NCBI RefSeq assembly: GCF_042242105.1
Contig: NC_092026.1
Coordinates: 20,240,001-20,304,000 of the forward strand
Reading direction: 5' to 3'
DNA: 64,000 bases
Origin: Pempheris klunzingeri
Lineage: Eukaryota; Chordata; Actinopteri; Acropomatiformes; Pempheridae
The translations under genes and the position numbers were made by a program. Below are positions 1 to 64,000 of the stretch, one piece after another. The notes beneath the pieces are model-generated. The model searched no databases and had not been told where the DNA came from. It saw nothing but the letters and a program-made list of their open reading frames with translations. Position 1 is the first letter of the stretch. Every line of letters begins with the position of its first letter.

Positions 1-1912
1 CTGTAAGAGCTGGACAAAGCGGCAGAGCAGCAGCAGGAGAAATGAACCTGACACATGTCACAGAGACACATCAAGTCCTGGAAAGGTCAGTCACACTTGG
101 ATATTTACAGGAAAACTCTCAGTATCTTGATGACGTATTGACATTTATTCCTTCAGTCTCTCTCTGTCACATTTTACCAACATCACCGTCTTTCCTACTC
201 TTTCTTCCATCTTGAGACAAGAATTTACTTTTCTTGACTTGATTATTTACAAGAAATAGATTTATTACAAACCTGTGACTCATTATTTTAAGACTTTGGT
301 GCGCAAGCCGATCCATAGCTGTTACTTTACTGGCAAACAGAGTTTATGGAGGGAGCACGAGAACAACCCGTTTGCGGGGTTTTGTTGCTCAAAATTGTCA
401 AAAATGATCATTTGCAGCAAAAGAACCTCTTATTTCTTCCCATGTGTCAGGTTCTCTTGCATATACGTTTACAGTCCTTAGTTTGTCATTTAAGCATAAA
501 TGACATTTGATTTTTTTCTCCTTACTGCACTTTGTTCATCACACACGCTTATGTTACACAGAATTTTTGTTTTGACCTGAATTGACAGACATATAGGCAT
601 CTTTAAACTGTTCTCCACTTGACAACATCAGCATGTTTCTTAAATTTGGCTTTCTGCTACGGAATTTTTTTTTATAATATTGATGTAAGGTTTTGATTCA
701 TTATGTTTATTCGTTCGCGCTCGTATAAAGGCATCAGGGGAAAATAAACAGTTTGTATTATTGTGCCCAGAACAAGGAAATTCTGACTAAATCAGGAAAT
801 AAGGACTTGATGTCTAGTTCTCACAAAAGGAAATGTGGTTTTTGTGGATATCATATCATTGAAGTCCTCTCTCCATCGCATATGTTTAATATCTCTGAGT
901 TGGCATATACAAGGATAAAACATCTTTAAAACATCTGTGCTATCATCGCAGGGAACTGGTATCCTTGTGGCAGGACAGTGAGAGAATAGAGATGATTGAG
1001 GACAAGACAATAGAAATCAAAGTGGATCCAAGATGTGTCGAAATACTGCTCTTCTTTGCTAATGTTTGGCATGTTTTAGCATGCTGCCTCAGAGTTTGAC
1101 GTGCACTGTTGGCTGCAGAATTTAATGTGAATATTTTGGAGGCTGCGTCAGGGTGGCAGTTGTCCTATAGCTCTGGGAACAGCCTTTGTACCAGTGGTGA
1201 ATAACATTTTGTAATGTTTATCTTCAATTACAGCTGTATATTTTCTCCAGACCATCACCATCTTTGTCTACAGAAAGGAAATAGCTTATATTTCTTTTCT
1301 GTATTTTCTATCATTTGTCTTTGTTTTTTTACTACCTGTTGTCATCATTCACACAATAAAGAGGAAGTTAATTTTAACTGCCTTTTCCTCTCAACATTAT
1401 AGAAGACTGATGCAATGGCAGTCCACACGACACACACTTGTGATTTTTATCAAAGCTTGTTCCAAAAAAAAGTTATTGAGGCAGATTGTGGAAGACCGTG
1501 ATAGCAGAGCGAAGAAAGATCCTCAGAAAGCAATTATAGGAAGCTCTGAAAAGAGATGAGGCAGTCTGTGTCTCAAACAGACCTAAGAAGTTCAGAAAAA
1601 CATCTGCAGGCTGTTAATAACAAACTGTGTGCAGCATGCTGCATCTCGTGCAAATAGAAGAGAGGATATCGTCCTCCCACAGTGTCTCGGGCAGGTCAGG
1701 ACAGAAACACCATCCCAACTAATGCAATTAATGCAAATACAAGTTCAGAAAATACAATAAATATTTGATTTCAATCATATATCCAAGCATAGATACAAAC
1801 TTCAATCATGACACCCAAACCTGTGCAATATAAACAATCCCACACCTCCCTTTACTTAAGGTGTATGGATCAGCGTCCCCTTTAAGGTTTTAACTTTGTC
1901 TCTCGTCCTCAG
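1..1912. other. Upstream flank of the GPCR gene, no gene recognised
   Basis: No coding exon could be supported here; the short open frames have no family resemblance. A purine-rich stretch at 1-85 followed by GTCAGT could be a 5' UTR exon of the downstream receptor, but nothing else confirms it. The interval ends in a clear 3' splice site: a pyrimidine-rich tract then CAG at 1910-1912. The receptor start codon therefore lies 19 bases into a downstream exon, and at least one untranslated exon should exist upstream. Confidence 0.5.
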
Positions 1913-1931
1913 GATAAGAAATTCTTCTAGC

Positions 1932-4716
1932 ATGAAGAACTTAAATAATTCCTACTTAGCCTCCAACTTCAACAGCACTGAGGATGACAGCGTTGTGAGC
2001 AATGACTACTCCACGGCCCTGGGTGCTTTCATCCTCAGCTTGGTCTTGCTCCTGGGCGTCCCCGGCAACCTCTTCATCGTCTGGAGCATCCTGGCGCGCA
2101 TCCGACGACGCTCGGTCACCACCCTCCTCATTCTCAACTTGGCGTGCGCTGACGGCTTCCTCATGGCCCTCACCATCTTCTTCATCATCTACCTGGCCCA
2201 ACAGACGTGGGTCTTCGGGAACGTCATGTGTAAAGGCGTGTTCTACCTGTGCAACGCCAACATGTACGCCTCCATCTTTCTGATCACGCTGATGAGTGTG
2301 CACAGGCTGGTGGCCGTGGTGATGCCGAGGAGACTGTCCTACCTGGTCAGCAGGAAGATCGTGAGGAGGGTGCTCATAGGCATGTGGGTGCTGGTGATGA
2401 TCATTTCTATCCCCTCACTGGTGTTTCGAGACATGAGAAAGGACAAAGACGAGTTGAATAAGAATAGATGGGTGTGCGCGCCTAATCACACCTTGCCTCG
2501 ATATGTAAGTAAACTAGGGCTCCAGCAAACTGTTATTTTCATCATTTCATCTACCTGATAAATAGTTTGGTCAAAAGCAAATCACAGTTTCCTACAGGCC
2601 AGTTTTTACCAGTAGATTCCTATAAATCACACACGGCACCTGTAAAGGTTCCCTGTGGAGTTTTAGACCTCTAGTATCACCATGGAGCTGTTTTTCTGCA
2701 TGAGTGATGCGATTTACAATCTTACCAATCATGACGCACTATTCCTCTGATCAGCATGAGCTACAATGCACCAACAAAGGAGATGAACACTGCATGCTAG
2801 TAAACATGGATGTAGACAATGCAGGATTTAAAATACTTTAAATAATGGGTTTGCAAAGTTAGACATCATAGATACAGACATGAGTTTTGGTGAGTAGCGG
2901 TGAACGTAAACATAACTTTTGCTTGCTTGTTTGTTTACAAGAAAATTCCACAGAGCTGCTATCAGTAAAATGCCCTGTTTGTCTGTCAAGACCAGTTATT
3001 ATACAGTACAGCTCAAGAGACCTCAGCAAGCTGTTGTTGCAGTTCAGCCCACTGTTTCTTTCTCCATTAATATTAACTAAAATGCTCCACAGAAGAACAA
3101 AATGACAGATATGCAGCTGTAACACGTCCTAGGTCCTAAGAGAATAGGTCAATTGAGGGGAACAAACAGAGCACGGCTTTAAACAATGAGTTCCTGATTT
3201 TTCTCATGCAGATTTTGATTGATGTAATTCTTCCTGTTGACACTTGTTATTAAGACATCCCTTCCAGCAATGTAAGTAATGGGGGATGAAATCCACTTTT
3301 TATGCAAAAATCTTTCTGCATTGAGGTTCAGTGAAGGTTTCATATTAACAACTATATGAATATTCAGTGTGTTTTCCTGCTCTGCCTTGTTTTGACAGAT
3401 CCATTCATGTCTATAGAAATTTGTGCAGTTATCACAGTGAGCACATCTATTTTGTCTCCTCCTGAATGCAGGTGAGGTTTCAGTATGCCTTTGAGACGGT
3501 GGCGGGCTTCATTCTTCCTTATACAGTCATCATCATCAGCTATGTCCTCATCCTGAGACGTCTGAGGCAGACCAAGTTCCACAGAAAGGTCCGCAGCGAG
3601 AAACTCATCCTGGCTATTGTGGTGACGTTTGGCCTTTTCTGGCTGCCGTACCACGTCATTAACATGGTGCAGGTGTGTGTTCAGGGTGTCATTTATCACA
3701 GGATGTGCTAACTCCTGCTTTTGTATCAATGATCTGAGCTTTTGAATGAACGCTGTTTATGTTTTGTACCTTCTAAGGTGGCAGCTCAGTGGTACCCAAC
3801 CACATCCAAAACACGAGATACGTGAGTATTCACAGTTTTCATCTTCTCAAGCTGAATGTGCCTTAGTTTAACTGACATGTTACTTGATTTACTAGCGTTA
3901 AAAGGGTTGGTTGTTTTATAGAGAACCTGATATTAAGGGTTTTGCTTGATGTTAAATTTGAGAAAACCTGATTAATTTCCACACATCTTGTAGTTGCCTT
4001 ATGTGTCTTTGTGTTTGTTTTGTGTCCTTGTTTTCTCTCTTCGTGGTCTTTTTATATCTCTTTGTGATCATTTACTGCATCTTTGTGTGTCTTTTGAGTC
4101 TCTTTGTAGTCATTTACTGTGTCTGCATTTTTTTGTCTCTTTGTAGTCATTTTGTGTGGCTTTGTAATTGCTTTTGCTTCTCTGTGGCCATTTTGTGTCT
4201 CAGGTTTATGTTTCTTTAGGGGTTTTCTTATCTCTTTGTGGTTTTTTTCTCTGTGTTTTCTCATCTCTTTGCAGTCATTTTGTATGTCTTTGTAGACCCG
4301 GTGCGCCCATTCAGAGATCCATCGATACATTTATAGAATTTCATATCTATTAGCTACCAAACTTCAATTTAATTTTTCACCATACTTAAGTATAACAGTA
4401 TGTAGTCGTAGTCTAACATGTTGTGTTCATCTGCAGTTTGGACCACATCACCCAGTCCAGTCGTGCAGTGACGTCGGCTTTGGCCTTCATCAGCAGCTGT
4501 GCCAATCCTGTCCTCTACACCTTCGCAGGGAAGTCGTACATCAAGCAGAACGGCCTCGCCTTCATGGCTCGGCTCTTTGAGGGTACATCGATGGACCAAA
4601 CGGGAAACAAAAAGAGTCGTGTCATGGGTAAAGACACTGTGGGAGCCAGTAATGTTGACTCCACGCCCAGCACTGGAACTCCTACTTTACAATACAAAAC
4701 GGGAGATGAACATTGA
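1932..4716 (+). CDS. ltb4r: Leukotriene B4 receptor-like GPCR (4 coding exons)
   Basis: Rhodopsin-class G-protein-coupled receptor of the plasma membrane, probably sensing leukotriene B4 or a related lipid chemoattractant. Coding exons: 1932-2504, 3472-3672, 3778-3821, 4437-4716; the joined frame gives 365 aa (human LTB4R is about 350). Visible: N-glycosylation sites near the N-terminus, TM1 with GVPGN (43-46), TM2 LNLACAD (69-74), disulfide Cys100 and Cys182, TM6 FWLPYHV and TM7 NPVLY. After TM7 comes a tail resembling the FVAKLLEGT motif of LTB4R (here FMARLFEGT). The start is the first ATG after the 3' splice site at 1912; the in-frame TTG upstream is intronic. The DRY position reads V-H-R. 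Human LTB4R and SDR39U1 are close neighbours, which supports the assignment. The BLT1 versus BLT2 paralogue is not resolved. Confidence 0.87.
3990..4300 (+). repeat. Degenerate minisatellite in the ltb4r last intron
   Basis: About 13 imperfect tandem copies of a T-rich unit around TTTGTGTCTCTTTGTAGTCA. Units vary between roughly 20 and 28 bases, so the array is old and diverged. It lies wholly inside the intron 3822-4436 and generates spurious Phe/Leu/Cys-rich open frames on the + strand and Lys-rich ones on the - strand. Confidence 0.75.
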
Positions 4717-7700
4717 CTGAACTGTGCAATTGTGGATGTGCCTCAATTTCCTGTGCTTACAAAACACAGACAATACAGCACAGACTGGCAACTATTTGGT
4801 TATGGAGATAGTGTAAGAAAAACAAATTGGTTGCAGGTGCAAGAACTTATATCAATCGCACCTAACCTGTAAATCACACCTGTACATACTTTTGGTAGCT
4901 TAATTTAATTCAATTTTGTGGCAGCATAACACTTAATGACTACAAATAACGAGTGCTTTATCTACTTGGGGAGCAATTACAATGCAAGAAAAACAAACTC
5001 ATTTCCTAATGGTTAACACTTTAAGTCCCCGTTTCACTAAAACATACAGAAATACAGATTGTTTCTTTCCTCTGAGATGTCTGGAGCTGGACTTTGACAT
5101 GTGGTCGTGCTGCAGCAGGCACTTCACACAGACGATGCTGTAAAAACTGCATCAGCTTTGCTCCCAAACGACACCGTTTTCTACTGGATTACCCACGATG
5201 AACCTGAATGACTCGTGCAGCCTTTCATGCATGTTTATGTGCTTTGTCAATATCATCCTAAAGTCTGACTTTAACTTAAATTTTCATAATGCAACAGAAT
5301 TTTGAATGCAACATGTGATTTTGCTTCAGTTATGCACCGACATACTGCTTTTAAAGCACTGCATCATGTGGTTACCAGGGATTAAAGCAGGAAATAATTG
5401 AGCTTGAAATATTGTTCAGGTGGAAATATGTACAGTATTGAATTTGTGAACTTAAGTGCTGTCTGAAATCAGGCATGGTGCTAAAGAACCCTGTATACAC
5501 CCATTTTGATTCAACATGTGATTTTATTGTTCAAAGTAGAAATGTACTGGTACTGATACGAGCTTTACAAAAAAATTCTTTACTGCACTGAATATCCAGC
5601 TTTACACTTTGATTTAATGAGTCATTTCCAATATGGTCAACAGGCAGCCATTTTCCCCCCTTTCACTGTTTGATAGACTTACTATTAACAAATATCCTAC
5701 AAAATACAAATAACTTAATTACAAAAAATTACCATGCAGAGCGTCCACATGCATCAGCAAGTTGAATTTAAGACTGGCCGACAGTGTTAAATACATTTAA
5801 ACAGGATTTAAGACCTTTTATTAGTAAGTGTGAATTTAAGACTTTATGGACCCATAGCCGCCTTGTTACCAGTAAATCTCAGTGCACCTTATCAAACGAC
5901 TAGATTTTATCGATCAAGACATTCAAATTTTTAATAGTAGTAAATCACTTATAGGTTTCAGATTGCCCCAAAGCTGAACAGTACTTTTAAATTTCAATCT
6001 CCTCAACTGGTGCAATCCAGGAGTGGATTATGTTCATGCCGCTTTCATTACCTGCAAGAACAAAAAAAAAAATTGATAAGTGAATTGATAAGTTTTAGGT
6101 ACCGATTCAAATCTATAGTCACTTCAGAGGCTGCAGACCTGCATCGACCCCCTTTATCAAAAAGCAAATGAACGCCTTTCAGTTTGACTCATACAACTCA
6201 ACAGCCCCATTAAATGCCTACAGAGCTTTAAGTTCTAATAAACCAAATCAGCATTCATGAAGTTAACATTTATGGCCATTTTGTAGTAACAGACTGCATC
6301 AATTCTGACATGGACCCAATAAACTGGTAGATAAACTGTGATCATGTAATGATGTGCATCAGTTCAAAAGTGCAGATACTGACCTCATCGAGATGCGTCC
6401 TGTCCAGGCTCTTAAAATTCTGAAAAGAAGAACACGACTGTTACTCTCAGCTTGTAAAATTATGAACATCCTCAGAGGAATCTGTGCAGTCAAACCCATC
6501 AGTGCAGTGAATGAATAATCATGAGGTTCAGGTGAAACACGGACTCACATGCAACTCATCATTAAGGTTTGACTAACACACAGCTGAAGCCAACAGCGAT
6601 TTAGTATCTTTCAAAAAAAAAAAAAAAAAAAAGGATGTTCTGCAGCACCTCCAAGATGCAGATGGAAAAAACTAATGTTATATGAAGGGTTTATTATATG
6701 ACTGTACTGGATACGTATTCAGATCTGTTACGACTCTTTAAAAAAAAGAGGTATGAAAGTTATCAGCAAAGTGTATTTAAACCAAAAACTCAGTGCAGTT
6801 ATGTTAATATTACTGCTGCTTTTTTTTTTACTAATTTATACATTATTGTGCAGCTACACATACAGCAATGCATCATGGTCTATAAGATCATCGCTGTCCT
6901 GAGAGAAACCTGCATCTCCAAGTCAGTTTTTATTGAGACAATTTCCAGCTGATGAAAGACAGGTTCATTTATTTAGTTTAAAGAGGAGAATCTGATTCAG
7001 ATTTAGTCCTACTGATTAAAAACAAACACTAAATTTATTCCCCTAAGAATAAATTTTCCCACCAAAATAATAAATGAGTACAGTACTGAAGTAAAAGTAC
7101 TTGCATCACCCCACAGTATTATACAACATTAGTTTTAACGAGAAATGCTGGTCTGGCAACTGAGTGCTTGATGATCCACCTGAAGCTTACATTAGGATTG
7201 AGGCCTATCCATTAAACAGATTTATCATAATTAAGGCATAATTGGTGCGTTAATTTCAAACAGCCCGTCACACTAAACTGAAGTGGTTTCAATCCGCTTA
7301 CTCAATAGGATGGAGGCTTTAATTATTAGCTAGCATTTGTCGAAATGGCTCATTATTAACCTCAGACCATGAGGTCGGTTTGGCGCTACTGAAGCAGCGA
7401 GTCAACAACGGAAATCTATGAGAAAACATCCACGAAAAAAAACACCCGCACGCAAACACATCATGTCTGCGACGTAAACAATGTTAATCTGACACAAAAT
7501 GTGCATAAATACCGCAGATGGAGCCTCAAACACGCCGGTTGTGTCTCTCCGCCGCAGCACGTCCGGCCTCCAACACTGCAACGAGGAAGAAGAGGATGTT
7601 AATGAGGCGCGAGTTCAATTTATCTCCTTATCAAAACCACGTGTGTCACCAAACAAGCAGCTTCCGGGTCTGGGCGGCAGTGGGCTGTAACAGAGCCAAT

Positions 7701-8613
7701 GTAATAAAACCCATGATTTTTTAAAAAGACACCACAAATAGAACATATTATTATTAAAGATAAACATTTTGTTAGATGAAATGTATCAACAAACATACAG
7801 ACAGACATCATTAATCCAAAGTACACTGAGGAAACATTATCATAAAACTAATTGAATATATGAATAAGTAATGAAATACAACACAAAACTGATATTTAAT
7901 AACGACCATAATAGCAACAATATTCATCAAATATAGTAAGTAATAAAAAAAATAATATATAATTTCAGGTCGACTCACAAACTACACGTCTTTTTGTGTG
8001 TTTATTTTTGCTCCTCCTTGTGTGTTTATTGTGTGTCTTGTTTGTAGTGTTTTGCTTGACAGGTGAATTTCATGTTTCTGTTTTATCTGATTATTTTTTT
8101 ACTCCCTTGAACCCAATAAATGAGACAAAAATCTATCGATGTATATGTGAAGTTTATCATACTAAAATTGCTAGATTTACACTAAAACACAAATATTTGT
8201 CATCACATTCACATAGCCACAAATAGCCACAATTCACGTAGATAAAAGCATATTATTATTGAGCATAAATCCATGTATATCTGTTAAAAACTTTGTGATG
8301 ATTATAAAATACATTCATATCTGTTATAGAATGAGCATTTATCTCATAACAGAAATAAAATATTACATTTCGTAGTCATACTACTCGTTTTAGTGAGTAA
8401 ATACTCATAGCTAAATGTATAACGAGCTCGTGATTTAATGCCACCTGCTCTTTAACTGTTTTAAACTACAAAATGACGTAATACCTGCCTACGGAGTCCT
8501 TGCTGGTCCAAAAAGGCGAAAAACATTTCACTGTGGTTCAGTCAGAAGGAAACGGTGAAACCTGCAGCGACGTTCATATATTTAACTCAACATTTGACGG
8601 ACATTTAATTACC
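4717..8613. other. Intergenic interval between ltb4r and sdr39u1
   Basis: The first part is the 3' UTR and downstream flank of the receptor. Around 5740-5880 lies a fragment of an AT-rich dispersed repeat (phrases like GAATTTAAGAC) that recurs near 26060-26450. A poly(A) run is at 6611-6632. A GC-richer block at 7500-7700 holds an ETS-like CTTCCGG (7661-7667) and a CCAAT box (7696-7700), so it may be a promoter for a minus-strand transcript, described under findings. The rest (7720-8450) is AT-rich with no recognised gene. Confidence 0.5.
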
Positions 8614-11515
<2,902 letters not shown>

Positions 11516-12475
11516 ATGTTGAAAGAGTGTCAGCGGACTTCTCTGTAACTGTGTGTTCATATCTACTGTATTGCAAGAATATAAACTGAGAAGACGACTC
11601 CTGCTGTAAATCCTACATTCTCCAGATCTGAGATTGGAAAGTGTTTTTCATGTCACGCAAGATCAGTTTATCAGGTTTTAAAAACTGGAGTTTTGTCTCT
11701 TCATACTTCGCATTTAAAATAGATCTGAGCACCTGAGACTAAACAGACATAAAAGCAGGTGTGATCACAGCCCTGCAAACATTCAGGACGCACTGGGATT
11801 CGATCCAGCTCAAGCTGGATTGATCAACATCTAAAGGTGACCCGATGAACTACACAGTAGGACAAAACTGCTCACACCAAGCCCATGGATGCCACAGATG
11901 AGGGACTCTGATGTCAGTCTGGATATTCTGAGGCAGGCCCATTACTATTATTATTTTCCTAAAGCCCAACAGGTCTTGGTGCTGTGAAAAGTCTCCACTT
12001 TAGGTTTTTTCTGCACTTTCACGCTGACAGAAGGGTGTGGTGATGGCTAATATCTGTGTGAGAGAGCAGGACATCTCCAGACTTCCACTTTTCTGCTTTC
12101 CTGCATCCCTGAGGGAACCGACTGCAGCACATTTCATCAGTGCGTTCACCACAGTCCTTCATAATCACTTTTATTTAAGGTTTCAGCAGCAGTGGGACAT
12201 TCAGAATGAAAATCAGTCGTTCTCTAGGATTCTTTCAATAAAAGGAATGATGATGTTTATTTGTTGAAGGCGTTGCAATAAAGTTGGGTAAAGTGAGACT
12301 TGGTTATGAGTTTTTATTGACTCTTTAATAATCAGATGTCAAATGAGTCAGTGTTTTAACTATTCCAGTAAGGAAACGCAGATGTTCTGTTGAACTAAAA
12401 GCTGATGAGTCCTTGGACGGCGGTCTTATCTCAGTTTAAGGGTGTTTCCGTTGTGTCCTCAGTCGCACTGAGTCA
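11516..12475. other. sdr39u1 3' UTR and the mettl17 3' end
   Basis: The sdr39u1 3' UTR runs to an AATAAA at 12277-12282. The minus-strand polyadenylation signal for mettl17 (TTTATT on the + strand) is at 12313-12318. The 12319-12475 segment is then the mettl17 3' UTR. No further gene is seen. Confidence 0.7.
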
Positions 12476-15400
12476 TCACTTTGAATCACTCTGGGAGTCG
12501 TCATCGACTTTCTGAACGATTGGCAGCTGATCCCCCCAGTCGCTGCTCCGAGCACAGCGGTACACATCCCTGATAGAAGAAAAATACACACAATTCATTC
12601 AGTTCTATCATGACCACATGAGCTGGGTATCAATCATTTTTAGTACAGAGTCAGAAATGTGTCACCAAACACCAAAAGCTGGCATTGAATATCGAGTCCA
12701 TTTGTAGTCTTGGTATCATATTCTTTAACCAGAGAAAATACAAATTATCTACAGCTAAATACATCAGTTGCATCTTATTTAAATGTAACCATGTCTACAT
12801 GTTTCATCCTTGTCAAATGAAGAAATAAAATAAAATTGCCACTGATTTAAATCTAAATGTTCTTGCAAAGCTGCCCGTGTTTAGACAACATTTAGAATTT
12901 AAAAAGTTTGGCTTTAAAAAAAAAAAAATCCAGCCCAATCAAATTCAATCAATACCCAGGCCTATTTTACCCCATTTTATTTATATATGAGGACACTAAT
13001 TTTTCTTCTTTGACACATTTTTCCTATTTATAAACATGAATCTGGTGATACCTCTGACACTAAATACTGAATATGTGTATCAAACGCACTATGAAACATC
13101 TACCACCAAGCGGATGGAGTTTTGAATTGCTCAGTTACAGAAAACCTTTGATGCCTTTGCCTCACATGATGTCCCGTCATTTGATGGATATTCAAAAGAT
13201 AAAGGAAAAACAGCCAGTGTAGTATTTCTCTGTGAATTCATTAATTTTGGAGGAATTATTGGCAGGCAAGTGAGTTGTTTTAGTGCAGTGACGTAGTGTG
13301 TGCGATGCAGGACCTTTACCTGCTGTGTTTTCGTGCCGTCACCACCAGGTGCTGTAGCTGTCCGTCTGGGCAGCACATCCGACAGTGGACGTGTCTGGTT
13401 CTGCGCAGCACCGGTGCGATCAGCCTGGCCCAGCTCACATCCTCAGTTTCTGCCTTTCCGGGTTCTGTGCGAGTCACAATCAGGTAGCTGAACTTCTCCG
13501 TCTGCTGGACATTGTGCTGAAAATAAATTTAAAAAAAAGTGGAATCTTTCTGTGTCTTACCTGCCTGTGTTTCAGGAGAAATTCACAACATTTTTACAGA
13601 ATTAGTCACATTTTCACCACCTTCTGTCAGTAACTGATGTAACACCTAAGAAGTGCTACTTCTTGCACAAGCCAATATTGTCGCAATATTGTTGTTATTC
13701 TTTGTCTTACTTTTATTTGTGGGATAATCAGGCTCGTAAGTTTTGGAGCTTCAGTTCCTATAATGTTTTGGGAGATAGTGAATAATGTTGTCATAGATTC
13801 ATTGAGTTGTGCTGTGAGCTACAACTTTTTTTTTTACCTATATTTGTTTACATTTTGACAACTGAAAAGCAATTAAAAGCATGCCGAATTCTCTATTACT
13901 AACGCGACTGACTGATTTGCCACAAAAATATTAACTGAAGCTTCACTTCAGACTTAAAGTTCCTTAAAAAGCTCATAAATGGACTTTGAGTTACATATTT
14001 TTCTGTCAAAGTACGATTTCTGAGGTGAAGAACGAGCTTTCATGCTTAACTCCCTGATGTTTCACTTTAAAGAATAATGCTGAAGACAGACACGTAATCC
14101 AGAGTTTAATCTTACCCCGGGCAGAGGCAGAGGTTGGTACAGCTGCTGGAAGTTGCAGGGTGTGATGGGCTCATGGGCCAGTTTAGGACACACCAGTTCA
14201 TGAGCACACTGGAAAAAACAAAACAAGACAATAGAGAGAAGATGCAAGAAATCTGTGATGCTTCTGGGTGAAACTCTGGTATTTTAAAGCAGCTGGGATT
14301 TAAACGTACCGGAGCGAACACAGACGCTGGTCTGGTGTCGTGGACAGTCTTCTCTTGTTTCTGGAGACAGACAACTACAAGTCATCAGTCTGCTTCCAGT
14401 CTAACAAAATTCCCCATGGAGAGTTTGAAGTGGTATCTCATCTACTGTATCTGCATACCTTTAATAAAGTGTCTCTGGCCTCCATAAGAATCTGATGGCC
14501 CTCTTTGGTCCCATTTTCCACCAGCACCTATACCGAAAAAAATCAATCAATCACTTAATCATTAAAGAAAAAAAGACCTTCTAGGTACCAGAAAAGTTGC
14601 ATTGCATAAACAAAGAGTCTCAAATCTAATATATATCTTTACTCAAGGTGCAAAAAAAGTTCCAACTATTTTCATTGTCGATAAACTCTGTTGATTTTTT
14701 TCGATTAGTTGTTTGGTCTATAAAATGTCAGAAAATGGTGAAAAATGTTGATCAAAGCCCAAGATGACGACCTCAAATGTCTTGTTTTATCCACAACTCA
14801 AAAATATTCAGTTCTCTGTCACAGAGGAGTAAAGAAACCAGAAGATATTCACATTTAAGAAACTGGAATCAGAAAGGTTTGACTTTTCTGAAAAAAATAA
14901 CTCCAAAGCTATTAATCGATTATCAAAACAGTTGGTGATTAATTTAATAGCTGACAACTAATCGATTCATCGTTGCAGCTCTAGAGCAAAGACAACAGGG
15001 CTTCATGCACAGAAACCCGACAGTGAAGGACACATCATCTGTAGGTTCTGTCTTTATTTAAACCAACCAGGTACGAGCTTGTCTTTCTCCACAGAGTGAG
15101 CACGGCCTCCTCTCGCTCCGTCCCGTTGGGAAGCTCCGACAGAGTGAAGGCTGCCACCGCCAAGTCGAACTGCACCTGGAGGGAGAAGCACGGAGCTGTT
15201 CTTATTGCATATCCCTGAGATCACTTTTCAGCATAGTGGGAGAAGCACATCTTGTAGATCTGGAATCTTCCCTTGATGAATTTTTGTATTTCTTGTCTTT
15301 TGGGTCCCTGTTCAGCCATCGTTTAAAATCTGACTTTAAAGCAAGAAATGCATATTTTTTGCTTCATAAGAGAGAATCTGAGTTAAATGTTTGTAAGGAA

Positions 15401-17695
15401 CTCATAATCAAAGGCTGTAAAAAACAATGTGATGTAAAAAATTGAGGGTGTTTTACCTTTGGAGAGACAGGGAGGAACTGTCTGAAATAGACGTGTTTGA
15501 TATGAGGTTCAGCTATTTCGTCATCACCTGCTCAAAAAAAACCAAAAAAAAAACTTAGACCTTCTGATGAAGTATTTCACAAAATCCCCCCCTCAAAAAT
15601 GTTTGCACTGATAGCAGTGTTCGTGCGTGCACCTTTCAGAAGTCGTTCTGCCAAAATGTTCATTGGCCCAGAGCTGTCCACACACACCATCTCCTTCAAA
15701 GTGTCGCCCCAGCACGAGTGTGACGCCCTGTAGGAGAAAAACTAATTTCACAGTCTTGTAATTCACATGAAAACTCTCCACATCTTGCGTCTGTGTTTGT
15801 GCACTAACCAGACGACTGTTCCCAGCCCTGAACCAAAATCCAGGAGAGACTGAGGGGCGAAAGAAGGATCTCTCTTCTTTATCTGAAATAATAAAACAGA
15901 TAATTTAACAGAAACAGGCAGAGGTCAAACCTCCTGACACGTCCAGGGGTCATAATCCTCAGCAATAATGACATTCCTTTTGTAATTTGTCCATGCTCCA
16001 TCACTACGAGTAACAAAATATTTATCTTTTTTGTGATCTGAATCTTTAAGGACAGCCCTGGTGTTGTCACTTGATCATTACCTCATTCATAGCTCTCCTC
16101 ACTGCTGCATAGCCCCCAGCCAGCCGAGCCGCCATGTACACCACCCCCAACTCTTCATCAAACCTGGAACACAAACAGTGAGCTGTACGGATACTCATCT
16201 ACGTCCCAGCATCAAGCAGGAGAGAGCAGCTCTGTTCAAAGCCTGTTAGAACAACATTTAAATTAAGTGACTAAACTTTATAAGAAGCTAATGTCAGTAT
16301 GAAACCTGAAAATGCGTCCCCCATGTACTTTACGTCCATTAAAGGTTTAAAGTGTAAATATGCTCAGCACAGGCACAAATCAGACTTGTATATTGGGTTA
16401 AATTGAGTAAAGAATGCTGTTTCTCGATCAAAAAGTTTAGATAATTAAGAGTTTCTGAATGCACTTATAATTTAAATTCATTGTTAGTATCCTCATGTGA
16501 AAAATAGTGTAAATAAAAGCAAGTGTTACTTCATGGGAGTCCAGTGATATGTGGTTCTTTTGAGCTCTGAGAGCACTTTCCTCCTGATGCGATCTTCCAG
16601 CGCTTGCTCGTCTACATCTGCAATTTACAGCACATTCAGTTTTCTCCACCTGTTGTATCACATAATCTCTTTGCAGTCGTTATACATCCATTTTCACTGT
16701 TTAAATCCCACCTCCTTTCTTCTCCATCGCTTTCTCCCAGAGTTCCCTCTCCAAGCTCACAGCCTTCCGCCTCAGAGTCAAATCCTCGACCGCTCGCTTC
16801 CTGCTCCACAGGTAGTTTGTGAGGCTCTGAGAGCGGTCGGTCAGCCGGGGCACCTGAGCTCCTACAGGTGGAGAGATTGAAGAAGAAGAAGGAGAACATT
16901 TTAAACAACGCCAGAACCACTGACGATACGAACTGATTCATAACTCGGCCTACTGTGAATAATCGACCGTGCAGCCGTCTGGAGCTCCTCAGGCAGGCGT
17001 AGAGTTTTCAGGTTGGTCACCCCTGGGTGCTTCTTGTGCTGCTCTCCTTTTAGAAAATCTACCTGGGACTGTGGGTTTGCAGCTGCACTCGTTCCCTGAG
17101 CATGAAGAATAAAACAAATGTTTCTTCACCGTCTCTTTAAACTCCAGTGAGTTATCAGTAACCGCCCTCCTTCTGGCCTCAGTTTAAAGCAAAAATAATA
17201 GACAGACAAGAAATACTATTAGATTTAGAGTCAAGGTTTGGTCATTTGATTTAAATCTGTAGTCCATCGAAACATATTTAATTTTAATTTCTCCACTGAC
17301 TCACATTCTAAATTTATAGATTTGAGGCTTTTTTTCTCACACAGTATTTAAACTGGATTTACAGGAAAATCACATGGTCATAATATATATTCATAAGGCC
17401 ATATATAATATATATGCTGTAATAAATGAACAGGAGGACGCTGCTTGTTTACTGATGAAGAAATATAATGAATTAAAGGATATGAATAATGAGTTTACTC
17501 CTACATAACACAGCTAACGTTAAACTGAACTCTATTTATTTATCTCAGCGTTGTTTTTAACTGTTTGTCTGTCTGACCTCCACAGTAAAGATGCTGCGTT
17601 CAATGACCCTCACAAACTTCACTTACCCTGCACAACATCTTCACGACAGCCGCCTTCCGACAGAGGACACAGGCGCCATAGCTCCGTGATGCCAT
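12476..17695 (-). CDS. mettl17: METTL17, mitochondrial ribosome assembly protein (14 exons)
   Basis: Methyltransferase-like protein 17, a mitochondrial Rsm22-family factor that helps assemble the small mitoribosomal subunit and carries an Fe-S cluster. Exons in transcript order: 17695-17627, 17095-16954, 16861-16712, 16617-16530, 16163-16082, 15882-15809, 15727-15633, 15527-15457, 15175-15068, 14527-14459, 14360-14310, 14208-14116, 13516-13320, 12569-12476. All phases join, giving 460 aa (human 456). The N-terminus is basic with Cys and Ala, consistent with a mitochondrial presequence. The SAM-binding motif I is [13 protein letters not shown]. The cysteine set [18 protein letters not shown] plus HCRMCCPDG matches the metal-cluster positions of the family. 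The gene is head-to-head with parp2 and convergent with sdr39u1. Confidence 0.96.
14660..14985. repeat. Dispersed teleost repeat, family A, fullest copy
   Basis: AT-rich element with phrases such as ATTAGTTGTTTGGTCTATAA, AAATGTCTTGTTTT and a terminal ATCGTTGCAGCTCTA. The same phrases recur near 24240-24356, 26905-27150, 27545-27640, 36170-36300, 40645-40746 and 50885-51168. This copy sits in the mettl17 intron 14528-15067 and has no open frame, so it is non-autonomous. Confidence 0.7.
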
Positions 17696-18268
17696 ATCTA
17701 CGGCCCAGTGGTGACTTATTGTGTCTCAATGGCTTCAGTATGAACTTCTAATTAACATCCACACCGTGATGAGCGTGGAGGCACGTTAGGATTTTTTTTT
17801 TGCTTTTGCCCAATCCGTCAACAAAACAATTCCGACCATCGGTCAAGGCGGAACCTTTGGTGCCGAAGTTCTGTTCCATAGCACAGAAAAGAGCGCTCGC
17901 TACTCTCATTTCCGGGTAGAGTTCAACATCTCCGACTTATGGATTAGTTACTTGTCGGAAATATTACTTTTAGGATAATATGGACAAAAATACCCATAAG
18001 CTCTACTGGTATTTTCAGACAATTTGAAAAAATAAAAGCAATAAAAAGGTGTTGCCATGGTAACGGCGATGCATCCACACTTTTTTGCCGAGGGGTGCAC
18101 GACGCATGCGCCGTTTTAAACACGGAGTGATTCATCTTGACACTATATGATCTTCAGCGGCACCGGCAGGGAAACGCGGTAGATGTTGGTGAAAGTTTTT
18201 ACCGCCCTCTTTGTTGCGTCCGTGTCCCTATATTACTGCACCCACCTTGTTATTTACAATAAGCCACA
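17696..18268. promoter_or_regulatory. Bidirectional mettl17/parp2 promoter interval
   Basis: The two start codons face away from each other across 573 bases. The interval contains a perfect X-box-type palindrome GTTGCCATGGTAAC at 18051-18064 (RFX factors), an NRF1-like CGCATGCGCC at 18103-18112 and an ETS-like TTTCCGG near 17909-17915. No TATA box is placed convincingly for either gene. NRF1 and ETS sites are usual for nuclear genes of mitochondrial proteins such as mettl17. Which sites serve which gene is inference. Confidence 0.7.
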
Positions 18269-21200
18269 ATGAGGCGTACAAGAAGTTCGAGAAATCAGGG
18301 TACGCCACAAAACGAAGAAGCCCAGTCAAACACAGGTTGGTGCTTGTTTTCCTGCTGGTAGTGTTAGCTTGACAGGTTAGCTAGCTACTGGTGGACATGT
18401 CTGCGCGAAAGGAGAGCAGGGAAATTACATGTGCAGTGTTTATGCCCCATGCAAAGTTTAAGAAGCGACCATTTTTATACCCAGACTGGCATGTTTACCT
18501 GTTACATGTTGACCATGTTAAAGCCTGTGAATACCTCTCAGTGTCAATGCATTATTAGTATAAAACTAAAGATCTTGGATGCTGATGGATGCCAGTGTTA
18601 TTGTTTATGAATTGATGAATAGTTACAACTAATGCAGTCTAATACAACAGTCCTTTGATAAATCCCTAAGGGGAAAGGTTCAGTTTTTCTTGAAACTAGG
18701 CTGTAGTTTGGGGTGCTGTTGAAGAAGCATCTGTCCACCATGTTGTTCATCCAAACTTATATGCAAATCAGGTTAAACTTTTCATTCAAGGCATCCTAAG
18801 GCAACATGATATTGTACAGTTATTTTAAGGGACATGCTGGTGGGGGGAAGTACTCAATATCAGCAGTAAGAATAATATTGGGCTTTTGTAGCTGATATCA
18901 GTCAATATCTGGATGTTAAGGCAAAGTTGCAAAGATTTTGGTTTTATTTCTTCTCTGCAGCACTTGTTTGGGATCAACCCACATTCATCTCTGTAAAAAC
19001 CTCTTCATCATAGATCTATATTTGATGGCAGACCGTAGACTGTGTGTGTCAGACTCAATTGTGTGTGTGTGCTCAGTGTGGCAGTGGAAAGGAGATGAAG
19101 GACAGTGGGAACCATACTCGCCCTCGACATGCTCCTTGTTGGACTCCGCGGTCTCTGCGGGAAAAACCTCTGTCACTCTGACTCTGGGCTCGGGGACGGC
19201 CTACGAAGTTGATCTGAAGAAGATGGTCCAGATTAATCCTGTCACCAAGTACAAGAGGAAGATTCGCTCTCAGACAGTAAAACCAGGTATATGTGTGTGT
19301 GTCTGTGTCTATATCTGTATTCTGTGTGTCATTATTTTACCTTAAATATGTCATTTATATTTTAGATCGTTGTCGTTTTATGTCTGTCATCCCCTCTGCT
19401 TGGATTATATTTTCTTAACTGTTGTTTTATTACATGGACTTCGGAGCCTTTTTTAATAGGAGTATTATATTGACTTTATACTGTTGTTTGTTCAGTTAAT
19501 TATGTGGTAATTATGACATTAGTGCATTATTGAAGGTATTTAAAATGTTTTTTCTGCTGTCTTCTTTTGTTCAGAAAATTTAAATGACGCTGGTGATTTG
19601 ACTGGTCAAAATGGCACGCCAGTGGAAGTTAAAGAGGAAGAGGAGGAGACGAAAGAGAAGCCTGCAGCGAAGAGAAGGAGAGGACAAAGCAAAAAGGAGA
19701 GTCAGATGAAAACTGAAGAAATGCCAAAAGAAGAAATGAACAGTAAAGGTAACCTGGATCTAACTTTCATACATCTGTGTAACACCATCAGAAATTCAAA
19801 TAGGATTTTAAAGTTGTTGATTAACTGATTACCCACAGAGTAACTATGGCAACACCATCAGGTGGTTTCTGTCTTTGCTGTTTCTAAACATGTCGGTTTA
19901 TACAGGTTAAAAGGAAACGGTGTCACCTGTACTTCATATTAGATGTCAGTCGACCTCATTAACAGTTTGTCTCTGATCTTCGGACGTTGAACAGAGGTTG
20001 TGAAGACGGTGGTCATGAAAGGAAAAGCCCCAGTGGACTCTGAATGCAAAGCCAAACTCGGAAAGGTCTGTGCACCTGCATCCCTCCGACATATGAAACT
20101 CACACTCGGTCACGCTTGTGGTTTGACACCAGTCTGAAGAGCCCTGTAAAGCATTGATCCAGTTACACTTCCCCGTGAGGGCATGATGCGTTTATGGTTT
20201 ATTATACATGAGTGTGTTGCTATTCTGTTAAATGTCTGATCTCAAATTAATCAAAAGTTAAATTTGATTGAGGTTTAGTTATTTTAGATGATCGTTATAC
20301 CCAGAGCAACTTGTTAGAAATGTACCGTACATAGAGTTTGATTTTTTGAACATTTAGTTTCTAGTATCCATCATGAGTTGTAGAAATATGGTGCAACACA
20401 AACAGTCACTGTTCCATGAGAAAAATATCCAAAATGCTAATGAATTAGTAAATCGTAATGTTTGCTCTTTGGATTTAATTATTAACCATTATATTGATTA
20501 CCTTTGCTTTAATAACACAGCCATACTAACTGAGCTGCAAATGATAATGAAAGTAATGTTTAGTTGCAGCCCTATTAGCAATAATTTATGGCTGCTTGAA
20601 GTGCTTGTTGGGCATTTTTTGTCCTTTTAACGTCCTTGTTTTTTAATATGTGAAAATGCAATGTGTCACTTCCTAAATCATTGCTGTCTTAACAAGCTGT
20701 ATAAAGAAATGAAAATAAACAATTTGCTTTCATATTCATCCCTTTACATGGTGCAAATCAGTTGAAGTTGCCTTCATTTATATCAACGACTGTTCAATTT
20801 CTCTTTCAGGCTCATGTTTACAGTGAAGGAAATGATGTTTACGACACGATGCTAAATCAGGTAAAATATTTCATTACATTTATTTACACTCAAAGCTGAG
20901 AAGGGCTGAAATCAAGTTAAGGCTTCAAAATTATCATATGAATTGTATTTTCTTGTTACGTTTTGATTAGTGGGAAAGCGAATTGATTTTCAGGCTTGCA
21001 GCAAATATGTCCTGTCTTATTTTTTTTTTTTAGACAAATCTTCAGTTTAACAACAACAAATACTACTTGATCCAGTTGTTGGAAGACGACAGCTCCAAAG
21101 CTTACAGTGTGTGGATGAGATGGGGCAGAGGTGAGCTTATGTGCTGATGATTCTTTACTGTATTTAAAAATTAACACAGGCCTGCAGTTCTCCTAAAAAC

Positions 21201-24200
21201 AAAACTAACTGATTGAATGTATCATGGTGATTTCTCCATTTTTCAGTGGGAAAAGTCGGTCAGAACAGCCTGACAGCCTGCGGCGGAGACCTGCTGAAAG
21301 CCAAAGATATCTTCAAGAAAAAGTAAGATTCTGCAATCAAAAAAACATTTCCAGATGTCTCACGTTGAACTGAGTGAAGGACAACTCTGAAACGTATTTA
21401 TTTTTTCTGTAGGTTCGTTGACAAGACCAAGAATGAGTGGGAACACCGAGCAAGTTTTGAGAAAGTAGCTGGGAAATATGACATGGTGTTCATGGACTAC
21501 AGTGCGAATGAAAAGGCAAGGAACAAGACAGCTTATAAATCTCCTCAGTGTCTCTCCTCAGAGGACTTGACAAACTGGGCATAGGAGATTCCATTGAATT
21601 GAAGGTGAGGTGTGTCATTGTGAACGCATACATATTTCACTGTTCCAGGAGGAGAACCAGACCAGTGTGGATGCTGCACCCAAAAAGAGGACCTGCGAGC
21701 TGGATGTGAAGATCCAGTCACTCCTGGAACTAATCTGTGACCTCAAAGCCATGGAGGAGTGTGTGCTGGAGATGAAGTTTGACACCCGCAAAGCTCCTCT
21801 TGGTCAGTCTCACAGAATCACAACCACAACAGAAATGTATCTTAGTTTGTCCCATTACACTCTTTAATTTCCACTGATAACTTTCCCAGTTGTTAATTTG
21901 ATTTCATTTAAACATTCAGATGTGATCCAAAGATGGAATTAAACAAGTTCTCACAGTCATGATTTTAACTCCTACTGTAGATTCAGCTGCTGACAAACAA
22001 GTAGTGCTTTAATTTTTTCACATCATGTTTCAGATTTAGTATTTGTCCTCCTACCTGCAGGCAAGCTGACCTCAGAGCAGATCCGTGCAGGCTACTCGGC
22101 GCTGAAGAAAATCGAGGCGTGTTTGAAGAAGAAGGGCAGCAGTCGAGAGCTGCTGGAAGCGTGCAATCAGTTCTACACACGCATCCCTCATGACTTTGGG
22201 TAAGGAATACATGGGTGTACACTAATCCTGTCCTGACACTGATGTCTGATAACAGAGAAGTGTTTCACATTGATTTCTGTGACTGAAAGATGTCATTCTC
22301 CAGGTTGAAAACTCCTCCGATCATCCGTACTGAAGATGAACTAAAGGAAAAAATTGCACTGTTGGAGGTAAAGGGGTTTCTCCGTTAATTGAGGTCAACA
22401 ATTTTTCTGTTTACTTCTGTGGTCCATACTTTGATATCTCTTGATATTTTTCCCCGTTTATTTGTTTTGTCAGGCTCTGGGTGACATTCAGATTGCAGTG
22501 AAAATGGTTCAGTCCAGTGAAGGAAGTGACGAACATCCTCTGGACAGACAGTACCGCGCTCTCCAGTGCCAACTGCAGCCTCTGGACTCCAGCTGCCAGG
22601 AGTACAAGGTACAAGGTGTTGTAATGATAAAGGTCCAGGTTTATCCGCTTGGACGAATACACAGGCACGCTCAACATCTATATGGTGCATTTATTATTTA
22701 TTTAATTTAATTTATTATTTAAGTCACCGAAATTATATCAAAACCAACTTATCAAAAAAAACAAAACAAGGACCAATAGGTTCAAGTCAGTCTGGATTTT
22801 CAAAGGACTAATAATCTGTTTGTTCTCTGTCAATCAGATTGCATGAAGCATGAAATTATCCAAGGCAACATATTATAATCCACAAAATGGTGAACTGCAC
22901 TGGTATTTTGTCAAAAATATGATAATGAAAAAAACCTTCTTCATGAGGTACCTTACACTTACATACCTACATATATCTGTATCTACTGTATATCTAAAAT
23001 GTTGGTGGGGCATCAAACAGCAACATTTTCTCTGTAGAGCTACCTTTCTGTGCCAACTTGAAGCCCTCATACAGGGAGGGAGGGAAGATGACCAGAATGC
23101 ACTGCAGCCACCACACAAACCAGAATTTGAATAACTTCAGTGGCTGCAAAATCTTACAAAATATTTGGTTTCTAATTGGCTTTATTTATTTTCTTATACA
23201 TGCTTTAATCATTTTTTTTTTTTTCATCTTTATTTAATTAGGCAGTCTCATTTAGGTTAAGATCTCTCTTCCAAGACAGACCTGAGAACAAGCAACATAC
23301 ACAAAAACACAAACAGCAGAACACAATAATAAGAATTAAAGACACACTTAGATGAAATAGTTTCAAGATAATAAGACTAAGGTTAAGTAGTTACAGGAAC
23401 ATGTGCTGTAGTTATTGGATTTAAATGTGAGAAGAGATATGAGGTAGTTTTTTTACTTGCTGTCCAAGTTCATCCCACCGGTGGTACAGAGAATAATGAT
23501 GAATCTGAAATTTGGCCGTGAGTTGAAAGAAACGCAAATAAAGTGAACGGATCCAGAATATTAAAGTGAAAGACATTTAAACTCCAATAAGCTGAGGTAC
23601 ATTTTGTGACGCCCGTGTTGTTTCCTCTTCTCTCCTTGTGAAGGTGGTAGAACAGTACCTACAGTCCACTCACGCCCCCACCCACCAGGACTACACCATG
23701 ACTGTCCTCGACATCTTCTCAGTGGACAGAGAAGGGGAGAGAGTCAACTTCCTGTCACAGTTACAAAACAGGTAACACACAGTGGGGTTAGTGTTTGTAT
23801 GAACTGTCAGCACACATGTGGGCTCTGATAAATACCATTACTGCTTCATGTTGTTGTTCTCTATGTGTTCTTGTGAATGTTCCACATTTGTCTGCATAGT
23901 GTCTTACAAAAATGTAAATGAGCTCTTCACATAGCCCACTAATCGATTAGTTGTCAATAATTAAATGAATTGCTTCTAATGAGTAACTAGTTTAGGGATG
24001 TTTTGGAATATTCGAATAGTTGTGTAGTGTATCTCCCTTTGGTTTTACGGGTGCCTGGTGGTATGCCCCTCAGGAGCAGTAGATTGATACAAGGAGTTGG
24101 AATAAAGTCAGGTTCCTGTAAAGATGTGGGCACAAACAGTGTTAAATGTGAATATTTTCTGGTTTCTTTACTCCTCTGTGACGGTAAACTGATTATCTTT

Positions 24201-27200
24201 AGGTTGTGGACAAAACAAGACTTTTGAGAACGTCACTGTGGGCATTTAAAACCATTTTCTGACATTTTATAGACCAAACAACTAATCGATTAATTGAGTA
24301 AATAGTTAAAAATTAACAGATATATCGATGATGAAAGTAATCATTAGTTGCAGCCGTACAGCTCACTACATCTGTCTGTCTGTCTGTCTGTCCAGGACTC
24401 TGTTGTGGCACGGGTCCCGTCTGTCTAACTGGGTCGGCATCCTGAGTCAGGGGCTCCGAGTGGCCCCACCCGAAGCCCCCGTCACTGGTTACATGGTAGG
24501 ATGTTCAGAAAAGCACTCGCATATTTCTCTTGATTCTTGCTTTATTTTTATAATCCAGCTACTTATTTTTGATTCCAGTGATAATGATTTTTCCCCATTT
24601 CTCTTTCATCTAGTTTGGAAAAGGTATCTACTTTGCTGACATGTCGTCAAAGAGCGCAAACTACTGCTTTGCTAATCAGCACAACCACGTTGGAATGCTG
24701 CTTCTGTGTGAGGTGACTTGATTCACTCTTTTCTGTGGCCCCATTAAATGTTTCGTCTGAAGTTTTTGGATTTGTTAAAATGTGTTTGAATTATGTGATG
24801 TGGCTCTTTAGACCTTATATGACCTTATACTTCATTTTCAAAAATGTGTGACATTTGACGAACATTTATTATGAACATTAGCATTTTTGGCTTTATTTAC
24901 CTTTTGTCAAGTAGACAAAACCTCATAAATAGATGAATATACCAGAGGTAAGAGAAACGCGGGAGTTTTATCATTGGTAGAGAAAACAAACAATTTCTCT
25001 ATCCAGTATAACTCGTATTAAAATTACTTTTAAGAAAACTTAAATAAGCCACTGAGGGATGAGCTTTTTTCCGGATGTTCTGAGCTAAAAATAAACCTGT
25101 GCCCATTGTCCAGTACTTGTAACATTTATGGATTTGGTGATCTGTCAATTCACTGGTTGTTTTACAGATCCTCACTGCATCAGATCAGCTTTGTCTATCA
25201 TTCAATCATAAAATCATAAATCATAATTCAAATTCAGCAAATTGAGAAAGCACAGCAGTCACGTTAACACGCTGCCACACTTGACACAAGAAGTGTTTGC
25301 TTTCCCCCATCACACATCTGACTGTGATCACTTGGAGCGCAACTATAAGCACTTCTCAATGTCTGTAAGAAACCAGTTTAGGCACTGTGACACAGAACCA
25401 AAACATTGAACTGAGCAGTGTTCTATTTGGCACCAATACTTGTACTGCTGCTAAGCTGCTTAATGATCCTGCCACTGAAGAAAGGAGTGTCAAAAACGTG
25501 TCCATTAATGTCACTGGCAAAAGAAACGTCTTATTCTCAAATTGTCCCAGTAGCTGGTGCTTACAGGCTGTTTATTTCAGACGCCGTAAACCTGCCAATA
25601 CAAGTCCACAACTCGAATTAACGATAAAACCAACATGATTTGATCACATTACATGTTTGGCTCGGATGTGATGCAGCGCTGTTTCAGTGCCTGGCTTTGT
25701 GTCTGCGTTTTGCTTGCAGGTCGCTCTGGGTGACTGTAATGAGCTGCTGGATGCCGACTACGAGGCCAACAATCTGCCTGCAGGAAAACACAGCACCAAA
25801 GGCCTGGGACAGACCGGACCCGACCCCAAAAACTCCGTCACTCTGTCAGTCTGTCTCATCACACTGATACATGTCATACAGGCCAAATATTGATTTAATT
25901 GTGCTCACTGTTACACAACGAGAGGGGGAGATTGTTAACTACATTGGCAAAGAAAAAAATGCAGGGTGACAAGCACAGAGAAAAGGGAAAATACAGGACT
26001 AGATCATCTGATGAAACATTTTTCAAAACAACCAACATCACTGGTGTGGTGTGCGTCCTACTTTGCTTACTGCTTTAACCAGGACCTTAAAAAGTCTTAA
26101 AATGTCTCAGATTCACATTTACAAGTAAAAGGCCTTAAATTAAAGTATTAAATAGTCTTGAATTCTGTTTGGGAAGGTCTTAAAATGTATTTATGTCATA
26201 CAGTTCAGCTACATTGAACATGTAACATCTGCAGCTCAGACAGGTGTAGTGATTAATCACATCAAGAACAAATACATTTTTTCACATAAATAAATGTCCT
26301 GCAATAAGTGTTCTTTAACTGAACCAGTTGTCATTTTGCCATAATTATACTTTTTAACTGACAGCACATGTCTAATTAAGCATCAATTTAATTAAGCTGC
26401 GATATTAAAAAGTCTTAAATTTAACTTGCTGATACATGTAGGCACCCTCTTTAACTTCTAAGTTACTATATGTTAGTGTTTGTAAAAGGTAAAAAGTCAC
26501 CAAATAATACACACTCTTTGGTTATATGCTATTCTTTAGCCATAAGTGTGTGCTTTAACAACAGGGCATCATTTAAAGTAATACATTTAGCTCAGAGAGC
26601 CAGGTGTCTGTATAAGTCTTGGCTGGATAAGCTGTGAACTCTTACTAACCTGAACCCTAAGTGTGAATACTAAATGCTGAACTCTGTTTGCTCTGTAGAG
26701 ACTCATTCACTAATGGACTGACCTCGCTTTCCTCTCATCTGTTCTGCCCTCTCTCCTGCTCCGCTGCCTCCTCTCTCTAGAGTTCACAGCCTGAAAAAAC
26801 ACTGCTTTTCATCACAGAACAGTCATCAGAGCATGAAACACCACTCATTTATTTTAGTGGCGTCCTTGAAATCCAAATCTGATACACCTCAGTAAACAAC
26901 TCGCAAATCACTGTAATGATTTGTCAATGAGTCGAAACAAAACTTAATGGGCAAATATTTTCATTATCGTTTACAACATCTTAAGCTTTTCTTGGTCCTA
27001 CATTATAGTAAACTGAACATTTGGGGGTTTGGATTATTGTTGACACACAAAACACACACACACAACTGCTGTTATGCACATCTTTCACCTTTTCCTGATG
27101 TTTTCTGGACTATTGGTCAAGAAAATAATGGTCAGATTAACCAGTAATGAAAATAATCGTTAGCTGTAGTGTTAAATAAGTGAACTTGTGACTAAGTGAC

Positions 27201-27381
27201 TTTTCTTTCTCTCTTTCTCAGGGATGGTGTGACCGTGCCAATGGGGCCGGGGGTAAAGACGGGGGTGGGTAAAAAAAATGCTTACTCCCTCTTGTACAAT
27301 GAGTTCATCGTTTACAACCCTGCTCAGACTCGCATGAGGTACCTGCTGCGGATCAAGTTCAACTACTCGTCACTGTGGTGA
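18269..27381 (+). CDS. parp2: PARP2 with an added N-terminal WWE domain (17 exons)
   Basis: Nuclear poly(ADP-ribose) polymerase 2, activated by DNA breaks. Exons: 18269-18335, 19077-19286, 19575-19748, 19995-20065, 20810-20860, 21034-21130, 21247-21322, 21413-21515, 21649-21802, 22061-22199, 22304-22367, 22474-22608, 23644-23771, 24396-24495, 24614-24712, 25720-25844, 27222-27381. All phases join to 650 aa (human about 583). Order: WWE domain (about 23-90, exon 2); charged linker with basic KRRRGQSKK (93-150); WGR domain (about 160-280, with MRWGRVGK); helical regulatory domain (about 300-430); ADP-ribosyltransferase domain (about 450-650). The catalytic H-Y-E triad is visible as [24 protein letters not shown] and LLYNEFIVY. 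The intron after exon 8 has a GC donor. The WWE exon explains the extra length. Confidence 0.97.
23938..24356. repeat. Dispersed teleost repeat, family A copy in parp2 intron 13
   Basis: Begins with ACTAATCGATTAGTTGTCAA and ends with AATCATTAGTTGCAGCC, with ATAGACCAAACAACTAATCG inside. The phrases are those of the copy at 14660-14985. It ends about 40 bases before the 3' splice site of parp2 exon 14. Confidence 0.6.
26060..26450. repeat. Dispersed repeat, family C, in parp2 intron 16
   Basis: AT-rich block in which AAAAAGTCTTAAA and near variants recur and which ends in TTAAATTTAACTTGCTGATA. Related phrases in the opposite orientation appear near 5740-5880. This is a non-coding dispersed repeat of uncertain class. 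Confidence 0.5.
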
Positions 27382-28418
27382 GGATGAAAGCAGGAAGTTT
27401 GGATTTAAATTTGGTTTTACTCTCCTCAAAGCAGCGATGAGTGATGATGCATCACTCACTCATCCGTCATGTACAGTTAGATACTGTTCAGCTGTCTGGT
27501 GTTGGGATGTTTACACCTGGACTGATGATGATGACAGGAATGTTTTTTTTCACAATTTTCTGACATTTTACAGACAAAACCATTAGGGGATTAGTGGAGA
27601 AAATAATTGGCAGATGAATCTTTACTTGCAGCCCTACAGTGATGTCCAGATCAGGGTTTGACAGAGCCAAAGTTGATATCTAAATAAGCACCAACAAAAT
27701 ACCGTAATACCACACTGTATCTTTGGCCTTTATGAGTCATAAAATAACGTTGGACCCTGTAAAATAATTCCTGAATATTTCCTGGTTGTTAGAGTGAGAC
27801 TACAGGTTTGGTACTTGGGTAAAATATGAAAATGGATCTGTGTGATACAGTAAGAAGAACAAATGCTGAACATTTTGCACTACTTTTTGTCCACGTTTTA
27901 TGTTTCATACGTCCTTATATGAATCTAAGCTGTATTGTGTTGCATGTTATGGATGGCAACATTCATTGCCTTTAGGTTTCTGCTTTGATGCTTTATGAAA
28001 CTCAAATGGCCTTATGGATCTATTGGATTATCGGTTTCCGCCTTTAATGACATGAAATAATGATTTAGAAGTTCTTCATGCAGGTTTGATATGAGCTGAA
28101 TTATTACCTAAATGTTCCTGAATGTTGTCATTTGTTTCAATAATATCTGGGTCAAATTGTTTTGTATGGGTTAACATGAAATGCAAAACAACAAATACCG
28201 TACAACAATTTTCCTAGCAATTTTTATTTATGTGAAACAAAGACAAGGTTCTTTCGAAAACATTGATAGTTGTTCAGCAATTGTCACTTAAAACTGGATG
28301 CAGTCACAGTATATACATAACAATAATAATAATAATAAAGGATATTTTCATTGTGTGTACAGTTTGGCGTGTCCGTCTATGTGTGTGTGTGTGTGTGTGC
28401 TGTTGTGTGTATACAGTT
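27382..28418. other. Convergent 3' flanks of parp2 and the TMBIM gene
   Basis: Contains the parp2 3' UTR, a family A repeat fragment (27545-27640) and the TMBIM gene 3' UTR. The minus-strand polyadenylation signal of the TMBIM gene (TTTATT on +) is at 28223-28228. A (GT)n run is at about 28378-28400. No clear AATAAA for parp2 was found before the TMBIM 3' end. Confidence 0.55.
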
Positions 28419-31400
28419 TCACCTCCTGCCCAGCAGGTAGAGGAAGATGAGGATTATGTCCAGGTAGATCATGAGAGCAGCATTGATGTATTCCTCTGGG
28501 TTCAGACGGTAGCTCATCGTCCCCATCAGCAGCTGACAGTCGATCATCAGGAACTGAGACAGACAGGGAGGGAGAGGAGGAGACGAAGGTTCAGGGTGAG
28601 AGATGAATACCTGATAACTATTAGTAGGTTAATTTTAGAGGTTTTATTTTATAATTTATAACTTTATAATTTTATAACATTTTTCATGGAAGACTTGGAC
28701 ATGTCATGACAGTATGAAAGGCACAGGTGTGAATTATTGTTACTACATAATAATACAGTATGAACTACATACTGATCGTTATAGGACACTATGTTTGCAG
28801 GCAGTACACATAAATACCAACATACTTCAACATTTTATTCTGACAGGAAATGATACAGTGCATGTGATGTTGGGAGTCACATGTGGAAAGCTACTGCTCA
28901 TTAAACTGTACGAAAGATTTTATGGAGCTGTTTCACCAACACCCACAATTCATGGATCAACAGACACTCAAAAATCTATCGTATTTAGTATGCTACTGTC
29001 TGGTGTACTTAAAAAAGCTGCTTAGTTGCAGGATGTTGTTCACTGAAGTCTGATAGAGTTAATCCGCTGCGGTGCAGTCATTTCTTCTTCACAAGGTTAG
29101 TCACAAGATTAAATGTTAAAAAAAGAACTGTAAATGAAGTGGAAGTGTGCAGTTTGACGGTAGTGAACCTCACACAGAGCTTCCTTTTTCTCACGTGAAT
29201 GCGACAGATTCATTGAGGAACTGTTCATATCTCTGTCTTAAGGCAGTAAAGGACCAGTGGATGCTTTGACAGTGTCTGAGTGGGTCAGTTCCCTCAAAAA
29301 GGACCATAGAAGCTGTTAGAAAGTCTGTGTGTTTTGAGGCTGCCAGGAGATGCAAACATCAGTGTCTCTACTGCTGGCAACAGTAGCTAGAAATCTAATC
29401 TGTTCATATTGAGTTAGTGTAGATTTCAGTATTTGTTTTTAAAAATAGGTTAATCCAGCCATCAGTTATCTACCACATATCTGGATGTAGGTCAACTATT
29501 ACTATTACTAGTATTGTCATACAGAGCAGGAAAGTACTGACAAATGTATGTGATATAAAGAGGTAATGATAGATTCATATATATATATAAGAAATAATTG
29601 TAGGCCTTATTGTCCCTACTGGTTTTCTGTTATTTTTTGCCTGGTATGACTGTGAAAATGATATTGAATTACATTCTATTTGTATTAAAAAGTATTAAAA
29701 CAGAACTCTGCAGAAAGCCTTCTACATAATAACCAGGGACCTGCTGTATTAAGTCTTATGTGTACATCCCTTTAGGTAGTAGCCTCATCATAGTGGTATA
29801 TGTTATTCTTTGTCCCCTCACCAGTGAATACAGTAGAGCACCCAGACACCCATAGGCGATATCGGTGATGTAGGAGTAGTAGAAGGTGCAGAAGAACCCA
29901 AACATGACCGTGTCCACAGCCACAATCAGCAGCACGCCGTACCAAATGGTAAAATCATACCGAGTCTGCAAATACCACAGAAAGATATTAGTACTATATG
30001 ACGTTGTACAGAGGATACAGCTGAGTAAGAACATCTGCAGTACATTTAGATAGAGCCTCAGATACAGATAATTTTGTACGGATATCAATATTCAATCGAT
30101 CTTCAGAGTGTTTCCTACATTCATTGATTATTTTTCTATGCCATTGATCTGTTCTGTCCTCCAGAGCCCCAGGATGACACTTTATTTTGGTTGTATCCTC
30201 AAGTCAACTCTGGGTTTTCTTTCCAAGAAGCTGATTAATGAGGCAACTGAGAGGTCTGCGTAAAGTAAACACAGAACATGGTGGGTGTACACAGGAAGCA
30301 TAGTGAAATGCAGCTCTGCAGCTCAGCCTGGTTGTCTGACCTGTGCAGAGAACGCGATGATTGCGAGGGAAATGACCAGCGTTGCTGCCATAGTGATGAC
30401 AACAGCGGTGGTGTCGTGGAAGGAAGCGATGGTTCCCACCATGTATGACAAGCTCAGGGTGACCACAACCTGTAGGCACAAGATTCAACGTATTGGAACG
30501 TTAAACATAAACTTTTTCCCATGGTTTGATGAGTAGACTCACAGGTTTCACAGGTGTAACTGCTTCAAACAGTCTCTCCTGTTGTGTCTTTAAATAATTA
30601 CAGTCTTTTATAGATCTAATTGAAAAAGACATTAAGTGCAGACATTTTTTTTTCTCTACTCTGGTGGGTGTGAGCTCCAAACCGTGACAATGTTTGCACC
30701 ATGCTCTGCCTGTCCTAATTTAAATGCCAACAAAACCTCAGCGGCCCACAGTGAATCTGTAAGCATGTGAGCACAACTTTGGAGGAAACTGAGGTTTTCA
30801 TTTTGAAGAAACAAACAAGCAGGACTGCTGTTAATATGCCAGTCTGTACGAGGCCATTTAAATGTCGAAGAGAGGTCTAAATATTCAGGAAAACCAAGCA
30901 GTGAATGAAAAATTAGCTGCATTTTTTCCATCAGTGGTACTTTTTGCTTTACTGTACTGTAGATGTATACATACCCTTGTTTCATATCAAATATACTGTA
31001 TATTTGCTTTTAAAACTACAAAGCTATGATTGTTTTATCACATTGTCGGGGTTGACTGTCCTTTCAGTCAATCACTGAAATGTTTTTGTAGTGTGTTTTT
31101 AACGTAGGTATCTGTAAAAGTGTCTATACTCCATTAGATATTTGGGGTGTTATGGTCCTGTATATGTAACCCACCAATCCCACGATGTTCCAGGGGTGAC
31201 GCCGACTGAAGGACTGGCAGCAGCTGAGGGCAATGGCGACCACGATGAAGATGATGAAGGAGCTGAGGTAGGCCCACAGGTTGGTCTGCACCGCCTCTTT
31301 GACCACGATGGAGAAGGTGAACACACACACCACGCTGAAGGTGAACAGCAGCTGGAGAGTCAGGATGCTGAACACCTGCACACGAGGAACACCCCTTTAT

Positions 31401-32263
31401 TATTATTGTTAGTAGTAGTAGTATTTATGTATATATATATATATATATATATGGCAGAATTAGATAACCAATTGATCTTGTACGTGTATATAAATGTTTT
31501 TCAAGTAAAACAGCTCTGATATACTATATATATATATTACTGCTTATATATACATATATGACTATTGTAACAATATACATGTATATATAATTGATAGTAT
31601 TACACAGTTTTAGTCCAAAATGATAAAAAAAAAAAGAACACATTGGGAAGGTCTCCTGGGAGCGACTTGTCATGTAAAACTCTCATTGTTGAACGAGCTG
31701 TGATTCATTTCATTATCATGACCTTAAAACTGGAAACTTAACCTCTACCTGCTTGTTAAATTGATGGTTAAAAGGTGATTTTATGCTTTTAATAGTTTTA
31801 GCTTGAATTTGTGTCGGACTGCAGTTCTTAACTGTGTTGACCTCTGACCTCTGAAAACAAAGTGATGTCTGTTTAAGGCTTCTTTTAACAGAAACATACT
31901 TTTTCTGCTCTTTTGTCTTGTTTATCATCTTATCTTGAGTAGGTTAAGGTGCCAAGTCAGAGTCGTACAAACCTTTCTAACAAACCCTCTTCTCACTGTC
32001 TTGTCATCAAAAGAAGATGAGTCTAGAAGTGGAGTGGTGTCCGACGGGGACTCTTGGATGATGTCGCGGAAAGACTCATACCCAGCGGTGGGCTGATAGG
32101 TGCAGGTTGTATTGGCTTTGGGTGGAGGGTTCATTGCCGAGGCTGCAGAGTAAGGTGGAGGTTGCTGATCTTGGTAGGAGTATGCCGGCGGCGGTGAGGA
32201 CACATCATAAGCAGGAGGGCCCTGGGTCTCTGTGGACGTGGGCTGCTCTGCTGTGTCTGACAT
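28419..32263 (-). CDS. TMBIM/Lifeguard (BI-1-like) membrane protein (5 coding exons)
   Basis: Transmembrane BAX-inhibitor-motif family protein of the Lifeguard/GRINA/FAIM2/TMBIM1 group. These are multi-span membrane proteins of ER, Golgi or endolysosome that modulate calcium and cell death. Exons in transcript order: 32263-31973, 31375-31175, 30469-30341, 29965-29822, 28553-28419; every junction is phase 0, giving 299 aa. Residues 1-97 form a proline- and serine-rich cytosolic head with three PPxY motifs (GPPAYDV, PPPAYSY, QPPPYSA). Then come VRRGFVRKVFSILTLQLLFT, HPWNIVGLVVVTLSLSYMVG and the family signature NPEEYINAALMIYLDIILIF near the C-terminus. The start is the ATG 11 bases into an exon whose 3' splice site ends at 32275. 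Which Lifeguard paralogue it is cannot be decided by eye. Confidence 0.92.
31429..31453. repeat. (AT)n microsatellite
   Basis: Short run of alternating A and T in the first coding intron of the TMBIM gene. More degenerate TATATA stretches follow to about 31590. Confidence 0.85.
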
Positions 32264-32703
32264 TGTGGAGGAAACTGTGGACCAAAGACAAAGTTCAGTC
32301 AAACAGAAAAAGATCAGTTCATGGAAAAGCAAACGCACGTCTGATGGGACACATTCTGTTTAGCAGCAGAGATCCTGTTTTACATAATCAAATATACTGA
32401 ACGATTTACTTTAGCTTCTGAGCCAATGAGAAGGACGTTTCCAGGCAGCAGGTCAGGTGTCTATATTGTCAACTCCTGTACACAGGAGTCCATATTCTGT
32501 GTTCATTCAGTCATCAGTGGTCAATCATTATTGACGAGAAAAGAATGTGGAAAGGGGAACAAAGCAGCAGAAATGACGCTCTGTTTTTCCTGTTCCTTTA
32601 TTAGTGGTTTCATTGGGTGAAACACTGGTAATTTCCCCATATCTGCCCATCAGCACAGACAGGGTTGCTTAGATCAGATCTGTATTTTTAAGCATGGTAT
32701 ATA

Positions 32704-33901
32704 CAGTGGGGCAAAAAAGTATTTAGTCAGCCACCAATTGTGCAAGTTCTCCCACTTAAAAAGATGAGAGAGGCCTGTAATTTTCATCATAGGTACACTT
32801 CAACTATGAGAGACAGAATGACAAAAGAAATCCAGAAAATCACATTGTCTGATTTATTTGCAAATTATGGTGGAAAATAAGTATTTGGTCAATAACAAAA
32901 GTTCATCTCAATACTTTGTTATATACCCTTTGTTGGCAATGACAGAGGTCAAATGTTTTCTGTAAGTCTTCACAAGGTTTTCACACACTGTTGCTGGTAT
33001 TTTGGCCCATTCCTCCATGCAGGTCTCCTCTAGAGCAGTGATGTTCTGGGGCTGTCGCTGGGCAACATGGACTTTCAACTCCCTCCAAAGATTTTCTATG
33101 GGGTTGAGATCTGGAGACTGGCTAGGCCACTCCAGGCCTCAGTCGTCCTGGTCCCTTTGCAGAAAAACAGTCCCAAAGCATGATGTTTCCACCCCCATGC
33201 TTCACAGTAGGTATGGTGTTCTTTGGATGCAACTGAGCATTCTTTCTCCTCCAAACACGACAAGTTGAGTTTTTACCAAAAAGTTCTAGTTTGGTTTCAT
33301 CTGACCATATGACATTCTCCCAATCCTCTTCTGGATCATCCAAATGCTCTCTAGCAAACTTCAGACAGGCCTGGACATGTACTGGCTTAAGCAGGGGGAC
33401 ACGTCTGGCACTGCAGGATTTGAGTCCCTGGCAGCGTAGTGTGTTACTGATGGTAGCCTTTGTTACTTTGGTCCCAGCTCTCTGCAGGTCATTCACTAGG
33501 TCCCCCCGTGTGGTTCTGGGATTTTTGCTCACCGTTCTTGTGATCATTTTGACCCCACGGGGTGAGATCTTGAGTGGAGCCCCAGATCGAGGGAGATTAT
33601 CAGTGGTCTTGTATGTCTTCCATTTTCTAATAATTGCTCCCACAGTTGATTTCTTCACACCAAGCTGCTTACCTGTTGCAGATTCAGTCTTCCCAGCCTG
33701 GTGCAGGTCTACAATTTTGTTTCTGGTGTCCTTTGACAGCTCTTTGGTCTTGGCCATAGTGGAGTTTGGAGTGTGACTGTTTGAGGTTGTGGACAGGTGT
33801 CTTTTATACTGATAACGAGTTCAAACAGGTGCCATTAATACAGGTAACGAGTGGAGGACAGAGGAGCCTCTTAAAGAAGAAGTTACAGGACTGTGAGATC
33901 T
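32704..33901 (-). mobile_element. Decayed Tc1-like transposon, one terminal repeat lost
   Basis: The left end starts with CAGTGGGGCAAAAAAGTATT, preceded by TA (32702-32703), the target dinucleotide of Tc1/mariner elements. About 200 bases of terminal-repeat-type sequence follow. A transposase relic is on the minus strand (32908-33757), then the subterminal region to about 33901, where similarity stops. The matching right terminal repeat is missing, so the element cannot be mobilised as it stands. It lies upstream of the TMBIM gene, transcribed in the same direction. Confidence 0.9.
32908..33757 (-). pseudogene. Tc1 transposase relic with internal deletion
   Basis: The N-terminal half is open from the ATG at 33757: a helix-turn-helix DNA-binding region, then the first catalytic Asp in [13 protein letters not shown] and [19 protein letters not shown]. 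At about 33125-33145 the frame jumps from GPGRLR directly to nucleotides that encode, in another frame, [15 protein letters not shown] and then the C-terminus, ending at TGA 32908-32910. The segment that should hold the second catalytic Asp (family FQQDNDPKH) is deleted and the frame is broken. The transposase is therefore inactive. Confidence 0.92.
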
Positions 33902-36478
33902 GCCCTGCCTCCTTCTGCTCGGAGTATTTTTAAATTGTGAGTGCTCTTTAAGCTGTTTGAAATCTGAAATTATACAGTTCATCTTGTGAAAGTGAACGCT
34001 CCTTATTTTATTAAATGTATTACATTGTAGGAGGAAGTGCGTCTCAGTCTCAGCCTCTCCCGTCAAACAGTGACTACATATTACACTCAGAAAACCAGTA
34101 TTGTGTCGTGTAATTTAGCTTAGGTCTGGGATATCTGTATATATGTATTCTCTACATAGACTACACAAAAGATTGACTTTTATTCATCCTGTATACCATC
34201 ACTGGTTCTCCAACAGTCAGGATAGGACATGAAAATATTTGGATGAACTGGTCATTGTTCTTTAGCATTATGCATTTTAGTGCATATTCAGGGTGATTAG
34301 GCTCCACAGTGGAGCGAGACGCATTTCTTCTTCTTCTTCAGATGAATTAACTCATCTAAACACAGATAATGAGTTAAAAGATCCACTGTTGCTTTAATAA
34401 TTTCAGCAGCTTTTATTTTGCTGATATTTTCTATCACTGATCAGTTCTGATACCAGAGATCTAAAAACCTCAGCAATTAAAAAGCAAAACTGCTTTATCT
34501 GCATGAGAAGGCAAAATATTTGTTTTGTGATTTGAGTGAAAAGACACTTTAAATTGTGAATTAATGTTGCTGACTTGTTTTAAAGTGCCAATAAATATGA
34601 CAAGCAGAGGAAACAGTAAGATATTTGTTTTTACTTTACACACAGAGCATGTTTCTGCACTAAAGAATAAATTAAATGTTGCGCTTACCTTTTCTTCTTT
34701 ATGTCTTGTAGTTGTCTTTGAGAACAACAGTCCGACACCACACAGCGCTGTCGGAGGGGGAGGCTTCGCAAATATCATTTCTTGCATGGTGATGAGTGTC
34801 GTTAAATCTGCCAATCTGCAGTGTAGAGTTTCACTTCCTGTCAGCCTGAAGTGAAGGAAGAAGAAAAAATCCCATGCTCTGAGGACACAGACGTTGCGGA
34901 AATTAGAAACTCCACTGTTGCTTCTCATCAGGTCAGAGGTTGTCAAAGTGGGGTTGTGGGGGCTTCCAGGGGCCCCCATGTCAGTTCTACAGGGTCCACA
35001 ACAAACTCCACACCGTCCAGACTTAAGTAAAATAAAAATACACATATAAATTGTGCTCCTCATACAGTATGTTTCACTGATCACACTGAGGTTGGTGCTT
35101 TTTGTCAGCTCAGAGCAAAATTGTAGATGGTACAATTGAGATTACTGTCTAATTTGTGTCTGGGAATTCTTCACATGAAATTTTTAGGAACCACTGGCTG
35201 TTGTCAGTGCCTGTTGCCTGTTTCCAGACCTGTGAGTCAATGCACACAACTCAGATTTCTCATAATTTAAACTGAAAGGGGAACAAACTGGCTCTTCAGT
35301 CTGGTTACAGCATCAGGCTAAGAGGTGTGTACTATTTGCATGAACACTACGTAGCATCAGTCATTGCTACATACATATTTGAGATTAAAACTTCATTATT
35401 AATTTATTAACCGTAAGAAAAATGTCACAGCCGGGTCCATTTAGTAGCTCTATCAGCAGTTCTCAACAGTTATTAATATTGATCTACAATATTGAAAATT
35501 ATAAGGATAAAAAAAAAAACATTGAATGTGAAGGTGTGTTCAAACTTCTGACTACTGAATAACCAAAACATATATATATATGTATGGATATTCATTGAAG
35601 TCCATATCAAATTGAGTTACTTTTCCATAACTAAAAAGTGTAATTTCCATGACCTATTAATGTAACATGACGTGCCAAAAAAATCATATTTTAAACACAC
35701 TTTATTTGAGGGATCTCAGATCCTGGTCCTGGCAGGACCCAAATAATAAATAAATACCTGCGCTGTGGCCCTGGAGGATCAGTCAGTCTGGGGTCCCTGC
35801 TGTAGGACAGAACCAGGCTCACTGTTTTTAACAGCCTGGTATGTTTTATTAAGTATCTCATCATGCGCTAAAACTTCATATAATCATGACCAATCAGTAC
35901 GCATGTGAAACTGCAAGAGAAAATTACTAACAATACAAGAAATATTGGTTTGGTGAATAAACCTTTTTAGTAAGTAAGATGCACAAAATTCTCCATGAAT
36001 TCCCCTATGATTTATTAAATCCCCTGACTTTCCTTGACTTGCTCTGGAATAGACATTTACTTCCACGACCCGTGGGCACCCTGTATATATCAGTTCAAGG
36101 GAGTATAGATTCAGTAAAAATCAAACACTTGTTAAAACCTATAATCTAAAAATGTGTTTGATAGAGAATTAAGAGATGAAACTATGAGTCGATTAATCAA
36201 TAAACTGAAAGTTAATAATTATTATAATCAATTGTTTCAGTCACTTTGAAGCAAAAAAAAAAGTCAAAGATGCTCTGGATTCAGCCTCAAATGTGAGGGT
36301 TCTTCCCTTGTTTTTCCCTTTTTCATTAGAATAAAACTCTCCAGGACAGGATGTCCTGTTTCAGGTCTCACTGAACAGCACAAACAACCACAAACGCATC
36401 ACAGTTAAAAGTTAAAATACACAAAAACACAGTTAAAAACACACAAAACAAACATCCACAAAACGTCTCTCACACATA
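33902..36478. other. Intergenic DNA between the TMBIM and ZNRF genes
   Basis: No coding gene is supported. A minus-strand GC-richer block at about 34690-34860 ends in a strong donor (AAAAG then GTAAGC, + strand 34683-34688) and could be a 5' UTR exon of the TMBIM gene; it contains a short ATG-initiated frame with PPPPTALCG. A family A repeat fragment is at 36170-36300. The rest is AT-rich with no recognised feature. Confidence 0.45.
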
Positions 36479-39400
36479 TTTATTGTAAAAAATACATATA
36501 AAAACAATTTCTGAGACATACAAAAGATTGGAGCTTAGAAACAGTATATTGAACAGACAAAGACCAAGCCATTTTTCTTGAATTGCATTACATATTTACA
36601 ATTTAATAAATAAAATTCAATTTGTTTTTATACCAGAGTAAAAGGCAGATTGTCCATATCTTGGGGATGCAGATACTGCTGTGGTGACTCTTTGAAAAAC
36701 ATTCTCATCTAATACATCAGCCTCAAAGCACAGGGCGGGCAGGAGATCAGTGCCCTGCGACTCAAAACCAAGAATTTAGGGACATTTATACAAAATACCA
36801 TCCTTTGTAGGAGAGGAGCTAGTTTACACACAGAGCGTTTAGTTAGCATTGGTAAAAATTGAGGTATTGCACCACACAGCTTAGAGGGGGTAAGAAAATA
36901 AATGAGAGTAATGTGGGGTTTAAGATTGTCTATTATCATTATCGACAACCCAAGCACCGCCACCAAACACACACACACACACACACACAATCACCTCCAA
37001 CCCTCCCAGCCAAAGTATACAACATCATAACTTATCACCACAACAAATGTAACGTCTAATGATCAATGCACCTCGTCCTCTGCACTCTCTCACACAATGC
37101 CCCCAATGCACAGGCAGACTTTTGGCATCATTTTTCTCTTCCCCAATACAAAAACAATGAGAAACATGCACAGGGCTGCCCTCTAGTGGTGTGACAAGTC
37201 GTAGCACCTCAAACCACAGAACACCAGGGACCAGAAAATGTGAAAAGAAAAAACAAAAACGAGAGGCTGGGGTGAACAAACTCACCAGCAGGAAACCTGT
37301 GCACCGGGCTGACCTCTAAACTGATCCATACTGCTTGTAAGCGCAGAGATTAAAACTCGTGGAACGGACAGCAAAAGCAAGCAATTCATGTTTTTGTTCG
37401 CTCCTGCTTTCTCCTGGCATGTGTACGACCTGTGTCAGACAGCATCTGTTGAGCAGCCTTACTGTTGGGCTTTCACCTGAACTCAGCCCTAAAAACACTA
37501 CAAATACCTGCACAAGAACCCCTTCACCAGGCAAAGGCAATCAACACACACAAAAAAGGCAAAGGAAAGCCATTGAACACATTTAGCAATAATTATGATC
37601 ATAATGTGATGATATAATATCTAAAATCCTTTTTAAAAAAAAAAGGGTGGGGTGGGGGGGGGGCTAGTTATGTAATAATTAACCATCAGCTGTTCATAGC
37701 CTCCAGTGTTGGAAATAGAGGCAGATGCCACATGGTTTAAACATGCCCCAAATATACATCCCTCAGTCCTTCTGTCTCTTTATCCCTCCTCGATCTGGCA
37801 TTAATGTAACCAGATGGCAAAACTGTAGCTGGGGGTCTGGTCCAAAAATCCGGACTACACCCCAGAGAGTGTTTGAGAGCGAGGAGGGAGGAGGGGGGTC
37901 GTGGGACAAAAACCCCAAACCGCATTCAAAAGTACAACTTTGGGACCACACGAGCCGCCGTGTTGCGTACCAATGCCACATGTAACAGGATGTTTGCCAG
38001 AGTGACCGCTAGCTAGAAACTAGCATTAAAAAATTAAAAGGGTGACGCGCTTGACCAAGCAGACTTCTGGACAATTTACAGTAAACACACACACTTTCTG
38101 GAATACACAGTCATGCTCAGGGCATTTCCTGTCCCTGGTCATAACACACACACACGTAACGTCATCCCAGACTTTCTGTGGGAAAAAAAAATTACGAAGG
38201 ACAAAAGTGCTCAAATTGGTGCCAACACCAGCGCTACTATGGCCCTATGAAATACCTACAACCCTCCATAACACTCAGCAAGTAGCAGCACATTAAACTC
38301 AGAGCTAACTAACCACCTACAAGAAAACTGACCTACTCAGAAAAACAATTAGCCCCCAAACTTCCCCTGAAATGTTTACAGGTAATACAAAAAAGAAAAA
38401 CACCTAGTAACGGCAGCCCCCATTCACCAAAAACAAGCCCTCAACCTCCAGCTAGTTCAAAATAAAGCAAAGTTTATGTGGTAATAGTTCACGCTTTCAG
38501 TGTGAGGTTGGTTCATTTGGGGTTAGCCGAGGAAAGAAAACATTCATCCAATGTGTGACATGGAACAAAAATACTTGATAAAATGACCAGTCCCATTCGG
38601 AGGGAGAAAAAAATACACAGGAGAGGATCCAGAGTCACAGTTTAGGCGACATTTTTTTGTCTTCCTCCCGAAGTTCAAGATCTTTGTGGGTCAAGCTCCA
38701 TCGTTCTGGGATGATAATGTTTATATGACCTTTTTGTTTGTTTTGTTGTGTTGTGTTCTGCTGATTCAAGCCAAGTCCGTAGAACAGAAGGGAAACCTCC
38801 TCCACTTCAGCTCCAACAAGGGTCTCAGCCAGAGGTTAGACGGCGCGGCTGTTTTTACTGATGGAGTTTGGCTTGAAATGTCCAAGACCAAGTTCAAATG
38901 GGCTGATCCAAACGTAGAGCGTCGGGTGTCGCTAACTTGAGCTTCATCTAAGGATCGTCTGTTCTCCACTCAAATAAAAGGTTTGCGTCTGAGAGGGACA
39001 GTGGGCTTTTATTTGTTTAATTACACGTTTTTCTTTATTGGGATTTTATTGGGATTCAGTGTAGTCTCCTGTAAGGGTAAAAAAAAAAGGACAGAATGGC
39101 TGTTAAACAAAGTGATGCATCCTGGTTGAAATCAATTCCACATTAATTATATTTTTAAGGGTTTGAATGCATAATCTCATGATATGGAAAATGCATGCAA
39201 AAATCACATGAAATAGTTAAGCTAATGTTCAGTGACATGTCTGTTCTACTCAATATCGCTTTTTGCTTGTTTTTAATTCCTTTTATTACACAGCTTTGTC
39301 GAATACTCGATTCTGATCATTTCAAATCAACGAAATCTTTTTTAACTCAGTATTTTGCGTGAAATTGTTGATGTATTTAATAAGAAGCCGTGTCATAAAT

Positions 39401-40116
39401 AGGATAATGTACATCGAGCAGCGTCATTATTGCAAAATGAACCCAGACAGGGTGATGCAGGACGTTATCATTGACTTAACAGTGTGCTCTACTCAAACGG
39501 ACACGGATGAGGATCATTTGTAAATTTAAAATAAAAGAATTCGTGATTATCACAATACGATTCCACTAGATGCTGATTAAACTCCTCTCCAGTAATAAAA
39601 ATGCAGCACTGTTCCTGTGAATATCCATGTCAGTGTGAACATACATGCAGCACGCTGGCTTGATCAACAGAGAATGATTCAGATTTTTGATCATAAGTCA
39701 TCTTAAAATTTGGTATCAATACCAAAAATGCAGGTATCATATTGCCTCTAGATATGAAAACAGTTGAAACGATACCCAGAGTTCAATGATGAGCTAATAC
39801 TGATGATGTGTATGTTTTGTAAACGCTGTAGCTTGAGGGTTCAACGTTGATCAAATGGATCACAATTATCCTCATGGCTCGATTCTTCTTTCACGTTTGC
39901 TGCAGAGAAGTGAGGCCGCATCAGCCATAATCTACTCCAGTGACCCCTTGGTAGATTCTGGTGCAGTATGCCGCTTATCTTTTTAATGTGCATCTCAACA
40001 GTAGCATTGTTGTGCCCAGTGTTGAAGGCCACTGCAAGCCCTGGTCATGTAGTGAGTCTTACACATGCATACCTGAGTCGGGTTGGTCACTGTGCGGAAT
40101 ACATGTGACCCGTGAG
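36479..40116 (-). other. Probable long 3' UTR of the ZNRF-family gene
   Basis: A minus-strand polyadenylation signal (TTTATT on +) at 36479-36484 is followed by a typical 3'-end environment. Between it and the ZNRF stop codon at 40117 no convincing coding exon was found. The simplest reading is a 3.6 kb 3' UTR. It contains a (CA)n run (36967-36988) and a dispersed repeat (39280-39480) that recurs near 63620-63960. RNA evidence would be needed to exclude a separate small gene. Confidence 0.4.
39280..39480. repeat. Dispersed repeat, family B, copy 1
   Basis: Contains GAATACTCGATTCTGAT, then CTCAGTATTTTGCGTGAAAT and CATTATTGCAAAATGAACCC. The same order of phrases, diverged and with a longer middle, occurs at about 63620-63960. 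No coding capacity. Confidence 0.6.
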
Positions 40117-43100
40117 TCAATCGAAGGGATGTTCGGGGCAGCAGGGTTTCACCTTGGACCAGGAATCAATGCAGCTGCAGGGAAAAACAACAGCGATGAG
40201 GGTGGAGACTCCAAGACGTCACATTTTGATTCACTCATGCTTATGTGCCAGCACCTCTGTGGTTGAGTCTTTAAAATTGTGGCCGCTCCCATGAGGCTTA
40301 ATCCACCGAGAGCGTGAAACCAAACTAAATGTAATCACTGCAGCGGGGTGTGACCACGCCAAGGGCCGGCCAAATAATAGGACCAGAGATAAGATGCAAG
40401 AAGTGTGATGGACACTTACTCACTTCTATTTGCTTTAGTCACTAATAAAAGGCTGAAAACGTTAGTCTACACTAGAGTAATTGATCAACAGACAAAATGA
40501 TCTCCAACTATGGTTTTTTTTTTAGCCCAGTAATAGTTTTATTCTCTCTCATATGTGATAGTTGATAGAATGTGTTTGCATTTTTGGACTTAAGGTCAAA
40601 CAGAAGAAGGAATCTGAAGACATCATGTTGAGCTTTAGGAAGCTTTTTTAGCTTCTTGGTATTTTATAAACCAAATGATTAATTAACTAATCAAGAAAAC
40701 AGTTGGCAGATTAATATATACTGGAAATGATCATTAGTTGCAGCCCAAAACTAATATACAAATATCGTTGTTAAAAATAACTTTCCTTTCCTTAAAGTGT
40801 GTGTACATGTACCGTATGATTATTTTTGACTCAGTCATCTTTTAGATTCCAGCAAATCTCAGCTGCTCTGCTGGTTGGATCAAAATTTCAATGACACAGC
40901 CAAACGGCCGCACCTACAAACTGTGGTACAAAGCTGAAGGCTCAAAAGAAAGAAACAAAACTTATGCTGCAACTTATTTTAAATCCTATATTTCAACTTT
41001 CTCTCTGCAGTTATCCATCATGTCTGATTTTCATTGTTTCAGAGATTTCATTGTTTAAAAAAAAAAAAAAAAATCTAGTGTAGGTCGCAAATGATGACAA
41101 AAAGCACAACAGAGAGGATCATCAGAGATCAGACATTAGCGAATCTTCCTAAATTTGAAGTCTTGGCAAGTTCACTCTCATACTGTGCTGACATTATGGA
41201 ACAGTGGCTCAGTGGAGGTTGGGGAGAACAGAAAGTGTTGAACATTACAGCAGCAAAATATGCATGAACGTGGTTGCACAATGTTTCCGAAACTCAGACC
41301 TGGTATATCTGTGACTACGTCTTGTTAAAATACATGATGATGCCGGGTTTTGTTCCACAGTAAAAAGCTCTATTGGCAAACAAAGAACAGACATCCACAA
41401 ACTGTTTTCAAAATATACTCTCTTGCTACATAAATTGAATAAAATTTCAGTCTTATTCTGCACTTATCCATTTTATTGAATGTTTAAAATGATTCTTAAT
41501 GGCAGAAGCTCAGCGGTGATCACTATTGAGAGCATCATGTCATGGAAAAGGACAAAGGGTCTCTAATTATCAGATATGTAGGGATATGAGCACTAGCATA
41601 GAACAGCCTTTGCTTCCTTATTCTCAGAAATCCTTCGTCCTGTTACCACATTCTTTCAGATGTGGAGATAGCCAAATACATATTTCCTGTCAGATGCACT
41701 TACCCCTGTTTTTATTCTCATCTGCATCAATTTGCATTTTTTTAAAATCATCCTCAACTGTCAGTGTTTCATTGTGAAACAAGAATATCAAACGAACTTT
41801 GTTACCTCTTATGGTAGACGCAGAGGCAAGCCAGCCTGGCGATGGTCTCTCCCTGCACCAGATCCTCCAAACAGATGGAGCACTCGCCGCTGTCTTTACT
41901 CAGCACATCCGCTGTAAAAACACACACACACACACACACGACAACCATAAGTGTTTTCAGCCTTTTCAAAACACAACCGCCTGGGCCGTTTCTGCAATAT
42001 GATACCTACTATTGTAAGGTAGGGGAGGAGACGTGAGGCAGCTCAACAGGTGATCCTCGATCCGACCCCCAGGGAAAGGCTTCGAGCAGAAAGGACAGCG
42101 GATATCTGCACAGAGCGGAGACACACACACCGAGCTGAGATTAACACACAGTGTCACCGCGAGGCATAAATGATAGATGATGTGCACATCACATGGAGCA
42201 CAAGTGCTGTGTTTGGACATCTAGATTACACAGGCTGACTTGGCAAACCCAAAGAGCAGACTGAAACATAAATCAGTCAGTGCGAAGGGTGTTAACTCGA
42301 GTGTAGCTGAACCAAAATAGTCTGAAACTTCATTTGACTTTATGCACCATGCAAAACAGTGACTGGAGGGATTGCTAGTGCAAGAGCCATGAGTGGATGG
42401 CACAGACAGACAGAAACAGTGCCTTGCTGCCCTACATTCTCCTCCTCCATCTATGTATGAGCTGCTGCCAGCAGTGAGCCGGCATGTGAAGTTGTGACCC
42501 ATTTCCCTACTCTTGCTAGAGGGCTGGCCCGGGAAAACCCACCACCGTGGTGTGTTTTGGCTCGAAATGTCACGTTTGCCGTCACACCAGCACCATCTCT
42601 CCGTATCTGGTCATCTAATGCAGACCCAGAATTCATTTTCACTTCCTCTGCAAACCATTTAAAAAAAAACAAAAAAGTGGTTGGAAGTTTAATGTTTTCA
42701 ACTTGCATGCTGCAGGATTTACCAATGACAACCACTGTCAACAGGCCTTGTGACATGAAAGAGCTTGTATGTCACCACTTCCACTTTTACGCCACAGCTC
42801 AGTGTTCATACAATAGGGTCTCTGATGATTTTAGTCAGCATGCAAGCACGGGAAAAGAGATTATCTGTTCAGGAATGCAAATTCCCCAAATAATCCATTT
42901 TAATTTCAGACTAGTAGACCGAGGTCTGCACTGGGAGATATTTGGATACAAAATTCATAGTGTGATGTGAAACTAAAATGTCTTTGAGTTTGTGCGGTAT
43001 TGAGACAACCTTAAATAGATTTTCTTGACCTTTGAGGCTGTTTTGGCTTGAGGTGCTGCATTTTCTGTGGCTTTATTTACCTACTATGGCCAAGAGAAGT

Positions 43101-43983
43101 TAACAACGAACACCTATTGCTTCTCCATTATATCCATATCAGTCTTATTTTCTCTGAGCAAATATCACCCACTCCTGTCTTCAGTGTAGTCATACCCTGA
43201 ATTTCATCATGCTGAGGCACTGAGTAATACCTCAACATGCAACATCACTTTACTGATATTGCCAAACTGTAACACGTCCAAGAATCCCATGTAATTTCTA
43301 TGGCAAACTGCGTGTTCCTGTACGTCTTTACATCTAAAAGCAAGACAAACCACAAACCCTCAATGTTGAGAACAGCCAGGTGTTATCTATGCGCCACAAA
43401 TAATAAAAATTACATGTGTGGAAAATACTGCCGCGCTGTGTAAATGTGTTAACTTACTGCCATGGCGGTTGTTAACACGGTAAAGGCCGATCCAAGCCTC
43501 TGACACCGGCCGCTGGTGTGTGCCTCGGACCCGGGCGGATCTTGCGCCGACGCTGCGGGCGGAAGAGTGCCGATTCCCGGGCAGCCGCTCGGAAAAGGTG
43601 CGGTGGGGCGTGCGGCCTGTCTCCTCTCCGGGCTGATGTTCCACCACGACAGGGGGCTCTGGGCTTATATTCCCGTCTTCCTCGGGCTTCCCCTCGCTGG
43701 TGTTGTCGTCCGCAGGTGACGCCTGGCTAATGCTGGAGGGGATGCTGTGGTGGTCAGCGGGACTGCCGTCCGCGCTCGCCCCATGCTGCCCCAGGTCCGA
43801 GTCGCTGCCTTCCTCCGATCGGCTCCGGTTGGCCTCCGTGTCCTCGAAGCTCACCGAGAAGTCCACCATGAGGCTGGTGGGCCTGGTACAGCGGGGTCGC
43901 CGGTAGGAATCCCGCTTTGTGCCATCTTTTCCGAAAGCAGGGGGGACCGGGTCTTCCTGTAGGCGACTTGCTCTCGTCCCCAT
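40117..43983 (-). CDS. ZNRF-family E3 ubiquitin ligase, N-myristoylation signal (4 exons)
   Basis: Membrane-associated RING-type E3 ubiquitin ligase of the ZNRF1/ZNRF2 type. Exons in transcript order: 43983-43458, 42105-42010, 41911-41806, 40174-40117; phases join to 261 aa ending in TGA. The N-terminus MGTRASR fits N-myristoylation (Gly2, Ser6), as in ZNRF1/2. Residues 10-175 are polar and probably disordered. A C2HC zinc finger follows (CPFCSKPF...H...C, about 179-198), then YNTDVLSKDSGECSICLEDL, as in ZNRF1/2 (YNEDVLSKDAGECAICLEEL), and a C-terminal RING. The last exon, found by codon phase and the CID motif, reads CIDSWSKVKPCCPEHPFD and differs from the family CIDSWFEVNRSCPEHP. Overall divergence suggests a distinct fish paralogue. 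Head-to-head with tep1. Confidence 0.85.
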
Positions 43984-45306
43984 CTCTGGCGAGCTAGCTA
44001 ATTCAGCCGAACAACAAGGGGGACGAGTTCACCTCGAAACGACCCTTAAACTGGCAAATACTCGCCTGGGAACTTTAAATAACAACAACTGCCTGGCGAC
44101 CGAGCTTAGCGAAAGCGATATACGTGTGTCTGAGTTCCTTCTCCGGCCTCAGTTTGTCCTTTCTGTCCACATTTTCCTTTCTTTTTTGACGTGCCCGTTC
44201 TCGCTGCTGCAGCGGAAATAGAGCATTTTCGCTTCCTCCTTTTCAACCGCACACACACAGTTACGGTAACATCACCGTATCACATTACAGTTCATGATAT
44301 AAACATTAAAACAACATTTATGTTTCTACTTTAGGTTGTGTGTTTGTTTGTGGCTGCTGTTTTTTTTTTCTTTCAAAGCGAACCCCGCCTTTATTCGACT
44401 CAATATTTGATTATTTGAGAATAGGCACCCATATATGCGCATTTACGGTAAAAAAGTACACAATAATACTGACCAATCAGCGCGCTCCGTGGCCCAGCTG
44501 CTGCTCTAAATGCGGAAATTTACTGTAAATCACAGGCAATGCTTTGCACAAAGTGCTTCAGAAACAGCTGCTAACATAACATTTTAATATTATACACCAG
44601 AGGACAAGCTTGTTGACGGTCAGCGCCCGGCCCCTGGAGTTTAAATCGGGGTGTTTGCGGTGAGTTGTGTGCGTAGCTAACCACCACACCTACGCAGACT
44701 CTTGAGTCATTGCAAAGAAATAGACTACAAGGAAACATCCTGACTAAGGCTGACTAATATCTCCCTTCAATTCATATATGGCAGTCTTGATATTGTAGCA
44801 TCTTATTTCTGGTAGTGACTGCACACAGTTTAGTTATTTATTTTTTATGAATGAGTGTAAAATAGGGTTTGCAATACAACAAAAACTTAGCTCTAGACCA
44901 GCTTTACACTTAGTGGTACTCATTAAAATAGCCAGTGAAAGAGTTTTAATCTGCTTTTTGGACCAGTTTTAGGTGTTATTCATTGCCTGATTTTGACCAG
45001 AACTTAATTGAATTAAACTGCTGTGTGTGGGGTTTCTGCTTTTCATTGTATTTCACTAGTTTTTGCATGTAATCTAAGCATTATGGTGATTGTTTCCAGA
45101 CTTTGCTCCCTTTTTATGGATGCTTTCATCTGAGCAACACGCCCTTGACTACAGTAGTACAAAGCTTGTTCAAACAGTGGAAGAAATGCTGCTGAACTGC
45201 TTGTGTCTGTGCTTAATCCTATCTAGGAGTGTGAGGGATTGCGTATGTGACTTGAGAGGAGGAGTGTGTTGGCCTTTGACCCTCTGCTTGATGTTTTTCT
45301 CTACAG
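43984..45306. promoter_or_regulatory. Divergent ZNRF/tep1 promoter region
   Basis: A GC-rich block overlapping ZNRF exon 1 (43450-44000) suggests a CpG-type promoter. On the + strand, 44520-44659 ends in GTTTGCG followed by GTGAGT, a good donor, and is a candidate untranslated first exon of tep1. The tep1 coding exon opens with a pyrimidine tract and CTACAG ending at 45306. No coding sequence is seen between. Confidence 0.5.
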
Positions 45307-45308
45307 AG

Positions 45309-48300
45309 ATGAGCGAGTTGACTTTGCAGCAGGCGAATGTGGCCCAAGGAGGGAAGCAGCGGGCCACATGTGGGAGAAGTCTGACCTCCAACTATTCTCC
45401 TCCGTGTCTGGAGAATAAGCTCTTAGCTAAGATGCCCCAGCTGTGCTCTCCACTCTTAAACTCTGCAGCCCAACCTTCCTCTTGCCCCTCTCTCCAGCCC
45501 TCCAGCCTGTCGTCCACCTCATCCTCCCTTCTCTCCAGCTCCTCCCTCTTGCCTTCCCTCACCTCGTCTCTCCTCAGTACTGAGAATAAGCTCCTAGATA
45601 GCTCCTCAATCAATCTCTCTTTTTCCCTCACCCCCTCTGCATCTGCCCCTAACGCCTCTCTGCTCCCCACATCCCTGGCCAGCAGTGCTCTGCTCAATCG
45701 CTTTGCTCATCCCCCTTCATTCCTCCATCATGCTCTGGGTGGAGAACAGAAGGGGGATGATGGAGGAGACGAAGGCAGAGTGGAAACATCTGAAGCGCTG
45801 CAGTCCTGTAATGAAGAGACAAGCATGGTACATGAAATGTTTTTCATCTGTTTGTCTCTTTTGCGCCATTTCTTTTTTTGCACAAACTTGAAATTAAGTT
45901 ACCACGGCAGCTAATACATTCTTATTTTTTTTTAAATTGATAAACATCATTTTTGTTGCAACACATTTGATGCTATTCCTCTTTTAATGTAACCTCTTCT
46001 GCATCAGCATCATTCTGAAGAAGATGATGTTTTGTCTGAAGAAGAGGAAGAGGATGCTCAGGCAACCATGGAATTGCCTGTCCTGGAAACAGAGTTGGGG
46101 AACCAGGAACCAGAACAATCTGTGGTCATCGGACAGGAGGAATTTGCCAAGGTTGAAAGAAGAAATGAAGAGTTGCTGAAAGATAAAAAGGTAGGAGATA
46201 GGAAGGAAAGGATAGATAGAATATTCTCTTTCCTGGTGCTTTCCTGAGCATTTCTCAGCGCCACCAAATTATGTTAATTTGTGCTTATTTTATGTGTCGA
46301 TTAGAGTGACTGTAGCTCATTACACACACATCATTGTCTTTCCACCTGTTCCTCAGTATTTCCTGCTGAACGCGGTGTGTTGCTCCCTCGTCAATAAGAG
46401 CACACCTCCTGGCCAGAAGGACTGGGACTCAGAGAACAGTGTTTGGACCAGGATCATAAATCTGGCGAAGGACATTTCAGTTGTTGACCCACAGTTTCTT
46501 CTCAAGGTGTGTCTGCATGCCGGTGTAGGTGGGTGTGTGTGGCGGTATGTTTCTGAAGGCATTTTCATTTCTATCCCAACCTGGACTGTAGCCCCTAAAT
46601 CTTATCTTATCTTAATGTTTTAACCTTTTTTTAAAAAGGTTCCAGGTTCGAATCTGCTGGCTGGTTGGTTTGTAGTGTGCATGGGTTTTCTCTGGGTACT
46701 CCGGCTTCCTCCCCCAGTCCAAAGACATGCAGGTTAATTGTTGACTCTAAATTGCCTGTAAGTGTGAGTGTGAATGGTTGTCGACCCTGTGACTGACAGG
46801 GAATCGGTCCAGGGTGTACCCCGCCTCTCGCCCACTGTCAGCGGGGATTGGCTCTAGCCTCCCCGCCACCCTTAAGGATAACCGGTTTAGACAATGGATA
46901 GATAGAATTTGGAAAGAACAACAAAAGGACAAATACAACATAACTAAGAACAAATGGTTGTCATTGAGTACTCTGACAAATATACATTTTAATTTGAAAA
47001 CCATTCACACTCACACTCACACCTACAGGCAATTTAGAGTCACCAACTTGCAGTTGCTCCATATTCCAACTTTTAAGTTGCTCATTCGACACCTTGTTTC
47101 GTCTAAGTGGTCCACTTCGTCCAATATCTGTCGAAGAATGCTTCCTTTAACTCTTAATTGAATGGTCACCAGTGAATTCATTGTTCTTTTCCTGGCGGAT
47201 CAGTTTTACACTAATATTTCCTTATACCAGACTATTTTTCCTGGCTGAAACTGAAATCTGTCTCAGGTAATTGTCTGTATTCCTCTGTCTTTCAGAGGTA
47301 CAGTTGTTTGTACTGAGATATCCTATAATGCCCTTTATGGCTGAAGAAAAATGTTAGTTTGGTGGGACTTTACTGTGGTTTGCCTCAAGGTTGACATGCA
47401 GGATGTTGGCTGGTTGACTGTCTGCTTTTGAGCTGGGGTGTTATCAGGAACCAAGTTAAATGGATACAATTTTAAAATCATCTTCATCAGTCATGTACAG
47501 TGTCCTTTTTCTGTCTTTTACCATTCAGGTGGCCGTTTACACTCGACAGGACTTGAACATCCGCATCACAGCAAACTTCTTATTGGCTCTGGCTGCCAAT
47601 CAGCCCTCCACCAAGCCACATGTCCGCAGATACTTCTGTGCTGCAGTACAGCTGCCCTCAGATTGGTTGGAGGTGGTCAGAATCTATAGCACAGTAAGTT
47701 TTAGTGAGCGTCTGCTGGGAGGTGGAGTCTCAATGCACCAGTTCTGTTACTGCTGTCCGGTCCGAACTCTGTTTATTGTGTTTCCAGTGCTTCAGCCACT
47801 CCCTGCCAATGTGCCTGAAGAAGTCAATGGCTGACAAGTTCAAGCAGTTCAATGAGTATCAGTTGGCCAAATACAACACTCGTAAACATCGCTGTAAACA
47901 CAGCCGCAACAGGAGCAAAGTCAAGGTACAGAAGCATTCATTCTGGTTTCATTTGGTTCAATGATAAAACTTAGGTTAAGCCAAATAACAGTATGAATGT
48001 GTATAAGTGTGTTTTTTGCTTTTCACTGTGGTTGGAAAAAAAACCCACACATGCCTCCAATATCCTCTGTTAGTTGATCACTCCATGGTTTGTTTCATGT
48101 GCGCCATCTTTGGTCTCCAGAAACCGACAGATCAAGAGCTGGCACACTGGGCGAACTTGGTCAGATCAGATGAATCCGTTCTGAAGAAGTTTGTAAGTCA
48201 ATGTCAGTCAAAAATATCTATTCTGAACATCAAGATCCTTCTTTGTGACTTAGAAGAAACCTCATCAAAGCTCTACTTTTATGTTTTATATTTATTGCAC

Positions 48301-51300
48301 TTTCTTTATTGCATGGATAACACTATTTTTTTTGTGTTTCTGCGTGTGTGTGTGTGTAGTTGCAGTTGGAGGGCAGCAAAGTGGTGGATAAAAAGCAGAG
48401 TGAGTTCAATATAAAGAAGATGATCCAGAAGCTTCACATTAAAGAACCGGCTGAACATGTTATGGCCATTCTGGGAAGAAAGTAAGCCACACTAAGACAC
48501 ACATGCACACACTGATGGCTTCCAGAGAGGCTGCTGCATGGGGTCAATATCACTTAGTAGGTTTGATTTAGTTGGTTTCAATAATTTTTCACACAGAGCT
48601 GCTATATGTCATTCTACTCCGGTTTATTCACAAGTTCCTCATACTCCAGTTTATTTAATCCCCCCTCCCTCATCTATAATCTATGATTAGAATATCAACT
48701 ATATTTATTGACCAACAACTGCATCAATAAGCACTAAAAAAGCCCTTATGTCTGCAGATGAATCCATTGTAGTGTGTTATACACCATGTACTAAATGTTT
48801 ATATGCTGGCCATCAGTCCAAAATAGTGGGTTTAAAATTGAGTGATACAGGAAATACTAATGTGTATATATCATGCTCTGTTTCTAGGGAGTATAAAAGT
48901 GCTTTATCTTATGTATCTAGAGCATAAAATATTACTATTTTGACCCACTCAAAGGAAACTGAGCATTTATTGTCCTTCAGCATTTGTTTAGACAATATGA
49001 AGATTTAAAAAAAGTGGTCAGTGGAGGAGAGAGTAAAGAGAAATTGGTCTGTTTTAGATTCATCCTGAGGCTGGTGGTGATATCTCTGTTAACTCTGAGA
49101 TAACGTGACCTCTGAGCTACCTCTGGGCTTATCTTGCTTCCATTTTTAAAAACGGGGTTGTCTTGGTCCCAGGTACCCTGCCGACCTGAAGGCGTTCACC
49201 CACAGTGGCTTGAAGGGCGTGTGGGACAGGGAGAGAGCCGGGAAGCGAATGAAGCTCAAAGAGCCAGAGACGTGGGAGCGGCTGCTCAGCCTGGAGGGCA
49301 ACAAGGCCAAAACCTGGGAGAAGCTCATAGGTCTTCACATTTGTTTAAAAGGATAAAAGCCACACCTTCTTACCTGATTTATAACATGCCAAAGCAGTGT
49401 ACAGTAATTACTGTATCACCAGTTCCAAGTGCATGACGATGGGAAAAATCACCACAAAAGTCTGTTGTCTTTTATTTGGCCCTAATTATGGGGATATACA
49501 GTGGTGTTCAGAAGTCTGTGACCACATTGAAAGTCTCAAACATTTTCACTTAAAGTGGGAAATAATAGGAAAGTTTGAAATAGAAGATAAAATATAAGAT
49601 AATATTAGATTCTGCACTATTTCTAGCAGCCAAATTTAAGAGGATTTCTTGCACTGATCACCTTAAATCCTTTGTACAAACGAGGAAGTAGATCAAATCC
49701 ACCTGAGGGTCGTCTAAATGCTTCAATGGAAGGAAACAACTCAAGGAAATCTGACCTTTTGTACAAAGGAGTTGAGTTGGTTAATACCACAAATCTGCTT
49801 AAATCTAACTGATAGACTCTTATTCTTCTTCATTTTGCATGTTTTAAATGTGTCTGAATCCTCAAACTTTCTGGTGATTTATCAGGTTTATGTGAAAATA
49901 TTACAAGATATAAAGAGATATTAATATTATGATATAGAGATTTTCAATGTGGTCTCAGACTTTTGAACTCCACTGTATGTAATCCAAAAAGCAATTATTA
50001 CATATTTTCATGAATACTAAGTTCAACTAATTAAGTTTATATTAAGTTATGCATGTGACTCAAGTTGCATCAGTCCAAAAACACACAACACACCCATTAA
50101 TACTCAAACACAAACTCATCCATGAGCCCACATATTGACGAATATTGTCTCTACTGTGCAGACAATAACTCTCTTCCATTCATGGCTATGCTGAGGAACC
50201 TGAGGAACATGATCACGAAGGGCATCAGTGAGGCTCATCACGTGAAGATCCTCAGCAGACTGACCAATAAGGTGAGATCCAACACAGTGAAGAATCTGCT
50301 AAATCCTTTCCACAATAAAAAACACAACACACTTCGCAGGAGTTATTGTCCAAACTGATGACATGTTGTACTGTGGGTCCTTTTTTAAGGTTAGAGTTGT
50401 GTTAGTTGGTTGTTAGGTTTCTTTTGTAACTAAACGTCTACGTTGCACTTTATTAAGTTCTGTCTGTAACTATGTGTTTCCGATGTGCTTACAGAAAGCA
50501 GTTATTCGGAGCCGACAGTTTCCCTTCAGATTTCTCGCCGCCTACAAAGTCATCATGGAGCTTCACACTGCAGGTGAGACACATAAACATCAAGTGTCGC
50601 TCAAACTCATGACTGAAAGTCTTATTAGAGAAGCTCCTGTATGAGGTGGCTCATTTTTAAGACAGGGTATCACATTCAATTTATTTAGTATTTGTGAAAA
50701 GGCTGAGGGTCCCATCATGATATGCTGTCATAAAATGTCAAAGATATAACAGAAAAGTTAAATGAATGAATATAATGATGTAAAATGAGGTGAACTGTTA
50801 TCACTGTAACAGACATATGTTTTCTGCAGCTGTGGTCCCCAAAGGATATTTGTCTCACTGCCAAGAAATCTTATGTATCGATTTAATCTGCCAATTCATC
50901 TCTTAATTAATCAATTAATCATTTGGTCTGTAAAATATCAGATAACAGTGAAAATGTCCAACATCACATCACATCACAGCATCCTACAGCACAAGCAGAC
51001 GTCTTCAGATGTCTTGTTTTGTCCAACCAACAGTGTAAAGTTTACTATGATATAAGACCAAGAAAAGCACAAAATTCTCACATTTGAGAACCTGGAACCA
51101 TAAATTATTTGTAAATCTTGCCTGAAATTGACTAATTAATTAACTGACCAATTGTTGCAGCTCTAGTAAAGTCCAAACCAACAATTTATTGATCATATTA
51201 ACAAGTATTTTCTTTGTAAACAAAGGCTGTGTATATGCTGTATATATCCTGCTTGAGAGGGTCAGTCCTGTTTTCTAGAAACTACCAGCTGTTTTAGGAA

Positions 51301-54300
51301 ATTACTAAACTTTTTTCTATGAATAACATTATATATTTTGACCGGAGAGGCGTTCTAATCTTGGAGGCAAACTAATACATTGCTGGTTTTAGTCCTGTCA
51401 TGGGAATTGCTGACAGTATGAAAAATGTAGAATAATGCCGGCCTCATCCCTTTAATATCAGCAGTTTGTAAATGATTGGCCAGTTTCCTATGTTCAAAAT
51501 GACATGATAAACTTCAGACATCAGCCTAAACGTACCTAATGAAGTGTACCTCCAACATAATGTAGCAGACATCACATGCAGTGCCTCTCTGTCCTCCATC
51601 CTCAGCCTCACCGCAAGCGCTCCCCGCTGCTAAAGACATCCTGATGGGCATCCTGAAGAAGATTCCAAAGAGCAAGCGCTTCAATCGTCTGGACTGGAAC
51701 ACGACTCAGAGGAGCAGGCTGAGGGTGACGCTTGGAGTGCCGTTTGTCTATCAGCTTTACCAAAGAAAGAAGGCCCAGCTGCTAAAAGACAAGTATGAGA
51801 ATGTCCTTTCAGTTTTGACACTTTTCTCTGATATTCTCTGGATTTATTCCACTTCAAATTGAAACTGACAATTGTTTTTGTTGTCTGTAGCCGGTGCAAC
51901 ATTATACCAATAAACTATCTTCCCAGTTAATGACGGCTCTGAATGCTGTCTGTGAGGTCTTCATTGGGAAAAAGCCACCATGACTAAAGAGGTCAAGCAG
52001 CACCGATAGAAACTGAAACCTCAATAGAAAATAAGTAGTATTGAACTGCAGATACAGTCGGACAGGTGAAACATCACAGTACTATCACCAAAGATGCAAA
52101 ACATTTGAAGAACGACCTCTTTCTAAAACAATTTACACCGTTTTTTGCTCAAATGGAAAATTTGTTTGATTAGATCAGTTAAAAAGACAATAAATGCAAA
52201 TCAACATCTGCATGGATTAAAAAGAAAGTGCCCTCAGTTATTTAATGCGTCTGTTTCTGTGTCTGTACATCCAGTCAGAGGAATTTCACTGTCGCTCTGT
52301 TGGACCGTTACCGCAAAGCTCTGGAGACGGCCGTCCAGATCTCCTGTCGGTACAACGTTCCCCCGCTGCCCGGACGCACCCTCGTCCTGCTCGGCACTAA
52401 CATGAACAATTTCAATCATGACAAACAGGAGTTCTGCCTCCCACCAGACGCAGAGGAAAAAAACGAGGAGGAGGAGGAGGGAGAAGAAGAGGAAGAATGG
52501 CGAAGTAGGAGATGTAGACGGAAAAACGGGGAGGATGACAAGCTCACTCCCTCTGTAAGGACCTCTTTTCTTCTAATTAGTAATAAATCAAAGGATAAGT
52601 GGAGAGATGTTTACTAATCTCTCCGCATTTTACACTCAGATGATGGAGGTGGCAGTTTTGCTCTCTCTGATGATCGACAGCTGTGCTGAGGACAGTCAGC
52701 TCTGCTTAATTGATTGGAGTCACAGTGAAGAGGTCAAGCTGAAGTCTGATGTTCTTTTGGATAACGTCAGGAGTGTGATGAAGCAAATTAAGGTCAGGGA
52801 TTGTTTTCTATGTCATCCATCTTTTGTTTCATATCTCATACCAGCAGTGCTTTTAACTTTCACATAGAAGGATTAGATAGAACTTTTTTACTTCGGCGGC
52901 TAGGAAAGAAACTTTAAAAAAGCCTCTAGCCTCTAAAGTCGACTACACAGTGTCGATGTAAAAAGGATGCTCACAACTAAATTAGATGTCTGCATTGGCA
53001 GAATAACAGATGAGCTGTGTTTTGAAGGAATTTGCTGTTCAGTGAATTTTGCCTTTATGAATAAAGACTTCTTTTCCACAGGCACTTGAAAAGAGGTCAG
53101 GTGAGAACAATGCCATCTCCACAGTGTTGACCAAGAAAAACAAGGTGAGTCTACATATTCTGATATGTTTGGCTGATTATTCTCAGGTTTATGATTAAAA
53201 CATTTTTCTATGTAAAGAACTGGTATAAACAGATATAACAGGTTTAGAGGTGTACATATGATCCTTTCATATGGAGGCCCTAGCAGCTCAATGCACTGCC
53301 ATGTAAGAAAACACATGCAAGTTAAGGAAACATCTTCTCTTACAATTTATCTAATTTTCCAACGCTACTTACAGTTTATTGACTTACTGATTATTGATTA
53401 TTAACCAGGGCGACAACAAGTGTGTCCTCACCGTGTTTGTCACTGTTTTGTGCCCCTTGGAAACGGCTGTGCTACTTGCTGTATTTGGTTGTGAATATGT
53501 TTTCTTAATTGGCTTGTGTTTTGTATACTTGCATGTGTTTTCTTAAGCTGCAGTGCGTTGAGCTTTCGGGCCACCGTGCTGTCGCCACCCACGGGGAAAT
53601 CAAACAGTAGCTGCTGGAATTTGATTTCTTATGCCACCTGCGGCAACACATGTTAGAAATTTTTTATTTTATTTTAATTTTATTTAATCTAATTTTATTT
53701 TAAGTTGCATTCGCTCTGCGTCTTTGAGGTTGTACATGTAACTGTTTCTTTAATTCTTTTTTTTTCTGTAATTGTGTTGTGTGATTAAACTAAAGGCTAT
53801 AAGAAAACATACATTTAACGCTTGTATTGAGAGCTGCTGCTTTTAGACGACAGCATGAGAGGCTTCCTTGTAGTTTTTGACCTGATATGCTTCTGTTTCT
53901 CAGGTGGACAACATCATCATGCTGAGTGACTCCTGGGCCATTAATGAAGTTGAGTGCGCTGTCAACAACTACAGGAAGGATGTAAACCACAAAGCCCTCG
54001 TCGTGAACATCTATATGACACAGCGGTAATGCTACAGTTTTCTTCTGTGGCTGCTATACCTCCCAATTTTAATATATGTTAAATATATGTTTGTAAAAAT
54101 ATACATTAAAGTAGACCTATTAACAGCCACTAATATATAGTCTCCAGCTGGTTTCTGTGCCACGTCCTTTTCCTAACTAATCCTGAATGCATTGATTGTT
54201 GTATTGACTACTTGCAGAGAAACAGAGTACCACCCTGACAGGAACCGTGTGATGCTGGCAGGCTTCAGTGAACAAATGCTGAGGTAACATGTCTGGTTGT

Positions 54301-57300
54301 TCATTTTAATCAAAAAATGTAAATGATTTATATAGATGTAAGACATGTTAAGACCAATGACACTTTAAAGCAAACTTCTGGCTTTCTGATTATGATATGT
54401 AGATAATGGTATGAACTTTTTTTTCATTTCAAGGAATTCAGCCTAAAAGGAAAGATACTTGTTTGCTTTCTTGCCAAAAGTTAGACGAGAAGATTGATAC
54501 CACTCGTATCAATATTTGGATTGCGCTTGCACAGAGAAAGTGAATACATTTCTTTATCTATGTGGCCAGGTTTGTGGCAGAACGAGGATCATCCAGGCTG
54601 CTGGATCATGTGGAACATTTAGACAAACTGTACAACATCCCACCACCAGACGGAGCTAAAGGCCCTCAGACCACAAACAGTGTCGTCCCAATACCAGCCA
54701 GCCCCAAGTTAAGGTCATTTTGAATAATTATTTTCAAGCAGTTTTGTAACTTGATGCTTAATATTAAAGTTGTGTCTGTCCAAGACAAATTTGTGCTGCT
54801 CATTGTTTTAACTCCTTCCTCTGTTCTCAGGTGGCGGGGTGTTCGTGTGTTTATCTCGTCCACCTTCAGAGACATGCACACTGAACGTGACATCTTGGTG
54901 CGGAGTGTGTTCCCGGAGCTCCGGCGTCGTGCTGCGTCACACTGCCTCTACCTGCAGGAGGTGGAGCTGCGCTGGGGGCTGACAGAGGAGGAGTCGGGGC
55001 GGGGCACCGAGCTGTGCCTGTCAGAGGTGTGTCGCAGCCAGATGATGGTGGGAATCCTGGGGGAGAGGTACGGCCTTGTGCCTCCCAAACCTGTTCTCCC
55101 TGACCTGCCGCAATACAGCTGGGTAAGACTTACCTTCTGACTTTACTTATCTCCAGGGGGAAATTCTCTCTTGTCACAGCAGCGGTACACAAACAACCAC
55201 ACTAAATAAGAATAGTGCAAAAAAGCACAAATATTAACATACAATTAGAATAAAAAAGCCTTTTCTTTAGGTATATATGTATTTACCAGTGTGCAAATTG
55301 ATGGGTTAAGAGCCTTAAAACAAAATGAACAATTTAGATGAACGTTGGAAAAACAACAACTAACACTCTTGAAGAGACATCAAATAGTCTAACGTTTACT
55401 CATCTGTGGGATTTTAAATGATGCCAGTTTGTTTAATGTAATTCTCCTAGTGCAAGTCTTTGTCACTGAAATGTGAATCTAATAACTTAAAATGAGAAAT
55501 GAGAGAAGATTATACAAAAATTATCCTGAAATTCAAGAAGGAAAAGGGGTGAAAATGATTATTCAAAGATAGAAATGTCAGCGATCGGTGAAGTAACTGC
55601 TTGCTTATTGTTTCTGATCTTTAGCCCAAATATGATATCTATACCAAAAATATTAACTACCTCTAATACTTTAAAGTGCAAAAGGATGGTCTGCTTTTAA
55701 ATGTGAATCTAAAATATTATTTTAAGTATTGAATTAATTAGTGTTTTATTCTTCGTGTGTAGCTGGCGTCGGCCCCCGCAGGCCTGTCCATCACAGAGAT
55801 GGAGATCCGTCAGTTCCAGGCTCTTTACCCCGACACGGCACATCAGCGAATGTTCTGCTACTTCAGAGACCCAAACATCACCAAGTATGAAAATCCACTC
55901 GCACATTCACACGTCACAATTTGACTAAAGATTTGTCTTCTAGCTTTTCTCTTTATACGTAAAGTCTGAATAAATTGGTATTTTAAATGAATTACTAACT
56001 TCTTCCAATTCACGGGTCAAGTATATTTCAGGTGTTTGTAATACTCCACAAAGTTGCCAAATTAAAACATAAAGTATTTTATGTTTTAATTTTTTGTCCT
56101 CCGTTGTGTCTCAGATCAATCCCAGTGGCTTGGAGATCTGACTTTGTTCCTGAATCAAAGGAGGCCGAATCTAAAATGGCCTCACTGAAGAGACGGATCC
56201 AGGCCAGCAAAGTCAAGGTCACTGAAAAGTGAGTCATCTCGGCCATGTCCTGTGGTAGTCAAACAATAGTTCACTCTAACTTCAGAGTAATACTCATTTA
56301 GGACTTTAAGAGAAGTATTTGTTCGATCTAATATGTGTTTCTTAATATCAACTGGTGAAGATCAATATTTTGAGAAAGCTGGCATATATCACTCTGTGAT
56401 GAAACCACTCAAACATTATTTTAAGTGCCTTATCTGAGCCTTCTTTTTTTCTTTAACAGTTACCTGTGTGAGTGGGGAGGCGTTGTGGAGGGGAAACCAT
56501 ATTTAAAAAACCTGGAGCACTTTGGCAAAGCGGTGCTGGAGGACCTGTGGACGGCTGTAATGAAGCAGTTTGTGGAGGTTAGTAACTCTGACAATTCAAT
56601 CAATGTCATTTCTAAACTCCTCATCAACCAAACTGAGTATTCAAATCATTTACTTTAGTAAAAGTATCACTGTCACACCATAAAACATATGCATATAACT
56701 ATTACAAGTTAAAGTCCTTCTTTCAAATGTTTATTTAAGGATAAGTATGAAAGTATTAGCAACAGAATGTCCTCATTATGCACAATGGCTGTTGTTATAT
56801 TAGTATATTACTGGATCGTGATTGATAATAACCACTAGCTTTAGCTCGAGGGGTGTCTCTTGTACAGTCACCACTGTTTTGAGTGACACTGAGCCCTAAA
56901 TAAATGATCATCATTCCAAACTAAAGAGGAATCCTGGGCAATTTGTCAGTATCTCTAACATTCATTAAACGAAGGAACACCTCATCATTCTCTGTGTGGC
57001 AGGAGGACATCAAGGCCGAGGCTGCGTCCGATGTGAGTGAGCAGGAGGTGCACCAGGGGGCGCTGCAGAGGCAGTTCTTCGGCAGGGCAAAGCTGCTTTC
57101 CGGGGCTGCTGAGATAGTGAAGCAGGCCCAGACCAAAGGAGGGATGATGGTGGTGGAGGGAGGACCTGGAGAGGGCAAAACTGTCTTCATGGTAATTACT
57201 TTTCCTCACATCACTATAAGCTATGCCAAGCATCAGCTGGAGTAGTTTCCAATCAGAGGTGCTTGTACCACTGAGCACATGGAAAAAGTTTACAGTAGGC

Positions 57301-57838
57301 AACTAATTTGACACAATCAAAATTATGATCTAATAAGGAAAAATATATTTCCACATATGGAGGAATTGAGCAATTGAGGTTTGGAAAACGCTGCCTACCA
57401 GAATGCGTTGTGCCTACTGTAAAGATCGGCGGATGAGGAATAACGGTCTGTGACTGTTCATCAGGATTTGGGCTTGACCCCTTAGATCCAGTGAAGGGTC
57501 ATCATATCTTGTCTCCTACAGGATGCAAAGACATTTAAGCCAATTGGGCGCAAGTGTCAACACTTAGGGGTTCCAGCAAGACTGTTGCCCCGTGCACAAA
57601 GGGAGTTCCATGAAGACGTGGTTATTAGACGAGTTTGGTGTAGAGGAACACGACTGGCCTGCATAGAGTCCTAGTCTCAAATCCATTAAACACCTTATTA
57701 CCACCATATTAATGTGCATGGTTTTAGAATAGGATGTCCAACAAGCTCATATAGGTTTCCAGTTGTATTGGACTTTAGCCAGATCTGCATAATAAACTGC
57801 TAACTGACTGGAGAATGGGACACATGGGAAAAACATCA

Positions 57839-57905
<67 letters not shown>

Positions 57906-60900
57906 CTCTCCACTCAGGCTGCTCTAGCAGACTCCCTCAGGACTGGAGTGAAGTCCAGGACAAACCTCGTCTGTGATGTCATCTCCTACTCTACAGCAGC
58001 CAGCCAATCAGCACGCTCTGTGAAAAACCTGCTTCGATGCCTCGTACAGTGGTTGAGGAAGATGAAAGACACTGAGGAGGAATCACCTCTTCCCCAGTCT
58101 TACAAGTAGTTGCATTTTTAATTGTCCTTGAAATAGTCAAGAGGTACAGTTATCTCACATACTGTATATACATATATAACAGATGTTGCCTTTCTTGATC
58201 ACAGAGATTTGCTGTCAGAGTTTCACTCCAGTTTGAGTGGCACAAAGAAGGAGAAACCCCTGGTGCTGCTGGTAGATGGGGTGGATCTTGTACAAGATGG
58301 CAGACGTCAGATCAGCTCTGATTGGATACCAGAGCAGCTTCCACAGGTCGGTTACCTGGATAGAAAACTGAAGGAAAACACACTTATTCTCACTATTATA
58401 GTGAGGTGCTGGCAGTAGGCATGAAATAAAGAGAATTAGAGAAGCCCACAGTCATAACTCAGATGCAGCTGTCTGAAGTTTTACCTCCTTTCTCCGTGTA
58501 TATTTGCAGGATTAGTGTTAGAAATGTCCTGAGCAGCTTATCTTGCAGCTTTTTATGCTCTGGTTGCTTTGTTGGTAGTTGAATCTTTAGGCGTTTGTTT
58601 GCTGCTGTGAAACTCATATTCTCTTTTTCTTCTCAGGGTGTTTGTTTGGTTGTGAGCATCACATCTAAAGCAGCTCTGTTACAAACGCTGGCCAAGAAAA
58701 GAGGCACTGTCCTGTTTTCCCTGGGACAGCTTACCATGCCGGACCGGAAGGAGATAGTCCAGAAGGGACTGGACTCCTTCGGGAAGAAACTCAGTGACTC
58801 TGCATTCAACAACCAGGTTCTTCTTATATGTTTTGCACTGCAGACATCATATCTCTGGTAGTTATGAGACACCAAATTCGGTGTCTGATACCTAAACTCT
58901 ATAATGTTTTCTTATTTGTCTTTTTTAATATCTTGTCCAGCTCCAGACGCTGATAATGAAGAAGGGAGCAGTGAGTCCTCTCTACCTGCACCTGGCCATT
59001 GAAGACCTGAGGAACTTTGCCTCCTTTGATAAGGTTTAATATCACTTTTTAGACATTTCCACAATGTTGTTATTACTGGTTGTATATCCATTATCTGCTG
59101 TGGTGTGTTCTGAGTAGATGTTTTATATTACAACTTTTTTGATTGATACAAAACTATCAAACTATCAAAGTATTGAATAAAATTAAATCTTGACCAATTC
59201 AAACCATCCTGCTACCAATTAAATGTTGTGCTTGTTCGTGAGTATCAACTTGTTGATTTAAAAACAATGGCTATGACGTACTTTGCCTTTGTGTCTTAGT
59301 TGAAGGAGAGCCTCCAGGGTTTGCCTCAGTCTCTGAGCCAGTTGGTGCAGTACAGCCTGGACAGACTCTGCTCACAGCACAGAGGCATGCAGGGACTCAG
59401 CTGGGCCCTGGCAGCACTCACTGTCAGCACCACTGGTAAGATGAGTCAAGTTTGTACATGGTTTTTAGCATTATTTTTGAACTTAATGGAGTGCTAGCTT
59501 GAGTAAATTGAAGTGCAATAAAGCGAGTGCTAGAATATTTAAAGTGATGTCATGACTAAAGTGGTGATTCGCTGCCTCAACATTTTCTCCCTTTGAACGA
59601 CAGGCCTGAGGGAGAGAGACTTGTACTCTGTGCTGAACACATGCAATGACTTATCCTCACGGGACGGACAGGTCACATGGCAGGAAGTACTGCACTTATC
59701 TAGGAAGCCCAAAGGACGCATTGCCATGGCAACGTTCACCCATATAGTGCAAAGTTTACAAAGGTATGAATCCCATAAGAGTTAAAAGGAGTGAATATCG
59801 TCGCTGTGGTCTGTTGTTATCTTTACTCTCCTGTACTATCATTGCAGTAACATTATTTTAGTTTTCAACACATTTTGCACAAATGAATATTTCACTCAAA
59901 CTTAATACATTTAATCATCGAACACCATTTATTTCCTCCATGTTAGAGAGAGTACACATTAAGGATAAAATGGTCTGTTTAGATACAGAATAAAATTGAA
60001 CAAACAATCCCAAAGGAGGAAGAGATATTAAACCTATTTGGGTCGTCATCTGCAGTCTGATTGGTCCGTCTCATTGTCACAACACCGACGACCTGCTGGT
60101 TCTGACCAATCCGGAGGTGAGGAGGGCCTTTGAGGACTTTCTCTTCCCAGCAGAAAGTGACCGAACCCGAGCTCACCTCGTACTGGCAGGTAAAATACAG
60201 ACAGTCTGTTTTTACACTGTGTAAGTCACTGCATATTTTAATTATTCTTGTACCATGTTGCCTCTTTATACAGCTCATCTGTGGGCGCTAGCCAACCCGC
60301 AGGGCACCGACACCTTCCTTCACTGTGAGGCCAACTCTGTCATGCACCTGCCCTCCAGCCTGGTCAGTCATCTCCCATCACCACCCACAACAAAAGACAT
60401 GAGTAGTATCACTTCATATGTATTTACTAGTAAACTCTCATCAGTTTGTGAAAAGATGGACACTGATGGTCACTTTATTTAAAGTCCTGGTGTGCAGGAC
60501 TTTTACATATAAATAAACATCTGCTACTTTCAAACCCTCGCCTCGTTAAACCAACGACCGCCAGGAAATAATATAATATAATATAATATATAACAAGTAC
60601 AGAGAAATATTATACATCCTGGTCAAAACAATCCTCCAGAGAACCACAGTTACTCTTGATATTTACTGTCGATTTGAATTCCTGGCTGCTTTTTTATTTG
60701 GTCAGATTCAAAGTGGCCAACTGGAGGCGTTTCGTTCCCTGCTCTCCAGCTACTACTTCCTGTATGCTAATGTGCGCTACGGCCTTCTGCACCACCTCCT
60801 GGAGTCCTACAGATTGTATGGTGAGTGCGCAAGTTGATACTGTATGATAAATGTGATTGGTTGCTCTCTCTTTAATCCTTCACATGTTTTCTCGTGTGCA

Positions 60901-63339
60901 CCTTTTGAAGCTTTTGTAAAAGCAGGTTTACTCAGCAATTCTCCTCTTGATAAATTCTGTCTAAACATAAAATCCTAATGTTTCTATCCTTCCTTGAAGA
61001 TGACGAGCACAAGTCCGCACCCTCATGTAAGTGCTCAAAAATACATAACTCACAACATCCTGCAGAGTGTGTTTTATTCCTTCTGCTTACAAGTTTCTCT
61101 CCGTGCTCTCAGTTGGCTCCCAGAGCCGCCTGGAGGACTGCCAGAGTTTCCTGCGGCGTCACGCCCTGCTGCTCTCCTCCTGGCCGGCTCTTTTCATCCA
61201 GCAAGCCCTCAACGAGCCTCCTGAGACATCTGCTCACACCTGGGCACAAGGCATGGTGGGAAAAGGAGGTGTGCGGGTCGTTGAGCTGCTAAATAATGAC
61301 CATCAGCAGGAGACCAGGTAAGCAGGTTGTCTGCAAGGTAGTTAGAAGAGCTGTCTTAGAAATGTTCCTTAAATCCACTATTTGTCATGAAGAATGAATT
61401 TGCAGAACTTTATCCCATCTGCTTGTTTTTGTTTTCTTTCAGATGTAACATCAGCATGTATAAGTTTTCTGTCTTTTTAGCCTCGTATTCTTTAGTGTTT
61501 ATTCAATATTGATGTATAAGACTGTGTTGATGGTCTTGTCAGTGAGCTGGTGTCGACCTTCTCCTCTGAACCGACCTGTTTGGTTTTGAGCTCGGATGGA
61601 GAGCTGTTGGTGGTTGGCACTGGAAAGGGAATGTTGCATCTCATCAACACGCAGACCGGACAGGTATGAACATATTTTCCAGTATAAATGTTTGGTTTTT
61701 TTTTACTTGCCTTCATTGTTCTCTCCATCATGGCACTTTTTGTTCATGACACACATTTTGTGGCCTTTAAAGATTGACTGGATGGTTTGGTATAGCAATC
61801 CTGACCTGTTGTGGATGTCCCATGTTTACACAATAATTTTCAGTTTACATTGACATGGTCATAAGAAATCAGGCTGCACTGAAAATCTGATAACACGTTT
61901 ACATGCACTGTAGGAACCTGTAAAATCAGCTCAGCAGCTCTGCGATCATATTTATTCCCCTTATTTTTAGTTTTATGTTGGTGCACTGCAGTCAAAGTGA
62001 CACTTTACTTGTCTGAAGTCCTTTTATGCACATGGACACATGTAACACATCTGTCTCCAGCAGAAATCTAGCTAGGAAAATTAGGTTTCTATCATCCCCT
62101 ACCCCATTTACAGAAACCAGGTTTCACATATACAGAACATGATGTGTCAGAGAGCTGCTGCAGAAATTGAATGTAGTGCATTTAAGCGCACTGACTGTAA
62201 ATATGTTGTATGTCGGAGGAAAAGAAGCCACAAAAATGGCTGTTGTTACTATCAACATCTCTCCTGGCTATACACAGGAAATGAAATCGCTTGTGAGCAG
62301 CTGTGACGGCATCTCAAGTGGCATCTTTCTTAAGGATGGACATCTTGCTACCACCTCCTTCAATGGACAAATAGAGATCTGGGACATTGGGAACGGCTGC
62401 AGGTGAGAGGAGAGTCGGAAGGAACATTTGCAAGATTTCACGTGATGATATTATGTTTGAATCAATTAACTTGTATTTCTTCTCCTTGCAGGACCGCTGT
62501 CATCAGTGCCCACACTAATGCGATAACAGCAAGTGATATCACTGCAGACAAGAAGCACCTTGCGACTGTGTCTCTGGACTTCATGGTCAAAGTTAGTCTC
62601 AAAGAAATCACATTAAACTTTGTGAAATCAATCACTTGTTTTCTGATGTTTGTTTCTTCATTCTGCCTTTTCTTGTTCCATTTGTTCTGTGTGATTTAAA
62701 ATAGCTGTCATTTTTTTATTTTATGTCTGTCCCAGGAAGACTAGAAATCACTTTCTAAATATCTAGATATTTCTAAAAGAATTTACTGCTATCACATTAT
62801 GCTGCCAGCCATTATTTGATTGTAAATGGCACTTAAACAGTCAGTGTTATCCCTCCTTAACTGTGCTGACTGAATGTTTTTCTGCTTGTCAGGTTTGGAC
62901 TGTTAAAGGTTATGAGGTAGCGGCCCTGCCAAGCTCCAGCCCTTTGAACTGTGTGACCTTTGACCCCGAGGGTCACCTGCTGGCTGCTGGTTGCTGGAAC
63001 GGGAATGTGATTGTGTGGACCTGGCTCCAGAATAAAGCTGTAACAGTGAGTTATCATGTACGGAAGAAGAATTCCCTGAGTAAATGGCGACATCTTTAAC
63101 TCTTTCTCCTCTGTCGGTTCCCTCAGTTCCTGTTGGGTCACCAGCGCTCAGTGCGCAGTCTCTCCTTCTCTCCCTCGTCGTCCATGCTCTGCTCTGGCTC
63201 TGTGTCTGGTGAGGTCAGGGTGTGGTCACTGTCCACCTCCACCTGTGTGGGATGTTTCCAGGCTCACTGCGGAGCCACGGAGGCCCTCACCTTCCTGGAT
63301 GAAGGGAGCATGCTGCTGAGCGGCGGCTCTGATCACATG
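45309..63339 (+). CDS. tep1: TEP1, telomerase/vault-associated protein 1 (partial, 38 coding exons)
   Basis: Telomerase protein component 1, an RNA-binding partner of telomerase RNA and vault RNA. Exons: 45309-45827, 46008-46190, 46357-46506, 47529-47693, 47788-47925, 48121-48192, 48360-48481, 49173-49330, 50162-50271, 50495-50573, 51606-51792, 52275-52554, 52640-52792, 53082-53144, 53904-54025, 54218-54283, 54570-54713, 54831-55122, 55763-55884, 56115-56228, 56460-56577, 57003-57191, 57918-58105, 58205-58346, 58637-58816, 58941-59033, 59300-59435, 59604-59763, 60056-60189, 60274-60362, 60706-60820, 61000-61026, 61113-61317, 61543-61663, 62278-62402, 62492-62591, 62893-63045, 63127-63339. All phases join to 1,909 codons. 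Order: Ser-rich head (1-173), TROVE RNA-binding module (about 235-660), vWA-like segment (about 640-900), DUF4062 (904-1001, VFISSTFRDM), NACHT NTPase (Walker A GGPGEGKT 1172-1179; Walker B LVLLVDGVD 1264-1272), winged/helical region, WD40 from about 1672. Human TEP1 has 2,627 aa, so the remaining WD40 repeats lie beyond the window. Confidence 0.97.
46630..46905 (+). repeat. 5'-truncated SINE-like teleost repeat with B-box motif
   Basis: Begins near a tRNA-type B box (GGTTCGAATC at 46648-46657), then GGGTACTCCGGCTTCCTCCC, CCAAAGACATGCAGGTTAAT, CAGGGTGTACCCCGCCTCTC, and ends in GACAATGGATAGATAGA. These phrases are very common in fish genomes. The A-box half is missing, so this is a truncated copy and not a tRNA gene. 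It lies in tep1 intron 3. Confidence 0.75.
46998..47048 (-). repeat. Inverted fragment of the same repeat
   Basis: CCATTCACACTCACACTCAC followed by ACAGGCAATTTAGAGTCACC is the reverse complement of part of the element at 46735-46785, so the two form an inverted pair about 220 bases apart within the same tep1 intron. Confidence 0.7.
49499..49975. mobile_element. Tc1/mariner-type MITE with inverted ends
   Basis: The left end CAGTGGTGTTCAGAAGTCTG and the right end, read on the other strand, CAGTGGAGTTCAAAAGTCTG match over about 35 bases. TA flanks both sides (49497-49498 and 49976-49977). The element is 477 bases, AT-rich and without a transposase frame. It lies in tep1 intron 8. Confidence 0.85.
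50885..51168. repeat. Dispersed teleost repeat, family A copy in tep1
   Basis: Starts with ATTAATCATTTGGTCTGTAA and ends in CCAATTGTTGCAGCTCTAGT, with GATGTCTTGTTTTGTCC inside. Same family as 14660-14985. Lies in tep1 intron 10, downstream of the exon 50495-50573. Confidence 0.7.
57380..57740 (+). mobile_element. Fossil Tc1-like transposase fragment
   Basis: Diverged + strand sequence recalling a fish Tc1-like transposase: GTGCCTACTGTAAAGATCGG, TTTGGGCTTGACCCCTTAG, TTGCCCCGTGCACAAAGGGA and GACTGGCCTGCATAGAGTCC. The last of these corresponds to the [15 protein letters not shown] region, with a stop in place of Gln. Frames are broken throughout. It lies in tep1 intron 22. Confidence 0.7.
57844..57902. 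repeat. (TA)n microsatellite next to a tep1 splice acceptor
   Basis: About 58 bases of uninterrupted alternating A and T. It ends 15 bases before the first base of tep1 exon 23 (57918), separated only by a short pyrimidine-rich tract and CAG. Confidence 0.96.
60569..60592. repeat. (ATAAT)n short tandem repeat
   Basis: Four to five copies of ATAAT in tep1 intron 30, about 110 bases before exon 31. Confidence 0.8.
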
Positions 63340-63619
63340 GTGAGGCATCACTGCCCACACATACTGAATTAAGATTAGATGTAACTTTGGCTGACTGGTT
63401 TTATCTCATCATTTAAAGCACAATGCACAAATGTGATTAGAAAATTCACCAGGATTTTGTAAAAAAGCCTCATGATTTATTTCCACTGAAGGCTAAGCTA
63501 GGAGGCAGGCAGGAAAAGGCAGATATTTTTTTACACATATACATCTAATGAAAAACATTAATATTACACAATCATGAAAATAAAATTTAAAAACAGACAA
63601 GCTCAAAATCCAGGCCAAA

Positions 63620-63960
63620 CTTTATGACACGGCTTTGTTGAATACTCGATTCTGATTGGTCGATTGCACCATTCTACAACAAACCATTGCTATGGATGCA
63701 GTTCTAATAGCGGAGGCAATAAAATCATTTTTAAATCAATTAGATTTTATTTTTTTAAGTCAGTATTTTGTGTCAAATTGTTGAATTCTTTAGTATGAAA
63801 CCATGTAATAAAACTTCGGGATGATTCATGACCCCCCTAGCTTCCTCATATCAGGGTTCGTTTTGCAATAATGACCAGCTCACTGTACATTATCTCTTAC
63901 ATAATTGCTCCACTACTGTATTGACTTAATTAGTATCCAACTAAGAACAATCAAAAACGA
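63620..63960. repeat. Dispersed repeat, family B, copy 2
   Basis: Contains GAATACTCGATTCTGATTGG, GTCAGTATTTTGTGTCAAAT and GTTTTGCAATAATGACC, in the same order as the copy at 39280-39480. Lies in the last visible tep1 intron, which runs off the window. Confidence 0.6.
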
Positions 63961-64000
63961 ACAAATGATGATGTCTTTCCACAGTTAAAACATTTTACAC

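Follow-up and report, generated by a model that had tools for sequence, protein, structure and literature searches.

The parp2 gene of the fish Pempheris klunzingeri contains a complete WWE domain, encoded by a single in-frame exon ahead of the WGR domain (Table 1; the window is the whole 64-kb stretch of DNA that was analysed). The encoded protein has the WWE-WGR-PARP architecture known from non-mammalian PARP2. We consider it probable that its WWE domain binds ADP-ribose, a chain's terminal ADP unit or a lone ADP-ribose being a likelier ligand than internal iso-ADP-ribose, with the result that PARP2 would be tethered at modified chromatin. PMC numbers given below refer to the available parts of the articles concerned.

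Table 1. Positions in the window of parp2, its exons and domains, and the UG runs next to the WWE exon
Feature	Positions	Strand	Basis
parp2 coding part, 17 exons, 650 aa	18269..27381	+	consistent phases, Pfam domains, best PDB match 6x0l_P
parp2 exon 1, 22 codons + 1 base, ends in phase 1	18269..18335	+	exon model
UG run, 12 nt, just before the acceptor of the WWE exon	19060..19071	+	repeat scan
parp2 exon 2, WWE domain exon, residues 23-92, 210 nt, symmetric phase 1-1	19077..19286	+	exon model, Pfam, Foldseek
UG run, 11 nt, just after the donor of the WWE exon	19292..19302	+	repeat scan
parp2 exon 3, lysine/glutamate-rich linker	19575..19748	+	exon model
parp2 exons 5-8, WGR domain region (Pfam WGR, residues 185-264)	20810..21515	+	exon model, Pfam
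parp2 exons 9-12, mainly PARP regulatory domain (Pfam PARP_reg, residues 299-429)	21649..22608	+	exon model, Pfam
parp2 exons 12-17, catalytic PARP domain (Pfam PARP, residues 444-644)	22474..27381	+	exon model, Pfam

In the exon model, the joined 650-residue PARP2 ends at a stop codon at 27381, and 15 of its 16 introns have GT-AG ends, the exception being the GC-AG intron that follows exon 8 (21516-21648). A preliminary description of this DNA had proposed an exon at 19077-19286 with matching phases and with the junctions 18335-19077 and 19286-19575. These junctions are those of the 17-exon model: the acceptor reads ctcag/TGTG and the donor CCAG/gtatat, and the 210-nt exon is entered and left in phase 1, which joins it in frame. 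Scanning the joined protein against Pfam returned, in this order, the WWE, WGR (84.1 bits), PARP_reg (154.5 bits) and catalytic PARP (259.4 bits) domains. The WWE match (PF02825) covers residues 23-86 and profile positions 2-66 of 67 at 66.4 bits (E 3e-18), against a gathering cut-off of 21.1 bits, as the preliminary description had led one to expect; residues 23-93 alone (71 residues) gave 70 bits (E 2.2e-19). Because the WWE match of 66-70 bits is accompanied by exact phases, the reading of 19077-19286 as a chance open reading frame or pseudo-exon was ruled out. Ahead of the coding part, a 29-codon reading frame (18183-18272) closes with a TGA whose first bases are shared with the start codon of parp2 (ATGA), and this frame could couple or restrain parp2 translation.

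The closest solved protein in the PDB was human PARP2 (chain 6x0l_P, E 2.7e-231), aligned over residues 120-650. This nearest match and the combination of WGR, PARP_reg and PARP identify the gene, by its sequence, as PARP2 (clade 1G). The fish and human proteins have the WGR-PARP_reg-PARP part in common; since the alignment starts only at residue 120, the fish WWE is without an aligned counterpart in human PARP2, in agreement with the earlier claim that the human enzyme carries no such domain. The WWE lies N-terminal to WGR, as it does in the WWE-bearing PARP2 of non-mammals.

Whether a WWE in fish PARP2 had already been catalogued was a question raised by the preliminary description. Because Perina et al. 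(2014; PMC4245714) report an N-terminal WWE in PARP2 homologues, with bird, frog and fish as examples, the WWE-WGR-PARP architecture of fish PARP2 is counted here as known and not new. The distribution of WWE-bearing PARP2 beyond this genome rests on that article, in the available parts of which exon structure, pocket analysis and mention of Pempheris klunzingeri were not found. The article cites birds for WWE-bearing PARP2, yet also finds PARP2 not detectable in, and likely lost from, birds, so that its bird example is in doubt. In the available text of Citarelli et al. (2010; PMC2964712), the PARP2 clade is given no domains other than WGR, PRD and PARP; the main text of that article nowhere uses the words fish or Danio. 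The human WWE-bearing PARPs are given as PARP7, PARP11, PARP12, PARP13 and PARP14, PARP2 not being among them (PMC11269756, 2024). The available sections of PMC1266365 and PMC10450202 contain no word on a WWE in PARP2, and our literature searches, within the portions of text that they covered, found no functional study of WWE-bearing PARP2.

When the fish's own 646 Mb genome was searched, exon 19077-19286 ranked fourth among the 16 WWE matches listed (E 2.1e-16), which, as a sequence match, is far beyond chance. Bearing on a possible second PARP2 copy, a WGR search of the same genome gave at least four exon-level matches at no fewer than three places, one of which is parp2 itself. By its sequence, the WWE of locus L003 belongs to RNF146 (match to 3V3L at E 6.9e-49), and L005 appears to be RNF146-like from its RING+WWE make-up and its likeness to L003; two RNF146-like RING-WWE genes, L003 on C18 and L005 on C8, were thus observed in the genome. 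Three loci (L001, L002 and L006) are putatively Deltex-type, a label given from our reading of their sequences. At L020 (G000:C16:22615411-22618575), a UIM and a WWE occur in one frame (1501-1665), and we take this locus to be PARP10-like. Zebrafish PARP10 carries a WWE (Perina et al.; PMC4245714). A tree of 13 WWE domains, made up of 12 of the 16 genome matches listed and human TRIP12 (L017, L018, L019 and L020, partial or intron-broken, were left out), did not place PARP2: one of its ten inner branches was well supported, and the long PARP2 and HUWE1 branches met. Among viral contigs 24 stretches fitted the pattern and none was confirmed as a relative, and the same was true of 150 stretches in bacterial and archaeal genome contigs.

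An AlphaFold2 model of the WWE exon, made from a single sequence and of low confidence (mean pLDDT 63.8), consists of strands and one helix, in an order that agrees with what we take to be that of WWE domains. Compared with the PDB by Foldseek, the model had WWE domains of HUWE1, TRIP12 or RNF146 at ranks 1-10 (query TM-scores 0.54-0.57), HUWE1 WWE chains being at the top, and a ribosome chain of low probability at rank 11. The best E value was 0.016, and none reached 0.001 or better. This ranking of a low-confidence model supports a WWE fold without proving it.

In a nine-row alignment of pocket residues (the PARP2 exon, L003, L005, L001, L002, L006, human HUWE1, human TRIP12 and L020), W26, Y65, Q74 and R83 of PARP2 align with Y107, Y144, Q153 and R163 of RNF146, R83 standing opposite R163 across a one-residue gap. 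These RNF146 residues contact the adenine and the proximal phosphate (PMC8853533; PMC11269756). The adenine/proximal-phosphate pocket (aromatic, Y, Q, R) of the PARP2 WWE therefore reads as intact in the alignment; L020, from the same genome, offers a contrast, with Y, Q and R replaced by H, E and V. The iso-ADP-ribose specificity of RNF146 has been attributed to Y107, R110, W114 and K175, which face the distal ribose and phosphate (PMC11269756), and in this alignment only one of the four is kept in PARP2: W26 takes the place of Y107, D29 that of R110, W33 matches W114, and K175 is absent. PARP2 thus shares with RNF146 the adenine/proximal-phosphate pocket and W114 but not the distal contacts Y107, R110 and K175, whereas L003 and L005 have all seven published iso-ADP-ribose residues. 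Its distal loop carries D29/E30. The HUWE1 and TRIP12 rows have the same letters as PARP2 at the mapped places; like PARP2, these two WWEs have W at the Y107 place, an acidic distal loop and the Y, Q and R, although they are hosted by ubiquitin ligases and not by a PARP.

The WWE pockets of HUWE1 and TRIP12 are reported to read PAR at its terminal ADP unit, and the available text of PMC11269756 offers an explanation for this with which W at the Y107 place, D29/E30 and the missing K175 agree; it is for this reason that reading of the terminal ADP is favoured for PARP2. The residue map removes the RNF146-type argument for iso-ADP-ribose and leans towards chain-end reading, without proving it. 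All three Deltex-type rows (L001, L002 and L006) carry PARP2's letters at all seven mapped places, and since the W/D/no-K pattern is common to Deltex-type WWEs too, the pattern does not settle the ligand. The best PDB sequence match of the PARP2 WWE is that of DTX1, although Deltex is a ubiquitin ligase with two WWEs in tandem and PARP2 has a single WWE. The DTX1 WWE is reported to prefer iso-ADP-ribose over ADP-ribose, though weakly (PMC11269756). It is quite unlikely, but not without evidence in its favour, that the PARP2 WWE is an iso-ADP-ribose reader, as first proposed: W33 at the W114 place, the conserved adenine pocket and the pattern shared with Deltex-type WWEs speak for it, but the equivalents of Y107, R110 and K175 are W, D and absent. 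What stands of the original proposal is that the enzyme carries a full, in-frame WWE that plausibly reads its own product; what is weakened is RNF146-like binding of iso-ADP-ribose.

Binding need not be tight even where the pocket is conserved, as the weak affinities reported for the TRIP12 and DTX1 WWEs with ADP-ribose illustrate (PMC11269756). These affinities, and the fact that the nearest solved WWEs by sequence (DTX1, TRIP12 and HUWE1) all belong to E3 ligases, would fit a WWE that serves chiefly in protein-protein interaction, perhaps with partners from the ubiquitin pathway, and binds ADP-ribose weakly or incidentally. We regard such a module as unlikely: all four adenine/proximal-phosphate residues are kept, and since the host protein itself makes poly(ADP-ribose), reading that product is the more economical explanation.

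The splice sites of exon 2, called good in the preliminary description, are at exactly the positions claimed; by score they are acceptable rather than strong. With a small leave-one-out matrix built from parp2's own sites, the donor scored 5.8 (other parp2 exons, -3.2 to 8.6) and the acceptor 4.3 (other exons, -8.8 to 12.9); across the window, 4.9% of 3977 GT sites and 7.5% of 4014 AG sites do equally well or better. The acceptor tract is UG-rich, not pyrimidine-rich. UG runs of at least 11 nt number five on the + strand of the window, two of which flank the WWE exon, while those at other parp2 intron ends are 6 nt or shorter (within 60 nt). UG repeats are binding sites of the splicing factors CELF and TDP-43. 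Skipping exon 2 would leave the frame unchanged, and the UG runs and this frame-neutral skipping may be taken as a hint of cassette splicing, as a lead only. That transcripts seldom include exon 2, or skip it as a cassette, so that PARP2 is made mainly in a mammal-like form without a WWE, we consider highly improbable: the preserved frame, the acceptor tract and the flanking runs would suit it, but frame and pocket residues are intact, as in a used exon, the splice scores lie inside the gene's own range, and the TG repeats may be plain microsatellites. A more elaborate scheme is very unlikely in our estimation: by gripping PAR at the terminal ADP unit, which is where chains are extended, fish PARP2 would steer between elongation, branching and new starts, and skipping of the exon under the control of the UG repeats would let each cell choose between WWE-bearing and mammal-like PARP2.

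As a reader of ADP-ribose, the WWE of fish PARP2 would prefer a lone ADP-ribose or the ADP unit at the end of a chain, as reported for HUWE1 and TRIP12, and would grip ADP-ribose that PARP1 or PARP2 had attached earlier; PARP2 would thereby be tethered at modified chromatin and further modification there favoured. Binding, ligand preference and any effect on chain shape are what we infer for this domain. In human PARP2, the N-terminal region, which lacks a WWE, is reported to bind PAR, to suffice for PARP1-dependent recruitment to damage and to be needed for branched chains (PMC6089979). The fish protein has a candidate folded reader at the corresponding position, and it keeps a charged linker too. 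By analogy, the role of the fish WWE would most likely be to bring PARP2 to sites that already bear ADP-ribose and to activate it there.

The residue map poses a sharp alternative for this domain, the chain end versus internal iso-ADP-ribose. The human N-terminal region has been claimed to be a sensor of PAR, and a fish PARP2 with a discrete candidate ADP-ribose reader, where the human enzyme has none, offers a natural comparison for that claim.
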